From assembly GCF_022818495.1 (NCBI RefSeq), contig NZ_CP089291.1, positions 4,791,501 to 4,855,500 of the forward strand: a DNA stretch of 64,000 nt. The letters are read 5' to 3'. The stretch comes from Fodinisporobacter ferrooxydans. Lineage in GTDB: Bacteria > Bacillota > Bacilli > Tumebacillales > MYW30-H2. Positions 1-64,000 of the stretch are shown here, piece after piece. Both the position numbers and the translations under genes were made by a program. The notes under the pieces were generated by a model. The model was not told where the DNA came from. It saw only the letters and a list, made by a program, of their open reading frames with translations, and did no database searches. The number at the start of each line of letters is the position of its first letter. Position 1 is the first letter of the stretch.

Positions 1-2603
1 TCCCGAGTCACCCGTACAGTCACTGTCTGCAGTGGTTTCAAGTCGTCAGTGAGGCCTAGAATGTCAACTTTGTCAGTGCCCGTAATGCCGAGAGACTTCC
101 AGCTGTCGCCGTTTTGGAACTGCAATGGCAGTACACCCATGCCAACCAGGTTGCTGCGATGGATCCGCTCAAAGCTTTCTGCAATCACTGCTTTCGCTCC
201 AAGCAGGTTGGTACCTTTCGCCGCCCAGTCGCGGGAGCTGCCTGTTCCATATTCTTTGCCTGCGATAACGACTGTGGATTGACCGGCATCCTGATACCGC
301 ATAGCCGCATCGTAAATCGAAACAACGTCCCCGGTCGGGATATGTGTCGTTACGCCGCCTTCTGTTCCAGGAGCTACCTCATTGCGAATACGGATGTTGG
401 CAAACGTACCGCGCATCATGACTTCATGGTTCCCGCGGCGAGATCCATAGGAGTTAAAGTTGCGCGGCTCGACACCATGTTCTTGCAGGTATTTGCCTGC
501 CGGACTGCCAGGTGCGATCGAACCAGCCGGTGAAATATGGTCTGTCGTTACAGAATCGCCAAGCAATGCCAATATATTAGCATGTTCGATCGGGTTGATC
601 GGCTTCGCTTGACGAGCCAAATTCGTAAAGAATGGCGGTTGCTGAATATATGTGGATGTACGATCCCATTCATAAATTTCGCCTTCTGGAGTTGGCAATG
701 CATTCCAGCGCTCATTGGACTCAAGAACATTGTTATACCGTTGTTTAAAGAGCTCCGGTGTAACTGTTGCCTGGATGGCGTCCGAAACTTCTTTTGCCGT
801 TGGCCAGATATCGCGGAGATAGACCGGCTGGCCGTCTTTGTCATAGCCAAATGGATCATTTATCGGATCAATATCGACACGACCGGCAATTGCATATGCC
901 ACGACAAGCGGTGGTGATGCGAGATAATTGGCACGAACAGCCGGATGGATCCGTCCTTCGAAGTTCCGGTTGCCGGAAAGGATGGATGCCACGACCATGC
1001 CGTTTTCACGGACAGCCGCTTCCACTTCCGGAATCAATGGACCGCTGTTGCCGATACAGGTGGTACAGCCATAGCCGACAACGTTGAATCCGAGTTGATC
1101 CAGGTATGGGAGTACCCCGGCGTTTTCAAGATAGTCAGTCACTACACGAGAACCAGGCCCGAGACTTGTTTTTACGTTCGGATTGCGTTTCAAACCGCGT
1201 TCCACCGCTTTTTTGGCAAGCAAGCCGGCAGCGAGCATAACGGATGGGTTGGAAGTATTGGTACAGCTTGTAATAGCGGCAATTGTCAAAGAACCGTGTT
1301 TCAAATCTGCCGTCGCGCCGTCTGCAAACTTTACTTCAACCGTTTTGTTGCTGTCTTCCGCACTGACGCCAAAGCCGCCTTCCTTGATGGACCGTGTAAG
1401 CGCTCCTTCAAATGTTTCCTTCATGTTTGTCAGTTCGATCCGATCTTGCGGGCGCTTTGGACCTGCGAGAGACGGAACGACTGTGGAAAGATCGAGTTCC
1501 ACGTAATCGGAGAATACGGGATCTGCCATTTCATCTGTACGGAATAATCCTTGCGCTTTGCAATATGCTTCCACCAATGCGATCAATTCTTCACTGCGTC
1601 CGGAATTGCGCAGATAGTTAAGAGTTTCTGCATCAACCGGGAAGAAGCCCATGGTAGCGCCGTATTCAGGAGCCATGTTGGCAATTGTCGCACGGTCGGC
1701 AAGACTGATGGAACTTAAACCGGAACCGTAGAATTCCACAAATTTCCCGACAACGCCTTTTTTCCGCAAGATGTTTGTTACCGTTAAGGCCAAGTCAGTC
1801 GCTGTCGAACCTTCCGGCAATTGTCCTGTCAATTTGAAGCCGACGACTTGCGGTGTAATGAAGTATAAAGGTTGTCCAAGCATTCCTGCTTCTGCCTCGA
1901 TCCCGCCAACACCCCAGCCAAGAACACCCAAACCGTTGATCATGGTTGTATGGGAGTCTGTACCGACCAAGGAATCCGGATATACTTCCACTTCGCTGTC
2001 AACGTTTTTCTGTTGCACAACCGTTGCCAGGTACTCCAGGTTTACTTGGTGCACGATACCGGTGGATGGCGGAACCGCGCGGAAATTATCGAACGCTTTC
2101 GTTGCCCAGTGCAAAAACTTATACCGTTCTTCATTGCGTTGGAATTCCAAATCCTCGTTGCGGCTGATGGCGTCATCGGAACCAAAGTTGTCAACTTGCA
2201 CCGAGTGGTCAATCACCAAATCGACGGGAATCAAAGGATTGATTTTTTTCGGATCTCCACCGAGATCTTTCATTGCCTGGCGCATGGCAGCCAAGTCAAC
2301 AACAGCCGGCACCCCGGTGAAGTCCTGCAGAATAATCCGTGCAGGCATGAACGGAACTTCTTTCGCATCTTCATTGGAAGATGTATCTTGCCAATTTGCC
2401 AGATTTTTTACATGTTCGTCTGTAATGACACGGCCATCCATTTTTCTTACAACAGATTCCAGCAGAATTTTGATGGAGATTGGAAGTTTGGAGACAGGTC
2501 CTACGCCGAGGTTTTCCAATTTCAAGAGATCATAGTAACTGTAGGACTGATTGCCTACTTGCAGCGCAGAACGTGCCTGTGATTTAAGACTCGTTTCTGA
2601 CAT
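1..2603 (-). CDS. acnA: Aconitate hydratase, 5' part (C-terminus outside window)
   Basis: Monofunctional aconitase of the AcnA/CitB type, converting citrate to isocitrate in the TCA cycle. The reverse strand reads open from ATG at 2603, behind a GAGGGG ribosome site, to the window edge, so about 867 codons are visible and the end is missing. Family blocks are clear: [10 protein letters not shown] near residue 125, [21 protein letters not shown] near 205, the cluster ligand region [12 protein letters not shown], then [14 protein letters not shown] carrying the other two cluster cysteines, and the swivel domain blocks [11 protein letters not shown] and [16 protein letters not shown] with the catalytic Ser/Arg. 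The family is usually about 900 residues, so only the last few dozen codons lie outside. Many forward-strand open frames over it are shadows. Confidence 0.97.
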
Positions 2604-2997
2604 GTTTTCCCCTCACTTTACGACACGATTTATTTTCCTTTCTTATAATACCATGTTTCCTTCGTAATGCATCCGAAAAATGCCCAGTTTTATAAAAAAA
2701 GTTTTATCAGACGCACGAGTATTTCATTATATGAAACGAAAAAAGAATAAAAAATGAATAGTAAACCAAATTTTATGCAATATTACTATATCTTGAAATC
2801 TAATATATCGCAAATATCGTCAATGCTTGACAATACTTGTCGATGATTGGACAGGATCGGCTCTGTTTGCAATGTTCAGCAGATTTGATCCGTTTGTGGC
2901 AATCGGAATTCAAGTACATAAATCCTTTCGTAAAAATACAAGCTATTTTCTAGAAAAGACAAATTCATTTTGAAACGTATTACGAGGAGGTTCGTTT
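2604..2997. other. Intergenic region acnA / small ORF
   Basis: AT-rich divergent gap. It holds a 15-bp dyad at 2722-2736 (TTTCAT, 3-nt spacer, ATGAAA), and an ATAA...TTAT pair at 2692-2707 that resembles a CcpC site but has an 8-nt instead of 7-nt spacer. No gene or RNA is recognised. Promoters for acnA and the small ORF must lie here, but no convincing -35/-10 pair was found. Confidence 0.4.
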
Positions 2998-3186
2998 ATG
3001 AATGATTCCATGAGTTCTTATGATGACCCGAATGAATCGTGGAAATACCAATCACCACCCGAAGAGGACATTGAGGAAGGCATGAGCCGCATGGAAGATG
3101 AAGGTGGCGGGGTTGTCGAGCAAATTGAACCTCTCGGCGCCCCGATTCATCGCAATGCATTAGTCGATGTAGAAAGAATGGAATAA
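2998..3186 (+). CDS. Small acidic hypothetical protein, 62 aa
   Basis: An excellent ribosome site (GAGGAGG) sits 7 nt before ATG. The product is hydrophilic and acidic, rich in Asp, Glu, Ser and Met, with no membrane segment, signal peptide or known domain that I can recognise. It is followed after about 30 nt by another tiny hydrophilic gene, and the two probably share a transcript. Small, charged, low-complexity proteins of this kind in spore formers are often sporulation or stress products, but nothing here proves that. The function is unknown; support for a real gene is the ribosome site and the clean position between acnA and asnO. Confidence 0.7.
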   Translation: MNDSMSSYDDPNESWKYQSPPEEDIEEGMSRMEDEGGGVVEQIEPLGAPIHRNALVDVERME

Positions 3187-3219
3187 TACAAAATTGCAAT
3201 GGAAGGAGTGTGTGTTCGT

Positions 3220-3396
3220 TTGGCGCCATTTAACGATAATCCCCCGGAAAAGCCGATCGACGACCGGAAAACTTTGGCAAACGAAATCAAGGAAATTGAT
3301 GCAAAGCAAGCGTTGCCCAATGGACAAGAACGTCAGCAGTGGCAGCAGCAGAAAAATGATGCACATCATACGGATGTAAAAAGGACCCAAAGGTAA
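3220..3396 (+). CDS. Small hydrophilic hypothetical protein, about 58 aa (TTG start)
   Basis: The frame opens at an ATG at 3199, but that codon precedes the ribosome site GGAAGGAG (3201-3208). A TTG at 3220, 11 nt after that site, gives a product starting MAPFNDNPPEKP and is the better start. The protein is very polar, rich in Lys, Gln, Asp and Asn, with a Gln-rich stretch near the end and no hydrophobic core or recognisable domain. Probably expressed with the upstream acidic small gene. Function unknown. Confidence 0.55.
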   Translation: MAPFNDNPPEKPIDDRKTLANEIKEIDAKQALPNGQERQQWQQQKNDAHHTDVKRTQR

Positions 3397-3435
3397 CCTT
3401 CCATATTTTTAGGCAACCTTCAATATTTTTTCGAA
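3391..3435 (+). repeat. Imperfect tandem repeat, about 19 bp x 2
   Basis: The motif AACCTTCCATATTTTT is followed directly by AACCTTCAATATTTTTT between the small ORF and asnO. Two AT-rich copies in tandem upstream of asnO could be a regulator site or simple slippage; no promoter could be assigned with confidence. Confidence 0.4.
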
Positions 3436-3535
3436 AATAGCACATTTCCCTCCCTTTGCATAGTCTATGTTAGGCAAAAATTGGGCTTGATTGTTCATGA
3501 TTGTCTCAAACACTTGCATGCGGGAGGGTTTTTGT

Positions 3536-5380
3536 ATGTGCGGAATTGCTGGCTGGATCGATTGGGATGCAGATCTTACAACACAAGAAACGATTTTACA
3601 ACGTATGGCGGATACGTTAAAAGACCGTGGCCCCGATGCATCGGGTTTCTGGGCATCGCGTACTTGTGCGCTTGCACACCGTCGTCTGGCTGTTATCGAC
3701 ATCGAAGGAGGTCGACAGCCGATGATCCGCCAATTTGGCGGCAACACCTATGTCATTGTATACAATGGCGAACTTTATAATACAGAAGACATTCGAAAAG
3801 AACTATTGTTGCTGGGTCATACATTTCGTGGACATTCCGATACGGAAGTGTTGTTGACCGCATTTATTGAGTGGGGTCCCGTTTGTGTGGATCGGTTAAA
3901 CGGCATTTTCGCATTCGGCATTTGGAATGAAAGAGACCAGCAATTGTTCTTATGCCGGGACCGTCTCGGTGTCAAACCTTTATTTTATTCCATTCGCGGC
4001 AGCTCCCTGATCTTTGGCTCCGAGTTGAAAACCATGCTGGCACATCCGAAAATCCCGGCAGAGATCGACGAAGAAGGATTGGCAGAGATTTTTTCCATCG
4101 GTCCTTCCCGAACACCGGGCCATGGCGTCTTTCGCAACGTATCCGAACTAAAACCGGGCTACTTCATGATGTACAATCGGGATCGGGTAAAAACGGAGCA
4201 ATACTGGATTATGGAAAGCCTGCCGCATACGGATGATGTAGAAACAACGACAGAGAAGGTAAAAGAATTATTCCGGGATACAGTAGAACGCCAGTTGATA
4301 TCCGATGTGCCCATTTGCACATTGCTTTCCGGGGGCCTGGATTCCAGCGCCATCACCGCCCTGGCCGCCGAATACTATCAACGGATCGGCTCCGAACCAC
4401 TGCATACCTTCTCTGTGGACTATGTCGATAACGATATTCATTTTAAGCCAAATCAATTTCAGCCAAATCCGGATGCGCCATTTATCGACAGAGTCACAGA
4501 GTATTTGGGAACGGTGAAACACGACATAAAGTTTGACACGCCGGAATTGATCGAATCATTGAAAATGGCCGTATTTGCTCGTGATTTGCCGGGCATGACC
4601 GATGTGGACAGCTCACTATTGTTATTCTGCCGGGAGATTAAAAAAGAAGCCACTGTCGCGTTGTCTGGAGAATGTGCAGATGAAGTGTTCGGCGGATATC
4701 CTTGGTTCCACCGCGAGGATGCATTACATGCGACCATCTTCCCCTGGTCCCGCAATTTAAAAGACCGGGTGCGCTTATTGTCACCGGAAGTGATCAAAAA
4801 ATCCAAACCGGAAGAATACGTGCAAACTCGCTATCAAGAAGCGTTAGCAGAAGTTCCGCGTTTGGAAGGCGAGACTGGAAAAGATGCCCGTATACGTGAA
4901 ATGTTTTACTTGAACCTGACACGTTGGATGCCGACATTGCTTGATCGCAAGGATCGGATGAGCATGTACAGCGGGTTGGAAGTCCGCGTTCCATTCTGCG
5001 ACCACCGTCTTGTCGAATACGTATGGAATATTCCTTGGGAAATGAAAACGGTCGATCAACAGGCAAAGGGGATTTTGCGCCGGGCTTTACGGGGCCATTT
5101 GCCGGATGATGTATTGTATCGCCGCAAAAGCCCGTATCCGAAGACACACAACCCGTCCTATCTTGCTGCTTGCCGGGAGTGGCTGCGCAGCATTCTCGAC
5201 GATCCGACTTCACCTGTATTGGAATTTATTAATGTAAAAGAAATCCGCAATATTATGGAACTAAGTTATGGAGAACTGGATTTTCCCTGGTTTGGGCAGC
5301 TTATGAACGTGCCTGCATTGTTTGCATACCTGGCGCAAGTGGATACATGGATGCGGGAGTATAAAGTAAAGGTTGTTTAG
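3536..5380 (+). CDS. asnO: Asparagine synthetase (glutamine-hydrolysing), AsnO type
   Basis: ATP-dependent conversion of aspartate plus glutamine to asparagine. The start is ATG 3536, because the mature protein must begin Met-Cys (MCGIAGW, Cys2 being the glutaminase nucleophile) and a GGGAGG site lies just upstream. The N-terminal class II amidotransferase domain (about 1-200) has RGPD, HRRLAVID and YNGELYN; the synthetase domain has the PP-loop LLSGGLDSS near 260 and SGECADEVFGGYPW near 377. At 614 residues the length and motifs match the Bacillus AsnO (YisO) paralogue, known there to be sporulation-linked, more than AsnB/AsnH. It is monocistronic and ends at a strong bidirectional terminator. 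The paralogue assignment is by recalled similarity. Confidence 0.93.
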   Translation: MCGIAGWIDWDADLTTQETILQRMADTLKDRGPDASGFWASRTCALAHRRLAVIDIEGGRQPMIRQFGGNTYVIVYNGELYNTEDIRKELLLLGHTFRGHSDTEVLLTAFIEWGPVCVDRLNGIFAFGIWNERDQQLFLCRDRLGVKPLFYSIRGSSLIFGSELKTMLAHPKIPAEIDEEGLAEIFSIGPSRTPGHGVFRNVSELKPGYFMMYNRDRVKTEQYWIMESLPHTDDVETTTEKVKELFRDTVERQLISDVPICTLLSGGLDSSAITALAAEYYQRIGSEPLHTFSVDYVDNDIHFKPNQFQPNPDAPFIDRVTEYLGTVKHDIKFDTPELIESLKMAVFARDLPGMTDVDSSLLLFCREIKKEATVALSGECADEVFGGYPWFHREDALHATIFPWSRNLKDRVRLLSPEVIKKSKPEEYVQTRYQEALAEVPRLEGETGKDARIREMFYLNLTRWMPTLLDRKDRMSMYSGLEVRVPFCDHRLVEYVWNIPWEMKTVDQQAKGILRRALRGHLPDDVLYRRKSPYPKTHNPSYLAACREWLRSILDDPTSPVLEFINVKEIRNIMELSYGELDFPWFGQLMNVPALFAYLAQVDTWMREYKVKVV

Positions 5381-5411
5381 TCTGCAAAGGGAAATGCGGC
5401 AACAATAGGCA

Positions 5412-5461
5412 AAAAAGGCGAATCTTGACGGTTTAGTTTTGAACCGGCGATTCGCCTTTTT
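5412..5461. terminator. Bidirectional intrinsic terminator (asnO / GNAT gene)
   Basis: Arms AAAAAGGCGAATC and GATTCGCCTTTTT enclose a short loop. The poly-A and poly-T flanks let it stop asnO from the left and the convergent acetyltransferase gene from the right. Confidence 0.9.
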
Positions 5462-5512
5462 CCTGTGATTGATGTTTAAATGACTGCTGCTTTCTGTTTC
5501 TATTCTCCTTGT

Positions 5513-6355
5513 TTACGTTTGTCTTTGCAAAACATATGCGTGTACGGGCCCTTCCCGCCGCAGCATGCCTGTGATTCGGCAGCCGTTTTGAAAAGCTTCC
5601 GTACAGGCATGGCGCAAGGCGAAGCGCCATTCTTTCGCCAATTCCGGTTGCTGCTGCTTGATCGAGTGAATATTTACAGGAACGGGCAGCAAAAAGCCAT
5701 CCTCATTTCCTTGCAAACTTTGAGCGAAATCCTTTTGATAAAATCCCAAAGGCCTGGCAAACACCCCGCCAAGGGCAGGTTCAAAGTGTACCAATGAGGG
5801 ATAGGAATTCCATGCCGGATCCGCAAGACTCTGTCCTTGCGCCGCTTGCTCGACCGATTTTGCATGCAAGTCCCATTCCAAAAGAAAACGGTCAGTCGGC
5901 AAACCTTTGTTGATGGGATCGCTCATTTCCCCATAATATGCTTCGATATATGTATCCACATAGCCGCCCAGCTTCATGATATTCAGATAGGCATTGCGGG
6001 CTTCCAAAGGGTCAAATGTCCAGCGGATTTTCGTATACCCATGCGTCAGCGCCCATGTGCGCTGCTCAAATTTCAATTGTCTGCCAATCCCGAGATCCCT
6101 GTATGCCTGATCGATCCCCATCATATGCGAGAACAGGTAGATCTCGCCGTTATGAAATCCGGGAAATCCATAACAAAAGCCAACAACCACATCTTCGGCG
6201 AATGCTCCGATCACGACACCCCCATGATGAATGGCTGCAACCAATTGGGGCAGTGATGTTACAACATTGGCTGCCCATACCTGCTCCTGCAAATGTACAA
6301 TATCAGAAATCGCGGCAAGATCTGTTACAACTCGATAGGAAATATTCGTATTCAA
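5513..6355 (-). CDS. GNAT acyltransferase, probable D-amino-acid N-succinyltransferase
   Basis: GNAT-fold transferase of 280 residues. An upstream GTG would overlap the preceding gene, whereas TTG at 6355 lies 7 nt behind a GGAGG site, so it is preferred. A GNAT core is visible as VVGFCYGFPGF, the acyl-CoA loop region DLGIGRQLKFEQRTWAL, and MKLGGYVDTYIEAYYG. It sits 20 nt after an N-succinylamino-acid racemase/OSBS gene. In Geobacillus such a pair, with an M20 desuccinylase, has been described as an irreversible D- to L-amino-acid conversion route in which the GNAT enzyme succinylates the D-amino acid. The desuccinylase is not in this window. The succinyl donor and D-amino-acid acceptor are inferred from context. 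Confidence 0.75.
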   Translation of the reverse strand: MNTNISYRVVTDLAAISDIVHLQEQVWAANVVTSLPQLVAAIHHGGVVIGAFAEDVVVGFCYGFPGFHNGEIYLFSHMMGIDQAYRDLGIGRQLKFEQRTWALTHGYTKIRWTFDPLEARNAYLNIMKLGGYVDTYIEAYYGEMSDPINKGLPTDRFLLEWDLHAKSVEQAAQGQSLADPAWNSYPSLVHFEPALGGVFARPLGFYQKDFAQSLQGNEDGFLLPVPVNIHSIKQQQPELAKEWRFALRHACTEAFQNGCRITGMLRREGPVHAYVLQRQT

Positions 6356-6374
6356 GATTGTGCCTCCGTTTCCC

Positions 6375-7490
6375 CTATGCGAGAGTCGCACTCTGTTCTT
6401 TTAACAGGTATTTCTGAATGACCTGTGGCCGCAATGTATAACCGATGCCCGCCCGACCCGGAACTGCCAGGTATCCGGGCCGTACAAAATCAATGGCCGG
6501 CTCCACAAGATCTTCCTGCCAATAGCGATTGGAAGCGGACGTGTCACCCGGTATGCTGAAATTGCTCAACGATGTGATGGCAATATTGTGCGCGCGGCCG
6601 ACTCCGGCTTCCAGCATGCCGCCGCACCATACGGGAACGTTTTGTTCTTGGCAATAATCATGAATGCGCTTGGCTGCCGTAAGTCCGCCCACACGGCCGA
6701 TTTTGATATTGATGATTTTGCAACTGCAAAGTTCCACCGCTTTTCTCGCATCCGCCACCGTATGAATGCTTTCATCAAGACAGATCGGCGTCTGCAATTG
6801 TGCCTGCAGCCTGGCGTGGTCGATGATGTCGTCGTGGGACAGCGGCTGTTCGATCATGAGCAATCCATACTCGTCCAATTGCTGCAATAACGGTACATCG
6901 TCCAGTGAATACGCCGAGTTGGCATCAGCCATCAAGGGCACATCCGCGCCGAATTGCTTGCGAATCGCTCGAATCGGTTCCACATCATAGCCCGGCTTGA
7001 TCTTGATTTTGATTTTTTTATAGCCTTCAGCCAAATGCTTTTCGACGGTTTCCAATAATTGCTTTGTCGTCGGCTGAATGCCGATGCTGACACCGACGGC
7101 AATTTCTGTTTTCGTTCCACCCAGCGCACGGGACAGCGGGATCCCTTGCTGTTTGCAGTACAAATCCCATATGGCTCCTTCCAGCGCCGCCTTCGCCATA
7201 AAATTGCGCCGTATATTGGCAAATACAGGCTCCAGTTCATCGGGATGGAAAAGTTCAACATGGCGCAGCGCCGGGATCAAAAAATTCTCCAGCATGTACC
7301 AAACGGTGTCTGTTGTTTCTTCATTATAAAACGGAAAAGGCATGGCTGTACTTTCTCCATACCCTGTCACGCCTTCCCCGTGTGCGCTTACAAGGATAAA
7401 ATGCTTTTCCCAAAGACTGCCGAAGCTTGTCGTAAAAGGCGACTTCAGCGGCATTTTCAGCAACTGCAATTCGATTCGTTCGATGCGCAT
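6375..7490 (-). CDS. menC: N-succinylamino-acid racemase / o-succinylbenzoate synthase
   Basis: Enolase-superfamily enzyme of the NSAR/OSBS (MenC2) group, 371 residues. ATG 7490 is chosen because AAAGGAG lies 8 nt upstream; the extra upstream residues lack a site. Visible catalytic features are the KxK motif within [13 protein letters not shown] near 160, metal ligands in [15 protein letters not shown] and CLDES, and the opposite-face lysine in NIKIGRVGG near 260. The family is promiscuous: it can make o-succinylbenzoate for menaquinone or racemise N-succinylamino acids. The adjacent GNAT gene and lack of other men genes favour the racemase role. Probably co-transcribed with the GNAT gene. 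The symbol reflects family, not proven menaquinone function. Confidence 0.88.
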
Positions 7491-7531
7491 CGTTTCTTCT
7501 CCTTTCAATCAATCGATAGCCATTCCCTCTC

Positions 7532-8581
7532 CTATGCGATGCCAAAAGTATATTTGGTTCTGGAAGAGAATGTTTCATCCTTTTCAAGTACAAAAGACGG
7601 AAAATTCGAGTGATGAATCGCATCCGGCAGACCCTGTGTTTCCAAACAAAGCCCTAAATACTTTTTCGACTTCACGCCATGAACATCCATGGTCTCGGAC
7701 AATTGGTTGCCTGTATACAGGACAACGCCAACAGCATCTGTTTCGATTGTAAGCGTGCGGCCGCTTTCTTCCTCCCACAATACAATTTCCCGATCGTGGT
7801 TCTTGTTTAAAAGGAATGGATGATCATAGCCGCGTCCCGCCAATTCAATTTGTGGGTGATCGGAACATACCCCTTCCTGAATCTGCCTGCCAGATCTCAG
7901 ATCAAAAACGGTTCCGGACACATCCAGCAATTTGCCGGTCGGCAATAACTGTTCATTTAATTCCAAAAACTTGTCGCTGTCGATTTTTAATCGATGTTGC
8001 AATACATCCCGTTGCAAATTGCCGCTTAAGTTAAAATAGGAATGGTTCGTCATATTTAACAGTGTTGTTTGGTAGGATTGCGCTTGATAATGAATCAGAA
8101 ACTCGTTGTTGTTGTTTAATGTATACGAAACAGTCAGCATAACGGTTCCCGGATATCCTTCCTCACCATTCGGGCTTGTATAGGCAAATCGCACGCCTGT
8201 TTCATCGCCTCCCTTGTCGATCACCGCAGCGTCCCACACGACGCGGTGGAACCCTTTCCGCCCGCCATGCAGATGATTTCCATTTTCATTTTTGGTTACT
8301 GTATAGCTTTTGCCGTCGAGCTCAAATTGTCCATCTTTGATTCTTCCTGCGACCCTGCCAATCACTGCGCCAAAGTACGGAGACTCAGTTTCGTAGCTTT
8401 CGATGTCTGCAAACCCTAACACGATATTTTCAAAATTGCCAGTTCGATCCGGTGTCAGGATCTTGGTGATGACACAGCCATAGTTTAAGCAGGTGATTTC
8501 CAAATGATGATCATTGCGGATGGTATATGCTTGTATGCGTTGTCCATCAAGAGTGCCAAATGGCTTTTGTTCTACTTTCAT
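7532..8581 (-). CDS. galM: Aldose 1-epimerase (mutarotase)
   Basis: Interconverts alpha and beta anomers of galactose and related aldoses in the cytosol. The 349-residue product has the family signatures NHLHGGRKGFHRVVWDA near 97, with the first catalytic His, NHSYFNLSG near 180, with the second, and a C-terminal catalytic Glu region LCLETQGLPDAIHHSNFPS. It begins at ATG 8581. It is divergent from the regulator, sugar transporter and GH2 cluster on the other strand, so it probably serves the hexose released by that glycosidase. The gap to the menC gene downstream is only about 40 nt, so read-through into menC is possible. Confidence 0.95.
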   Translation of the reverse strand: MKVEQKPFGTLDGQRIQAYTIRNDHHLEITCLNYGCVITKILTPDRTGNFENIVLGFADIESYETESPYFGAVIGRVAGRIKDGQFELDGKSYTVTKNENGNHLHGGRKGFHRVVWDAAVIDKGGDETGVRFAYTSPNGEEGYPGTVMLTVSYTLNNNNEFLIHYQAQSYQTTLLNMTNHSYFNLSGNLQRDVLQHRLKIDSDKFLELNEQLLPTGKLLDVSGTVFDLRSGRQIQEGVCSDHPQIELAGRGYDHPFLLNKNHDREIVLWEEESGRTLTIETDAVGVVLYTGNQLSETMDVHGVKSKKYLGLCLETQGLPDAIHHSNFPSFVLEKDETFSSRTKYTFGIA

Positions 8582-8898
8582 CCTGTTTCATCCTCCACAT
8601 TTTCATAGCAACATAGTTTCATGGCAACACATGTTCATGCCAAAATCTGTATAAAGCGGCAATCCATGTGTTCGCTTGCTCAAACATTTCCCGGAATGAA
8701 TTTTACTAAAAAATACTTGTGCATATTCAAAGTTCATGTTCAAAAAGGTAAGTTATTACTATTTTTTGAACATCCTCTCCTAGTATTTTAATTGTGTTTA
8801 AGTAATATATACAACTTGAATTTTTATAATGTTTTGATTCCAGTAAATATCTTTTCAATTCCTTAAACATTTGGGATAAAGCCACATCGCATATGGGA

Positions 8899-8939
8899 TA
8901 TCACCACCCATCCGTTGACAGCGGTTTCAAATGGTGATA
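8899..8939. promoter_or_regulatory. Inverted octamer flanking the promoter
   Basis: TATCACCA (8899-8906) and its exact complement TGGTGATA (8932-8939) lie 25 bp apart on either side of the -35, with the right arm entering the -10. The layout suggests a looping or dimer-of-dimers operator, possibly for the regulator encoded just downstream. Confidence 0.45.
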
Positions 8940-8943
8940 ACAT
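8915..8943 (+). promoter_or_regulatory. Sigma-A promoter with overlapping CRE-like site
   Basis: TTGACA (8915-8920), 17-nt spacer and TAACAT (8938-8943). The sequence TGACAGCGGTTTCA at 8916-8929 fits the Bacillus CRE consensus TGWAANCGNTNWCA with a single mismatch and covers the -35, suggesting CcpA repression of the regulator and transport operon. Confidence 0.65.
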
Positions 8944-8961
8944 GAAAGCGATTGATATATA

Positions 8962-8978
8962 AAAATATGAATTAAATC
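8962..8978 (+). promoter_or_regulatory. Operator-like 17-mer, copy 1
   Basis: AAAATATGAATTAAATC, an imperfect palindrome around AATT, 37 nt before the regulator's ATG. Its exact reverse complement recurs at 10029-10045, 46 nt before the transporter lipoprotein gene. This suggests shared control of both transcripts, probably by the product of the regulator gene. Confidence 0.5.
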
Positions 8979-9015
8979 AAAATTTATTAAATCATTTAGT
9001 TAAAGGGAGGATTGC

Positions 9016-9945
9016 ATGCATCGCGTCCTAACTGTAAACATCAAAGATTATTCAAAAATTGCAAAAGCCTTATCAAACCCGATTCGGATTGAACTTTTTC
9101 AACTATTGCTTCATCAACCGATGAATATTAATGAAATCAGCGAACATTTAAACATGCCAACTTCCAGTGTTGCAGTCAACATTCAAAAGTTGGAGGAGGC
9201 AGGTTTGGTAAGATCCGAATTGTTGCCGGGCGCGAGGGGATCTCAGAAAGTATGTTCCGCCGTGTACGATAAAATTGTAATTGAAACGAGTCGCAGCAAA
9301 GAAACAAATGAAGAAAATGTAATCGTTACACAGATGCCAATCGGATTGTATGTCGATTGCCATGTAACTCCTACCTGCGGCCTGTTAAGTGCAGAAGCCA
9401 TAATCGGAATGCTTGATGATCCTCGCACGTTTTATGAACCGGAACATGTGAATGCACAATTGCTGTGGTTTCGGAACGGATACGTGGAATACCGGTTTCC
9501 AAACAAAATTCCTTTTGATTCCAAAGCAAAAAAGCTTGAAGTTTCGTTGGAAATCTGTTCGGAAGCCCCTTTGCACAAGAATGATTGGCCATCCGATATC
9601 ACGATGTGGATCAATAGCAAAGAAATCGGAACATGGATGAGTCCCGGTGATTTTGGCGGAACACGCGGCCATCTCACACCCACATGGTGGGATATCGACA
9701 GTTCACAATATGGGCTGTTAAAAAAATGGAGTGTCAGCAATGACGGCACCTATATTGATGGCAATCCACTGTCAGACACGACGATTCAGGATCTGGAGAT
9801 TGATGGCTCTTCTTATATCACACTGCGCATTGGCGTCAAAGAAGATGCAGTCAATTGCGGCGGCGTGAATCTGTTTGGACGGTTATTCGGCAATTACGGG
9901 CAAGACATCATTCTTAAACAATTTTACGAAAGCAAAATGGATTGA
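9016..9945 (+). CDS. Winged-helix (ArsR-like) transcriptional regulator of a sugar operon
   Basis: 309 residues, ATG behind GGGAGG. The N-terminal 90 residues form a winged helix-turn-helix: ALSNPIRIELFQLLLHQPMNINEISEHLNMPTSS..NIQKLEEAGLV, typical of ArsR-like regulators. The remaining 210 residues are an unrecognised sensor domain rich in Trp and acidic residues with no metal-binding Cys set, so a sugar ligand is more likely than a metal. It is the first gene of the transporter and glycosidase cluster, and operator-like sites lie before it and before the next gene, pointing to autoregulation. Ligand and sign of regulation are unknown. Confidence 0.8.
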   Translation: MHRVLTVNIKDYSKIAKALSNPIRIELFQLLLHQPMNINEISEHLNMPTSSVAVNIQKLEEAGLVRSELLPGARGSQKVCSAVYDKIVIETSRSKETNEENVIVTQMPIGLYVDCHVTPTCGLLSAEAIIGMLDDPRTFYEPEHVNAQLLWFRNGYVEYRFPNKIPFDSKAKKLEVSLEICSEAPLHKNDWPSDITMWINSKEIGTWMSPGDFGGTRGHLTPTWWDIDSSQYGLLKKWSVSNDGTYIDGNPLSDTTIQDLEIDGSSYITLRIGVKEDAVNCGGVNLFGRLFGNYGQDIILKQFYESKMD

Positions 9946-10028
9946 TCATTGTTTGCAATGGATTTTGCCAGATTTTCTTTCGGGTATTTCATACCCAAAA
10001 TTTTTTATTCATTATTCCAATAAATATG

Positions 10029-10045
10029 GATTTAATTCATATTTT
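10029..10045 (+). promoter_or_regulatory. Operator-like 17-mer, copy 2 (inverted)
   Basis: GATTTAATTCATATTTT is the exact reverse complement of 8962-8978. It lies between the regulator and the transporter lipoprotein gene, just upstream of the latter's ribosome site. A weak hairpin GGGTA/TACCC with an A/T-rich tail lies a little earlier (9979-9993) and may partly terminate the regulator transcript. Confidence 0.5.
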
Positions 10046-10091
10046 ATTGAAGTATAAATCAACCATTCATAATGATAGGGAGGTCAATCAA

Positions 10092-11345
10092 ATGAAAGCT
10101 TCAAAATTAGCTGGTATTGCTGTATCAACATCACTCATCGCAGGACTTGTGCTCACAGGTTGTGGAAGTGCTTCGTCAGGATCTGACAGTGGAAAAACTG
10201 CTATTACATTCTGGGCGCCTTTCTCTGGTCCCGACGGTCCATTCATGAAATCTTTGGTCGATAAATACGACAAATCGCAAAGCAAATACGATGTAAAACT
10301 GCAAATTGTACCGCAAAATGACTATTATAAAACGGTCGATTTGGCGTTTAACGGACAGAAAACACGCCCTGATTTATTAATTATGCATCTTGACCAAATC
10401 CCGACATACGTTTCAAAAGGTTTGTTGCAACCGGTTGACCAACTGGCGCAGAAAGCTGGAATTACCAAAGATGATTATGCGAAAGCTTCTTGGAATTATG
10501 ACACATTTAACGGGAAGTTGTACGCAATGCCGCTCGATATCCATCCGCTTATCATGTATTACAACAAAGATTTGTTCAAAGCTGCCGGAATCACGAATCC
10601 CCCGACAAATCGCCAGGAATTTTTGGATGATGTGAAAAAATTGACAGTTCCATCAAAAGGTCAATATGGTTACGTTGTCCCGACACTTTGGCCGCAACAA
10701 TTCATTTTTCCAACCATATTATTTCAGAATGGCGGTCAATTGATGGACAATCAAGGCCACATTGCCTACAACAGCAAAGCTGGCGTTGAAGCTTTGCAAT
10801 TTATGAAAAGCTTGATCGACAAACACTATTCTCCGGCAAATGTGCAACAAGACGGCGAAATTACATTGTTCCTGCAAGGAAAAAACGCGATCGACTTGAA
10901 CGGTCCATGGATGAAAGACCAATGGGATAAGGCACACATCAATTACGGCGTGGCACCTGTCCCTCAACTTGGAACGGTGAAACAAGCGGTATTTGGAAAC
11001 GGTCATAACTTTGTCGTGCCAAAAGCGGAAACAGATAAAACCAAGCTGGCTGGAATTGCCGATTTCCTGAAATTCGCAACTGCAAATTCGATTGATTGGG
11101 CAAAATCCGGCCAAGCCGTGGCCTCCAACAAGGTCCGCGCAACCGAAGCATTTAAAAAGTTGACACAACAACCGATCGTGGCAAAAGAATTTGATTATGT
11201 TCAATTTTCACCAAAAGTAGCAAACTGGGGAAGCATCTCCGATCCACTTTGGAAGGAAATCAACATGGCGCTCTTGGGTCAAAAAAGCCCGCAGCAAGCT
11301 TTGGATGATGCAGCGAAAGAATCCCGGCAAGCCATGGGCAAATAA
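10092..11345 (+). CDS. Sugar ABC transporter substrate-binding lipoprotein (CUT1)
   Basis: Family 1 extracellular solute-binding protein, 417 residues. ATG 10092 is taken because it lies behind GGGAGG and gives a lipoprotein signal MKASKLAGIAVSTSLIAGLV ending in lipobox LTGC. The mature protein has the family pattern ITFWAPFSG...LVDKYDKSQSKY near the N-terminus, MPLDIHPLIMYYNKDLFKAAGI near 155 and FLQGKNAIDLNGPW near 280. It captures an oligosaccharide outside the membrane for the two permeases encoded next. Substrate is unknown; the downstream GH2 enzyme suggests a beta-linked glycoside. Confidence 0.93.
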   Translation: MKASKLAGIAVSTSLIAGLVLTGCGSASSGSDSGKTAITFWAPFSGPDGPFMKSLVDKYDKSQSKYDVKLQIVPQNDYYKTVDLAFNGQKTRPDLLIMHLDQIPTYVSKGLLQPVDQLAQKAGITKDDYAKASWNYDTFNGKLYAMPLDIHPLIMYYNKDLFKAAGITNPPTNRQEFLDDVKKLTVPSKGQYGYVVPTLWPQQFIFPTILFQNGGQLMDNQGHIAYNSKAGVEALQFMKSLIDKHYSPANVQQDGEITLFLQGKNAIDLNGPWMKDQWDKAHINYGVAPVPQLGTVKQAVFGNGHNFVVPKAETDKTKLAGIADFLKFATANSIDWAKSGQAVASNKVRATEAFKKLTQQPIVAKEFDYVQFSPKVANWGSISDPLWKEINMALLGQKSPQQALDDAAKESRQAMGK

Positions 11346-11452
11346 AGATCCATTTGCTAGTGAACAGATCGACGAAAGTACATCCGGGCGGGTTCCAGAA
11401 GACCTGCCCGCGCCTTATAAACTATATGCTTTGAAGGATCGGAGGAATAACG

Positions 11453-12334
11453 TTGAAAAAGAAACATTGGAAGTCACAATTTACTTCCAGCTTATTTGTC
11501 CTCCCATATTTGTTTTTGTTTGTTGTTTTTTTGCTTGTTCCGATCCTGTACGGGATTTGGATTAGTTTTCACAATTGGGATTTGTTGGCTGCCAATCACA
11601 AGTTCGTCGGATTGCAAAACTATGTGGATATCTTTACTTCTTCTACAAACATTCACAAGAAGTTTTTCCAGGGAATGTGGAGTACGATCCAATTCGTCAT
11701 CTACTCCGTACCCTTGTTGGTGATTCTGGGACTTTTGTTTGCGTTGCTGGTAAACGCTTTGCCAAAACGGATCCAAGGATTGTTTCGAACCATTTACTTT
11801 TTACCGTATGCAATCTCCGTTTCTGTCGTAGCCGTCATTTGGCTGTGGATTCTTGACACAAATAGCGGCTTGCTGAACTTGCTTTTGCACAAACCAATTC
11901 CTTGGTTAACGGAATTGCCCTATGCATGGGTAGCTCTGGTTCTTGCCACGATCTGGTGGACCATCGGTTTTAATATGATCATTTTTATTAATGCCCTGAA
12001 TGATGTACCGGAAGACATGTATGAAGCAGCTTCTTTGGATGGGGCGAACAGTTGGCAAAAGTTGATTCACATTACGCTTCCCGCAATAAAGCCGATTCTA
12101 ATCTTTGTGGTAATCACGTCAACAATTGCTTCTTTCAACGTGTATGGCCAACCATTTTTAATGACACGGGGAGGTCCTGGCGTTGCCACAAAAGTTTTAT
12201 TGATGAATATTGTTGACACAGCATTTCAAGACAGACAGTTAGGGTCTGCCTCAGCCATGGCAATTCTGATGTCTTTGATTATGATCATTATTTCGATTAT
12301 TCAATTCAAAGCAACAAATCTAAAGAAGGAGTAG
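11453..12334 (+). CDS. Sugar ABC permease, MalF/UgpA type
   Basis: Inner-membrane permease of 293 residues starting at TTG 11453, 7 nt after GGAGG. About six transmembrane helices are visible, beginning with LFVLPYLFLFVVFLLVPILYG. The EAA loop that contacts the ATPase is EAASLDGANSWQKLIHITLPAIKP near 210. Pairs with the next gene. No ATPase gene is present in the cluster, so the transporter presumably borrows a shared MsmX-type ATPase, as CUT1 systems of Bacilli often do; that is inference. Confidence 0.93.
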   Translation: MKKKHWKSQFTSSLFVLPYLFLFVVFLLVPILYGIWISFHNWDLLAANHKFVGLQNYVDIFTSSTNIHKKFFQGMWSTIQFVIYSVPLLVILGLLFALLVNALPKRIQGLFRTIYFLPYAISVSVVAVIWLWILDTNSGLLNLLLHKPIPWLTELPYAWVALVLATIWWTIGFNMIIFINALNDVPEDMYEAASLDGANSWQKLIHITLPAIKPILIFVVITSTIASFNVYGQPFLMTRGGPGVATKVLLMNIVDTAFQDRQLGSASAMAILMSLIMIIISIIQFKATNLKKE

Positions 12335-12341
12335 ATGACAG

Positions 12342-13172
12342 GTGAACAACACGAAAAAAGGTCTTCTGATCGTAATCGCCATTGCTATTGCGGTGCTGTT
12401 TTTACTTCCTTTGCTGTGGATGTTATCTACCTCTTTTAAAAATGATTTTGAGGCGATCTCCGCCAATATCCACTGGATTCCGCAACAATTTACGTTTAAA
12501 AACTATACGTATTCCTTGTCAGGCGACAATTCGGACGTTCCGGTCCTGCGCTGGATTTTCAACTCGGTGTTTGTGGGAGTAGCCGGTACGATTCTGGTTG
12601 TCGCCGTCGATGCAATGGCGGCATATGGATTGGCACGCTTGGATGTGCCGTTCAAAAAATTCTTATTTCCAATTTTCATTAGTACACTTATGATCCCATG
12701 GGTGGTTACGTTCTTGCCGATGTATATGGAATTTAGCGATTTTAATTTGTTGAATTCATATGCCGCTCTCATCTTGCCATATACAGGGAATGCATTTGGC
12801 GTATTTTTGATGTACCAGTTTTTCCGTTCATTTCCCAATGAATTGGAAGAGGCGGGCCATTTGGATGGTGCGAACAAGTGGCAAATCTTCTTGAAAATTG
12901 CTCTTCCTTCGGCAAAACCGATGCTGTGGACATTGGCAATTTTTACATTTATGAGCATTTACAATGACTTTCTATGGCCGCTTGTCGCTACAAGTTCCCC
13001 GGACATGCGAACCATTTCAACCGGAATTGCGATTATGCAGCAAGGGACATTTGTCTCCTCATTCGGAAAATTGATGGCATTGACAAGCATTGCAACAGTA
13101 CCGATTATGATCGTATTTCTCATCGGACAAAAGTATTTTATTAAAGGTGTTACACAATCAGGAATCAAGTAG
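12342..13172 (+). CDS. Sugar ABC permease, MalG/UgpE type
   Basis: 276 residues, GTG start 11 nt after AAGAAGGAG and only 7 nt after the previous stop, so translationally linked to the MalF-like partner. Six predicted helices; the EAA motif is EAGHLDGANKWQIFLKIALPSAKP near 170. Together with the preceding permease it forms the membrane channel of the CUT1 importer. Confidence 0.93.
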   Translation: MNNTKKGLLIVIAIAIAVLFLLPLLWMLSTSFKNDFEAISANIHWIPQQFTFKNYTYSLSGDNSDVPVLRWIFNSVFVGVAGTILVVAVDAMAAYGLARLDVPFKKFLFPIFISTLMIPWVVTFLPMYMEFSDFNLLNSYAALILPYTGNAFGVFLMYQFFRSFPNELEEAGHLDGANKWQIFLKIALPSAKPMLWTLAIFTFMSIYNDFLWPLVATSSPDMRTISTGIAIMQQGTFVSSFGKLMALTSIATVPIMIVFLIGQKYFIKGVTQSGIK

Positions 13173-13190
13173 GAGCAGGAGGAAGAAACC

Positions 13191-14969
13191 ATGAATCAGC
13201 CTAGAAATGAATATCCCCGTCCGCAGTTTCAGCGTAAAGAGTGGTTGAATTTAAACGGAAGCTGGGATTTTGCGTTTGACGATCAAAATATCGGGATTCA
13301 AGAAAAATGGTATCTGCAATTCCCGAATGCTTTAGAAATCCAAGTCCCTTTTGCTTATCAGACGAAACTCAGCGGGATTTTTGATCCTACATTTCACGAT
13401 GTGATTTGGTACAAACGTTCAATTAATGTTCCTGGCGCTTGGAATGGCAAAGAAATTCTTTTGCACTTTGGCGCGGTGGACTATCGTGCTTGGGTGTATG
13501 TAAACGGTCAACTTGTAAAGTATCACGAAGGTGGCAATGTGCCGTTTCATGCAAATATTACAGACTTGTTGAAAAAGGACGGGAATGAGGTTGCCGTTCG
13601 GGTAGAGGACCCTTCAACTGATGAGACAATTCCACGCGGAAAGCAATATTGGCATGAGCAATCGGAATCGATTTTTTATACAAGGACCTCCGGCATTTGG
13701 CAAACCGTTTGGCTGGAACCTGTAGAGTCCTGCAGGATTGATCAGGTGAAATTCACCCCGGATATTGACACTGGAGATATCACCGTCGAATGCAATGTAC
13801 GTTTGCCGATTCGTCCAGTTGCGTCTTCGGCAAGTCGGCTTACATTGGAAACGCTGATTTATTTTCAAGATCAATTGATAGTTGCAAACCATTCCACAGT
13901 TCTTGAACCATATACGAAACAAACATATCATCTCCGTAATCGGCGTATCGATCGCAGCAACGCACATGGACCTGGCTGGTATTGGTCGCCGGAAGCTCCG
14001 AATCTGTTTCGCGTGGTATTTCAATTGCGCAATGACGATCGTGTACTGGATGAAGTGGAAAGTTACTTCGGCATGCGGAAAATCTCTGTGGAAAACGGTC
14101 AAATTCTGTTAAACAACAAACCATACTATATGAAACTTGTGTTGGATCAAGGGTATTTTCCGGACGGTCTATTAACTGCCCCATCGGATGATGATTTAAA
14201 AAGGGATATTGAATTGGCCAAGGAAATGGGATTCAACGGCGCACGCAAGCATCAAAAGGTAGAAGATCCGCGATATCTATACTGGGCAGACCGGCTTGGA
14301 TTCTTAGTCTGGGGAGAAATGGCCAATTGCGTGGAGTTTAGTGAAGACGCCATTCGCCGTTTGACGACAGAATGGATCGAAGTTGTAGAGCGGGATTACA
14401 ACCATCCTTCACTCGTAGCTTGGGTTCCCATTAACGAAAGTTGGGGGGTATCGCGCATTCTCCTCGATCCAAGGCAGCAAAGTCACGCAACAGCCCTGTA
14501 CTATCTGACAAAATCCCTGGATACGACGCGGTTGGTGATGTCAAATGACGGCTGGGAACATACATTTTCAGATTTATGTACCATTCACAACTATCAAGAT
14601 GCCGAAAAAATGAAGCAAGCCTATAAATCAATAGACTCTTCGATTTCTACAACACCTGCCGGACGCATGATTTACGCACAAGGGTATGCCTATCGTGGGG
14701 AACCTATCCTCATCACCGAATATGGCGGAATCGCCTATCAAGTCGATCAAACAAACGGCTGGGGCTACTCTGCCGTGAATTCCGCAGAAGAATTGGTGGA
14801 AGCTTATCGTGCCGTTACGGAAGCGTTATTCGAAAGCCCTGTGCTGCAAGGCTTCTGCTACACGCAATTGACAGACGTGGAACAAGAAATTAACGGGCTT
14901 TTGACGTATGACCGCAAACCAAAATGCGATCTGGCAAAAATAAAAGAAATTAATGATCGTGTGAAATAA
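13191..14969 (+). CDS. Glycoside hydrolase family 2 (beta-galactosidase-like)
   Basis: 592 residues, ATG behind GGAGG. There is no signal peptide, so it acts in the cytosol on imported sugar. The N-terminal jelly-roll (RKEWLNLNGSWDFAFDD...), the immunoglobulin-like middle and the TIM barrel are all present. The acid/base Glu is about residue 416 (VPINESW) and the nucleophile about 510 (ILITEYGG); the spacing is like E. coli UidA. The NxK carboxylate-binding motif of beta-glucuronidases, expected before the DRKPK sequence, is not present (INGLLTYDRKPK instead), so a neutral glycoside such as a galactoside is more likely than a glucuronide. Last gene of the transporter cluster, followed by a terminator. 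Confidence 0.9.
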   Translation: MNQPRNEYPRPQFQRKEWLNLNGSWDFAFDDQNIGIQEKWYLQFPNALEIQVPFAYQTKLSGIFDPTFHDVIWYKRSINVPGAWNGKEILLHFGAVDYRAWVYVNGQLVKYHEGGNVPFHANITDLLKKDGNEVAVRVEDPSTDETIPRGKQYWHEQSESIFYTRTSGIWQTVWLEPVESCRIDQVKFTPDIDTGDITVECNVRLPIRPVASSASRLTLETLIYFQDQLIVANHSTVLEPYTKQTYHLRNRRIDRSNAHGPGWYWSPEAPNLFRVVFQLRNDDRVLDEVESYFGMRKISVENGQILLNNKPYYMKLVLDQGYFPDGLLTAPSDDDLKRDIELAKEMGFNGARKHQKVEDPRYLYWADRLGFLVWGEMANCVEFSEDAIRRLTTEWIEVVERDYNHPSLVAWVPINESWGVSRILLDPRQQSHATALYYLTKSLDTTRLVMSNDGWEHTFSDLCTIHNYQDAEKMKQAYKSIDSSISTTPAGRMIYAQGYAYRGEPILITEYGGIAYQVDQTNGWGYSAVNSAEELVEAYRAVTEALFESPVLQGFCYTQLTDVEQEINGLLTYDRKPKCDLAKIKEINDRVK

Positions 14970-15018
14970 TTGGACAATCGGATGAACTAGAAAATTGCAC
15001 AATAAAAAAATGCGATGC

Positions 15019-15078
15019 GAGCAGCCGAATTTGAAAGGTTAAATCAAACTTTTCATGTACGGCTGCTTGCTTTTTAGA
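15019..15078 (+). terminator. Intrinsic terminator after the GH2 gene
   Basis: Outer arms GAGCAGCCG and CGGCTGCTT with a second hairpin inside (TGAAAGGTT/AACTTTTCA), followed by GCTTTTT. Two nested stems make a long structure. Confidence 0.75.
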
Positions 15079-15253
15079 GATGCTTAACAGATTTACGAGT
15101 ACCAAGACCTAAAATTTAAAACTTTCATTTAAAATAGACAAATCTCTCACCTGGAACCATGCTCATCATACAAATAATAGAAATACTTGGTTGATCGATT
15201 ATTTCTTGTGATCCAGATTTGATGGTATTTTAGGCTTCTCCCATTTTGAATCC

Positions 15254-16291
15254 TTAAATGTTATATTTCGACGTTGTCAACTTTCCTTTCCTCCTACGCT
15301 TTCGTGTGAGATAAGCTTGAAGTAAAACGACAGCAACTATGAACGCTCCGCTTAGCACCTGCTGAGCATAAGTACCCAAATTTCCAGCCTGATTGATTAT
15401 GTCTTGTAAAACACCAAGTAATAGAACTCCTGCAAAAGAGCCACTTATTGTACCAGAGCCACCGGTAAGCAATGTTCCACCAACGACAACAGCAGAAATT
15501 GAATTTAACTCCCAACCAGTGCCTAATGTGGGTTGGCCAGCAGACAACTCCGATGCAAGTAAAACACCAGCCAGTGAAGCTAAAGCACCACTAATGGTAT
15601 AAGTGATAATTTTAACACGATTCACGGAAACTCCCATTAATCTAGCTGACTCTTCATTTCCACCAATTGCAAAAATAGCATGTCCGAATTTAGTATAATT
15701 TAATACAACAGCACCAATTAAATAGGCTGCCACCATAAAAAATACTGGAACACCAATGTCACCAATTAGTCCCTGCCCTATCCAGGAAAACGTAGTAGAA
15801 TTAATCGAAATATCCTGCTGATTGGATAAAGCAAGTGCAAGACCACTCACACCAAGCAATCCAGCAAGCGTAACAATAAACGGCGCCATTCTGGCCTTTG
15901 CAATAAGAAATCCATTAATCATCCCAATGATTGCACCAAGTAAAATCGGTACAATGATTCCTAACGACCAGGAAACAGGCACTAAAAGTGCAGCAGCAAC
16001 TGAGGAAAATGCCACTAGGGATCCAACCGTGAGATCAATACCACCTGTAATAATTACAAGGGTCTGACCAACCACAATTAATCCTAGAAAAGAACTCTGT
16101 AAGAAAATTGTTTCTAAATTCGTTACTGAAAAAAATCCCGGAAATGAAAATGAGGCTATAATTATAACTAAAACAAGAATAGCAATTGCACCACGTTTTT
16201 GTATCATTCCCAAAATACGTTCATGTCCTCTTGCAGACATCGATGCTGTTTGCCTAAAGTTCCCAAGAGTTTTCTCAATCTGAGTAGACAT
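15254..16291 (-). CDS. Sugar ABC permease, RbsC type (second of pair)
   Basis: 345-residue CUT2-family permease. ATG 16291 follows a GGGAGGGG site and overlaps the upstream stop by one base (TGATG). It carries the CUT2 block GGIDLTVGSLVAFSSVAAAL near 95 and GRNEESARLMGVSVNRVK-like text (GGNEESARLMGVSVNRVKI) near 205, with 8-10 hydrophobic segments and a basic C-terminus. Works with the neighbouring permease, ATPase and binding protein to import a monosaccharide. Last gene of this transport operon. Its AT-rich codon use differs from the flanking glycosidase gene. Confidence 0.92.
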   Translation of the reverse strand: MSTQIEKTLGNFRQTASMSARGHERILGMIQKRGAIAILVLVIIIASFSFPGFFSVTNLETIFLQSSFLGLIVVGQTLVIITGGIDLTVGSLVAFSSVAAALLVPVSWSLGIIVPILLGAIIGMINGFLIAKARMAPFIVTLAGLLGVSGLALALSNQQDISINSTTFSWIGQGLIGDIGVPVFFMVAAYLIGAVVLNYTKFGHAIFAIGGNEESARLMGVSVNRVKIITYTISGALASLAGVLLASELSAGQPTLGTGWELNSISAVVVGGTLLTGGSGTISGSFAGVLLLGVLQDIINQAGNLGTYAQQVLSGAFIVAVVLLQAYLTRKRRRKGKLTTSKYNI

Positions 16292-17256
16292 CAGTTGGAT
16301 CCCCTCCCTCTTTGAATGTATACAGCGAGTAGAATAATGATAGCCTCCATAATTTCCGCCCACGTATTTGGAAGGTTATTCATAATAAAGGTAGAATCAA
16401 GTAACTGCATGATAAGAGCACCAATAATTGTACCTAGTAATCGAATACGTCCACCTGTTAAAGGCGTACCACCAACAACTACGGCCGTTATTGCATTTAA
16501 TTCCATTAAAAGCCCAATATTTGATGGATCACTAAAAGACACTCTTGCTGTTTCGATAACGCCTGCGCAAGCTGATAGCACACCACTAATAATATACACT
16601 AACAGTAAAGTACTACGGATTGGGTATCCAACGAGGAAACTTGCTTTACGATTACTACCAATTGCAATAACGTATTTACCAAATGTAGTACGTTTAAGCA
16701 AAAACCAAATAATTGCAATGCAAAAAACTGCAATAAATGTTTGTTCAGGAACGCCGAGTACTTTATGTTGTCCTAAGCCCAGAAAAATCATGTTTGTAAT
16801 TTTAACCTGCTGACCACCTACAAGCATTTGGCCTAATCCCCGTAAACCAACTAGAAGACCAAGTGTTACGATTATAGGCTGTACTCCAGTAAATGCAATC
16901 ACCGCACCACTAAATAGTCCGCACAGGGCACCGACAACTAAAGAGATTAATATCGCCGTCAACCAGCCTAATCCAATGCTCATAGACACAACAGCTGAAG
17001 TTAATCCCATTATTGCACCGACAGAAAGATCAATTCCTTCTGTACCAATAACCAAAGCCATCCCAAGAGAAACAATGAGAACAGGTACAACTTCTATAAC
17101 CTGTGTTATCAAGGAGTTCATCGAAGCAAAGTGAGGGGTAAATATTAGGTTAATCAGAAGCAATAACCCGAATGCAATGTAGACACCTTGATGTTGTATC
17201 CAATCAATTATTACTGCCCCTTGCCGTGATGGGGACTGCGCAGCTATATTATTCAT
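16291..17256 (-). CDS. Sugar ABC permease, RbsC type (first of pair)
   Basis: 321 residues, starting at ATG 17256 inside the last codons of the ATPase gene (8-nt overlap). The CUT2 signature GTEGIDLSVGAIMGLTSAVVSMS lies near 75, and IGSNRKASFLVGYPIRSTLL near 205. CUT2 importers usually use one permease gene as homodimer or two related permeases; here two paralogues form the pair. Tight coupling to the ATPase suggests co-translation. Confidence 0.92.
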   Translation of the reverse strand: MNNIAAQSPSRQGAVIIDWIQHQGVYIAFGLLLLINLIFTPHFASMNSLITQVIEVVPVLIVSLGMALVIGTEGIDLSVGAIMGLTSAVVSMSIGLGWLTAILISLVVGALCGLFSGAVIAFTGVQPIIVTLGLLVGLRGLGQMLVGGQQVKITNMIFLGLGQHKVLGVPEQTFIAVFCIAIIWFLLKRTTFGKYVIAIGSNRKASFLVGYPIRSTLLLVYIISGVLSACAGVIETARVSFSDPSNIGLLMELNAITAVVVGGTPLTGGRIRLLGTIIGALIMQLLDSTFIMNNLPNTWAEIMEAIIILLAVYIQRGRGSN

Positions 17257-18787
17257 TACTCGCCACCCCCGTCTGTACACTCCCAGCTAGCATGTTCATC
17301 AAATCACCTTCTGTAATAGAATCGCTATCCGCTTCCCCAATAGTTGTTCCTTCTCTCAAAACAACCAATCGATCCGATCCATCCAAAACCTCATCTGTAT
17401 CGGAAGAGATAAGAATAATCCCAAATTGTTGTTTTGCCAAGTTCTGAATAAGTTTTTGAACCTCTGCCTTTGCACCAACGTCTATACCCCGGGTGGGATC
17501 ATCAAGAATTAAGAGTTTTGGATTAATAGCTAGCCAACGTGCTAGTAAAACCTTTTGTTGATTCCCTCCTGATAACTCACGAACAGGCTGTTCAGGGCTT
17601 GATGCTTTAATATTTAATCTTTTTATGAACATTTCGACGATTTCATCTTCTTTATCTTTTGAAACTAAGCCACCCTTAGCTAAATGAGGACGTACAGCGG
17701 CAATAATATTTTCTCGAATCGATAGATTTGGAAGAATTCCTTCTGATTTACGATCTTCACTTAACAAGGCGATACCATATTTAATCGCCGAGGCGGGCGA
17801 CCGCATTTTTGTTTCTATTCCGCTCACTTCAATCGTTCCCGAGTCTACAGGATCTGCGCCAAAAATCGCTTTCACTGTTTCAGTTCTTCCTGAGCCTAAC
17901 AGCCCAGCTAACCCAAGTACTTCTCCTGGATGCACATCAAATGAAACATCATTTAGTACATTCTCCCTTTTTAATCCGCGCACGGATAAAACTGGCTGAC
18001 TCGTTCGACATTCACTTGATTTGGATTTTGAAACATCATGTTTAGTCTCAATAAGTTCACGACCTAACATTAGAGAAATGAGTTCAACCTTAGGTATGTC
18101 CCGTATTCTACCTGTTCGAACCACTTTCCCGTCACGCATTACGGTGATTGTCTCACAAATCTCATAAAGTTCGTCAAGTCTATGACTTACAAATATGATG
18201 CCTATTCCTTGTTCACGTAGCTGATTTACAACCCGGAAAAGAACTGATACTTCCTGGGCGTCAAGAGATGAAGTCGGTTCATCCATAATAACAACACGTG
18301 CATTGACTGACACAGCTCTTGCGATAGCCACCATTTGTTGAACTCCTAAACCTAGATTTTTTATAGGCTGGGTTAAATCAACGTAGATTCCTAACCGTTC
18401 AAGAATTGTAGCCGCTTCTTGATTCATTCGTTTGAAGTCAATTAATCCCAGACGTGAGCGGGGCTCACGTCCGAGAAAAATATTTTGGGCAACACTGAAA
18501 AGTGGAATTAAATTCACCTCTTGATAAATGGTACTTATACCAGCTTTCTGAGCATCGCCCGGAGTATTAAACATAACCTGTTTTCCATCGTATATTATCT
18601 GTCCGGAATCTGGTTGATAAACACCAGTCAATATCTTTATAAGGGTCGATTTCCCTGCACCATTCTCACCTATCAATGCGTGTACTTCGCCCGGCTGGAG
18701 GGAAAAAGTTGCATTATCGAGTGCTAGGACTCCTGGAAATCTCTTCGTTACGTTATTCATTTGGAGAATATGTTTCATTTGAGCCAT
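17249..18787 (-). CDS. Sugar ABC ATPase, RbsA/MglA type (fused double domain)
   Basis: 512-residue duplicated ATPase typical of monosaccharide CUT2 importers. First half: Walker A GENGAGKST near 40, signature LGLGVQQMVAIARA, Walker B VVIMDEPTSSLD. Second half: degenerate Walker A LLGSGRTETVKAIFG near 300, intact signature LSGGNQQKVLLARW near 410 and Walker B LLILDDPTRGIDVG. A degenerate second site is normal in this family. It powers uptake by the two following permeases. ATG 18787 lies after a GGGGGTG site, with a second ATG three codons on. Confidence 0.95.
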   Translation of the reverse strand: MAQMKHILQMNNVTKRFPGVLALDNATFSLQPGEVHALIGENGAGKSTLIKILTGVYQPDSGQIIYDGKQVMFNTPGDAQKAGISTIYQEVNLIPLFSVAQNIFLGREPRSRLGLIDFKRMNQEAATILERLGIYVDLTQPIKNLGLGVQQMVAIARAVSVNARVVIMDEPTSSLDAQEVSVLFRVVNQLREQGIGIIFVSHRLDELYEICETITVMRDGKVVRTGRIRDIPKVELISLMLGRELIETKHDVSKSKSSECRTSQPVLSVRGLKRENVLNDVSFDVHPGEVLGLAGLLGSGRTETVKAIFGADPVDSGTIEVSGIETKMRSPASAIKYGIALLSEDRKSEGILPNLSIRENIIAAVRPHLAKGGLVSKDKEDEIVEMFIKRLNIKASSPEQPVRELSGGNQQKVLLARWLAINPKLLILDDPTRGIDVGAKAEVQKLIQNLAKQQFGIILISSDTDEVLDGSDRLVVLREGTTIGEADSDSITEGDLMNMLAGSVQTGVASNE

Positions 18788-18842
18788 ATATACACCCCCG
18801 TATCCTAAACACCGAGCCTTTGATTTTTCTTAAAAAATGTAA

Positions 18843-19868
18843 TTAATATGCTTGACCATCATCTAAAGCTTTTTGAGCATTCGCTTTGGTATACAGTTGA
18901 TCATCACTTACTATTTGTGCTGGTAGAGATTCGCCAGCTAAGTATTTCTTAATAGCATCAAAAACAAGTGGACCAAACCGCGGATTGGTTTCAACATCTG
19001 CATATACCTGGCCTGATACAACATCTTTTACCACTTGCTTAATGCCATCAATGGATACAATTTTTACATCTTTACCAGGAGTTTTACCCGCAGCTTGTAT
19101 GGCAGAAATCGCTCCTAAAGCCATAGTATCATTTTCTGCATAAACTGCATTAATGTTCGGATTAGCTAATAACATTTGTTGCATGACATCTTGTGCTTTA
19201 GATTGAATAAAATTAGCCGGTTGTGTAGCCACAATTTTCATACCTGGATGTTTCTTCATGTAATCTGTAAATCCGTTTGTTCGTTGTGTAGTAACAAAAT
19301 CTCCAGAAGGCCCCGTTAAGACGGCAATATTAGCATTTCCTCCCGTTGCCTGAACAAGTCCATCTGCCGCTCTTTGCGCTTGCTTATAGAAGTCTGACCC
19401 CAAGAAAGTTACATAATCAACACCGGCTTTTCCGGAAGACATGCTATCGATAAGAAATACAGGAATATGATGAGATTTGGCAGCGTTTAAAGCAGGGGTC
19501 AATCCATTAAAACTCTCCGGTGTAATAATTAAAATGTTTACACCCTGTGCTATCATATCCTCCACATCAGATACTTGCTTAGAGACATCCCCCTGTGCAT
19601 TCGTAACAAATAACTTTTTAACACCCAATTTTTGAGCTTCACTCTTAATAGATTGTGTTTCAACCGCACGAAACGGATTAATTTCGCTCTGTGACTGTGA
19701 AAAACCAACGACCGCATTTTGAAGTGTAAGTTTGCTCGTAGTTCCACTTGATGTTGCGTTAGACTGAGTCGCCTGACTCCCACCAGTAGCACCACAGGCA
19801 ACGGTGAACATCGTCATTACTGGTATCAACATAAATGTAAATAATCTTTTAGTCTTATTCATTTCCAT
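18843..19868 (-). CDS. Sugar-binding lipoprotein, RbsB type (CUT2)
   Basis: 341 residues. The signal peptide MNKTKRLFTFMLIPVMTMF ends in the lipobox TVAC. The mature part is a type 1 periplasmic binding fold: VVGFSQSQSEINPFRAVETQSIKSEA, DVEDMIAQGVNILIITPES, VYAENDTMALGAISAIQAAG and KIVSIDG. This family binds monosaccharides such as ribose, galactose or related furanoses, which fits the catabolic genes upstream. First gene of the transport operon; a dyad and two CRE-like sites precede it. Start could be the ATG two codons further in. Confidence 0.92.
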   Translation of the reverse strand: MEMNKTKRLFTFMLIPVMTMFTVACGATGGSQATQSNATSSGTTSKLTLQNAVVGFSQSQSEINPFRAVETQSIKSEAQKLGVKKLFVTNAQGDVSKQVSDVEDMIAQGVNILIITPESFNGLTPALNAAKSHHIPVFLIDSMSSGKAGVDYVTFLGSDFYKQAQRAADGLVQATGGNANIAVLTGPSGDFVTTQRTNGFTDYMKKHPGMKIVATQPANFIQSKAQDVMQQMLLANPNINAVYAENDTMALGAISAIQAAGKTPGKDVKIVSIDGIKQVVKDVVSGQVYADVETNPRFGPLVFDAIKKYLAGESLPAQIVSDDQLYTKANAQKALDDGQAY

Positions 19869-19895
19869 ATTTCCCCTCTCTTTTTTCCATTAAAC

Positions 19896-19917
19896 TTGTA
19901 ATCTACCAAGATTACAA
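19896..19917 (-). promoter_or_regulatory. Perfect 9-bp dyad before the sugar-binding gene
   Basis: TTGTAATCT and AGATTACAA separated by ACCA, 28 nt upstream of the binding-protein start codon. Size and symmetry fit an operator for a dimeric repressor; it could also form an RNA hairpin in the 5' leader. It does not resemble the IclR-like boxes elsewhere in the block. Confidence 0.55.
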
Positions 19918-20437
19918 TAAATTTGACCACCTTAATTGTTGAATTGTATAGTAAGCGATTTCAGAGATCCTGAACACCACCTTTCATTATTCCCAAACTA
20001 CATTCTCACATGTCGGCTCAATTAGTCATTCGTTTTAGCACTATTGCAACCGATTTCAAAATTATTTAAGGCATAATCCCAGATAACACGTTGATTGTTT
20101 ATTAGTATAGGGGATTCTTCAAATTCTTGGCTTCGTGAAAATACAATTACTTAAAAACCAATGAATAAACAAATAATTACGCAAGCATCTGTCCTTGTAT
20201 ACGTTGTGAGGGCTAAGTCAAGTTAAACTCAACCCCACTACGCAACTTTAAATTCATTTAGTCAATACTGTCTAATACTTTAACTTCATCATGATCAGAC
20301 ACGTTCAAATTTGTATACCATAGTTACTGAAGTCCAAATCTTTTGCTACAAAGTCATCTTAGTGTAAATACCAGTTAAAATCTTTTCAGGTCTATTAAAG
20401 AATTATTACAAACAGTTATTTTAATTTCACATTAAAA
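19918..20437. other. Long AT-rich intergenic region with two CRE-like sites
   Basis: About 520 bp between the second SDR gene and the transport operon. AGTAAGCGATTTCA (19950-19963) and TGCAACCGATTTCA (20045-20058) each match the CRE consensus TGWAANCGNTNWCA at all but one position. The rest shows no open frame, RNA fold or terminator I can support. The size suggests an independent promoter for the transporter. Confidence 0.5.
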
Positions 20438-21220
20438 TTAGCTAAGAACATTTCCACCGTCAACGTTTACTGTTTGACCAGTCATATAGTCAGAATCCGG
20501 ACCACAAAGGAACGCAACAACATTCGCTACATCTTCGGGTTGTTCGATTCGTCCTAATGGAATTGCTGCAACAGCCTGACGTTTTGGCTCTCCTTCAGGC
20601 AATCCTCTTAATTTTGCAAATTTCTTATCGACTTCTACCCAAAATGGGGTATCTACTACGCCAGGAGCTACAGCATTTACATTGATTTTATGTGGTGCTA
20701 AAGCTAGTGCCGCTGACTGTGTAACACTAATCACTGCTGCTTTACTCATGCAATAGGACAATGCCATGTCTTCCCCTCGGCGTCCAGCCTGAGAAGCCAA
20801 GTTTACAATTTTGCCCGTACCTCGTTTCACCATATGTTCTGCTGCTGCCTGCAAAGCGAAGAATAATCCTTTTACATTTACATCAAATTGAAGATCCAAT
20901 TCTTGTTCGGTAATCTCAAAAATCGGATTAAAAATACCTACTCCAGCATTATTAACGAGACGGTCAATCTTTCCAAACTCGGCTATAACCTGATCAATTA
21001 CCGAACGTACTGCTTCTCGATCTCGTACATCTACTTGCAAACTCATTGATTTTTGCCCTAACTCGCGAATTTCTTTGGCGACCGCCGCAGCATTTTCTTC
21101 CTTAAGATCCAAAACCGCTACATCAGCACCATCCCGGGCGAGCCTTAAACTGATTGCCCGACCAATACCTTGACCCCCACCTGTTACAACTGCTACTTTT
21201 CCGCTTAATGGTTTACTCAT
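20438..21220 (-). CDS. Short-chain dehydrogenase, sorbitol/galactitol dehydrogenase-like
   Basis: 260 residues; ATG 21220 is chosen because GCGGAGG lies 8 nt before it. The Rossmann motif [10 protein letters not shown] is near 15, NNAGVG near 92, and the catalytic Ser with YCMSK tetrad near 155-160, then [15 protein letters not shown]. The block [15 protein letters not shown] and the [30 protein letters not shown] stretch resemble bacterial sorbitol/L-iditol dehydrogenases (SmoS type). It follows the aldehyde dehydrogenase gene in the same operon, so it may oxidise or reduce a hexitol or hexose feeding the pathway. Exact substrate unknown. Confidence 0.85.
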
Positions 21221-21345
21221 TGCCATATCCTCCGCTTCTAAATTCATGTTTTTTTCTAATTTAAACACTTCAAATTATTAGTAGATTTAATAATAATCGA
21301 ATTGATTTGCTAATATATTGACACTATTTATCATGCATCATGTAA

Positions 21346-22791
21346 TTATTGAATGTTGAGAGCATTCCGTAATACAACAGTTTTTACTTGCGTCATTTCC
21401 TCGAGTGTAATCGTTAAACCTTCACGACCAAGTCCACTCATCTTATATCCGCCAAACTGCGCTGCATCTGGGCGGTACAACCCAGATCCGTTTACGGATA
21501 TAACTCCTGATTGAATCCCAAATGATGCATTGATCGCGCGATTGATATTTTTCGTAAAGACGGAACCATTGAGTCCATAAATGGAGTTATTTGCAATTTG
21601 AATCGCTTCTTCATCTGTTGTGAAGCTGATAAGCGGAAAAACCGGTCCGAATATCTCCATATCCCTTGCTACTTCCATATCCGGTGTAACATTCCCCAAA
21701 ACTGTAGGTGAATAAAAGCATTGGCCAAATCGTTCGCCACCGTATAATACTTGTGCGCCTGCTTGAACGGTTTGTTCCACCTGTTGTTTGACAGTATTCG
21801 CAGCTTTTTCGGTAATTAATGGACCAACCTTGGTTGTTTGATCAAGTGGATTTCCCACAGTATATTCAGCAATAGCTTTCAACAATTTATGTGTAAATTC
21901 ATCCATTACAGATTGCTGAACAATCAAACGTTTATTTGCACAGCAACATTGACCGTTTGCCCATGTACGGCCAACTACAGCATGTTGCACTGCTTCATCG
22001 AGATCAGCATCGTCAAACACGATTAACGGGTCATTGCCACCTAATTCAAGAAATACTCGTGACAAATGTTTTGCGCCATTTTGTGCTACTTTAATACCAG
22101 TATTCGTACTTCCAGTGAAACTGATAAGATCAACTTTCGGACTGCCAGCTAGAATGTCACCAACCAGTTGACCATCACCCGTGATTACTTGCATCACGTT
22201 GCCTGGCACTCCAGCTTCATGCAGCAGCTCGGTTACTTTAATCACAGTCAAAGGCGCTTCTAATGCCGGCTTGATAATGACCGCATTTCCTGCAGCTAAC
22301 GCCGGAGCTACTTTGTGCGAAAAAAGGTCAATTGGAAAGTTGAAAGGCAAGATTCCGGCCAATACACCAATCGGCTCGTGACGAGTCAACAATACGTCGC
22401 GCTCGAGCCCTGCTTGAGAATCTAACGGTACTGTCTGTCCGTACAAGGACTTTACTTTTTCGGCAAAACCGCGGAACAAACGAGTTCCGGTATCAATTTC
22501 AAGCCCTGCCTGCTCAAGTGTTTTTCCTACTTCGCGACATAAAGTATCCGCTAACTCCGCACGATGTACTTGCAATAATTCAGAAAACCGGATTAAAATT
22601 TCCGATCGTTTATGTATCGGTGTTTTTGCCCAAACAACTTTACCTTTTTGCGCATGATCCAATGCCTCTTCAACATCTTCTGCCGAAGCTAATGGTACTG
22701 AATCAATAACTTCCATCGAAGCCGGGTTGTATACAGGTATTGTCTCTCCGTTACGCGCATCTCGATATTGGCCATTTATAATCATTTTCAA
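21346..22791 (-). CDS. Aldehyde dehydrogenase, candidate sugar aldehyde dehydrogenase
   Basis: 481-residue NAD(P)-dependent ALDH. The glycine motif FTGSTNTGIKVA is near 233, the catalytic Glu in FLELGGNDPLIV near 256, and the catalytic Cys within NGQCCCANKR near 288-290. TTG 22791 follows AAAGGTGATG; an ATG lies two codons on. It heads an operon with an SDR, is preceded by a CRE-like site and lies directly downstream of an IclR regulator. In agarolytic bacteria an ALDH oxidises 3,6-anhydro-L-galactose to the acid, and the presence of a cycloisomerase homologue in the same block makes that a reasonable hypothesis. Lactaldehyde or another hydroxy-aldehyde is the alternative. Confidence 0.85.
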   Translation of the reverse strand: MKMIINGQYRDARNGETIPVYNPASMEVIDSVPLASAEDVEEALDHAQKGKVVWAKTPIHKRSEILIRFSELLQVHRAELADTLCREVGKTLEQAGLEIDTGTRLFRGFAEKVKSLYGQTVPLDSQAGLERDVLLTRHEPIGVLAGILPFNFPIDLFSHKVAPALAAGNAVIIKPALEAPLTVIKVTELLHEAGVPGNVMQVITGDGQLVGDILAGSPKVDLISFTGSTNTGIKVAQNGAKHLSRVFLELGGNDPLIVFDDADLDEAVQHAVVGRTWANGQCCCANKRLIVQQSVMDEFTHKLLKAIAEYTVGNPLDQTTKVGPLITEKAANTVKQQVEQTVQAGAQVLYGGERFGQCFYSPTVLGNVTPDMEVARDMEIFGPVFPLISFTTDEEAIQIANNSIYGLNGSVFTKNINRAINASFGIQSGVISVNGSGLYRPDAAQFGGYKMSGLGREGLTITLEEMTQVKTVVLRNALNIQ

Positions 22792-22825
22792 AATGATTCA
22801 TCACCTTTCTTTTTTACGGTTCGAA

Positions 22826-22839
22826 AGACAACGCTTTCA
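22826..22839 (-). promoter_or_regulatory. CRE-like site before the aldehyde dehydrogenase gene
   Basis: On the minus strand TGAAAGCGTTGTCT, matching TGWAANCGNTNWCA at all but the last position, 35 nt upstream of the start. Suggests CcpA-mediated catabolite repression. Confidence 0.6.
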
Positions 22840-22912
22840 ATTTCCTTTAAAGTTAAATATAAAAATTGGTATGAATAGAATCTTTCACAGCAATACTCTT
22901 CGACTCTATTTA

Positions 22913-23716
22913 CTAAGTGCCATACACTCGCATGCTTGGAACAAATCCAAGTCGCCTGGATATATGCAAAGCTGCATCCTTTAGTTTCTGAACAAACGCC
23001 TTTTGATTCTCAAACATCCGAACGTTTGGCCCTGCGATACTAATTCCACCAATCGCCCGTCCAGTATAGTTGTAAATCGGGACAGCGAAACAAGTTAGTC
23101 CGATTTCCGTCTCTTCTCTATCTACAGCATACCCATTCAGTCGTACTCTGCTCAGTTCTTCATGAAACTCTCTGCGACTTGTTATTGTCCTCTCGGTAAA
23201 CTTAGACATTCCTTTTACATTCAGTATCTTATCGACTTCTTCCACTGAGAAACTTGAAAGAATTGCTTTCCCAAGACCAGTGCAATGAACAGGTTTTCTC
23301 ATTCCCAATTGAGCAGTTGTACGAATCGATCGTGTTCCTTCTGTTTTGTAGAGATATACAATTTCACCATTGTTATAAACTGCGAAAAAGGATGTTTCGC
23401 CTGTCGATAATGCCAAATCTGATAAATAAGGTTTCGCAACATCCACTGACTCTAGATTCATTAAACCGGATACTCCAATTTCAACCGCTCTCAAACCAAC
23501 TATGTACTTCTCATTTGCCGGATCGTATTCAACATAATCACGAGACTTTAAAGTTTCCATGAGACGGTGTACAGTACTTTTTGGCATATCCAACCGCTTA
23601 GCCAGTTCGGCTAACGCAATCCCCTCTTCGGTACTTGCCACCATTTCAAGAATGGAAAGAGTCTTATCGATTGCCGTATTTCGTTGACCATCTGGATTGT
23701 GGTCTTTAAACGTCAC
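22913..23716 (-). CDS. IclR-family transcriptional regulator 1
   Basis: 267 residues. The frame is open further upstream, but GTG 23716 sits 7 nt behind GGAGG and gives the right length. The N-terminal winged helix (TLSILEMVASTEEGIALAELAKRLDMPKSTVHRLMETL) is followed by the IclR effector domain with CTGLGKAILSSF, GLTCFAVPIYNYTGRAIGGISIAGP. It lies between the KDPG aldolase and ALDH genes. An IclR-type 15-mer (23813-23827) about 100 nt upstream matches sites before the cycloisomerase gene, so it probably regulates both. IclR proteins commonly sense keto-deoxy or aldonic acids such as KDG. Confidence 0.92.
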   Translation of the reverse strand: MTFKDHNPDGQRNTAIDKTLSILEMVASTEEGIALAELAKRLDMPKSTVHRLMETLKSRDYVEYDPANEKYIVGLRAVEIGVSGLMNLESVDVAKPYLSDLALSTGETSFFAVYNNGEIVYLYKTEGTRSIRTTAQLGMRKPVHCTGLGKAILSSFSVEEVDKILNVKGMSKFTERTITSRREFHEELSRVRLNGYAVDREETEIGLTCFAVPIYNYTGRAIGGISIAGPNVRMFENQKAFVQKLKDAALHISRRLGFVPSMRVYGT

Positions 23717-23812
23717 ACCATCACCTCCATACCTGTAGAATAATGAATAATAATCCAGTACAGCATTTAATCCAGAATAAAAAACCAATTTTTATTTTAT
23801 TTGATAATTTTT

Positions 23813-23827
23813 CGGGATATCATTCCG
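23813..23827 (-). promoter_or_regulatory. IclR-type operator, site C
   Basis: CGGGATATCATTCCG: 5-nt half-sites CGGGA and TTCCG with a 5-nt spacer, four of five pairs complementary. Same layout as 28721-28735. It lies in the 190-bp gap before regulator 1, consistent with autoregulation. Confidence 0.55.
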
Positions 23828-23907
23828 TTTTTATATTTATATATTATTTTTAATAGAACACTATGTCAATAGATCATTTTAAAAATTTTATTTGTTTTAC
23901 CAACTTT

Positions 23908-24579
23908 CTAAAGATTGCAATCATGCCAAATACGTAACCTCGCTGCTTGGACTGCATTAACAAATTGGATAGCTGTTTTTGTTATTTTATCAAAATTTGA
24001 ATCTTTTACCGCCTGTGAATCGATCAGCTTTCCACCGATTCCAACTGCAGCTACTCCTGCTTCTATAAATGAATCTACATTTTCCAGATTCACCCCGCCG
24101 GTCGGAATAATAGGTATATGCGAAAACGGTGCTTTAATATCTTTTATATACTTAACACCAAGACCACCGGCAGGAAAAACTTTAACAAGATCTGCTCCCC
24201 ATTCAACCGCAGTAATCATTTCGGTTGGTGTCATCACACCCGGTACCACTACTTTTCCGTAACGCAGCGTTGTTCTTATTACACCTTCATGTAGACTGGG
24301 ACAAAAAACAAAGTCAGCTCCATTATGAATCGCCATATACGCTGATTCACAATCGATAACCGTCCCGGCTCCAACAACGGCGTGATTCTCAAAACGTTTG
24401 GAAAGTCTATGAATGATTTCGAAAGCCAAAGGAGAATCTATAGTTACTTCAAGTGCGGTAACTCCCCCTTCAACCAGACTTTTTGCGATTTGATCAATTT
24501 TATCTGCTGGCATTCGGCGAATAACAGCAATAACTCCGCTTTCAACCATTTTTTGCAATAGTTTTACTTTGGGTAACAT
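23908..24579 (-). CDS. 2-dehydro-3-deoxy-phosphogluconate aldolase (KDPG aldolase)
   Basis: Class I aldolase, 223 residues, splitting KDPG (or KDPGal) into pyruvate and glyceraldehyde-3-phosphate. Family motifs: GVIAVIRRM, GGVTALEVTIDSPLA near 38 with the catalytic Glu, VGAGTV near 70, the Schiff-base Lys in LVKVFPAGGLGVKYIK near 133, and IPTGGVNLENV. It follows the KDG kinase gene by about 20 nt, and is the last step of the pathway encoded in this operon. Start ATG after AAAGGA. Confidence 0.94.
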   Translation of the reverse strand: MLPKVKLLQKMVESGVIAVIRRMPADKIDQIAKSLVEGGVTALEVTIDSPLAFEIIHRLSKRFENHAVVGAGTVIDCESAYMAIHNGADFVFCPSLHEGVIRTTLRYGKVVVPGVMTPTEMITAVEWGADLVKVFPAGGLGVKYIKDIKAPFSHIPIIPTGGVNLENVDSFIEAGVAAVGIGGKLIDSQAVKDSNFDKITKTAIQFVNAVQAARLRIWHDCNL

Positions 24580-24599
24580 ATTGAATTTCCTTTCTTCTA

Positions 24600-25544
24600 C
24601 TATCGAAATACCTCTTCATTTTTCAAGCCTGGATCTACCTGATCCCAATATGGATACCCTTCTACATCACCAGCTACAGTGAGTGCAAAAGCGCCTACCT
24701 TGTTGCCTAATGCGACAGCTTGCCGAAGAGACCATCCCCGTATGAGTCCTGATAAAAATCCAGCAGCAAACCCATCTCCAGCTCCTATTGGATCTACAAT
24801 TTGCTTAACTGGAGCAGCAGCAACATATTCCTCGTTATCAGATGTAGCGCAAAAAGCCCCCTTATCCCCAAGTTTAACTACAACTGCTTTGGCACCATTC
24901 TGCAAAAACGTTTCAGAAATCTTTTCAGGAATTCTTTCCCCCGTCATAATTTCACCTTCTTCAAGCCCTGGAAGAATAATGTCACATTGGCTCGCAATAT
25001 CCGTCAATACAGTTCCAGCTTCTTTTTTGGACCAAAGTTTTAATCGGATGTTAGGATCAAATACAATGATCAGACGATTCTTTTTTGCTAATTGAATTGC
25101 CCTATAAACGGAATCCCTACAAGAACTACTCAGAGCTGGGGTTATCCCTGTAAGATGCAAATATTTGGCCTGCGCTATATAATTCTCATCCAAGTCATGT
25201 TCTGTCATGAAACTGGCAGCTGAATTTTTGCGATAATAGTAAACTTTTGATTCTCTGCCTGCCTGCCGCTCTTTAAAAAACACGGCAGTCGGGTGATTTT
25301 TGTCAAAAATTACCCGAGAAGTATCAACTCCTTCCCCTCGTATGTAATTACGTACATACAATCCAAATTCATCATCACCCAATCTTCCGACCCATCCAAC
25401 TTGATGGCCTAATCGCGCCAAAGCAATCGCCACATTGGATTCCGCTCCACCAATCGCTTTTTCAAATCTTGTGACATAACGCAGCGGGCCTACGGATTCA
25501 GATGTAAAGAGCACCATAGTTTCGCCAAATGTAACGACATCCAA
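24600..25544 (-). CDS. kdgK: 2-dehydro-3-deoxygluconokinase (PfkB family)
   Basis: 314 residues counted from TTG 25544, which is 8 nt behind GGAG; a GTG three codons earlier almost touches that site. PfkB signatures: AIGGAESNVAIALARLGHQVGWVGRLGDDEFG near 30-60 and the C-terminal DPIGAGDGFAAGFLSGL near 250 with the catalytic Asp. It phosphorylates KDG to KDPG for the aldolase encoded next. The adjacent aldolase and KduD-like gene support KDG rather than ribose or fructose as substrate. Confidence 0.9.
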   Translation of the reverse strand: MDVVTFGETMVLFTSESVGPLRYVTRFEKAIGGAESNVAIALARLGHQVGWVGRLGDDEFGLYVRNYIRGEGVDTSRVIFDKNHPTAVFFKERQAGRESKVYYYRKNSAASFMTEHDLDENYIAQAKYLHLTGITPALSSSCRDSVYRAIQLAKKNRLIIVFDPNIRLKLWSKKEAGTVLTDIASQCDIILPGLEEGEIMTGERIPEKISETFLQNGAKAVVVKLGDKGAFCATSDNEEYVAAAPVKQIVDPIGAGDGFAAGFLSGLIRGWSLRQAVALGNKVGAFALTVAGDVEGYPYWDQVDPGLKNEEVFR

Positions 25545-25572
25545 TATTCTCACTCCATCTTTAGAAATCTAT

Positions 25573-26340
25573 CTATCTGGCAAGCCAACCTCCGTCAACT
25601 ACCACTATTTCTCCATTTATATAATTGGAGGCTTCTGATGCCAGAAAAACTACAAGACCTTTTAGATCTTCCGGTTTCCCCCATCTGCCTGCCGGGATGC
25701 GTGTTGAAATCGTCTCGAATCTTTCGGGATCGTTCCTTAAGGCTGTATTGTTATCTGTTGCAATATAGCCTGGAGCTATTGCGTTCACTTGTACTCCTTT
25801 ACTTGCCCATTCATTTGCAAGCGCCTTTGTTAATTGCCCGATAGCACCCTTGCTCGCTGCATAACCGGGCACCGTAATTCCGCCTTGAAACGTGAGAAGT
25901 GATGCAGTAAAGATAATTTTGCCCGAGCCTCGAGCTACCATATCTCTTCCAATTTCCCTGCTTAAGATAAACTGGGCGTCAATATTAACATTCATGACCT
26001 TATCCCAGTATTCATCTGGGTGTTCAGTTGCAGGTTTTCGTAAGATAGTGCCAGCGTTATTTACTAAAATATCAATCATTGGGTGCTTATCTTTTAATTC
26101 ATGAATCCATTCATAAAGTTTATTCCGATCCGAAAAATCACAGGAGTAACCTTTAAATTTACGTCCCAGTCTATTGATTTCTTTTTCAATTTCACTTTCA
26201 GGTTCTAAAGATGCACTAACTCCAATGATATCCGCACCAGCTTCCGCTAAAGCAAGCGCCATTGCTTTTCCGATACCACGTTTTGCTCCCGTGACTAGCG
26301 CAGCTTTTCCTTCGAGCTTAAACAAATCAAGTACACCCAT
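25573..26340 (-). CDS. SDR oxidoreductase, KduD-like (diketo-deoxy-hexonate reductase)
   Basis: 255 residues from ATG 26340, 8 nt after GGGAG; the upstream ATG lacks a site. It begins DLFKLEGKAALVTGAKRGIGKAMALALAEAGADI, has NNAGTILRKPATEHPDEYWDKVMNVN and catalytic YAASK near 155, then VNAIAPGYIATDN, all like KduD (2-dehydro-3-deoxy-D-gluconate 5-dehydrogenase). In the 3,6-anhydro-L-galactose route a reductase of this class turns 2,5-diketo-3-deoxy-L-galactonate into D-KDG, just before KdgK. No kduI accompanies it, which argues against pectin uronate breakdown. Confidence 0.82.
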   Translation of the reverse strand: MGVLDLFKLEGKAALVTGAKRGIGKAMALALAEAGADIIGVSASLEPESEIEKEINRLGRKFKGYSCDFSDRNKLYEWIHELKDKHPMIDILVNNAGTILRKPATEHPDEYWDKVMNVNIDAQFILSREIGRDMVARGSGKIIFTASLLTFQGGITVPGYAASKGAIGQLTKALANEWASKGVQVNAIAPGYIATDNNTALRNDPERFETISTRIPAGRWGKPEDLKGLVVFLASEASNYINGEIVVVDGGWLAR

Positions 26341-26409
26341 ATTCTTGTCTCCCATTTATTCAATTGAATTTTTTAGATTTTTCTAATTTACCAATACCAG
26401 TATCGGATT

Positions 26410-27429
26410 TTATCGGGAGCAGCTAAGTAAAATTTTCATAGCTTGGCCGCCGCTTTCCATTTGCTTAAAACCTTTTTCCAAGTCTTCTAATGGATAAATT
26501 TCAGAAATTACCCGATCTAATGGTAATTTTCCCGCCGCTGCTAACTGAATTGCTTTCTCAAAATCTTCTCGTTCATATACTCTTGCCCCTAACAGTTTTA
26601 ATTCTCTCCAAAAGAAACGATGCAGATCAACTTTAGGAGGTTGGCTAAAAATCGCTACAACCACAATTCTTCCTCTTGTACGTGGAAGCTGTGTCATAAC
26701 TTCAGCACCAGTTGCCGAGGAGGTTACCTCGAACACTACATCAGCACCTGTTCCTTGTGTTTGAAGATTCACATACTCTACAAGATCCTTCTCTTTAGGA
26801 TTTATCGTATCCATACCTAGTTCCTTCAGTAATTCCAAGCGGAAAGGATTAATTTCCGATACCAAAACCCTGGCACCCGCTTCTTTGGCAACCAATGCGA
26901 TAAGTGTTCCGATTGGGCCCCCACCAAGTACTACAGCGTACTCTCCTTTCTTCACATCTCCAATTCGAACATCATGGCAGGCTACTGCCAAGGGTTCTAT
27001 TAAAGCACCATGCTCCATTGGCAATTGATCCGGTATTGGGAAAACCGCAAATGCAGGCACAGTCCAATAGGTTTGAAAGGCTCCCGGTGTTTCAATTCCT
27101 AAAAATTTTAAATTTTTACAAATATGACTATGACCGGATAGACAAGCTTGACATTTTCCACAGGGATCTAACGGCATTACCGTTACACGATCTCCAACTG
27201 CAATATGCTTCACTTCTCCTCCCAGTGCATGAACTACTCCGGACATTTCATGACCCATAATCTGAGGAAACTTAACTCTTTTATCCATATGTCCAAGGTA
27301 TATATGTAAATCGGTTCCGCAAATTCCAGCATAGGAGACTTTTATTTGCACTTCATTATCTTCAGGCTCAATACAAGTGCACTCTCCTATACGGATCTTT
27401 TTATCTCCCTCATAAAAAGCCGCTTTCAT
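26410..27429 (-). CDS. Zinc alcohol dehydrogenase (MDR), candidate 5-dehydrogenase
   Basis: 339 residues, ATG after GTGGAGG. Catalytic zinc ligands Cys in AGICGTDLHIY near 37 and GHEMSG near 60; structural zinc set CGKCQACLSGHSHIC near 90-104; the Rossmann motif VVLGGGPIGTL near 170. It resembles threonine/butanediol/L-iditol dehydrogenases. Placed between the cycloisomerase and the KduD-like gene, it fits oxidation of 2-keto-3-deoxy-L-galactonate at C5 with NAD. That substrate is inferred from context only. Confidence 0.85.
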   Translation of the reverse strand: MKAAFYEGDKKIRIGECTCIEPEDNEVQIKVSYAGICGTDLHIYLGHMDKRVKFPQIMGHEMSGVVHALGGEVKHIAVGDRVTVMPLDPCGKCQACLSGHSHICKNLKFLGIETPGAFQTYWTVPAFAVFPIPDQLPMEHGALIEPLAVACHDVRIGDVKKGEYAVVLGGGPIGTLIALVAKEAGARVLVSEINPFRLELLKELGMDTINPKEKDLVEYVNLQTQGTGADVVFEVTSSATGAEVMTQLPRTRGRIVVVAIFSQPPKVDLHRFFWRELKLLGARVYEREDFEKAIQLAAAGKLPLDRVISEIYPLEDLEKGFKQMESGGQAMKILLSCSR

Positions 27430-27458
27430 TTAAAATTCCTCCACTTCAGAATCCTTTT

Positions 27459-28589
27459 CTATCGATTCACAGCTATCTTATCCGTTAAAAATTCCGTTTT
27501 ATATTCTTGTAAAAGATCCCGACGGAATTCCACACCAATTCCTGGAGTATCAGGAGCTACTGCCTTCCCGTTTTCCAAAACAAGTGGTCGTGTAGTATAT
27601 CTATCAATTGGAAAACTGTGTACTTCTAAATACGATGCATGCGGCATCGCCGACATCAAACTGACATGAAGCTCCTGCATTCCATGTGTGCAAACAGGCA
27701 AATTATGCACATGAGCCAAATGCGCGACTTTCAGCCACCCTGTAATTCCACCAATATTGGAAGCATCCGGTTGTGGGAAATCAATATTACCACGAGTAAT
27801 CATGTTCTGGAATTCATATATTGTATGAAAATTTTCTCCTGCGGCAATAGCCACCCCGCCCTCTTTCGCAATCCGATGATATCCATCATAATCATCAGGA
27901 ATGGTCGGTTCTTCAAGCCAGAAAATATCAAACTCTTTCAGCATCCATGCTGCTTTTATCGCTGTTGCAATTGACCACTTCATGTTTGCATCTACCATAA
28001 ATACGATATCCGAACCAATTAAAGCACGTACAGCTGCAACACGTTCTATATCCTCTTCCAACCGTTCTTGTCCCAACTTGATTTTTACGGCACGGAACCC
28101 GCTATCCAAGTAGCCTTGAATATTTTTCAGGAGCTTTTCCATAGGAAAATTCAAATCAATTGCACCTGCATAAGCCTTGGTGTTATTGCTGGTCCCACCC
28201 AATAACCTCCATAATGGTTCTTCCGCCTTTTTCGCGCGTAAATCCCACAAAGCAATGTCTATAGCGGAAATTGCAAACGAAGCTATTCCACCTCTTCCAA
28301 CATAATGTATTTTCCAGTTCATTTCTTCCCAAATCTTTTCAATACAACTTGCATCTTTTCCTAAAAGAAAAGGCCTTAAATCGTGTTCGATCAGATTGCA
28401 AATCGCTCTGCCACCAACCCCTCCGGTATACGTATAGCCGACTCCTTGGTTACCGCTTTCAAGAATGATCTTTACGATTACCAATTCAAAGTGTGTGTGA
28501 ATCCCATGTTTAGCATCGCCCATTTGTTCTGCCAACGGAATTCGGTAAAATTCGGTAACTACATCAATAATATTTCTTGCATTCGACAT
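27459..28589 (-). CDS. Enolase-superfamily sugar acid cycloisomerase/dehydratase (ACI-like)
   Basis: 376 residues, ATG after AAAAGGAG. Mandelate-racemase subgroup features: KIKLG (KxK) near 170, metal ligands in MVDANMKW, LEEP and AAGENFH, and the catalytic His in CTHGMQELH near 305. Stretches such as KHGIHTHFELV, GYTYTGGVGG, IHYVGRGG, PDASNIGGITGWLKVA and EVHSFPIDRYTTRPLV recall 3,6-anhydro-L-galactonate cycloisomerase of Vibrio and other agar users, more than galactarate or rhamnonate dehydratases. The product would be 2-keto-3-deoxy-L-galactonate. First gene of the operon; two IclR-like boxes lie upstream. Enzyme class is secure; substrate is a hypothesis. Confidence 0.75.
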   Translation of the reverse strand: MSNARNIIDVVTEFYRIPLAEQMGDAKHGIHTHFELVIVKIILESGNQGVGYTYTGGVGGRAICNLIEHDLRPFLLGKDASCIEKIWEEMNWKIHYVGRGGIASFAISAIDIALWDLRAKKAEEPLWRLLGGTSNNTKAYAGAIDLNFPMEKLLKNIQGYLDSGFRAVKIKLGQERLEEDIERVAAVRALIGSDIVFMVDANMKWSIATAIKAAWMLKEFDIFWLEEPTIPDDYDGYHRIAKEGGVAIAAGENFHTIYEFQNMITRGNIDFPQPDASNIGGITGWLKVAHLAHVHNLPVCTHGMQELHVSLMSAMPHASYLEVHSFPIDRYTTRPLVLENGKAVAPDTPGIGVEFRRDLLQEYKTEFLTDKIAVNR

Positions 28590-28680
28590 GTTTTAAAGTC
28601 TCCTTTTCCTAAAACCTGTCAGATCGAGCGTTTAAATATTTTGCAAATTGAAAATTTCCCCGTTACTAAATAATATAAAA

Positions 28681-28695
28681 CGGAATATAATTTCT
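28681..28695 (-). promoter_or_regulatory. IclR-type operator, site A (weak half)
   Basis: CGGAATATAATTTCT within AAAACGGAA...; the left half CGGAA is identical to site B and the right half is partly conserved. It starts 40 bp from site B, about four helical turns, upstream of the cycloisomerase gene. Confidence 0.45.
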
Positions 28696-28720
28696 ATTTT
28701 TATTTATATTACCATTATAA

Positions 28721-28735
28721 CGGAATTATGTTCCG
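28721..28735 (-). promoter_or_regulatory. IclR-type operator, site B (perfect)
   Basis: CGGAATTATGTTCCG: perfect 5-bp half-sites CGGAA/TTCCG with N5 (7 bp with flanks AACGGAA/TTCCGTT). The 15-bp layout equals that known for IclR boxes in enterobacteria (TGGAA-N5-TTCCA). It lies 130 nt before the cycloisomerase start. Confidence 0.65.
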
Positions 28736-28870
28736 TTTTTATGGTATAACAATGCATATCTTTAGTCAATATTTATTTTTTTCTATCAACTCAGACATGT
28801 ATCCCACAACAAAAAAAGTGGCTTTCCCCGAAGGCCGACACCGAATGAAATGGTCCCAAAACTAGAACGA

Positions 28871-28910
28871 AAAAACCTCCAAAACCACAATGAAAGTGGG
28901 ATTGGAGGTT
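28871..28910 (-). terminator. Intrinsic terminator of iclR regulator 2
   Basis: On the minus strand AACCTCCAA...TTGGAGGTTTTTTC with an inner CCCAC/GTGG pairing, directly after the regulator stop codon. It separates regulator 2 from the cycloisomerase operon. Confidence 0.85.
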
Positions 28911-28934
28911 CTGCTGTATTTCGTAACATAACTT

Positions 28935-29729
28935 CTATAAAATGGATGAACGCATTGTTGAAACAAAGCCTAGTCTTTTGGAAATAAGAATACTTTTTTC
29001 CTTGACAAGATTAGAGATATATTCTTGCTCATCATAGATTCTGTCGGTCGGTCCGGCTACACTGATTGCAGCAACAACATGACCAGTAAAATTAAAAATG
29101 GGGGCTGCAATTGAACTCAGGCCTTCATCATACTCTTCATAATTAAAGGCAATTCCTGTTTGCCTGATTTTACTAAGTTCCTCTAAAAATTGCTGACGAT
29201 CAATAATGGTAGTCTTTGTATACTGCTTCAACCCCTTTTGGCTGATGATTTTTTCAACATCTTCCAAAGAGAAATAAGCCATAATTGCTTTTCCAAGTCC
29301 AGTACAGTGTACGGGATTTCTTGTACCTAAATTCGCATTTGTTATAACGGATGACGTCCCTTCCGTCTTGTAAATATATACAATCTCTCCCTCATTAAAA
29401 ACTGCCAAAAATGAGGTTTGCTTTGTCAGAGCCACAAGATCCCTGGTATGTGGGATTGCGGCATCAACCAAATCAACATTTTTTAATCCCGACATTCCTA
29501 TTTCGATTGCTTTAAGACCAATAGAATATTTTTCCGTTATAGGATCTTGTTCTACAAATCCTGCCAGTACTAATGTATCCAATATTCTATGTGTTGTGCT
29601 TTTGGGTAAGCGAACAGCTTCAGCTAATTCTCTGACTCCTATCTTTCCATCAGCAAGCGAAAGACACTCTAATAAAAGTAAAGCCCTTTCCAACGTTGAG
29701 TTTGTTTTTAATTGTTCATCCTTTTGCAT
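28935..29729 (-). CDS. IclR-family transcriptional regulator 2
   Basis: 264 residues with the winged helix TLERALLLLECLSLADGKIGVRELAEAVRLPKSTTHRILDTL and the effector domain CTGLGKAIMAYFS, GLSSIAAPIFNFTGHVVAAISVAGP. It is clearly a paralogue of regulator 1 and stands at the outer end of the catabolic block as a single-gene unit with its own terminator. A large perfect dyad lies 100 nt upstream. Two IclR proteins in one locus may sense different intermediates or different sugars. Confidence 0.92.
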   Translation of the reverse strand: MQKDEQLKTNSTLERALLLLECLSLADGKIGVRELAEAVRLPKSTTHRILDTLVLAGFVEQDPITEKYSIGLKAIEIGMSGLKNVDLVDAAIPHTRDLVALTKQTSFLAVFNEGEIVYIYKTEGTSSVITNANLGTRNPVHCTGLGKAIMAYFSLEDVEKIISQKGLKQYTKTTIIDRQQFLEELSKIRQTGIAFNYEEYDEGLSSIAAPIFNFTGHVVAAISVAGPTDRIYDEQEYISNLVKEKSILISKRLGFVSTMRSSIL

Positions 29730-29828
29730 AATAAAACCTCATTTTAAAACATAATTTTATTTCACAACTATTTCTTATTCAATATGGATACTATTTACTA
29801 GTATAACTCACTCAAATGACTCATTCAA

Positions 29829-29855
29829 TATTATTGGGACAGTATCCCAATAATA
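29829..29855 (-). promoter_or_regulatory. Perfect 11-bp dyad upstream of iclR regulator 2
   Basis: TATTATTGGGA and TCCCAATAATA separated by CAGTA. The core TGGGA-N5-TCCCA has the same 15-bp geometry as IclR boxes but a different half-site from sites A-C, so regulator 2 probably binds here and regulator 1 at the CGGAA-type sites. Confidence 0.6.
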
Positions 29856-29970
29856 ATACTTCGTATACTAAATTATTTACTATAACATGTCAAGAGTATT
29901 GTACAACGAAACAGGTTCATTACTGCATGTAATCAAAGCAAGAAAATTTATTCGTTTAGAGATGGAACAC

Positions 29971-30010
29971 AAAAAGACCTGGGAAGATCGACTCTTCCGC
30001 AGGCCTTTTT
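29971..30010 (-). terminator. Intrinsic terminator of rocA
   Basis: Arms AAAAAGACCTGGGAAGA and TCTTCCGCAGGCCTTTTT (a few mismatches) with T-runs on both strands, 39 nt after the rocA stop. Possibly bidirectional. Confidence 0.8.
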
Positions 30011-30048
30011 GTCCATTTCCTTTTTCATTCCCTTGTTATGTTGCGGTC

Positions 30049-31593
30049 TTACAGCTTTTCACTCACGACTTTCGCTTGTGTGAACAAGAGCAGATAGTCG
30101 CGGCCGCCGGCTTTCGAGTCTGTGCCGGACATATTGAAGCCGCCGAACGGGTGCACGCCGACAAGAGCGCCTGTGCATTTGCGGTTGAAATACAAGTTGC
30201 CGCAATGCATGTGTGTGCGGGCGTACTCAAGGTGTTCCCGGTCATTGGAGAATACGGAACCGGTCAAACCGTATTCCGTGTTGTTGAACATGCGGATCGC
30301 TTCTTCAAATGTGTCCGCTTTGGAAATCGCCAAGACAGGTCCGAAAATCTCCTCTTGGAAAATTCGCGCATCTTCCGGGACATCCGCAATGACAGTCGGC
30401 TGAATATAGTAGCCATTGCCTTCTGCTTTGCCGCCGCCAGCCAAGAGACGGCCTTCTCCTTTGCCGATCTCGATGTAATTCAAAATCGACTCATATGCTT
30501 TTGCATCAATTACCGGACCCACCGCGAAGTTCTCATCCTGTGGTCCTGCTTGCAGCGCCTTTGTTTTTTCCACAACTTTTTCAACGATGACATCATAGAC
30601 GTCTTTATGAACAACCGCCCGGGATCCGGCCGAACATTTTTGGCCTTGGAAACCAAATGCAGACGCCACGATTGCACTTGCCGCTTCTTCCAGGTTTGCG
30701 TTGGCATCGACGACAATCCCGTCTTTTCCGCCCAACTCTCCAACGAAACGCTTGATCCAGATTTGCCCCGGCTGTGTCTTCGATGCCAATTCATTGATCC
30801 GCAATCCTACTTCACGGGAGCCTGTGAAAGAGATAAAACGAGTCTTGGGATGTTCGACAAGATAATCGCCAATCTCCGCGCCGGAGCCTGGAATAAAGTT
30901 GATCACGCCTTTTGGCAGACCGATTTGTTCCATCAGTTCCACAAACTTCGCTGCGATAATCGGCGTGGTGGAAGCCGGCTTCAATAAAACCGTGTTGCCC
31001 GATACCACCGCAGATGTTGTGATGCCAGCCATAATGGCCAACGGGAAATTCCATGGCGGAATAATCACGCCAACACCCAAAGGAATATAGGTCAAACGGT
31101 TTTCTTCGCCAAAAATCCGTGTCAACGGCTGTGGTTGTGCCAAGCGCAGCATTTCACGACCGTAAAACTCCAGGAAATCAATCGCTTCTGCAACGTCTGC
31201 ATCCGCTTCCGCCCAGTTCTTGCCCGCTTCATAGATCATCCATGCAGAAAATTCATATTTGCGCCGGCGCATTTCCGCTGCCGCTTTGAATAAATAGCCT
31301 GCGCGAGTCGCCGGATCTACCAGTTTCCAGCTTTCAAACGTTGCAAGCGCCGCCTGCATCGCCTGTTCAGCCAAATCGCGGCTTGCTGAAGACGCATATC
31401 CGACAACTTGATCCACGTTGCCAGGGTTGACGGATTTGATTTTCTTATCTGTTACAATCTTTTCGCCGCCGATCACGAGCGGATATTCTTTGCCGAATTG
31501 CTCTTTTACACTGGCTAATGCAGCTTCCATGGCCTTTTTATTGGCCGGATCAGAAAAATTGGTAAACGGTTCATTTTTGAATTCGACGATCAT
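30049..31593 (-). CDS. rocA: 1-pyrroline-5-carboxylate dehydrogenase
   Basis: Oxidises P5C/glutamate semialdehyde to glutamate, the second step of proline (and arginine) use. 514 residues, as in Bacillus RocA. Signatures: [10 protein letters not shown] near 170, [11 protein letters not shown] near 248, catalytic Glu in [11 protein letters not shown] near 285, catalytic Cys in [13 protein letters not shown] near 320 and EIFGPVLAI near 420. It follows the proline dehydrogenase gene on the same strand; a short palindromic element sits in the 126-bp gap between them. Long forward-strand open frames over this gene are shadows. Confidence 0.96.
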
Positions 31594-31629
31594 GTTTGTA
31601 TCCCCACTTTCTCTTGTTTTTATAGAAGC

Positions 31630-31698
31630 TGTTCAAAAAGCGGCAAAACCTCCATAGCGTCTTGCTTCACAAGGACTTTCTTCACCGCTTTTTGAACA
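31630..31698. mobile_element. MITE-like palindromic element, short copy (69 bp)
   Basis: Terminal inverted repeats TGTTCAAAAAGCGG and CCGCTTTTTGAACA (14 bp, perfect). The left 38 bp (CAAAAC, TCCA, GCG, TTGCTT in order) aligns with the left end of the copy at 54655-54799, and the right ends also match, so this looks like an internally deleted or rearranged copy. It could act as an RNA hairpin between putB and rocA. Confidence 0.7.
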
Positions 31699-31719
31699 CA
31701 TGCTGATAACGATAAAATC

Positions 31720-32640
31720 CTATTTTTTCACCATGCTCTTCATGACAAAACCTACATTGGCCGGACGTTCCGCCAACCTGCGCATGAAGTATCCGTACCA
31801 GTCATTCCCATATGGAACATAGACGCGCATTGTATACCCTTCATTGGCCAATTGCTGCTGCAACTGTGTGCGAATGCCGTACAGCATCTGAAATTCGAAT
31901 TGGTTTTTGGGAATGTTGTGCGTCTTTACAAACTGTTTGACATGCTTGATAATCGCTTCATCATGTGATGCGATCGCCGCATAATTCCCGTATTTTAAAT
32001 GCTTTTCAATAATTTTTATATAATTGCGATCTACATCTGCTTTCTCCGGAAACGCCACTTCTTTTGGTTCTTTATACGCGCCTTTGACAAGCCGCAAATT
32101 CAGATGGTGCGGATTCAGGTCATCAATGTCTTGCTCTGTCTTGTACAGATATGCCTGCAAAACGGTCCCTACATTGTCATAACCTTCCGCAATCAACTGT
32201 TTCAAAATATCGAGCGTCACTTCGTTATGTGCATAATCTTCCATATCGATCCGCACGAAGTTGTTGCACGCTTTCGCCGTATCCAGAATGCGGCGCATAT
32301 TGGCCACACACAAATCTTTGGATATATCCAACCCCAATTGAGTCATCTTCAATGAAAGATTGGACTTGACTCCAGCTTTTTGAATTTCTTTCAGCGTCAA
32401 CATGCAATAGTCGGCACTTTCATTCGCTTCCGCTTCCGTAAAGACAAATTCCCCCAGATGATCGAGTGTCGCGAGAATCCCCTTGCCGTTCAATTCCCTC
32501 ACGGCATCAATCGCGTCTTGAATCGTCACTCCGGCCACAAAACGGCTCGCCCCAAAACGCAATCCCCATTTTTTGGCCGCCGTGTTGGCTGTTTGATTTT
32601 TCGATAAGAACAGGAAAAAATCACGCAATGCCTGCTCCAT
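31720..32640 (-). CDS. putB: Proline dehydrogenase (PutB type)
   Basis: FAD-dependent oxidation of proline to P5C, passing electrons to quinone. ATG 32640 after GGGAAGGTGG gives 306 residues, the usual length of Gram-positive ProDH; the open frame upstream lacks a ribosome site. Features: SLKMTQLGLDIS near 120, VRIDMEDYAHNEVTLDI near 160, the lysine/arginine block RLVKGAYKEPKEVAF near 215, and the C-terminal YGNDWYGYFMRRLAERPANV with the substrate-binding RR. Upstream of rocA; the divergent NtrC-like gene is the likely activator. Confidence 0.94.
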   Translation of the reverse strand: MEQALRDFFLFLSKNQTANTAAKKWGLRFGASRFVAGVTIQDAIDAVRELNGKGILATLDHLGEFVFTEAEANESADYCMLTLKEIQKAGVKSNLSLKMTQLGLDISKDLCVANMRRILDTAKACNNFVRIDMEDYAHNEVTLDILKQLIAEGYDNVGTVLQAYLYKTEQDIDDLNPHHLNLRLVKGAYKEPKEVAFPEKADVDRNYIKIIEKHLKYGNYAAIASHDEAIIKHVKQFVKTHNIPKNQFEFQMLYGIRTQLQQQLANEGYTMRVYVPYGNDWYGYFMRRLAERPANVGFVMKSMVKK

Positions 32641-33030
32641 GGTTCCACCTTCCCGTTTCCCTTTTGCCCGCCGTCTTCCTTCCCCGTGCGAGCCTGTCAA
32701 TCCTTCTGATTCCTTGAACAAATACAGATGCCCGTTGCGCTGGAAATACCCAAATACAAACAATGCCAAATACAAACAGAAACCGGTTGCAGATCGGTGC
32801 TGCCGCTTACATATGTCTCTTACATATGTCCGCTCATGTATATGTGCAATTTTTGAACATCTGTATTTAAATTGTACATCATGAATTTATTTTTGTACAC
32901 TATTTAAACAAAAATGTTCAATTATTCATTTTTGTTTATACAGTTCAATGGTATGATACAATGAAAGAAAACTTGATCGTGCGAAACAACGAACAAACTA
33001 CGCTTGCAACCTGTTAAGGAGAATACAGCG
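32641..33030. other. Divergent promoter region putB / activator
   Basis: 390-bp gap, AT-rich toward the activator. A repeated TTACATATGTC (32809-32833) and the pair ACAAAAATG/ATTTTTGT around 32910-32936 are visible. I looked for a sigma-54 promoter (TGGCAC-N5-TTGC) reading to putB and found only an off-spaced partial match near 32790-32808. No gene is seen. Confidence 0.4.
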
Positions 33031-34776
33031 ATGATTGATAAAATTCCAATGGAAACAAACATACTGGTGATTGAATCCTCATTTCGCTCCGGATTCCACC
33101 ATGAACACTTGTTCAGTGAAATAAAAACATCAGCAGCCAAGATTGTCGTATTGCAAGAAGACCATCAATATATTGGATTTATGTCCGTTTCAGATGATCC
33201 GTTGCATGGTTCATTGCCAAATGATCTAACACGATTCCCCTGGAAACCCTTACAAGCAGTCTCCTCCGACGATATTCAAACATTGAATTTTGAACCGGAT
33301 GCGGATTTGCTGGTGATTCGGACATCCGGAGAGATCGAAGGATTTTTAAGCAAACAAGCTGTTGCAAATTTCCTGTTTGACCAATTGAAAACAACCCAGT
33401 CGTTTCTGGATACGCTGCTTGATTCTGTCAACGATGCGGTCACATGTGTCGATCGGGAAGGTACCGTTTTTTATTGGAACCGTGTTGCCGAAGAGTTTTA
33501 TGGTGTACCTGGCGAGTTGATTATCGGCAAGCGAATTGGCGACTTTTTTTCACAAGGATCGATCATGCTGTTCAACATTCTTGATGAAGGGCGCCCGATC
33601 CGACATGTGTATCACCATCCCCGCCCGGATAAACATGTATTGATCAATGCAGCACCTGTATACGATGGGCAAAAGAAATTGATTGGAGCAGTAGCTACTG
33701 AGCAAGACATTTCACAGATCGTCAAAGTCAGTGAAGAATTGATGAATCGAAATTCCAGCGAGCACATGCCGGACGAAACAAGCTCCGATCCTTTCGGAAA
33801 GATAAAAGGCTGCAGCCATGTGATTCAAGCTGCGGTTCGGCAAGCGAAACAATTGGCAAACGTACCGATTCCCATCCTGATAACAGGGGAAAAAGGTGTT
33901 GGCAAGCGCCTTTTGGCACAGGCCATACATGAACAAATGACAGATCACGGAGAAGCCTGCCCGTTTCTTGAAATCAACGCGGCCACTCTGCCTCCTTCCC
34001 TTATTGAAAGCGAACTGTTCGGGTATCAGGGAAACCTGTTTGGCGGTGAAACACAAGCAAAACCGGGAAAAATTGAACTTGCTGCAGGTGGAAGTTTGCT
34101 TTTGGACGAGGTAGATGATTTGGCAGAAGATTTACAAATCAAACTGGCTCATCTTTTGGAGCACGGCATCTATTATCGCGTCGGCAGCCATACGCCCATG
34201 CCGCTGCAGACAAAGCTGATGTTTACAACTGTACAGCCGCTGAAAGACTTATTGACAACTGGCCGATTCCGGGAAGATTTGTATTATCAATTGGAACGTG
34301 CGGCGATTCATCTGCCTCCTTTGCGGGAACGGCCGGAGGATATTCTGGAGTTAAGTCAATCGTTCCTGCAACGATTTGCCCAACAATATCATAAACCGAT
34401 ACCGCTTTTGACACCGGAAGTCATCGCGGCTCTGACTACCTATCACTGGCCTGGCAATGTACGACAATTGCGCAATACAATTGAACGGTTGGTGATTTTT
34501 GCAACGGATGAGACAATTGCATTGGATCAGCTTCCTCCTTCCATTCCGTTCAAAACATTGGATCACTTGGAGCAGGAATTCGAAGACAAATACAAACAGC
34601 CAACTCCAAATTCACAAGATACAGGAGTTGCGCTGCAAGATATGGAACGCAGCGCAATTCTGCAGGCATTGCAAAAAACGGCCGGCAACAAAGCGGCGGC
34701 CGCCAAAGAATTGGGAATTTCAAGAGGGACATTGTACGCAAAGTTGCGGCAACTCAATATTCAGGACGATATTTAA
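33031..34776 (+). CDS. NtrC-family PAS/AAA+ regulator with degenerate GAFTGA loop
   Basis: 581 residues from ATG 33031 behind AAGGAG. An unassigned N-terminal domain (about 1-125) is followed by a PAS domain (about 125-235, LLDSVNDAVTCVDREGTVFYWNRVAEEFYG), an AAA+ domain and a Fis-type helix-turn-helix (NKAAAAKELGISRGTLYAKLRQL). Walker A is GEKGVGK near 286 and Walker B LLLDEVDD with D359/E360; the arginine fingers in FREDLYYQLERAAIHLPPLRERPEDI are present. The sigma-54 contact loop, normally GAFTGA, reads NLFGGE at 335-340. Divergent from putB-rocA, it probably controls proline use, perhaps not through sigma-54. It ends overlapping glpD by 4 nt. Confidence 0.88.
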   Translation: MIDKIPMETNILVIESSFRSGFHHEHLFSEIKTSAAKIVVLQEDHQYIGFMSVSDDPLHGSLPNDLTRFPWKPLQAVSSDDIQTLNFEPDADLLVIRTSGEIEGFLSKQAVANFLFDQLKTTQSFLDTLLDSVNDAVTCVDREGTVFYWNRVAEEFYGVPGELIIGKRIGDFFSQGSIMLFNILDEGRPIRHVYHHPRPDKHVLINAAPVYDGQKKLIGAVATEQDISQIVKVSEELMNRNSSEHMPDETSSDPFGKIKGCSHVIQAAVRQAKQLANVPIPILITGEKGVGKRLLAQAIHEQMTDHGEACPFLEINAATLPPSLIESELFGYQGNLFGGETQAKPGKIELAAGGSLLLDEVDDLAEDLQIKLAHLLEHGIYYRVGSHTPMPLQTKLMFTTVQPLKDLLTTGRFREDLYYQLERAAIHLPPLRERPEDILELSQSFLQRFAQQYHKPIPLLTPEVIAALTTYHWPGNVRQLRNTIERLVIFATDETIALDQLPPSIPFKTLDHLEQEFEDKYKQPTPNSQDTGVALQDMERSAILQALQKTAGNKAAAAKELGISRGTLYAKLRQLNIQDDI

Positions 34777-36431
34777 ACAGCTTCTGTCACATCGCGGATT
34801 CGCTGTTCCAATTCATCTGTATACGCTTGTGTTGTCCCTTCATTCCATTGGAAGATTTGCGCCATGTACTTGATAACTCCTGCTTTCCATTGATGCACCC
34901 ACGGAATATCAAAGTACATGCTGGCCGTTCGGCGAATAAAATAATCGCTCGGCGTCAAACACATCTCGTGTTCGATTCCATAGATGAGAGAAGCGAATAC
35001 TTCCAGTGATAAACCGGATATCTCCAAATCTTGTTTGCGATTGCGGATGATGTCATACAGGACATCGATATTCGTACCATAGCGTTTGCTGAGTTTTTCC
35101 GCTTCTTCTTTGCTTAACCCGAGTTGAAGACCATCATTCGTCTTTCTCTCAACAAACGTTTTGAAGTTTCGTGAACCGCCAAAATCTCCGCCTGACAGCC
35201 GAACCGTATCTGTCGTACAGGATGGATACGGTTTGCCTTTCTCTGCTGCAAGGTCTGCTGTCACAATATCCACAACTTTTTCCGCCATCTTTCGATAGCC
35301 GGTCAATTTCCCCCCGGCGATCGTAATCAAGCCGCTGGCAGATAGGAAAACTTCGTCTTTTCGTGAAATTTCCGAAGGGGATTTTCCTTCTTCATGAATC
35401 AATGGCCGTACACCTGTCCAACTGGATTCCACATCCTCCGGTGTCAATCGCACGGATGGAAACATAAAATTGATTGCATTTACAAGATACTCCAAGTCCC
35501 CTTTAGTCATCCGCGGATGCAACAGGTCTTGGTGGTAATCGGTATCTGTTGTGCCGATATATGTTTTGCCATCCCGCGGAACGGCGAACACCATGCGTCC
35601 ATCCGGAACATCAAAATAAATGGGATTGTGCAGCGGGAACCGCTTGCCGTCGACGACAATATGGACGCCTTTCGTATGGTGAATGTATTTGCCTTTCTTG
35701 GAGCCGTCCATTTCCCGCAATTCATCTACCCACGGCCCAGTTGCATTCACGATTTTCTTGGCATACACGGCAAACGTTTGATCTGTCTGAACATCCCGTA
35801 CTTTGACTCCAATCACTTTCCCGTCACGATATAGCAAATGTTCCGCTTTCGCATACGTAAGGGCGGTTGTTCCACGATGAACGGCTTCCTTCAGCACTTC
35901 CAGCGTCAACCGCGCATCATCCGTACGGTACTCCACATAACATCCGGCGCCTTTCAAACCATCCTTGCGCAACAATGGCTCTTTCTGCAGTGTCTGCTCA
36001 ATGTTTAACATCGAGCGGCGCTCGCTGCGTTTTACGCCAGCCAAATAATCATACACAAACAATCCCACAGATGTGGCCAATTTGCCGAATGTACCGCCTT
36101 CGATCAGCGGCAGCAACATCCACTGTGGCTCAGTGACATGTGGGGCGTTCTCGTACACAATCGCCCGCTCTTTGCCGACCTCTGCGACCAACCTGATTTC
36201 CAATTGTTTTAAATAGCGCAAACCGCCATGAACAAGCTTGGTGGAACGGTTGGATGTACCAGCGGCAAAATCCTGCATCTCGATCAGCGCTGTCTGCACA
36301 CCTCTTGTTTGCGCATCCAGTGCGATTCCTGCTCCTGTAATCCCGCCGCCGATAATTAACAAATCGTATTCATTCGCAGCAAGTGCGGTGATTGCCTCTG
36401 TACGTTGCAAAGCTGAAAAACCTTTTGTCAT
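34773..36431 (-). CDS. glpD: Glycerol-3-phosphate dehydrogenase, aerobic FAD enzyme
   Basis: 552 residues from ATG 36431, 8 nt after AAGGAG. It oxidises sn-glycerol-3-phosphate to DHAP at the membrane face and reduces quinone. FAD motif LLIIGGGITGAGIALDAQTRG near 25, then GTSNRSTKLVHGGLRYL, KGVHIVVD, VFAVPRDGKTYIGTTDTDY and TGVRPLI...RKDEVF. A leader terminator preceded by the same 14-nt motif found before glpK points to GlpP antitermination. The last codons overlap the convergent regulator gene by 4 nt at a shared TTAA, with no room for a terminator between them. Confidence 0.96.
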   Translation of the reverse strand: MTKGFSALQRTEAITALAANEYDLLIIGGGITGAGIALDAQTRGVQTALIEMQDFAAGTSNRSTKLVHGGLRYLKQLEIRLVAEVGKERAIVYENAPHVTEPQWMLLPLIEGGTFGKLATSVGLFVYDYLAGVKRSERRSMLNIEQTLQKEPLLRKDGLKGAGCYVEYRTDDARLTLEVLKEAVHRGTTALTYAKAEHLLYRDGKVIGVKVRDVQTDQTFAVYAKKIVNATGPWVDELREMDGSKKGKYIHHTKGVHIVVDGKRFPLHNPIYFDVPDGRMVFAVPRDGKTYIGTTDTDYHQDLLHPRMTKGDLEYLVNAINFMFPSVRLTPEDVESSWTGVRPLIHEEGKSPSEISRKDEVFLSASGLITIAGGKLTGYRKMAEKVVDIVTADLAAEKGKPYPSCTTDTVRLSGGDFGGSRNFKTFVERKTNDGLQLGLSKEEAEKLSKRYGTNIDVLYDIIRNRKQDLEISGLSLEVFASLIYGIEHEMCLTPSDYFIRRTASMYFDIPWVHQWKAGVIKYMAQIFQWNEGTTQAYTDELEQRIRDVTEAV

Positions 36432-36454
36432 ATCTTCCACTCCTTAGTAAAATG

Positions 36455-36517
36455 AAAAAACCACGAATAGACATGTTTCCTTTTTCAAATACGTGGAAAC
36501 ACATCTGCGTGGTTTTT
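36455..36517 (-). terminator. Leader terminator of glpD
   Basis: On the minus strand AACCACG...TGTTTCC, loop, GGAAACA...CGTGGTTTTTT, ending about 25 nt before the glpD start. A terminator inside a 5' leader is the classical target of GlpP-dependent antitermination. Confidence 0.8.
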
Positions 36518-36532
36518 CTCCGTTTCTCGACC

Positions 36533-36546
36533 AATCTATGAACTTG
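36533..36546 (-). promoter_or_regulatory. Putative GlpP recognition motif, glpD leader
   Basis: CAAGTTCATAGATT on the minus strand, just upstream of the leader terminator. The identical 14-mer is found at the equivalent place in the glpK leader (38184-38197). Confidence 0.65.
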
Positions 36547-36556
36547 GCAATTCTAT

Positions 36557-36585
36557 TCAAATTTCTCTGGTTTATAGAAATTTGA
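36557..36585 (-). other. 10-bp hairpin between glpK and glpD
   Basis: TCAAATTTCT and AGAAATTTGA with a 9-nt loop, 14 nt after the glpK stop. It has no T-tract, so it is more likely an mRNA processing or stability hairpin than a terminator. Confidence 0.45.
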
Positions 36586-36599
36586 GACATCTTCCGTTT

Positions 36600-38108
<1,509 letters not shown>

Positions 38109-38111
38109 CTA

Positions 38112-38168
38112 TAACAAAAGCCACAAACAAGCTGATAACATTCCATGTTATCAGATCCGTCTGCGGCT
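38112..38168 (-). terminator. Leader terminator of glpK
   Basis: Central perfect stem CTGATAACA/TGTTATCAG (38132-38154) inside an outer AGCC/GGCT pairing, followed on the minus strand by TTTTGTT. It lies within the glpK 5' leader, directly before the ribosome site. Confidence 0.75.
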
Positions 38169-38183
38169 CTCTCGATCTCCAAA

Positions 38184-38197
38184 AATCTATGAACTTG
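38184..38197 (-). promoter_or_regulatory. Putative GlpP recognition motif, glpK leader
   Basis: CAAGTTCATAGATT, identical to the glpD leader motif and likewise just 5' of the leader terminator; the bases between motif and stem also share TCGAGA. Confidence 0.65.
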
Positions 38198-38314
38198 TAT
38201 ATTTCCAACTTCCGAAAATTGACCAACTTGCAAATTGCTTCAAACTTTTGCATTGCTGCATACTCGTCAAAACAGGATTCTCACAAATCCAACCTCTATA
38301 AACTCTATACATTA

Positions 38315-38344
38315 AATCTAAACGATCGGAGCAAGTCATGTCAA
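38315..38344 (-). promoter_or_regulatory. Candidate sigma-A promoter of glpK
   Basis: On the minus strand TTGACA (38344-38339), then TAGATT after 18 nt. It is placed right to start a leader of roughly 200 nt containing the GlpP motif and terminator. Confidence 0.4.
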
Positions 38345-38373
38345 TATGAAATTCTATCGATGAAAATCGAGTT

Positions 38374-38940
38374 CTATTTTCGAATGATCTTGCTTTTCAA
38401 AAGCACGTTATACGATGTGCTCACAGCTGTAACACCCGCTTCGAGAACTGTACGGATATCGTCCATGGTGCGAATAAATCCGCCGGCTATGATCGGAATG
38501 CCTGTCCGCTCATTGATTTCCTTGGCAATCCCAGGGATAATTCCAGGAAGCACTTCAATATAATCGGGTGCGCAAGAATCGATCATCCGATAAGCGGTTT
38601 CCAGTGCTTGTGAGTCTAATAAAAACAGTCTTGTGATGGCAATCAATTTATGCTTCTTGGCAACGGCAATGACAGCGGGATGTGTGGAAATAAGCCCGGC
38701 CGGTTTGATCACCTGACACAAAAATTGGGCAGCATGTTCGTCATGTTTCAATCCTTTAATCATATCTGCATGCAGCAGCACTTTTTTCTTATGTTCTTTT
38801 GCCATTCGGACGAGATGATGCAATTGGGCAAGAGGGGATTCCAACAAAATTACGTATTCATACTGCAAATTCAAGACTTCTTCAAAGTCTTTCACTTTCC
38901 GTGCAGCCGGTATGATCTGCTGTTGCTGAAAATGTGTCAA
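38374..38940 (-). CDS. glpP: Glycerol-3-phosphate-responsive antiterminator
   Basis: RNA-binding antiterminator that, with glycerol-3-phosphate, lets transcription pass the leader terminators of glp genes. TTG 38940, 7 nt after GGAAGGCGGGA, gives 188 residues and aligns with known GlpP starts; a longer GTG start at 38979 has no ribosome site. Features: IIPAARKVKDFEEVL, LLHADMIKGLKHDEHAAQFLCQVIKPAGLIST near 75, and the phosphate-site block YIEVLPGIIPGI...IPIIAGGFIRTMDDIRTVLEAGVTAVSTS. Lies upstream of glpK in the same direction. Confidence 0.9.
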   Translation of the reverse strand: MTHFQQQQIIPAARKVKDFEEVLNLQYEYVILLESPLAQLHHLVRMAKEHKKKVLLHADMIKGLKHDEHAAQFLCQVIKPAGLISTHPAVIAVAKKHKLIAITRLFLLDSQALETAYRMIDSCAPDYIEVLPGIIPGIAKEINERTGIPIIAGGFIRTMDDIRTVLEAGVTAVSTSYNVLLKSKIIRK

Positions 38941-38979
38941 AAAAATTCCCGCCTTCCCGCCAAACTGTAGCAATTTCAC

Positions 38980-39333
38980 TTCACAAGATCACTCGTTCCA
39001 CTTGCTTCAAGTGCCATAGTATTACCATGAGCAACTTCCCTGCATATTATTGCTAATCATATCATGTTTTTCAAACACTTTTTACTGTGTTTCGAATTCG
39101 TGAGGTTTTCATATCCGATTCCCTGTGCTCACACGACAATGACTTTATCCATTTGCATAATTTTCAATCCCATTGAAAAAATAGTTCCAATAACAATCGG
39201 TATATGTTTCGCATGCAAAATCATAGTATATTGCAATCCCTTCCATTGTTTTGGCTTATTTTGTGGAATGAAGTTGCGATAAGAGATTCAAACATCTTAT
39301 CGCATCCATTTATATTCGTATAGGAGGCTAGAC
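38980..39333. other. Intergenic region glpP / phosphate transporter
   Basis: Divergent gap of about 350 bp. It contains a dyad CACTTG-CTT-CAAGTG (38999-39013) on the glpP side and a 10-bp inverted repeat on the transporter side (39275-39304). An open frame at 39064-39282 has no ribosome site and a poor composition and is not called. Confidence 0.45.
39275..39304 (+). promoter_or_regulatory. Perfect 10-bp inverted repeat before the PiT gene
   Basis: TGCGATAAGA and TCTTATCGCA with a 10-nt loop, 29 nt before the start codon. It may be an operator or a 5' leader hairpin; no T-tract follows. Confidence 0.55.
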
Positions 39334-40317
39334 ATGGTGTATGTACTAGCTACTCTTTTCATCTTGGGATTTAATTTTTTATCAGGATTTAATGATGGCG
39401 GCAATTTATTGGCGATTCTTGCAAATACAAGGACCATTCGACCGCTTGTTGCCATTCTTATTATCATTGCTTCTCTTTGCTTAGGTCCTCTGCTTTTCGG
39501 AACGGCTGTTGCCAAGACAATCGGCACGCAAATCGTCAATCTTCCCCGCGCCGGGATCCTGATCGTAAACATTGCGTTGCTTGCAACACTGCTTACACTC
39601 GGAATTGCATGGTATGTAAAAATACCGACAAGTACAACATTCGCACTTGTAGGCGGATTGATCGGTTCATCCATCATCGCAGCAGGAACGTCTTCCATTC
39701 TCTGGGGAGGATTCATAAAAGTATTCGCATCCTTGTTTTTATCTGTTTCCTGTGGATCGATCGTCGGATACGGATTGTATTTTTTTCTTATTCAACTCTT
39801 GCGGCGATTTTCCTATAAAACGGGAATTCGCATATTAACCATACAATATATCAGCGCATTCCTGATGACACTTGGCTATAGCATCAACGATGCGGAAAAA
39901 TCCATTGGCTTGTTGGCGATCGTGTGGATGCTTGCAAAGCAAGAGCAGCATTTTCATGTGTTTCCATGGATGATCCTGCTTTCTTCTGCCGCGTTTGCCG
40001 CTGGACTTTTCAGCGGTGGTTTTCGCATCGCCAAAACAGTCGGATTTCACGTCTTTCACTCACGTCCTGCACACGCCGTAGCAACACAAATTGCGACAGC
40101 CCTTGTCGTTTTTGCCGCTTCCTTTTTCGGCGGTCCTGTCAGCACTACGCAGACGGTTGACAGCGCTTTGGTTGGAGTAGGCTATCGAGCCGCGAAAGAA
40201 CGTATTCGTTTTCAGGTTGTACGAAAAATGGCAATTGTCTGGATTTTGACAATGCCTATTTCCTTCGTAATCGCTGCATCTTTGACATGGATTTGCAAGC
40301 TGGGAGGGTTGGTATAA
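39334..40317 (+). CDS. pit: Inorganic phosphate transporter, PiT family
   Basis: 327-residue low-affinity phosphate permease with about ten hydrophobic segments. The N-terminal PiT repeat FNFLSGFNDGGNLLAILANTR and the C-terminal repeat ASFFGGPVSTTQTVDSALVGVG correspond to the two family signature regions (GANDGANA-like and P-S-T), somewhat diverged. AGGAGG precedes the ATG. It overlaps functionally with the next gene, a DUF47 protein 1 nt downstream; in Bacilli this pair is typical. Confidence 0.88.
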   Translation: MVYVLATLFILGFNFLSGFNDGGNLLAILANTRTIRPLVAILIIIASLCLGPLLFGTAVAKTIGTQIVNLPRAGILIVNIALLATLLTLGIAWYVKIPTSTTFALVGGLIGSSIIAAGTSSILWGGFIKVFASLFLSVSCGSIVGYGLYFFLIQLLRRFSYKTGIRILTIQYISAFLMTLGYSINDAEKSIGLLAIVWMLAKQEQHFHVFPWMILLSSAAFAAGLFSGGFRIAKTVGFHVFHSRPAHAVATQIATALVVFAASFFGGPVSTTQTVDSALVGVGYRAAKERIRFQVVRKMAIVWILTMPISFVIAASLTWICKLGGLV

Positions 40318-40318
40318 A

Positions 40319-40951
40319 ATGAAATGGAAAGACCTGTTTGCCCCGACCGAACGAAGATTTTTTACGTATTTGCTGGAGCAGGCCGATGCGACCATACATG
40401 GAATGGAACTTCTGCTGGCATTTATGACAAACCGCTCAGGGAACCACACACGAGAAGAAATCATCCAACAAATGTGCAATGCAGAAAAACACGGAGACGA
40501 ATTGCGGCGCAATATTATCACGGATCTGAAAGGTACGTTTGTAACTCCGATTGACCGGGAAGATATCTTTGCACTCTCAAGAACCATTGATAATATTTTG
40601 GACTATGCCGATTCGACGATCAAAGAATTGGAGTTGTACAAGGTCGAACCGACAAACAAAATGATGGAAATGGTAAAAGCATTAAACGACTCTGTAACTT
40701 CCTTGCGCGCTGCGATTTTTCACCTTGTAAACGATCCGGAGAAAGCCAGTGCATGTACGGTTCACGCAAAGAAAATGGAAAATGCGGTGGAAGATTTATA
40801 TCGGCACGCGTTAGCAGAATTGTTTGAACTTGACGACTATAAATACGTGATGAAGATTCGGGAAATTTATCGCCATTTAAGCAATGCGGCAGACCGCGTT
40901 GATGAAGCTGCCGACATCATCGGCACAATTCTGATTAAAGGAAACGTATAA
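40319..40951 (+). CDS. DUF47 (PhoU-like) protein, PiT partner
   Basis: 210 residues, all-helical PhoU-like fold: FFTYLLEQADATIHGMELLLAFM, CNAEKHGDELRRNIITDL near 60, DREDIFALSRTIDNILDYAD near 85 and KMENAVEDLYRHALAELFE. The starts with a single base between the two genes indicate translational coupling to the PiT transporter. Such proteins are thought to modulate PiT activity; the direct role is not shown by sequence. Confidence 0.9.
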   Translation: MKWKDLFAPTERRFFTYLLEQADATIHGMELLLAFMTNRSGNHTREEIIQQMCNAEKHGDELRRNIITDLKGTFVTPIDREDIFALSRTIDNILDYADSTIKELELYKVEPTNKMMEMVKALNDSVTSLRAAIFHLVNDPEKASACTVHAKKMENAVEDLYRHALAELFELDDYKYVMKIREIYRHLSNAADRVDEAADIIGTILIKGNV

Positions 40952-41063
40952 GCCTGAAAAACGCGAATGTATAGAAAACTTCGGATGTCCAGACAGCTTC
41001 CATCGAAACACGACAGCAAAACCGTGAATTCCCTGAATGAAGGCGCGACTGGTTGTCGTACGG

Positions 41064-41095
41064 AAAAAGCCAAGTACATCGTTACTTGGCTTTTT
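41064..41095 (+). terminator. Intrinsic terminator after pit-DUF47
   Basis: Perfect 13-bp stem AAAAAGCCAAGTA/TACTTGGCTTTTT, loop CATCGT. It may act in both directions. Confidence 0.9.
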
Positions 41096-41158
41096 CTTTT
41101 GACGCTGTATTGACACCTATATGCAGTATGAAACAATGGAAGAAAAGGGGGAATCCAT

Positions 41159-41389
41159 ATGGTAATCGAAATTTGCGAGACAAATGAATCGATGGATCTG
41201 ATCCAAAAATTGCGCACCATGTTTCCGGATGCTGATATTGTACCCTATGCCTGCCTCAACCGCTGTGCCGGTTGTTTTTTATGCTTATTCGCCATCGTCG
41301 ATGATGTCGTCATCGAAGCATATTCTCCCGAGCAATTATTGCAAAAGGTACAGGACATTTTACATACAAATGACGAAACGATAAAATAG
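41159..41389 (+). CDS. yuzB: YuzB-like protein (DUF1450), 76 aa
   Basis: ATG after AAAAGGGGGAA. Cys-rich core YACLNRCAGCFLCLFAIVDD, with four Cys in C-X3-C-X2-C-X3-C spacing, typical of the DUF1450 family that is widespread in Bacilli and of unknown function, possibly an iron-sulfur or zinc protein. No neighbouring partner suggests a role. Confidence 0.85.
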   Translation: MVIEICETNESMDLIQKLRTMFPDADIVPYACLNRCAGCFLCLFAIVDDVVIEAYSPEQLLQKVQDILHTNDETIK

Positions 41390-41477
41390 TAAAAATCGAT
41401 TTGATTACTAGGATAAACAGTGCTACGCTTGATTTTGTAAGGAATCAGTCGCAAATCAGAGAAAGGAATGACCCGTT

Positions 41478-42008
41478 ATGGATGTATTATCTGCAATCAC
41501 ATACCGTCGTGAAATCAGCAAATTTAAAACAGAACCGCTTTCAGAAGATGCAGTCAGACAAGTCTTGCAAGCTGCCTACCTCTCACCAAAAGGCAACAAT
41601 CTGCCTTCATGCGAATTTATCCTTGTCACAAACAGACAAACACTCGATTCATTAGAAACTACCACACCCTACATGAAATGGCTGCAGACTGCACCTGCCT
41701 CTATCGTTATTGCGGCAAATCCCCAATTGAGCAAATATTGGCTGCAAGATGCTTCGATTGCCGGCGGTTATATTTGGCTGGCAGCCACTTCCCTTGGGCT
41801 CGGCGCTGCATGGGGAGCTGTCTACCATGCGGAAGATGCGGCAGAGTCTGCCAGTCGTGAATCCCATGTGCGAGCACTCCTGCACATCCCGGAATCTTTG
41901 CGTGTGGTTGCCATACTTGGATTCGGCCAGCCGGACATGGTACCGAAAGAAAAAGATATGTATCCTATCGAACAGGTGATACATCGGGAAATCTATCGCA
42001 ACCCATAA
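41478..42008 (+). CDS. Nitroreductase-family flavoprotein
   Basis: 176 residues, ATG after GAAAGGAATG. FMN-binding N-terminus ITYRREISKFKTEPLSEDAVRQVLQAAYLSPKGNNLPSCEFI, and the family block LATSLGLGAAWG near 112 with RVVAILGFGQP near 150. NAD(P)H-dependent reduction of nitro compounds, quinones or flavin is typical; true substrate cannot be told. Lone gene between YuzB and YtxJ. Confidence 0.9.
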   Translation: MDVLSAITYRREISKFKTEPLSEDAVRQVLQAAYLSPKGNNLPSCEFILVTNRQTLDSLETTTPYMKWLQTAPASIVIAANPQLSKYWLQDASIAGGYIWLAATSLGLGAAWGAVYHAEDAAESASRESHVRALLHIPESLRVVAILGFGQPDMVPKEKDMYPIEQVIHREIYRNP

Positions 42009-42168
42009 AAGATACAGTCAATCAGGTCAGTGCACTCAATACAGTCAAAACACAACTCCTATCCTTGCGTGCATTCCTGTCCAATGTGCGTTACAATAAT
42101 CGGGTATATTGATACTTGCTATTAAAAACTTACTTTATAAACGATACCGATAAAAGGAGTTGTCCTAC

Positions 42169-42519
42169 ATGACACAATGGCGCGAAATTCAATCACTTGA
42201 CGAATGGCAAAACGTCCTCGAACAGTCCACGGAAAAACTCGTATTGCTATTCAAACACAGTACCACATGCCCGATCAGCGCAAACGCATTTGCCGAATGC
42301 CAGGCGTACATTGCGGGCGAACCGCGTCAGGATGTGGATTACGTATTGGTCAAAGTAATCGAATCACGTCCTGTATCCAATCAAATCGCGGCAGATCTGC
42401 AGGTGAAGCATGAATCTCCGCAAACGGTTTTATTGCAAAACAAGCAGGCGGTGTGGAATGCCTCTCATTGGTCCATTACAAAAGCAAGTCTGGTAGATGT
42501 GCTGAACGGCAACGCATAA
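42169..42519 (+). CDS. ytxJ: YtxJ-type monothiol bacilliredoxin
   Basis: 116 residues from ATG 42169, 9 nt after AAAAGGAG. Thioredoxin-like fold with the active-site TCPIS, a CPxS (monothiol) motif at about 33-36, and the cis-Pro block HESPQTVLL near 85. In bacillithiol-producing Bacilli this family (DUF2847) reduces bacillithiol mixed disulfides. Its presence suggests the host makes bacillithiol. Followed by a strong terminator. Confidence 0.9.
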   Translation: MTQWREIQSLDEWQNVLEQSTEKLVLLFKHSTTCPISANAFAECQAYIAGEPRQDVDYVLVKVIESRPVSNQIAADLQVKHESPQTVLLQNKQAVWNASHWSITKASLVDVLNGNA

Positions 42520-42543
42520 CGCTCCCATCCATGGCAAAAAGTC

Positions 42544-42585
42544 AAAAAGACATCCACTTCCAAGTTTCCGGAAGGGATGTCTTTT
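42544..42585. terminator. Intrinsic terminator (ytxJ / hcp, convergent)
   Basis: AAAAAGACATCC and GGATGTCTTTTT arms with a short extended stem CTTCC/GGAAG; T-runs on both strands. Confidence 0.88.
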
Positions 42586-42683
42586 TAAATCTTTACAGTC
42601 AAATCTGCCAAACATTAACTTTGCTGATTCAAAGTGTTCATCTTGCTGCTGATGAAGCGTTTTTATTTCGTTCTCCGGTTTCC

Positions 42684-43976
42684 TTATACGAGCTGCAGCA
42701 TGACTTCCATGTCTTTTTGTGCCGTATCGATCAATTGCAGGCCAAAAGTTTCTTGCAGCACTTCGACAACTCCAGGTGCAAGGAATTCAGGCGCTTTGGG
42801 TCCGATCCGCACATCTTGAATACCCAGACTGAATAAACCAAGCAAAATCGCAACCGCTTTTTGTTCAAACCAGGACAATACGATACTTACCGGCAATTCA
42901 TTGACCGGACATTCGAAAGCATCGGCAAGTGCCAACGCAATTTTTACCGTAGAGATGGAATTGTTGCATTGCCCCAAATCGATATAGCGCGGAATATCTG
43001 TGCCGGGAACCGTTCCATATTCCACATCGTTAAATCGGAATTTTCCGCAAGACGTTGTCAATATCACCGTATCACTTGGCAAAGATGTTGCCAATTCCCG
43101 ATAGTATTCACCGCCCCGACCTGGCGCATCACAACCTGCAATGACAAAGAATCTCTTGATCTTCCCGGATTTCACGGCTGCAATTATTTCAGGCGCTAGA
43201 CCGATCACCGTCTCATGGTGAAACCCGGTCACCAACGTTTGATCCGATTCAATATGGGCAGAAGGCAGAGATAGCGCCTTTTCAATCAAAGGTGTAAAAT
43301 CGTTGTCGACAATCTTTGCAACTCCTTTAAGTCCTGCAATCTCATAGGAGAAAAAGCGATCTGCGTATGTTCCTTTAATCGGCATGACACAGTTTGTCGT
43401 TGCCAGAATCGCACCGGGAAACTCTTCAAACAATTTGCGCTGATCGTACCATGCCTTTCCAATATTTCCTTTTAAATGAGCGTATTTTTTCAATTGTGGA
43501 TATCCATGCGCCGGCAGCATTTCCGAGTGTGTATAAATGTTGATTCCTTTGCCCTCCGTTTGCTTTAACAACTCTTCCAGCGCAAACAGATTATGTCCTG
43601 TGACTACGATCGATTTTCCTTCTACTTTATTTTGTGAAACCCGAACAGGCTGGGGAATTCCCAAGCGGTCCGTATGCGCCCGATCCAATAATTCCATCAC
43701 CTTGACAGCCGCCGAACCTACCTTCAACGCCATGTTCACATGTTCTTCGAGATTGAAGTTTACGTTTGTCAATGTAAAATACAACGCCTCATGTGTGATT
43801 GCATCCACTTCCGGATCCGTATATCCAAGTTCGCGGGCATGTGTCGCATATGCCGCAATCCCTTTTAAAGCGAAAATGATCGTATCCTGAATACTTGCCA
43901 AATCTTCCGTCTTTCCACAAACTCCTACAACCGTACAGCCGCCAAGCGCCGTTTGCTCACATTGATAACAAAACAT
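42684..43976 (-). CDS. hcp: Hydroxylamine reductase / hybrid cluster protein
   Basis: 430 residues. The N-terminal [4Fe-4S] set is C3-X2-C6-X7-C14-X5-C20, and the hybrid cluster ligands appear in GHNLFALEELL, TTNCVMP, AGCDAPGRGGEYY and TTSCGKFRF, with later Glu/Cys ligands in the C-terminal third. The family reduces hydroxylamine and is thought to handle NO under anaerobiosis, acting in the cytosol. Two Fnr boxes lie upstream with the proximal one centred at -41.5 from a TATAAT-defined start, so it should be induced without oxygen. No hcr reductase gene is adjacent; the ferredoxin at 59.7 kb might serve. Confidence 0.95.
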   Translation of the reverse strand: MFCYQCEQTALGGCTVVGVCGKTEDLASIQDTIIFALKGIAAYATHARELGYTDPEVDAITHEALYFTLTNVNFNLEEHVNMALKVGSAAVKVMELLDRAHTDRLGIPQPVRVSQNKVEGKSIVVTGHNLFALEELLKQTEGKGINIYTHSEMLPAHGYPQLKKYAHLKGNIGKAWYDQRKLFEEFPGAILATTNCVMPIKGTYADRFFSYEIAGLKGVAKIVDNDFTPLIEKALSLPSAHIESDQTLVTGFHHETVIGLAPEIIAAVKSGKIKRFFVIAGCDAPGRGGEYYRELATSLPSDTVILTTSCGKFRFNDVEYGTVPGTDIPRYIDLGQCNNSISTVKIALALADAFECPVNELPVSIVLSWFEQKAVAILLGLFSLGIQDVRIGPKAPEFLAPGVVEVLQETFGLQLIDTAQKDMEVMLQLV

Positions 43977-44038
43977 CTCTGATTTCTCCTCCAGTACAAT
44001 ATCTTTTCTAATATTAAAATCGTTTTGTTGCTGGCATC

Positions 44039-44082
44039 ATTATACTGGGGATAAAAATAGCGTACATGTGATAAATATCACA
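44039..44082 (-). promoter_or_regulatory. hcp promoter with proximal Fnr box
   Basis: On the minus strand TATAAT (44044-44039) and the perfect palindrome TGTGATAAATATCACA (44067-44082). If transcription begins 6-7 nt after the -10, the box centre is at -41.5, the activating position of Fnr. Confidence 0.8.
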
Positions 44083-44095
44083 CGTACGCCCATAA

Positions 44096-44111
44096 TGTGA
44101 AAAGCGTCACA
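44096..44111 (-). promoter_or_regulatory. Distal Fnr box of hcp
   Basis: TGTGAAAAGCGTCACA, matching TGTGA-N6-TCACA exactly, 29 bp upstream of the proximal box (about -70.5). Confidence 0.7.
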
Positions 44112-44128
44112 AAACATCCAAAAAGAAG

Positions 44129-44233
44129 TCAAACAAATTTCAAAAACAACCATACCACCCCAAAAATAAACGACCAAAGCGCGAGGGAAAATAAAATTCC
44201 GTATTTCAGCCCTTTGAAAAATTCCACGACCAT
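44129..44233 (-). CDS. Putative 34-residue single-pass membrane microprotein
   Basis: An ORF too short for most gene finders: MVVEFFKGLKYGILFSLALW followed by SFIFGVVWLFLKFV. A short basic N-terminus, one strongly hydrophobic helix of about 22 residues and a K at the end give the look of a bitopic membrane peptide. A purine-rich GCGGGGG abuts the ATG and stands 6 nt before an in-frame GTG (third codon), which may be the true start. It lies between hcp's distal Fnr box and the zinc-ribbon gene, on hcp's strand. Resemblance to small respiratory-complex subunits is only in size and topology. Confidence 0.5.
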   Translation of the reverse strand: MVVEFFKGLKYGILFSLALWSFIFGVVWLFLKFV

Positions 44234-44364
44234 CCCCCGCTTCTGTCTGATGCTAATATAGTTTCAGTATCGGCCTATGTGGGGAATCTTTAGACTTGCA
44301 TGCGAACATTTTTCTTTTACTTAATACAAAGCAAAAAAGAGAAGGAGCTCCTTCTCTCTGTGTG

Positions 44365-44547
44365 TTAAGAATCCTTTATGGTGTTTGTAATGACCCCATC
44401 ATGGACTTGATCATGTATTTTCCGATAGTTGATGTACGCTTTAATCGCTTCCCGCTCTCCGCATGACGGACAAATCGCCTGTTCAATCTCTAGCGTTTCT
44501 GTATTCACATGTTCCCCGCATTGCGGGCAGTACAACTCCAACGGCAT
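44365..44547 (-). CDS. Small zinc-ribbon protein, 60 aa
   Basis: ATG after CGGGGAGG. Two CxxC pairs (YCPQCGE near 7-10 and ICPSCGE near 26-29) make a single zinc ribbon, followed by a short helical polar tail. Function unknown; such solitary zinc ribbons may be regulatory or structural. Possibly in one transcript with the membrane microprotein. Confidence 0.75.
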   Translation of the reverse strand: MPLELYCPQCGEHVNTETLEIEQAICPSCGEREAIKAYINYRKIHDQVHDGVITNTIKDS

Positions 44548-44623
44548 GTAGAAACCTCCCCGATCATGAGTTCGTCTTCTATATACAGTTTAACCAATCG
44601 CCAAGGATTCACTCGAAAACAAA

Positions 44624-45412
44624 TTAAAGGCCTTTTACCATGCCGCCATCGACGAGCAATGCCTGTCCCGTTATGTATGTATTGGCAAAAGAACCTAAGA
44701 AAACGACTGCCCTTGCGAATTCTTCCGGTGTTCCGTACCTGCCTACGGGGATTTGCCTAAACGATTGACTCTGCAACTCTTCGACAGATATCCCTTGCCG
44801 ATTCGCAGAAAATGCATCCAATTCCAGGATTCGGTCTGTCTCAATCCGGCCTGGCGCAACCGTATTGACCAAAATTTGATCGTTTGCCAACTCGGCAGCC
44901 AGGCTTTTTGTCAGCCCATAGACACCTGTGCGGATCGTATTCGAAAGAATTAATCCGTTGATCGGTTGCTTAATGGAACTGGATGTCAATGTAATGATAC
45001 GCCCCGCTCCTTTTGCCCGCATATGTGGAAGACTTGCACGGATCATCCGGACAGCACTCAATAAATTCAACTCGAACGCTTTTTGCCACTGTGCATCATC
45101 AAATTGATCAAACATGCCGGCAGGCGGTCCGCCTGCATTGTACACCAGAACATCCAATCCACCGCCCGCCGAAACGGCTGTGCTGACCGCATTCTCCACA
45201 TCTTCCGCACGTGTAATGTCCATTTCTGCACAAGTAACTGCTTGTCCAGTGATTCTCTTAATTTCTTCTGCCGTTTGCTGCAATTGTTCAAAATTGCGGC
45301 TGGCAATCGTTACGATCGCACCTTCCCGCGCATATTCCAATGCAGTTGCCTTTCCAAGCCCTTTACTGGCTGCAGACACTAAGACAGATTTTCCCTTAAG
45401 ACCTAAATCCAT
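44624..45412 (-). CDS. Short-chain dehydrogenase/reductase
   Basis: 262 residues from ATG 45412, 7 nt after GGGAGG; the adjacent ATG at 45415 is the alternative. LKGKSVLVSAASKGLGKATA has a non-canonical glycine motif (SAASKGLG in place of TGGSxGIG). NAGGPP near 87 and the catalytic region have an unusual tetrad area: SSSIKQPINGLILSNTIRTGVYGLTKSLA, with VYGLTKS taking the YxxxK place offset from usual. It resembles the 3-oxoacyl-ACP reductase-like SDRs (YxxxK-divergent group) of Bacilli. Substrate unknown. A 15-bp tandem duplication lies just upstream. Confidence 0.82.
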   Translation of the reverse strand: MDLGLKGKSVLVSAASKGLGKATALEYAREGAIVTIASRNFEQLQQTAEEIKRITGQAVTCAEMDITRAEDVENAVSTAVSAGGGLDVLVYNAGGPPAGMFDQFDDAQWQKAFELNLLSAVRMIRASLPHMRAKGAGRIITLTSSSIKQPINGLILSNTIRTGVYGLTKSLAAELANDQILVNTVAPGRIETDRILELDAFSANRQGISVEELQSQSFRQIPVGRYGTPEEFARAVVFLGSFANTYITGQALLVDGGMVKGL

Positions 45413-45430
45413 CATCAAACCTCCCAAAAG

Positions 45431-45460
45431 CTTGTTATAAACTACCTTGTTATAAACTAC
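45431..45460. repeat. Tandem duplication of 15 bp upstream of SDR gene
   Basis: CTTGTTATAAACTAC occurs twice back to back, 19 nt before the start codon. On the minus strand GTAGTTTATAACAAG contains TTATAA, so the repeat may duplicate a -10-like or operator element. Confidence 0.75.
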
Positions 45461-45760
45461 CATTCTGTATTCATTGTATCGCATCCTAAAGCGTTTGCAA
45501 CATGCACCCGACTTGGAAACGCCAGTTTAAAACTCTCCATACGGGCAACCAACGCCATGAGAGCCGCGAAAATGGAATTCTGTGCACATTTTGGTTTTAT
45601 TTGAGAACATTTGATATGAATGAAAAAGTATAGTATAACAGATAAGGTTAGCAAAATTTTTTCACATTCTTGTCGGTGATTGCAAGAGCGCTGTTGCTAT
45701 AGATAAAGAGCTTGTCGATATTGATTTGGGATGCAAAAACAAAGGAGGAAAGCGGAAAAG

Positions 45761-46681
45761 ATGGAACGAACCAAACCATACAGAATCCTATTGTATTATA
45801 AGTACGTAAAAATCGAAAATCCGGAAGAGTATGCAAAAGAACATTTGCAATTTTGCAAGGATCTTGGTTTGAAAGGCCGTATCTTGATTGCGGCGGAAGG
45901 CATTAACGGAACTGTATCCGGAACCGTGGAGCAAACGGATGCGTATATGCAAGAAATGCACAGCGATCCGCGTTTTGCCGATATGGTTTTTAAAATTGAT
46001 GAGACGGATGGACATGCATTTAAAAAGATGCATGTTCGCCATAAGAAAGAATTGGTAACGTTTCGAGTTGATGAGTACCAATTGGATCCTAATGAATTGA
46101 CTGGAAAATATTTGTCTCCCAAAGAATTTTACGAACAATTGCAACAGGAAGATGTCATTGTGCTTGACGGGCGGAACGACTACGAATACGATATCGGCCA
46201 TTTTCGCAACGCCATTCGGCCGGATGTGGAATCTTTTCGGGAGTTCCCGGAATGGATTCGCAATAATTTCAGCCAATACAAAGACAAAAAAGTTTTAACG
46301 TACTGTACCGGCGGCATTCGCTGTGAAAAACTGACCGGGTTCTTGATCGAGGAAGGTTTTAAAGATGTAGCTCAACTGAACGGCGGGATTGTCACATACA
46401 GCAAAGATCCGGAAGTTCAGGGAAAATTGTTCGACGGAAAGTGTTACGTTTTCGATGAAAGAATTTCTGTACGCATCAACCAAACCGATGAGGATGTCGT
46501 CATCGGCAATTGCATCCATTGCGGCAAGCCGGAAGACCGCTATATCAACTGCACAAATGATTTGTGTCATGACCAGCATATCTGTTGCGTGGCATGTGAA
46601 CAGGAGCACCAAGGATATTGTTCCAGTTCCTGTGCAGAATTTGATCGACAACGCAAACAACAGTTGCAAACAAATCAATGA
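45761..46681 (+). CDS. trhO: tRNA uridine(34) hydroxylase, rhodanese domain
   Basis: 306 residues; ATG 45761 lies after AAAGGAGG (12 nt) and aligns with family starts. Order: N-terminal ferredoxin-like domain ([27 protein letters not shown]...[13 protein letters not shown]), rhodanese domain with the active-site loop [11 protein letters not shown] near 195, and a Cys-rich C-terminus with [26 protein letters not shown]. TrhO (YceA) makes 5-hydroxyuridine at tRNA position 34 in a prephenate-independent oxygen-dependent reaction. Lone gene ended by a strong terminator. Confidence 0.92.
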
Positions 46682-46697
46682 CACCCAAAATTCGGAT

Positions 46698-46740
46698 AAA
46701 AACACCCTGCTTCATGTTTCCAATTGAACAGGGTGTTTTT
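46698..46740 (+). terminator. Intrinsic terminator of trhO
   Basis: Perfect 12-bp stem AAAAACACCCTG/CAGGGTGTTTTT with a 19-nt loop. Confidence 0.9.
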
Positions 46741-46801
46741 GCATTTGTATGCAGGCATTTTATTTGTCAAAGTTCGGACATTTTTCACGTGAGAGTATCC
46801 A

Positions 46802-46831
46802 TTGACACGGATGATAATGAAAATTATTATC
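46802..46831 (+). promoter_or_regulatory. Sigma-A promoter with embedded Fur box
   Basis: TTGACA (46802-46807), 17-nt spacer, TATTAT (46825-46830). GATAATGAAAATTATTATC at 46813-46831 matches the 19-bp Fur consensus GATAATGATAATCATTATC at 17 positions and covers the spacer and -10. A looser repeat TGATTATCAATTTTCA follows at 46846-46861. Predicts iron-dependent repression of the transporter gene. Confidence 0.8.
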
Positions 46832-46881
46832 AATATAAATAGTATGATTATCAATTTTCATTCGGTTTTGGGGGATCTTTC

Positions 46882-48141
46882 ATGGAAATGGACAAAGCAT
46901 TGCCATCGGCCATCACGCCTTTTTCCTGGAAACGTTTGCTAATTATGCTGACATCAGTCGTCGGACCCGGCATGATGGTGATGTTGGCGGATACAGATGC
47001 AGGTAGTGTGATAACAGCCGCACAATCGGGTGCCCAATGGGGCTACAGGATGATTTTGCCACAACTGATATTAATTCCGATACTCTATCTCGTACAGGAA
47101 GTAACGATTCGTTTGGGTGTTGCGACAGGCAAAGGACATGGGGATCTGATTCGGGAGAAATTTGGCATGGGGTGGGCGCTTGTTTCCGTATGTTCCTTAT
47201 TTCTTGCCTCCATCGGTGCCCTGGTTACCGAATTTTCGGGCATGGCAGGAGTCGGCGAGCTATTCGGCATCCCCAAATGGATCAGTGTATCGATCGTAAC
47301 TTTTGTTTTAATCGTATTGGGCTTAACCGGCAGCTATCGTAAATTTGAACGAATTGGCATCGCGATTGGCTTGTTGGAGCTTTTATTCATACCGGCTGCC
47401 TTTCTTGCACATCCTTCCGTCCATGAAATGGCGCAAGGAATCACATCGATCCCTTTTCATGACCGGGGATATGTATTCTTATTGGCAGCAAATGTCGGAG
47501 CTGTTATCATGCCCTGGATGGTTTTTTACCAACAAGGGGCGGTTATCGATAAAGGATTGACTAAAGAACATGTAAAAGCGATGCGTTTTGATACGTTATT
47601 CGGCTCGATCCTTACACAAATGATCATGCTGGTTGTCGTAATCGCAGTCGCTGCGACAATCGGCAAAGCTTCTCCCAATCAACCTCTCAATACCATTCAA
47701 CAAATCTCTCAAGGCTTGGAACCGTTTTTAGGATCGACATTGGCGAAAATCACCTTCGGATTTGGAATGCTCGGTGCAGGATTTATCGCGTCTCTCGTCG
47801 TATCTGTCGCAGGGGCATGGGGAATCGGGGAAGCATTCGGATTGAATCACAGCTTGAATCACTCTTGCAAGGATGCTCCGGTTTTTTATCTTGTTTATAC
47901 ACTTGCACATATTGGCGGAGCAATATTGGTTTTGACAAGTTTTGACCTGGTTCAAATCACCGTCGATGTAGAAGTCATGAATGCCATGCTGTTGCCTATT
48001 GTTCTAGGATTTTTGCTCGCTCTGGAAGCAAAAGCGCTGCCTCCGGAATGGCGGATGAGAGGCTTGTATAAATATTGTGTCTGGCTTGTGTCCGGGCTTG
48101 TCATGGCGTTTGGATTATATATGATTTTTAAGGCATTTTAG
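46882..48141 (+). CDS. Divergent Nramp-family divalent metal transporter
   Basis: 419 residues, about 11 membrane segments. It starts like Nramp (SVVGPGMMVM), but the helix 1 metal motif DPGN is replaced by DTDAGS at 37-42, and helix 6 has MPW (about 210-212) where classical members have MPH. These changes mark the distant Nramp-related branch found in some Firmicutes, whose ion choice may differ from Mn/Fe. The overlapping Fur box argues for a role in iron or manganese supply. Start ATG 46882 follows GGGGGATC. Monocistronic. Confidence 0.85.
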   Translation: MEMDKALPSAITPFSWKRLLIMLTSVVGPGMMVMLADTDAGSVITAAQSGAQWGYRMILPQLILIPILYLVQEVTIRLGVATGKGHGDLIREKFGMGWALVSVCSLFLASIGALVTEFSGMAGVGELFGIPKWISVSIVTFVLIVLGLTGSYRKFERIGIAIGLLELLFIPAAFLAHPSVHEMAQGITSIPFHDRGYVFLLAANVGAVIMPWMVFYQQGAVIDKGLTKEHVKAMRFDTLFGSILTQMIMLVVVIAVAATIGKASPNQPLNTIQQISQGLEPFLGSTLAKITFGFGMLGAGFIASLVVSVAGAWGIGEAFGLNHSLNHSCKDAPVFYLVYTLAHIGGAILVLTSFDLVQITVDVEVMNAMLLPIVLGFLLALEAKALPPEWRMRGLYKYCVWLVSGLVMAFGLYMIFKAF

Positions 48142-48233
48142 CCTATCTTTTGTTAGTCAATTTCTTTTATAATTTATGAAGGGATGTTCCGATCGTCCTT
48201 ACTATTGAACAGGTTTGAAAGGTGGAAAAGCGA

Positions 48234-48518
48234 ATGTCATGTTCATGCGGGAGTCAGGCCGCTTGCGATTGTGAAACGCCAAAAATGTTGTATCTGGCGG
48301 ATGAGTGGGGGCAATCACACCCTTTTTATATCGCGGATCGTTTATATGTAAATGACCAGGCGTATGCATTTCTTATCAGTACGGAGCAGTCGGACCAATA
48401 CGCATTATTGAAAGTTGTAGCGGATGAGAATGGTGCGGAAACGTTCGTCAATATTGCTGACGAGTCGGAATGGGATGCCATTGAGAAAACATTGTTTGAA
48501 GAACCTTCACGCGCATAG
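48234..48518 (+). CDS. DUF1292-family protein, 94 aa
   Basis: ATG 48234 is 8 nt after GAAAGGTGG. The Cys-rich N-terminus MSCSCGSQAACDCE may bind metal; the rest, FYIADRLYVNDQAYAFLISTEQSDQYALLKVVADENGAETFVNIADESEWDAIEKT, is the YrzB/DUF1292 fold. Function unknown. Ended by a bidirectional terminator facing proA. Confidence 0.82.
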   Translation: MSCSCGSQAACDCETPKMLYLADEWGQSHPFYIADRLYVNDQAYAFLISTEQSDQYALLKVVADENGAETFVNIADESEWDAIEKTLFEEPSRA

Positions 48519-48540
48519 CAGACGTACGATCCGTCAAATG

Positions 48541-48585
48541 AAAAAAGCATCCCAATCGCTTTTCATGTGGATTGGGATGCTTTTT
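48541..48585. terminator. Bidirectional terminator (DUF1292 gene / proA)
   Basis: Stem AAAAAGCATCCCAATC/GATTGGGATGCTTTTT of 16 bp with a 12-nt loop. Confidence 0.92.
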
Positions 48586-48608
48586 GCGTAACAACTGCAA
48601 GATGAGAA

Positions 48609-49901
48609 TTACACCCGTATCTGGCCATTTCCTTTGATCAGATATTTGTAGCTGGTCATTTCTTTTAAGCCCATCGGGCCTCTGGCATGCAATTTCTGTG
48701 TGGAGATCCCGATTTCGGCGCCAAACCCGAATTCAAACCCATCTGTAAAGCGCGTCGATGCATTGTGATAGACGGCGGCCGCATCCACTTGCTGCAAAAA
48801 GATTTGTGCAGATCCTGGATCCTCTGTGACAATCGCTTCCGAATGCAATGTCCCATATGTGTTGATATGTTGGATTGCTTCATTCACATCCGCCACAATT
48901 TTGACATTCATGATCAAATCCAGGAACTCTGTCGACCAATCCGCGTCCGTCGCAGGCACTGCCTTCTCCCGCAGTTGCGGGTTTCCAGCGAGAGCCGCAC
49001 GGGCACGTTCACAGGCGCGAATTTCCACACCCCGCTCCATCAGTTGTGCCAAGATAACCGGCAGCCATTGTTCGGCGATGTCCGCATGCACCAACAATGT
49101 CTCCATCGCATTGCAAACGGAAGGCCGCTGTGTTTTTGCATTGATTACAATCGCATCCGCTTTTTGCAAATCTGCTTGTTTGTCCACATACACGTGGCAG
49201 TTTCCGACGCCCGTTTCGATGACAGGCACCAGGGAATGCTTGACAACCCGCTCGATCAGCCCTGCCCCGCCGCGCGGAATGACCAAATCCACCAATCCTC
49301 GCGCCTGAATCAAGTCATCCACCGATTCTCTCTCGGTGCGGTTGATAAATTGAAAGGCATCTGTCGGCAAATGAACCGCTTCCAGCCCTTCTTTTAACGC
49401 TTTTACCAATGCGGCATTGGAGCGCAGAGCTTCCTTGCCGCCGCGCAAAACCACAGCATTTCCCGTTTTCAGCGCAAGTCCTGCAGCATCTACCGTAACA
49501 TTAGGGCGAGATTCATAAATCATTGCAATAACCCCAAGCGGGACTCGCACTTTTTCGATCAGAAGCCCGTCCGGACGCAGAATCGTCTCTAGCAATTCAC
49601 CGATGGGATCTGTCAGCTCGATCAGTTTCCGCAAGCCTTCCATCATATCTTGCAGCCGCTTTTCATTCAGTTGCAAGCGGTCGACCTTGCTTGCCGTTTG
49701 CCCTGCCGCTTGCGCATCCTGTACATCTTGCTGATTGGCGACAAGGATTTCCTGCCGATTCCGCCATATGGCATCTGCCATGGCGAGTAACGCCTGATTT
49801 TTTTGGCCGGTTGTCGCACCGGACAGTTTTCCGGCTGCTTCTTTTGCCGCTTTCACTTGTGTGATGACTTCCCGATTTCGCTCTTCACCCTGTGTAAACA
49901 T
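48609..49901 (-). CDS. proA: Gamma-glutamyl phosphate reductase
   Basis: 430 residues from ATG 49901, 9 nt after AAGGAGG (an ATG two codons earlier is too close to that site). Reduces gamma-glutamyl phosphate to glutamate semialdehyde in proline synthesis. Motifs: PLGVIAMIYESRPNVTVDAAGL near 120, VIPRGGAGLI near 210, the catalytic Cys in RPSVCNAMETLLVH near 265, FGFGAEIGISTQKLHARGPMGL near the end. Overlaps proB by 17 nt, so co-translated with it. Confidence 0.96.
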   Translation of the reverse strand: MFTQGEERNREVITQVKAAKEAAGKLSGATTGQKNQALLAMADAIWRNRQEILVANQQDVQDAQAAGQTASKVDRLQLNEKRLQDMMEGLRKLIELTDPIGELLETILRPDGLLIEKVRVPLGVIAMIYESRPNVTVDAAGLALKTGNAVVLRGGKEALRSNAALVKALKEGLEAVHLPTDAFQFINRTERESVDDLIQARGLVDLVIPRGGAGLIERVVKHSLVPVIETGVGNCHVYVDKQADLQKADAIVINAKTQRPSVCNAMETLLVHADIAEQWLPVILAQLMERGVEIRACERARAALAGNPQLREKAVPATDADWSTEFLDLIMNVKIVADVNEAIQHINTYGTLHSEAIVTEDPGSAQIFLQQVDAAAVYHNASTRFTDGFEFGFGAEIGISTQKLHARGPMGLKEMTSYKYLIKGNGQIRV

Positions 49902-51006
49902 GGCCATTGCCCTCCTTTATAATCACAAGCTCATTTCTGTGTATCACTTCATGCAAATTGCGCAATGTTTGACCGGATTTTTTTTGTTCCAACAATAGTT
50001 TCAAATCCCATGCAGAAAAGTGTGCAACACCCTTGCCGATCACTTCTCCTTTTGCCGAAGCAATTTCCACAACAGCACCCTCATGAAATTCCCCTTCAAC
50101 AGCCACAATTCCCGGCATCAGCAAGCTGCCTGTATGCTCAGTCAATGCCTCTACCGCCCCGTCATCAATGGCAATCGTACCTTCCACCCGAGTCCCGTGA
50201 ATCATCCAGGACTTTTTTCCGCCAATCGAATCGGGCTTGGGATGAAAGGTCGTCCCAATAGTATCGCCGCTTACAATTTTTTGCAAGACATCCGGTTCTG
50301 AACTTGCGGCGATTTTTACCAGAATTCCCGAATGTGTGGCAATCTTTGCAGCGGTGAGCTTTGTGCGCATGCCGCCTGTGCCCACATCGCTGCCTTGTCC
50401 CCCGGCGCTTCTCTCCATCTCCTCCGTAATTTCCCAAACGTCTGAGATTCGCCGGGCATCCGGGTTTTTCTTCGGATGTGCCGTATATAAACCATCGATA
50501 TCTGTCAGGAGAATCAGCATGTCAGCTTCTGCCACCAATGCCACAAGACTTCCTAATGTATCGTTGTCGCCAAAGCGGATTTCTTCCACCGCAACCGTAT
50601 CATTTTCATTGATGATCGGCACAATCCCATGCTGCAACAACGTTTCCAGCGTATTGCGAATGTGCAAAAAGCGTTTGCGATCCTCAATGTCAGAGCGTGT
50701 CAATAAGACTTGTGCGATCACAATCCCATGTTCGGCAAATAGCTGGGCGTATGTATCAATCAATAGCCCCTGCCCGACTGCGGATGCCGCCTGTTTTTCC
50801 GGCATGGTGATCGAGGCCCGCTTCCAGCCAAGCTTCCCTAGTCCTGCTGCGACTGCCCCTGAAGACACCAGAATGACACGATATCCTTCGTTCTGGAGCT
50901 GCGCAATTTGTGCCGTCAATCCTTGAATTTTTTCCAATGAAATCAACCCATTCGTTCCGGTAAGACTGCTGGAACCTACCTTTACGACGATTCGCTGTTG
51001 TTTCAT
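49885..51006 (-). CDS. proB: Glutamate 5-kinase
   Basis: 373 residues from ATG 51006 after AAAGGATGG. Phosphorylates glutamate for proline synthesis. The N-terminal amino-acid kinase domain carries VVKVGSSSL, VLVSSGAVAAGLGKLGWKR, NENDTVAVEEIRFGDNDTLGSLVA near 148 and GTGGMRTKLTAAKIATHSG near 212; the last 100 residues are a PUA domain (GSLLMPGIVAVEGEFHEGAVVEI). A proline T-box leader precedes it. Confidence 0.96.
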   Translation of the reverse strand: MKQQRIVVKVGSSSLTGTNGLISLEKIQGLTAQIAQLQNEGYRVILVSSGAVAAGLGKLGWKRASITMPEKQAASAVGQGLLIDTYAQLFAEHGIVIAQVLLTRSDIEDRKRFLHIRNTLETLLQHGIVPIINENDTVAVEEIRFGDNDTLGSLVALVAEADMLILLTDIDGLYTAHPKKNPDARRISDVWEITEEMERSAGGQGSDVGTGGMRTKLTAAKIATHSGILVKIAASSEPDVLQKIVSGDTIGTTFHPKPDSIGGKKSWMIHGTRVEGTIAIDDGAVEALTEHTGSLLMPGIVAVEGEFHEGAVVEIASAKGEVIGKGVAHFSAWDLKLLLEQKKSGQTLRNLHEVIHRNELVIIKEGNGHVYTG

Positions 51007-51064
51007 ATCTGTTCGCCATCCTTTTGTCAAGCACTAGATTCTTTTCTTAGTATTTTTTGGGAAA

Positions 51065-51300
51065 ATAAAAAAACCCAAACGTCCTGGAAGGACGAAAGGG
51101 CTCTTTCGCGGTACCACCTTCATTAATAGAAACAATTCTATTCACTCAACCCTGATAATGGCAGGAACCATTCCGCTTTTCACGAAACGCTCAGGAGTCG
51201 GGCGACCATCCGGTTTGCCAATAGAGGTTTGCAGCCAAGACCTCTACTCTCTGCATAGCTGTTTCCGATGTCGTATCTCCTTCATCACGTCAATGATATA
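51065..51300 (-). promoter_or_regulatory. Proline T-box riboswitch leader of proBA
   Basis: On the minus strand: stem I region with GAGAGTAGAGG...CCTCTA, the element GAGTGAATAGAATTG, the invariant T-box AAGGTGGTACCGCG (51120-51107) and a terminator CGTCC-TTCCA-GGACG followed by TTTGGGTTTTTTT (about 51068-51096). A proline triplet CCG (51201-51199; CCC is one base earlier) directly precedes ACTCCTGAG, the usual place of the specifier codon. Uncharged proline tRNA should block termination and raise proBA expression. Confidence 0.88.
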
Positions 51301-51374
51301 ACACTGGCATTTTAAATATTTATACACCTTTCTTGACCGCTTGTCAAGAAATGCGTTTGTATCGGCTCATATCG

Positions 51375-52319
51375 TCATCTGCCTGCCGATTTGCGGGAGA
51401 GAATGACGACGGTGGCCAAAATGCAAAACGCCCCGATCCACGCAATCAATCCCAGTCGTACATGGAGAAACATCATGGCAACAAAAGCGGACGACAGAGG
51501 TTCCGCACAGCCGAGCAAGCTTGTTTCCGAAGGCGTGATGTATCGCAAACTTTCCAAATATAAGTAAAATGCAACAAGCGTTCCAAACAAAACCACAAAT
51601 GTGACAAGCTCCAAAGCCCAATATGACCATGTACCTTGCAGACGCCAGGGATGTGTGACAAAACTCAACAGCACGCTGCCAATCAACATGGCCCAGCCCA
51701 CAATAATTGCCGAACCGTATTGCTTGATCAGTTTTTGCGGAAACATCGTATAAAAAGCGAGTGCCAAAGCTGAGATCAGTCCCCAACTGACAGCGCCCGG
51801 TGAGATGCTTATGGCATTCCACCGTCCATCCGTAATGAGCAGACACGTCCCGACAAACGCCAATACGACTGCCAAGCTCTCCCAGCGATTGGGCATTCTG
51901 CGCAAGCGCAGTGCCAGATAGAGCGTAATGGCGACAGGTCCCAAATATTGCAGGATCGTTGCAGTTGCCGCATTGCTCAAAGCAATCGTGACAAAAAACG
52001 AGTATTGTACGCCAATCAGTCCAATGACAGCAAATACGACAAGATACAAGACGTCTTTCGGCCGTTTCCATATGACAAACGTCTTTTGCGTCCCTGCGCC
52101 AATCATCGAAAACAACACGAGAATCAGTCCAGACAAGCCCATGCGCACCGTTACCAACCATGCAGGTTGAAATCCGTTATTTTGAAACAATACTTGTGCT
52201 GCCGTTCCCGATACTCCCCATAGAATCGCACCAATCAAGACCATGATCATGCCTTTCCATCGTTCCAGTTTCAGGGTTGGCTGATACTCGATACCTGTGC
52301 TTGTTTGTGGCTGTGCCAT
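51375..52319 (-). CDS. EamA/DMT-family transporter
   Basis: 314 residues from ATG 52319 after GGAGAGG. Ten hydrophobic helices in two EamA repeats: KGMIMVLIGAILWGVSGTAAQVLF...; SNAATATILQYLGPVAITLYLALRLRR; GAVSWGLISALALAFYTMFPQKL; ITPSETSLLGCAEPLSSAFVAMMFL. Likely exports or exchanges a metabolite or amino acid; substrate unknown. It runs toward the proBA leader on the same strand, with the T-box following its stop, so it is not part of proBA control. Confidence 0.9.
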   Translation of the reverse strand: MAQPQTSTGIEYQPTLKLERWKGMIMVLIGAILWGVSGTAAQVLFQNNGFQPAWLVTVRMGLSGLILVLFSMIGAGTQKTFVIWKRPKDVLYLVVFAVIGLIGVQYSFFVTIALSNAATATILQYLGPVAITLYLALRLRRMPNRWESLAVVLAFVGTCLLITDGRWNAISISPGAVSWGLISALALAFYTMFPQKLIKQYGSAIIVGWAMLIGSVLLSFVTHPWRLQGTWSYWALELVTFVVLFGTLVAFYLYLESLRYITPSETSLLGCAEPLSSAFVAMMFLHVRLGLIAWIGAFCILATVVILSRKSAGR

Positions 52320-52694
52320 AGTGACTTCCTCTCCAAGTGAAATCGTTTCAGCAAGATCATGTGAAACTTGAAAGAAACGCGTGTTCTTTCTGCAGTCAGA
52401 AATTTCGCATATCATATCTATTCTACGGATAACCGGTTCATCTGTAAATGCTTGGTTCTTCCGCTTCTTTCAAGTTTTTTGCAGCCAAAACGGTTTTTTT
52501 TCATTGTTTTTCCCAATGGCATGATTTCTTTTGATTCTGATATTGTAAAATTAACATATACAACAAATGAAGTACGAAACTTTTTCATTTGATTTGTATC
52601 GACAGGTACACTCGATATAATAACCTTAGAACGTATAAAATTGCGACCGTTACACTTAGCATTGTAAACTCCTAAAAGGCGGGGAGAAATGAGC
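52320..52694. other. Divergent intergenic region EamA / hydrolase
   Basis: 375-bp AT-rich gap. A possible promoter for the hydrolase is TTGTAT (52594-52599), 16 nt, TATAAT (52616-52621). Open frames on both strands here lack ribosome sites and are judged spurious. Confidence 0.4.
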
Positions 52695-53618
52695 ATGCGA
52701 TCGTTTTCCTTTATAGATCCAGACGGATTTGAGATTTTTGTCTATACATGGCTGCCTGAAATCACTTCCGGCTGTAAAGCTGTCGTGCAAATCGCCCATG
52801 GCATGAATGAAACAGCCGAACGTTACGAACGGTTTGCCAAAGCATTGACTGCGAACGGATACATTGTTTACGCCAATGACCATCGCGGACATGGGAGGTC
52901 GGTAAAAAGCGCAGGTGATTTCGGATATATCGGAGAAGACGGATATACGAAAATGGTTGAAAATATGCATCAATTGAATCGTTTGATACAATCGGAGCAT
53001 CCATCTTTGCCGATCGTGTTATTCGGCCACAGCATGGGCTCGTTTTTGGCGCAAACGTACATCTCCCGTTATGGCAGCACGGTTCAGGGAGTCATTTTAT
53101 CAGGCACCAATGGAAAACAAAGCCCCATGCTCCATCTTGGCATTTATCTGGCCAAGCAGGAAATGAAAAAGAACGGGGACAAATGGAAAAGCGAGCGGAT
53201 CCGCAAATTGGTGTTTGATCCATACAACAAGCCTTTTGCCCCGAACCGTACAGATTTTGATTGGTTGACGCGGGATCAACAGGAAGTTGATGCGTATATT
53301 CAAAACCCATGCTGCGGCAACCACTTTCCTGCCAGTTTCTTTTACTACTTCTTCAAAGGTTTGCGCGACATTCACAAGTCTGAAAATTTGAAAAAAATTC
53401 CGAAAGACTTGCCGATCTACCTGTTTTCCGGCGCCAAAGACCCTGTCGGCAATTGCGGAAAAGGCGTGCTGCAATTGGCATCTGCGTATCGAACTTTAGG
53501 GTTGAAACATGTACAATACAAATTATATCCAGGCGGACGACACGAAATGTTAAACGAAATCAATCGCGATGAAGTGACACGGGATGTGTTGAAGTGGCTG
53601 GATGAATACTGTGCGTAA
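52695..53618 (+). CDS. Alpha/beta hydrolase, monoacylglycerol lipase/lysophospholipase-like
   Basis: 307 residues from ATG 52695, 9 nt after GGCGGGGAG (an earlier in-frame ATG is too near). Serine-hydrolase fold with HGMNETAERYERFAKALTANGYIVYANDHRGHGRS near 40, nucleophile elbow FGHSMGS near 115, the acid in SGAKDPVG near 250 and the catalytic His in YPGGRHEML near 280. No signal peptide. Probably shares a transcript with rnz, 27 nt downstream. Confidence 0.9.
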   Translation: MRSFSFIDPDGFEIFVYTWLPEITSGCKAVVQIAHGMNETAERYERFAKALTANGYIVYANDHRGHGRSVKSAGDFGYIGEDGYTKMVENMHQLNRLIQSEHPSLPIVLFGHSMGSFLAQTYISRYGSTVQGVILSGTNGKQSPMLHLGIYLAKQEMKKNGDKWKSERIRKLVFDPYNKPFAPNRTDFDWLTRDQQEVDAYIQNPCCGNHFPASFFYYFFKGLRDIHKSENLKKIPKDLPIYLFSGAKDPVGNCGKGVLQLASAYRTLGLKHVQYKLYPGGRHEMLNEINRDEVTRDVLKWLDEYCA

Positions 53619-53645
53619 CAGTTTGTTTACAAAGGAGTTTTTACT

Positions 53646-54560
53646 ATGTTTGAAGTCTGCCTGCTGGGCTGTGGCGGATCACTTCCTTTGCCGGAACGGT
53701 CCCTGACAGCATTGCTTGCATCCTATAACGGGAAAATGATCTTGATCGATTGCGGCGAAGGAACACAAGTATCCATGCGGCAAATCGGTTGGGGATTTAA
53801 AGCGATTGAAGCGATTTGTTTCACACATTATCATGCAGATCATATCATCGGTCTGCCGGGGATTTTATTGACTATCGGCAATTCCGGCAGGCAAGAACCT
53901 CTCACCTTGATTGGTCCGCCGGGACTTAGGGAAGTGATCACCGGTCTGCTGGTGATTGCGCCAAGACTGCCATTTGAGCTGCATTTGATCGAACTGCCGA
54001 TCGAGCAGACGACCGCCTTGCAACTCGCAGGCATAGACATTTCCATACTTCCCGTTTACCATCACGTTCCTTGTGTTGCCTACCGCTTGGAAATCAAACG
54101 GGGACGCAAGTTTCTGCCGGAACGGGCAAAAGCTTTGCAAATTCCGGTGAATTTCTGGAAATCCTTGCAACAAGGACATGCCATTCGCACAGATGGCACA
54201 GAATATACGCCGGATATGGTGCTGGGACCTGCAAGGAATGGAATTCGCCTGGCCTATTGCACAGATACCCGTCCGCTTCCTGCGATCGCTGATTTCATTC
54301 GGGAATCCGATCTATTTATTTGCGAAGGCATGTACGGAAGTGAAGACAAATATGAAAATGCCCTGGAAAACCGGCATATGCTATTCCGTGAGGCGGCCGA
54401 ACTTGCCAAAGTGGGGCAGGTGCGGGAATTATGGCTGACACATTTTAGCCCGTCAATGCCCAATCCGTCTGACTACCTGACAGAAGCGACAAAAATTTTT
54501 CCAAACACAAAAATCGGCTTCGACCGAATGATCACAAGCCTGCATTTTCCTGAAGAGTAA
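53646..54560 (+). CDS. rnz: Ribonuclease Z
   Basis: 304 residues, ATG after AAAGGAG. Zinc-dependent endonuclease that trims tRNA 3' ends. Beta-lactamase fold motifs: LIDCGEGTQVSMRQ near 34, HYHADHIIGLPG (HxHxDH) near 62, CTDTRP near 205 and the final His in LTHFSP near 262. It is shaped like the short bacterial RNase Z. Second gene of a pair with the hydrolase. Confidence 0.92.
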   Translation: MFEVCLLGCGGSLPLPERSLTALLASYNGKMILIDCGEGTQVSMRQIGWGFKAIEAICFTHYHADHIIGLPGILLTIGNSGRQEPLTLIGPPGLREVITGLLVIAPRLPFELHLIELPIEQTTALQLAGIDISILPVYHHVPCVAYRLEIKRGRKFLPERAKALQIPVNFWKSLQQGHAIRTDGTEYTPDMVLGPARNGIRLAYCTDTRPLPAIADFIRESDLFICEGMYGSEDKYENALENRHMLFREAAELAKVGQVRELWLTHFSPSMPNPSDYLTEATKIFPNTKIGFDRMITSLHFPEE

Positions 54561-54654
54561 TCCCTAGTTCGCTTGCAAACTGGAATTCCCAATCATAATT
54601 TCAGCCTGAATCTGTGAGGATTCAGGTTCAAACTACAGATGTTCTAAAAGAGGA

Positions 54655-54799
54655 TGTTCAAAAAGTAGTCAAAACTCCACGGCGGATTGCTTTGCCGAAT
54701 CCCAAAAAGGCTTACTCATGTACCAAGCACGTACACTTCGTCGCCTTTTCGCGCTTCGGCTTCGCACTCCTTGTGTCTTACTTAACCACTTTTTGAACA
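54655..54799. mobile_element. MITE-like palindromic element, long copy (145 bp)
   Basis: Terminal inverted repeats TGTTCAAAAAGT and ACTTTTTGAACA (12 bp). The inside is GC-richer than the surroundings and holds a run of short palindromes. Both ends align with the 69-bp copy between putB and rocA. No transposase frame inside. Confidence 0.7.
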
Positions 54800-54810
54800 C
54801 GCACTAAAAG

Positions 54811-54855
54811 CATCAGGACATACGTGCAAAACGGCATAGACGTCCTGATGTTTTT
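54811..54855 (+). terminator. Intrinsic terminator downstream of rnz
   Basis: CATCAGGAC/GTCCTGATG stem followed by TTTTT, on the far side of the palindromic element. Confidence 0.75.
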
Positions 54856-54908
54856 GGGAATCATGATTTATACAAAAATGGGGGAAAATACAGTTCGGAG
54901 GTGTTTCC

Positions 54909-55319
54909 ATGAAACTCACGAAACTAACGGCAGCATGCGTGCTCATTTGCTTTTTGACATATCAACCCGTTTACGCAAATGAGCTTGCGAAAATAGAGGT
55001 TTTTGATGCAAGCAAAGGCACTGTTGTCCGGACCATACAAAATACGCAGGAAATTCAGGATGAATTATCGAAAGTTCTTCGTCAGGTTCACACAGTTTAT
55101 CCAAAGGCCAAAATCGAATTTACCGACAAAGAAATTGTATACAAAATCCCCATACAACCTCCCATTGTAAAAGAAGATACGGTTCTGCTGGAGGCATTTA
55201 TCATGAAAATGCCGGCAAATGAAACGATTCTGATTTGTTTTGACAACAAAGATCGTTCCTTCATCTATCGATTCGATCATGTGCTTCCACTCGTTGATAA
55301 GCTCAGCAAAGCGTATTGA
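54909..55319 (+). CDS. Secreted hypothetical protein, 136 aa
   Basis: ATG after CGGAGG. A clear signal peptide (MKLTKLTAACVLICFLTYQP, cleavage likely after VYA). The mature part of about 112 residues is mixed alpha/beta with no Cys and no domain that I recognise: an N-terminal strand KIEVFDASKGTVVRTI and a helix QEIQDELSKVLRQV, then alternating strands. Unknown function. Convergent with tag. Confidence 0.72.
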   Translation: MKLTKLTAACVLICFLTYQPVYANELAKIEVFDASKGTVVRTIQNTQEIQDELSKVLRQVHTVYPKAKIEFTDKEIVYKIPIQPPIVKEDTVLLEAFIMKMPANETILICFDNKDRSFIYRFDHVLPLVDKLSKAY

Positions 55320-55341
55320 TATGCGGTCGACAAATGCCGGC

Positions 55342-55914
55342 CTATTCCTCTCTGCTCAACTCCCGGTAGCGGAAACACTCTGTAATGTGGTCCATCACCA
55401 TCCCGGTTGCCTGCATATACGAATAGCAGATCGTGGTGCCGACAAACCGGAATCCGCGTCTTTTTAAATCTTTGCTCATGGCGTCTGATTCCGGAGTGCT
55501 GACAGGCACATCTTCCAGGCAGCTCCAATGGTTGATGTGCGGCTGTCCGCCAACAAACGACCAAATATACTCGCGAAACGAGCCGAACTCTGCTTTTGCT
55601 CGCAAAAAGGCTTTTGCATTCCCGATCGCACTTTGTATTTTCAGACGGTTTCTGACGATTCCCGCATTATCGAGCAGTTCGGCAATTTTGTTATCATCGT
55701 ATGCGGCGATTTTTTCCGGATCAAAAGAATCAAACGCCTGACGATAGTTTTCCCGCTTTTTCAATATGGTGTACCAGCTTAATCCTGCTTGAGCGCCTTC
55801 CAACACCAAAAATTCAAATAACCGTTGATCTTCATAGATCGGTACTCCCCACTCCCGATCATGGTAGTCGATATATAATGGGTCATTTGTGACCCATCCG
55901 CATCGTGCGGCCAT
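55342..55914 (-). CDS. tag: DNA-3-methyladenine glycosylase I
   Basis: 190 residues. Tag-family helix-hairpin-helix enzyme removing 3-methyladenine. Signatures: RCGWVTNDPLYIDYHDREWGVP near 4 with the zinc Cys and His ligands, FEFLVLEGAQAGLSWYTILKKRENYRQAF near 33 with the base-pocket Glu and Trp, and RRGFRFVGTTICYSYMQATGMVMDHITECF near 150 with the C-terminal zinc ligands. Neighbour of ung, so two base-excision glycosylases lie side by side. Confidence 0.94.
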   Translation of the reverse strand: MAARCGWVTNDPLYIDYHDREWGVPIYEDQRLFEFLVLEGAQAGLSWYTILKKRENYRQAFDSFDPEKIAAYDDNKIAELLDNAGIVRNRLKIQSAIGNAKAFLRAKAEFGSFREYIWSFVGGQPHINHWSCLEDVPVSTPESDAMSKDLKRRGFRFVGTTICYSYMQATGMVMDHITECFRYRELSREE

Positions 55915-56002
55915 CCATGTTTCATTCCTTTCCTGTTCAGCCAGTATTTTTTGTCATGTTGCTTTTGTCTTGTTGCTCAACCATTCTTTTCAAAAATTCC
56001 AA

Positions 56003-56680
56003 TCAAAGACTCGGTATGCACCAATCGATCGGCTCTGAACCAATACTCCTGAGATATTCATTTACTTTGGAAAATGGCCGACTGCCAAAAAATCCGCGAT
56101 GGGCGGATAATGGACTGGGATGGGGAGATTGTATGACAAAATGTCGGGATTCATCGATCCATTTCCGCTTCTGTTGTGCTTGACTGCCCCACAGAATGAA
56201 TACGACCGGCTCGGCCCGCTGATTTAAACAGGCAATCACTTGATCCGTAAAAAATTCCCATCCCATTCCTTTATGAGAATTGGGCAGTCCCTGTCGAACT
56301 GTCAATACGGCATTTAATAGCAAAACGCCTTGTTCTGCCCACTTGACCAGATATCCATGATTCGGAATCGGACAGCCGATGTCTGCATGCAGCTCTCGAA
56401 AGATATTCTGCAGCGATGGCGGGATACCCACACCGGGCTTAACGGAAAAACTTAGGCCATGTGCTTGTCCGGGACCATGATAGGGATCTTGTCCCAAAAT
56501 TACTGCTTTTGTGTGAGAAAATGCGGTCAAATGCAGTGCAGAAAATATCTCGTACATATCCGGAAAAATTACATTCGTCTTATATTCTTTGACAAGAAAT
56601 TTACGTAACTTCTGATAGTACGGCTTCTGAAACTCTTCATTCAGTTGTTCCGACCAGTCATTTTGTAAAATAGCTGCCAC
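56003..56680 (-). CDS. ung: Uracil-DNA glycosylase
   Basis: 225 residues, GTG start. Family 1 UDG with the water-activating motif GQDPYHG near 63-69 (D65), [14 protein letters not shown] near 118, and [13 protein letters not shown] near 186 (catalytic His). Removes uracil from DNA. Upstream of tag on the same strand. Confidence 0.96.
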
Positions 56681-56829
56681 TTTTATTCACACCTTGCCTA
56701 TATCGATTCCACCTTATCATATCCTGTTTTCCGTTCAAACTGAAGCAGTCAATTTTGCGAAATGTAGTTCGCATAAAAACTCCTGATTTGGTTAAATTAT
56801 CCTCGATTCAAGATATTGGAGGTGAGCAT

Positions 56830-59112
56830 GTGAAGTATTCAAAACATTGGATTGCTTTGGCAATCGTATTTATACTTTCATTTGCCGTTCTCGGTTATTA
56901 CGGCGGCGCAACGTATAATACAATGCCGCCAATCCCGAAACGGGTGGTAACTACTACAGGAACCGTGCTATTTACAGATCAGGACATCTTAACGGGCCAA
57001 AATGTATGGCAATCGATGGGGGGACAGGCAGTCGGAACAATCTGGGGACATGGCGCCTATGTCGCTCCCGATTGGAATGCCGATTGGCTGCACCGGGAAA
57101 GTCTATGGATTTTAGACAAATGGTCATTCGATTCATACGGAAAAACGTATCAAGCGCTCAATGATGAAACAAAAGCTGCTTTGCAAGTCAGACTGCAGAA
57201 GGAACTCCGAACAAATACATACAATCCAAAAACCGGAGACCTGGTCATTTCTCCCTTGCGCGCAGCAGCTTTTTATGCAATCAGCCAGCATTACACATCC
57301 CTTTTTACAAACGATCCGAAATTTGCCAAATTACGCGACGACTATGCGCTTCAAGACAATGCAATCAAAGATCCAAGCCGTGTTCCGCCTTTGAATGCAT
57401 TTTTTTGGTGGACCACGTGGGCATGTGTAACCGAGCGCCCCGGAGATGTTGTGACATACACGAATAACTGGCCGCACGAGACTCTGGTAGGGAATCATGC
57501 AACAGGTTCAATGGTCGTATGGTCGGTAGTAAGCTTTGTCGTTCTGCTCGCTGGAATCGGAGGCATCGCATGGTACTATGCGGTACAGAAACATACAGCG
57601 ATAGAAGAAGAATATCCGGAAAAAGATCCGCTGCTCGGACTCTCTCCTACACCTTCCATGAAAGCTACACTTAAATATTTTTGGGTAGTTGCCGCCCTTT
57701 GGGTTCTACAGGTGGGACTCGGTGCCGTAACTGCACACTATCAAGTCGAAGGGGCTAGTTTTTACGGAATCCCGCTTGCGAAATGGATACCGTACTCTGT
57801 AACCCGTTCTTGGCATACACAGTTGGGAATCTTTTGGATTGCCACCGCATGGTTAGCCACGGGGTTGTTTGTAGCTCCGGCCGTTTCCGGATATGAACCG
57901 AAGTATCAGCGCTTCGGCGTGAATTTCCTGTTTGTCTGCTTGTTGATTATCGTTGTCGGCTCCTTGTTCGGCCAATGGGCAGCGATTATGCAAAGAATTG
58001 GTTCTTTGAAAACAAACTTTTGGTTCGGGCATCAAGGATACGAATACACAGACATCGGTCGGTTTTGGCAGATCTTCTTGACGGTCGGACTTTTCCTATG
58101 GTTCTTCCTGATGGCGAGAGCTCTTTTGCCTGCTTTCAAACAAGCAAAAGAAAACCGGCATTTACTGGGTTTATTCTTGCTCGCTTCATTTGCTATTCCT
58201 GTCTTCTATGTTCCGGGACTGATGTGGGGGCAACATACTCACTTAGCGATGGCGGAATATTGGCGCTGGTGGGTTGTACACCTATGGGTAGAAGGTTTCT
58301 TTGAAGTATTCGCTACAGCGGTGATTGCTTTCCTGTTTAATCGGATGGGGCTATTGCGCATACAAACGGCAACGACATCCGTATTGTTTTCTACCATCAT
58401 TTTCTTGTTCGGTGGCATCATCGGAACGTTCCACCACTTATATTTCAGCGGAACGCCCATCGGCGTCTTGGCATACGGTGCTGTCTTTAGTGCGCTGGAA
58501 GTTGTGCCACTGGTCCTGATCGGGTTTGAAGGATACGAAAACCTTACCCGAACACGCACACGTCCTTGGGTCAGCGCGTATAAGTGGCCGATTTACTACT
58601 TTGTGGCTGTAGCCTTTTGGAATCTGGTCGGTGCGGGACTCTTCGGGTTCTTTATCAACCCACCGATTGCGCTGTACTACATGCAGGGGTTGAACACGAC
58701 AGCAGTTCATGGGCATGCCGCATTATTCGGTGTCTACGGCATGCTTGGAATCGGACTGACACTGTTCTGCCTCAGAGGACTGACAACACAGCGAATGTGG
58801 AAGACCGGGCTCTTAAAATTCTCATTTTGGGCCGTCAATATTGGGCTCATTTTAATGATATTTCTCAGTCTTCTCCCCATTGGTCTGATGCAAACATGGG
58901 CAAGTGTTGAACATGGAGTGTGGTATGCACGTTCCGACACATTCATGCAGCAACCGATCGTTCACACATTCGTATGGCTGCGAATTATTGGAGATACGAT
59001 CTTCGCGCTTGGGGCATTGGCTCTTGGATGGTTTATTCTCGGGCTAAAAACGGGACGGTCGTTGAAAGATGAAGCACACCTGCCGCATCTCAGAGAACGA
59101 ACGACACACTGA
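56830..59112 (+). CDS. norZ: Quinol-dependent nitric oxide reductase (qNOR)
   Basis: 760 residues from GTG 56830, 7 nt after GGAGG; the open frame upstream has no ribosome site. NorB-type membrane enzyme with the N-terminal extension that replaces cytochrome c: one anchor helix (IALAIVFILSFAVLGYYGG), a soluble 200-residue cytochrome-like domain without a CxxCH motif, then 12 helices. Heme and Fe-B region features include SRSWHTQLGIFWIATAW-like VTRSWHTQLGIFWIATAW, EGFFEVFATAVIAFLF, GTFHHLYFSGTP and HGHAALFGVYGMLGIGL. Reduces NO to N2O with quinol. Lone gene; no nsrR or norD/Q beside it. Confidence 0.95.
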   Translation: MKYSKHWIALAIVFILSFAVLGYYGGATYNTMPPIPKRVVTTTGTVLFTDQDILTGQNVWQSMGGQAVGTIWGHGAYVAPDWNADWLHRESLWILDKWSFDSYGKTYQALNDETKAALQVRLQKELRTNTYNPKTGDLVISPLRAAAFYAISQHYTSLFTNDPKFAKLRDDYALQDNAIKDPSRVPPLNAFFWWTTWACVTERPGDVVTYTNNWPHETLVGNHATGSMVVWSVVSFVVLLAGIGGIAWYYAVQKHTAIEEEYPEKDPLLGLSPTPSMKATLKYFWVVAALWVLQVGLGAVTAHYQVEGASFYGIPLAKWIPYSVTRSWHTQLGIFWIATAWLATGLFVAPAVSGYEPKYQRFGVNFLFVCLLIIVVGSLFGQWAAIMQRIGSLKTNFWFGHQGYEYTDIGRFWQIFLTVGLFLWFFLMARALLPAFKQAKENRHLLGLFLLASFAIPVFYVPGLMWGQHTHLAMAEYWRWWVVHLWVEGFFEVFATAVIAFLFNRMGLLRIQTATTSVLFSTIIFLFGGIIGTFHHLYFSGTPIGVLAYGAVFSALEVVPLVLIGFEGYENLTRTRTRPWVSAYKWPIYYFVAVAFWNLVGAGLFGFFINPPIALYYMQGLNTTAVHGHAALFGVYGMLGIGLTLFCLRGLTTQRMWKTGLLKFSFWAVNIGLILMIFLSLLPIGLMQTWASVEHGVWYARSDTFMQQPIVHTFVWLRIIGDTIFALGALALGWFILGLKTGRSLKDEAHLPHLRERTTH

Positions 59113-59181
59113 ATGTTTCACTGAATTTTTTCAGGCCGCTGAATAAAGAGAACTAAAGAAAAAAGAAACCATAGAAAAAAA

Positions 59182-59217
59182 GCCTCAGGAAATTTGAAAT
59201 TACACACTCCCTGAGGC
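59182..59217. terminator. Terminator after qNOR
   Basis: GCCTCAGG/CCTGAGGC stem with A-run on the left and CATTTTTAT on the right; usable by both the NO reductase and the opposite hypothetical gene. Confidence 0.82.
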
Positions 59218-59276
59218 CATTTTTATATTTGCTTCCACATTTTGCTTTACTTCTACTCGATACCTCTACAATACCT

Positions 59277-59624
59277 CTACTCGATGATGTAAACACCTTG
59301 TTGCAACGCTTGCGTATACGCCTCCATTGACAATAGCTCCTCTTTTTCCATGAGTTGCGGCCGCAATTGTATATACCCATCGTCTGAATCCTCGAAAGCT
59401 GCAGGATCTTTCAATAGTTTTACAACGAAAGACAATCCCCACCACAATGCCGGGTCAGTCATCTGCCCGGTATCGGCAAGTTGCTGGATCTGATAAACAG
59501 ATTCATACGGCATCATGGAAAGGTTCACAATGTGTTTGAATTGATTGTTTTCGTATACGGCAAATACTCTGCGATATCCATGTGTAACATGTCCTTTTGG
59601 CAGCCATTGAATACTGACGGACAT
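59277..59624 (-). CDS. Hypothetical protein, 115 aa
   Basis: ATG 59624 is 6 nt after AGGAGG; the adjacent ATG at 59627 is closer. Soluble, acidic, with no signal peptide or recognised domain: SIQWLPKGHVTHGYRRVFAVYENNQFKHIVNLSMMPYESVYQIQQLADTG. It lies 50 nt after the ferredoxin gene on the same strand and may form a transcript with it. Function unknown. Confidence 0.7.
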   Translation of the reverse strand: MSVSIQWLPKGHVTHGYRRVFAVYENNQFKHIVNLSMMPYESVYQIQQLADTGQMTDPALWWGLSFVVKLLKDPAAFEDSDDGYIQLRPQLMEKEELLSMEAYTQALQQGVYIIE

Positions 59625-59674
59625 CATTTTCCTCCTTTTGAACAGACCGTTATCGTTTATTCGGTTTCTCTTTA

Positions 59675-60193
<519 letters not shown>

Positions 60194-60979
60194 ATGCAAA
60201 TTCCAAATTTCATGACAGAAGAAGGTAGTATCCTTTATAAAAACACAGTAGGAAAAGTAATTTCACCAAAAGTGGCGGAATTTGTTATCGCAAAAACCGC
60301 AAAACTTTTTAGTACTGATATTCAACATGTTTTGGATGTTGCGTGTGGTCCCGGTACCGTATCCTTACATCTGGCAGAACAATATCCAGACAAGCAATTT
60401 ACGGGGATTGACGCTTCCGCAGCAATGATTCAGCAATGCTTGGACACGGCGAAACTCAAAGGCCTCAAGAATACTGAGTTTCTTGAAATGAACGCAAATA
60501 CGATCCAATTTCCGGACCGAACATTTGATTTCATCATTTGCAATCTTGCGTTTCCGTTTTTCTCAAGACCTAAGGAAAGCATGGAAGGCATGTATCATGT
60601 CCTAAAACGCCGTGGAACTATACTTGTAAGCGTTCCTGGAAGAAATACCTGGAAAGAGTTTTTTTTAGTTGCCGAAGAAGTATTGGGAGACAGCATTCCC
60701 TTTGCGAAACCTTTCCTTTCCAAGTTTGACCAAGCGGAAACATTGCCTATATCGATGACAGAAGCCGGTTTTACCATCGTGGAACAAACCGGGCACAAAA
60801 TCCCGTTCACATTTGCAAACGGTCAAGCTGTGTTGCGTTTTTTCCAGGAGTTATTTTCGCTGTTGTCCTATGCGCCAGAGGAAATCAGAAACGAAATTTC
60901 CGAAACCATTGATAAAAAGTTCCCATCTGGTTTTACGATGCACTACGAAGCTGTCGTTGTACAATGCACACATCCTTGA
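60194..60979 (+). CDS. SAM-dependent class I methyltransferase
   Basis: 261 residues from ATG 60194, 8 nt after GAGGAG. SAM motif I VLDVACGPGTVSLHLAEQ near 47, motif II GIDASAAMI near 72, and motif III FDFIICNLAFPFFSRP near 118, as in UbiE/COQ5-like enzymes. Substrate unknown. Fnr control suggests a role in low-oxygen metabolism, for example modification of a quinone or a heme/menaquinone precursor; this is inference. Confidence 0.86.
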   Translation: MQIPNFMTEEGSILYKNTVGKVISPKVAEFVIAKTAKLFSTDIQHVLDVACGPGTVSLHLAEQYPDKQFTGIDASAAMIQQCLDTAKLKGLKNTEFLEMNANTIQFPDRTFDFIICNLAFPFFSRPKESMEGMYHVLKRRGTILVSVPGRNTWKEFFLVAEEVLGDSIPFAKPFLSKFDQAETLPISMTEAGFTIVEQTGHKIPFTFANGQAVLRFFQELFSLLSYAPEEIRNEISETIDKKFPSGFTMHYEAVVVQCTHP

Positions 60980-60995
60980 TGATATTTTGATGATT

Positions 60996-61039
60996 TCATC
61001 GAACAAAACCACCGATCGCCAGGTGGTTTTGTTCGATGA
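60996..61039. terminator. Long perfect hairpin between methyltransferase and fnr
   Basis: Arms of 18 bp without mismatch (TCATCGAACAAAACCACC / its complement) around an 8-nt loop. It lies between two convergent genes; the TTTT lies inside the stem and the following bases are not a T-run, so it may be a bidirectional terminator or an mRNA-protecting hairpin. Confidence 0.7.
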
Positions 61040-61096
61040 GGTTAGTTCGATGGGTAATCAGTCACCACCTAATACGCATACTTGCTGCTTTTGATT

Positions 61097-61786
61097 TTAT
61101 ACCAGTTTTTCCAAGCGATTCGGATCGATCATTCGAATTTTGGTCCTTCCGATCAATTGTATGAAACCAAGAGATTCGAAATGGGAAAGCTTGCGGCTCA
61201 CAGTTTCAGGGGTCGTTCCGATTAAGGCGGCTAATTCCTTTTTCGCTACCGGCAATTCCAAGATTTGATTGCTTGGATAACTCCGTTCGTAAAAAATTAA
61301 CAACAGTTTTGCAAGTCTTCGTTCTACCTCCAAAAGGCTTATATTGCTTACCCATTCGTCTGTCTCGCGCAATCGATTCGTAAGTTCCACGAGAAATTGA
61401 TACGTAATCTGTGGATTCTTGGCAAGCATTTCTTTAAAGTCATTTTTATGAATGGTACAAACGACAACGTCTTCCAGCGCCTCCGCATTCGCATAATGGG
61501 TTTTGTCTTGCAACAATGCGAACTGTCCAAAGAAATCTCCGGGAAATAGGAACCGTATACTATGTTCTTTGCCTTTTTCCGATATCTTGGATATTTTAAT
61601 CATCCCATCGCTCACAACGAATAAGGTCTCTGAACGGTCACCTTCCCGGAAGATAAAATCTCCTTTTTTGTATGTTTTTTTTTGTATAATTTCATGTAGT
61701 TTTTCGATTGTATCCATATCAAGATTTTTAAAAATAGGTACACGCAAAACACATGACGGTTGATTTCGATGTGTCTCACAACTCAT
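61097..61786 (-). CDS. fnr: Crp/Fnr-family transcriptional regulator (Fnr-like)
   Basis: 229 residues from ATG 61786 (TGGGGA upstream); a longer start at 61828 is also possible. N-terminal MSCETHRNQPSCVLRVPIF contains C3, H6 and C12 that could carry a cluster or metal. The cyclic-nucleotide-like domain FIFREGDRSETLFVVSDGMIKI...FFGQFALLQ is followed by a winged helix with recognition helix TTPETVSRKLSHF, the E-SR motif that reads TGTGA half-sites. Fnr boxes occur before hcp, the methyltransferase and next to this gene itself. Confidence 0.92.
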   Translation of the reverse strand: MSCETHRNQPSCVLRVPIFKNLDMDTIEKLHEIIQKKTYKKGDFIFREGDRSETLFVVSDGMIKISKISEKGKEHSIRFLFPGDFFGQFALLQDKTHYANAEALEDVVVCTIHKNDFKEMLAKNPQITYQFLVELTNRLRETDEWVSNISLLEVERRLAKLLLIFYERSYPSNQILELPVAKKELAALIGTTPETVSRKLSHFESLGFIQLIGRTKIRMIDPNRLEKLV

Positions 61787-61901
61787 AATTCCCCAACTTT
61801 CCCTGGAACTTGAAAATGATTTATACATAACCCATTCCTGCTTCAGGTAAGAAATTTTACTGAAATCACAGATACAGGCATCCGGAAAATGCTACGAATG
61901 T

Positions 61902-61945
61902 ATGATACCACTTCAAATGTTTGTCAATGTGTGCTGTAAATCACT
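61902..61945 (-). promoter_or_regulatory. Candidate fnr promoter with imperfect Fnr box
   Basis: TGTGCTGTAAATCACT (61930-61945) deviates from the consensus once in each half. On the minus strand TATCAT (61907-61902) would put the centre near -42, fitting autoregulation. The box also faces the divergent thioesterase gene. Confidence 0.5.
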
Positions 61946-62020
61946 TCTGAATCCATTTATTCGTGTAGTCTGTAATATGATATAATACATTCGTACACGA
62001 TACTAATTGGAGTGTTAGTT

Positions 62021-62536
62021 ATGGAACCAAAAGTTTGCAAAGATTCTCGCGTTACCCAAACCATCTTGGTTTTTCCGAATGAATTGAATCATTATCAGAC
62101 GATGTTTGGTGGGAGCCTGATGGCTCATATCGATATGGTAGCGACACTTTCGGCGATCCGTCATTCACGGACTACATCTGTTACCGCATCGACCGACTCT
62201 GTGGACTTCCTATGTCCGATCACACAAAATGATTCCGTTTGTCTGGAGTCCTATGTTACATGGACGGGTAAAAGTTCAATGGAAGTGTTCGTAAAAGTGG
62301 TGGCGGAAGATTTATTTACAGGAGAGCGCAGAATTGCAACAACGTCATTTTTGACGTTCGTGGCTCTCGATAAAAATAAAAAACCCGTACAAATTCCGCA
62401 AGTCATTCCGGAAACAGAAGAGGAAAAAAAATTGCATGAAACAGCATTAGATCGTGCAAAAATGCGGAAACTGCGAAAAGAGGAAAGCAAAAATCTTGCC
62501 AGTCATTTGACGACAAAAAAATACTGGGACAATTAG
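62021..62536 (+). CDS. Acyl-CoA thioesterase, hot-dog fold
   Basis: 171 residues from ATG 62021 after TTGGAGTG. Single hot-dog domain with NHYQTMFGGSLMAHIDMVATLSAIRHS near 20-48 and CPITQNDSVCLESYVTWTGKSSMEVFVKV near 65-95, then a polar tail. Hydrolyses acyl-CoA; like YkhA of Bacillus. Divergent from fnr. Ends at a strong terminator. Confidence 0.9.
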   Translation: MEPKVCKDSRVTQTILVFPNELNHYQTMFGGSLMAHIDMVATLSAIRHSRTTSVTASTDSVDFLCPITQNDSVCLESYVTWTGKSSMEVFVKVVAEDLFTGERRIATTSFLTFVALDKNKKPVQIPQVIPETEEEKKLHETALDRAKMRKLRKEESKNLASHLTTKKYWDN

Positions 62537-62547
62537 CAATAAAAGCC

Positions 62548-62575
62548 AAAAACCGTGGAAAAACCACGGTTTTTT
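62548..62575. terminator. Terminator (thioesterase / TVP38 gene)
   Basis: AAAAACCGTGG/CCACGGTTTTT perfect stem, 5-nt loop, serving both convergent genes. Confidence 0.9.
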
Positions 62576-62606
62576 AATATAATTCAAGTTTCAGTTTGAA
62601 TACCCT

Positions 62607-63272
62607 TCAAAATATTCGCTTGCGATACACAAATCCAAGGACGGATAGCAGAGCAAATATAGCGACACCTACAGCTCCCCAAAGCAGCGTACCATGACGA
62701 AACCCTGAGAAAATACCGGCCATTGCCAAGTCGAAAGGCAATATACCCAATGCAGTTGTCCAAACAAAAGGCCATAGCCGAATCCGCATGACGCCAAATA
62801 TATAATTGACCAAATGATAAGGTATGAACGGAATGAAGCGAACGGCCAACAATCCGGTTGAGCCGCGATTGTGCAACCAATGATTGACTTGCGACAAGTA
62901 TTTGCTCGCCATTCGTTCCACCAACGGCCGCGCCAGCCAGCGAGTCAGATATAGTGCGGCGACTGCGCCGATAATTCCTCCAAGCCAGGAATACAGTGTA
63001 CCAAACCAGATCCCGTACATTTCCATATTCATCACAATCAAAAACTCCGATGGAACCGGCAGCACACATAAAATTGCCAACAGCAATATCGCCAAAGCAA
63101 TTCCGTATATGCCCAAATTCTGAAATGACTTAATAAACGGCGTGATCTTGCCTGTATGAACATAGTAAAAATACAAGGCGAACAAAATTACAGTCACGAT
63201 CGTACCAATCACCATCGTCTTTTGTGCCAAATCTTTGGAATGCCGATTGGCGGATGTTTTCTCTCTCGACAA
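62607..63272 (-). CDS. TVP38/TMEM64-family membrane protein
   Basis: 221 residues from TTG 63272, 8 nt after AAAGGTGG (TTG two codons earlier is too close). Basic N-terminus, about five hydrophobic helices and the VTT core: PSEFLIVMNMEMYGIWFGTLYSWLGGIIGAVAALYLTRWLARPLVERM near 70 and RFIPFIPYHLVNYIFG near 145. Relatives are DedA-like membrane proteins with proposed lipid or proton-linked transport roles. Neighbour of a PAP2 phosphatase, which suggests an envelope lipid function. Confidence 0.88.
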   Translation of the reverse strand: MSREKTSANRHSKDLAQKTMVIGTIVTVILFALYFYYVHTGKITPFIKSFQNLGIYGIALAILLLAILCVLPVPSEFLIVMNMEMYGIWFGTLYSWLGGIIGAVAALYLTRWLARPLVERMASKYLSQVNHWLHNRGSTGLLAVRFIPFIPYHLVNYIFGVMRIRLWPFVWTTALGILPFDLAMAGIFSGFRHGTLLWGAVGVAIFALLSVLGFVYRKRIF

Positions 63273-63335
63273 GAGCAATGACCACCTTTATCTTTCTGTT
63301 ATGCCACTTACCAAATTAGAAGCCGCTAATTCATA

Positions 63336-63950
63336 TTATTCCGCAACGGAACGATTTGAAACATTGCCCATTCGAAACATTCGCAATACAATTCGAGTGA
63401 GCGGATAGATTTTCGGCGATAGTTTCCACATGATTTTGCTTGATACGAGTCCGACTACGAAGCTTGCAAGCACATCTGTCGGCCAGTGTACACCTACATA
63501 AACTCTTGCAATCATAACAATGATCGCAATACTTGTAAATGCCCAGCTGACCCATTTGCTTGTTTTTCCCCAGGAAGCGGAAGCAAATGCATAACTGCCG
63601 GACGTATGGTCACTGGGAAATGACGCATCTGCGCTGTGCGGGATAAATTTTGTAAAGGATTCATGCATTTGCGCCAGCGTAACAAACGGACGCGGGCGAA
63701 ACCACACATGGGAGATCAGAAAATTGATCAAAAGCGCCAAAACTCCCGACAAGCCCGCGACCATCAGGGCGTGCCGCTTATCGGAATTCGACTTGGGCAA
63801 AGCAAACCAGGCGACCACGAACAAAACTGCATACAATTCCAATGCGTATTGTGCAAAGAAAACCATAATCGCATCGAGTACCGGATGGTGTCCAGCCAAA
63901 TGATTCAAGGCATGGTAGACAGTTAAATCAAAGCTATTCAAAAGATCCAC
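63336..63950 (-). CDS. PAP2-family phosphatase, BcrC-like undecaprenyl-diphosphatase candidate
   Basis: 204 residues, GTG start behind GGAG (a TTG three codons on is better spaced). Membrane phosphatase with the three PAP2 motifs: FRPRPFV near 85, FPSDHTSGSYAFA near 112 with the catalytic His, and RVYVGVHWPTDVLA near 148. Six helices. BcrC-type enzymes recycle undecaprenyl pyrophosphate for wall synthesis and give bacitracin resistance; that exact role is inferred from motif spacing. The last 50 bases of the window beyond it show no further gene. Confidence 0.85.
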   Translation of the reverse strand: MDLLNSFDLTVYHALNHLAGHHPVLDAIMVFFAQYALELYAVLFVVAWFALPKSNSDKRHALMVAGLSGVLALLINFLISHVWFRPRPFVTLAQMHESFTKFIPHSADASFPSDHTSGSYAFASASWGKTSKWVSWAFTSIAIIVMIARVYVGVHWPTDVLASFVVGLVSSKIMWKLSPKIYPLTRIVLRMFRMGNVSNRSVAE

Positions 63951-64000
63951 ACTCCATATATATATTATTTTATTTTCTTTTTTTCATGAATTGCCGATTT

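Follow-up and report, generated by a model that had tools for sequence, protein, structure and literature searches.

A PrdR-like regulator with a defective sigma-54 contact loop beside putB of Fodinisporobacter ferrooxydans and its probable independence from sigma-54

Introduction

How does a protein built like a sigma-54 activator control its target once the loop contacting sigma-54 has been lost? The question is raised by a gene in the 64,000-nucleotide stretch of the Fodinisporobacter ferrooxydans genome analysed here (the window), which lies divergently from putB and a rocA-type dehydrogenase gene and whose product carries NLFGGE in place of GAFTGA. In Bacilli, sigma-54 control has been predicted for a set of genes that includes proline dehydrogenase (PMC12316311). 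A count of 2011 already gave about 110 homologues that deviate in GAFTGA (PMC3162934). An earlier note on this DNA had proposed a sigma-54-independent regulator, possibly a repressor, derived from the RocR type. Here we followed up this proposal by comparing the regulator, its loop and the promoters around it with those of related genomes.

Results

The regulator has lost the contact loop and part of its ATPase site

The regulator ORF was intact and its AAA+ domain scored 153 bits against Sigma54_activat (PF00158; cut-off 20.2). The best named family was PrdR (NF041552), with 408.8 bits against a cut-off of 795, while the score for TyrR (NF008085) was 223.7 bits (cut-off 576). Judged by these profile scores, the nearest named family is PrdR, at a value far under its cut-off, and not the RocR first suggested. 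Scans of genome contigs and viral contigs queried with the whole or partial regulator returned no relatives; a genome-contig scan queried with an alignment did recover them. Elsewhere in the window, a GlpP-like antiterminator candidate (38374-38979) was identified by eye beside glpK-/glpD-like genes (34773-38096).

Table 1. Features of the regulator-putB-rocA region, in window coordinates.
Feature	Position	Strand	Remarks
rocA-type L-glutamate gamma-semialdehyde dehydrogenase	30049..31593	-	above NCBIfam cut-off
putB, proline dehydrogenase	31720..32640	-	306 aa; divergent from regulator
Putative operator O1, TGTTCAAAAATTGCACA	32843..32859	-	13/14 palindrome match, 11 nt after -10
Putative sigma-A promoter of putB, TGTACA-17-TACAAT	32871..32899	-	consensus match only
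Weaker palindrome O2, TGTTTAAATAGTGTACA	32894..32910	-	11/14; overlaps -35; at least 11 in about 7% of shuffles
Alternative start of regulator CDS, TTG	33004
Regulator CDS (loop-defective, PrdR-like)	33031..34776	+	581 aa; PAS + Sigma54_activat + AAA_lid_14 + HTH_8
PAS domain, presumed sensor	33403..33717	+	residues about 125-229; PAS_9, PAS_4, PAS matches
Walker A, GEKGVGK	33886..33906	+	intact (K292)
NLFGGE replacing GAFTGA	34033..34050	+	residues 335-340; AACCTGTTTGGCGGTGAA; one residue shorter than canonical
Walker B, D359/E360	34105..34110	+	intact; none of the other 19 aligned loop-defective sequences has the Asp
Sensor I Asn replaced by Val401	34231..34233	+	N in 88/89 canonical
Arginine-finger segment	34270..34290	+	R414 (R162-equivalent) kept; Q420 replaces R168-equivalent
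HTH_8 (Fis-type) DNA-binding domain	34633..34752	+	SRGTLY recognition segment conserved

The residue numbers given earlier for NLFGGE proved right, within an interval that includes the loop. When the regulator (YQGNLF-GGETQAKPGK) was aligned with the canonical sequence (YQGGAFTGADRKGKPGK), its loop had one residue fewer, and F-GGE stood where four canonical homologues of the same order read FTGA or FTSA. In this alignment the change is thus a deletion combined with substitutions. Among 89 canonical-loop homologues, the Thr/Ser position was T or S in all 89, the first Gly was present in all 89 and the last Ala in 88; because these positions are near-invariant, NLFGGE is no chance variation. The regulator thus carries neither Thr nor Ser at position 4 of GAFTGA, as had been claimed, and is an EBP homologue with a disrupted GAFTGA of the TyrR/HupR/DhaR kind.

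The ATPase site was found mostly preserved. We take R414 and Q420 to be the equivalents of PspF R162 and R168, an assignment made by alignment and from the residue numbering of PspF. Walker A, Walker B, R414, the switch residue N316 and the sensor II residue R478 were retained, and the sensor I Asn and the R168-equivalent, an Arg in 89/89 canonical-loop sequences, were lost. R162 and R168 are the named R-finger residues of PspF (PMC4132715). The earlier statement that Walker A, Walker B and the arginine fingers are intact therefore holds for both Walker motifs and for one finger; the second finger and, in addition, the sensor I Asn are gone.

Loop and promoter change together

The -24/-12 matrix used here follows the published consensus and was not fitted to these data. 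In 32600-33060 its top score was 6.6, inside the putB coding start, against a shuffled 99% level of 11.0, and no -24/-12 promoter was found before putB or rocA, in line with the previous observation that a well-spaced one was missing before putB. A window-wide search for -24/-12 sites with up to 3 mismatches gave 356 matches vs 315 by chance, a slight excess only; matrix scores of 15-16 occurred at 51570-51586, 5865-5881 and 62486-62502, all on the minus strand.

The comparison with regulators beside putB or rocA in relatives, recommended in the earlier note, was carried out on 398 genomes of the class, which were searched for the regulator and for proline dehydrogenase; 111 regions were then fetched and read for loops, motifs and promoters. 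Where a canonical-loop regulator lay nearby, putB or rocA almost always had a near-consensus -24/-12 promoter 46-200 bases before the start, with scores typically of 14-20, against the same shuffled level; beside defective-loop regulators no site stood at that distance. In the non-redundant putB set (66 loci), with a limit of 200 bases and a score threshold (13) that was set once the scores were known, such a promoter preceded putB or rocA at 48 of the 52 loci with a canonical-loop regulator nearby vs none of the 14 defective-loop loci, window included. The four canonical loci lacking it may have regulators that control other genes.

In the putB tree (INDEPENDENCE), the window putB fell into a starred clade whose 20 rows include 14 canonical-linked members, and paired with the sigma-54-type locus of genome G004 (support 97/77). 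About five changes between canonical- and defective-linked putB were counted, with three contrasts on starred (well-supported) branches, and promoter state followed the expected direction in nearly all pairings. With 3-5 independent switches a tree-corrected sign test is unable to reach 0.05, and the strength of the covariation comes from its uniformity and from genomes that keep such regulators in the absence of detectable sigma-54. There were four of these (G057, G118, G304 and G375), which gave no match for two sigma-54 domains, yet retained defective-loop put regulators. The window genome itself has sigma-54 (two domains detected) and many EBPs with an ordinary loop; two of its proteins were PrdR-like at E < 1e-75, the window regulator and a paralogue (in locus L057), both loop-defective. 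Taken across genomes, the loop/promoter covariation and the four relatives strongly support the sigma-54 independence that had been proposed for the regulator.

A single clade of loop-defective regulators

In a regulator tree built without the loop, Walker B and arginine-finger columns, all 20 loop-defective sequences formed one clade (support 100/98), within which the window regulator was sister to liv-linked and other put-linked sequences. We also considered that the order's own put regulator might have lost its loop recently, by a point change: forcing the window regulator to group with the canonical put regulators of its order and relatives was rejected (p-AU 0.014), a test in which long branches may attract each other. 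These trees support a descent of the regulator from an older loop-defective clade and not directly from the order's canonical put regulator, and their simplest reading would be one old loss with later takeovers of put operons. Members of the clade persist in many families and have as neighbours either put genes or an operon for a liv-type transporter. Named relatives with defective loops include Paenibacillus and Domibacillus species, and the F-GGE loop is common to the liv-linked proteins of L054 and L055.

The paralogue of the window genome (G000:C1:706445-707818) occupies positions 8446-9819 of L057 (G000:C1:698000-716000). Like its relatives in L054, L055 and L056, from three genomes of the order, it adjoins a branched-chain-amino-acid-type ABC transporter operon; in these liv loci, the neighbours of the regulator were recognised by eye from their protein sequences. 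Sensor II loss was also seen among paralogues. In family f2 of the same order (G001, G009, G011; L162-L164) putB was present, and no PrdR-like regulator was found in the 11-kb region around it.

A candidate operator downstream of a predicted sigma-A promoter

The putative sigma-A promoter of putB has a -35 matching 4/6 positions, and scans for such promoters are weak alone (6 found vs 3.5 expected). It implies a 5' leader of about 220 nt, in which a near-repeat, ACATATGTAAG..ACATATGTAAG, lies at 32790-32830; Rfam gave no leader RNA in 29500-36500. A 17-bp palindrome was first spotted by eye after the -10 of the liv and window promoters and then scored. O1 was its best match in the window, and a score of 13 was reached in one of 5000 shuffles of the intergenic region. 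TTGAACA/TGTTCAA half-sites were enriched before putB in the 14 defective-loop regions (23 vs 1.6 expected) and in 68 other regions (35 vs 6.3 expected).

When the best sigma-A promoter and the best palindrome were chosen separately, they lay 11 nt apart at the window putB and at L054, L055 and L056; the liv promoter of L057 had a weaker palindrome at 11 nt and the top-scoring one at 41. A palindrome was found 15-44 nt downstream of the -10 at L059, L069, L147, L156-158 and two Paenibacillus loci; none was convincing at L159, L160 and L166. A composite promoter-operator pattern, designed partly from the putB and liv sites it recovers, matched exactly at two places in the 4.86 Mb of the window genome, one at putB and the other at the liv operon, the rest carrying 2 mismatches. 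A 16-bp palindrome pattern was uninformative genome-wide (4 matches on both strands vs 8 in controls). The predicted layout, conserved among these loci, would be that of a regulated sigma-70-type promoter. A palindrome that spans about +5 to +21 would be placed to block RNA polymerase, and we therefore prefer repression; the repressor that the earlier note had held possible gains support from the position of O1 and from a layout common to four liv promoters.

We also considered that the regulator might be a sigma-54-independent activator or dual regulator, TyrR-like, acting on the sigma-A putB promoter from sites at or upstream of the -35. The weaker palindrome O2 overlaps a -35 that itself departs from consensus, and at the f8 loci, which have related regulators, the predicted promoter has the palindrome on its upstream side (in 4/5 at -91 to -103, counted from the end of the -10), an arrangement that looks like activation; moreover, the NtrC of Caulobacter, devoid of GAFTGA, both activates and represses (PMC12421884, PMC10274813). 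However, at the window putB the strongest site follows the -10, and so it does in the liv loci, f11, f29, f31 and the two Paenibacillus loci; we consider activation rather unlikely here, though a case to be taken seriously.

Discussion

The sequences of this locus contain a lost and shortened loop, no -24/-12 promoter, a covariation of the two across genomes and a promoter layout like that of the paralogue-linked liv promoters. From these we think it probable that a PrdR-like sigma-54 activator gave rise to a sigma-54-independent regulator that would bind the TGTTCAA-N3-TTGAACA-type palindrome just downstream of the sigma-A promoter and would control the divergent putB-rocA operon, most likely by repression. 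Relief of repression could come from a proline-related signal sensed by the PAS domain, the ligand being a guess. ATP binding is of importance to some NtrC proteins without GAFTGA (PMC10274813), and the ATP-binding residues still present here may likewise help to assemble oligomers and not to remodel sigma-54.

It is very improbable that the regulator still activates sigma-54 RNA polymerase, either via an unrecognised promoter or despite its loop. The genome has sigma-54, the ATPase site is mostly intact, and some sigma-54 genes rose in DNA-binding mutants of the GAFTGA-less Caulobacter NtrC (PMC12421884), but the Thr/Ser is lost from a shortened loop, no -24/-12 promoter precedes putB or rocA at any defective-loop locus, and sigma-54 is undetectable in some relatives with such regulators. 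Equally doubtful is a decaying, non-functional remnant with putB expressed constitutively, as might be suggested by the loss of Walker B, arginine fingers and sensor II in paralogues and of the sensor I Asn and one arginine finger here, against which stand an unbroken ORF in which PAS, Walker A/B and HTH are conserved, a palindrome retained at putB, and a clade persisting across many families.

Extending the preferred reading, sigma-54-independent control of putB-rocA, to the whole group, we give about even chances to an old PrdR-like clade of Bacilli that lost sigma-54 contact once and took over put and liv-type operons several times, each time with a change from -24/-12 to a sigma-A promoter plus TGTTCAA-type palindrome; its members would be repressors (site after the -10) or activators (site upstream) by subgroup, and the window protein, with most of its ATPase site, a living intermediate. 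Escapees from sigma-54 are known singly, and a joint change of loop, ATPase and promoter is rarely visible. At this one operon, related genomes show three states with matching promoters: a canonical regulator, one whose loop is lost while the ATPase site mostly remains, and one whose ATPase is fully lost. The sequence in which ATP-driven sigma-54 activation gives way to ordinary sigma-A control thereby becomes testable. Annotation as 'sigma-54-dependent regulator' is misleading in this group.

The general kind is already known from TyrR, HupR, DhaR and, as a recent GAFTGA-less case, Caulobacter NtrC (PMC12421884); the literature searched yielded no put/liv clade with promoters changed to match, which is weak evidence, as subscription papers mostly fell outside it. 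TyrR, DhaR and HupR are GAFTGA-defective and sigma-70-dependent (PMC3162934), as the earlier note had said of TyrR/HupR-type members without the Thr. TyrR of E. coli, which works with sigma-70, resembles the window regulator as an EBP relative concerned with amino-acid metabolism whose GAFTGA is defective (PMC3162934); unlike TyrR, the window regulator belongs to the PrdR-like clade of Bacilli and has other targets. GAFTGA is likewise lost from HupR, DhaR, VpsR and the NtrC of Rhodobacter and Caulobacter, whose known or presumed sites of action are sigma-70 promoters (PMC3162934, PMC10274813, PMC12421884); they differ in regulatory domains and targets and have no put/liv link, and the loop deletions of the two NtrC proteins are larger. 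PrdR and the canonical put-linked sigma-54 activators of Bacilli share with the window regulator the PAS-AAA+-HTH_8 domain order, the position divergent from putB and 41-45% identity, whereas the window regulator is without GAFTGA, one arginine finger, the sensor I Asn and a -24/-12 promoter. Counterparts from its own clade are the L057 paralogue and its relatives in L054, L055 and L056, with the same promoter-operator layout; unlike the window regulator, they adjoin a liv-type operon and have lost Walker B and the arginine fingers.
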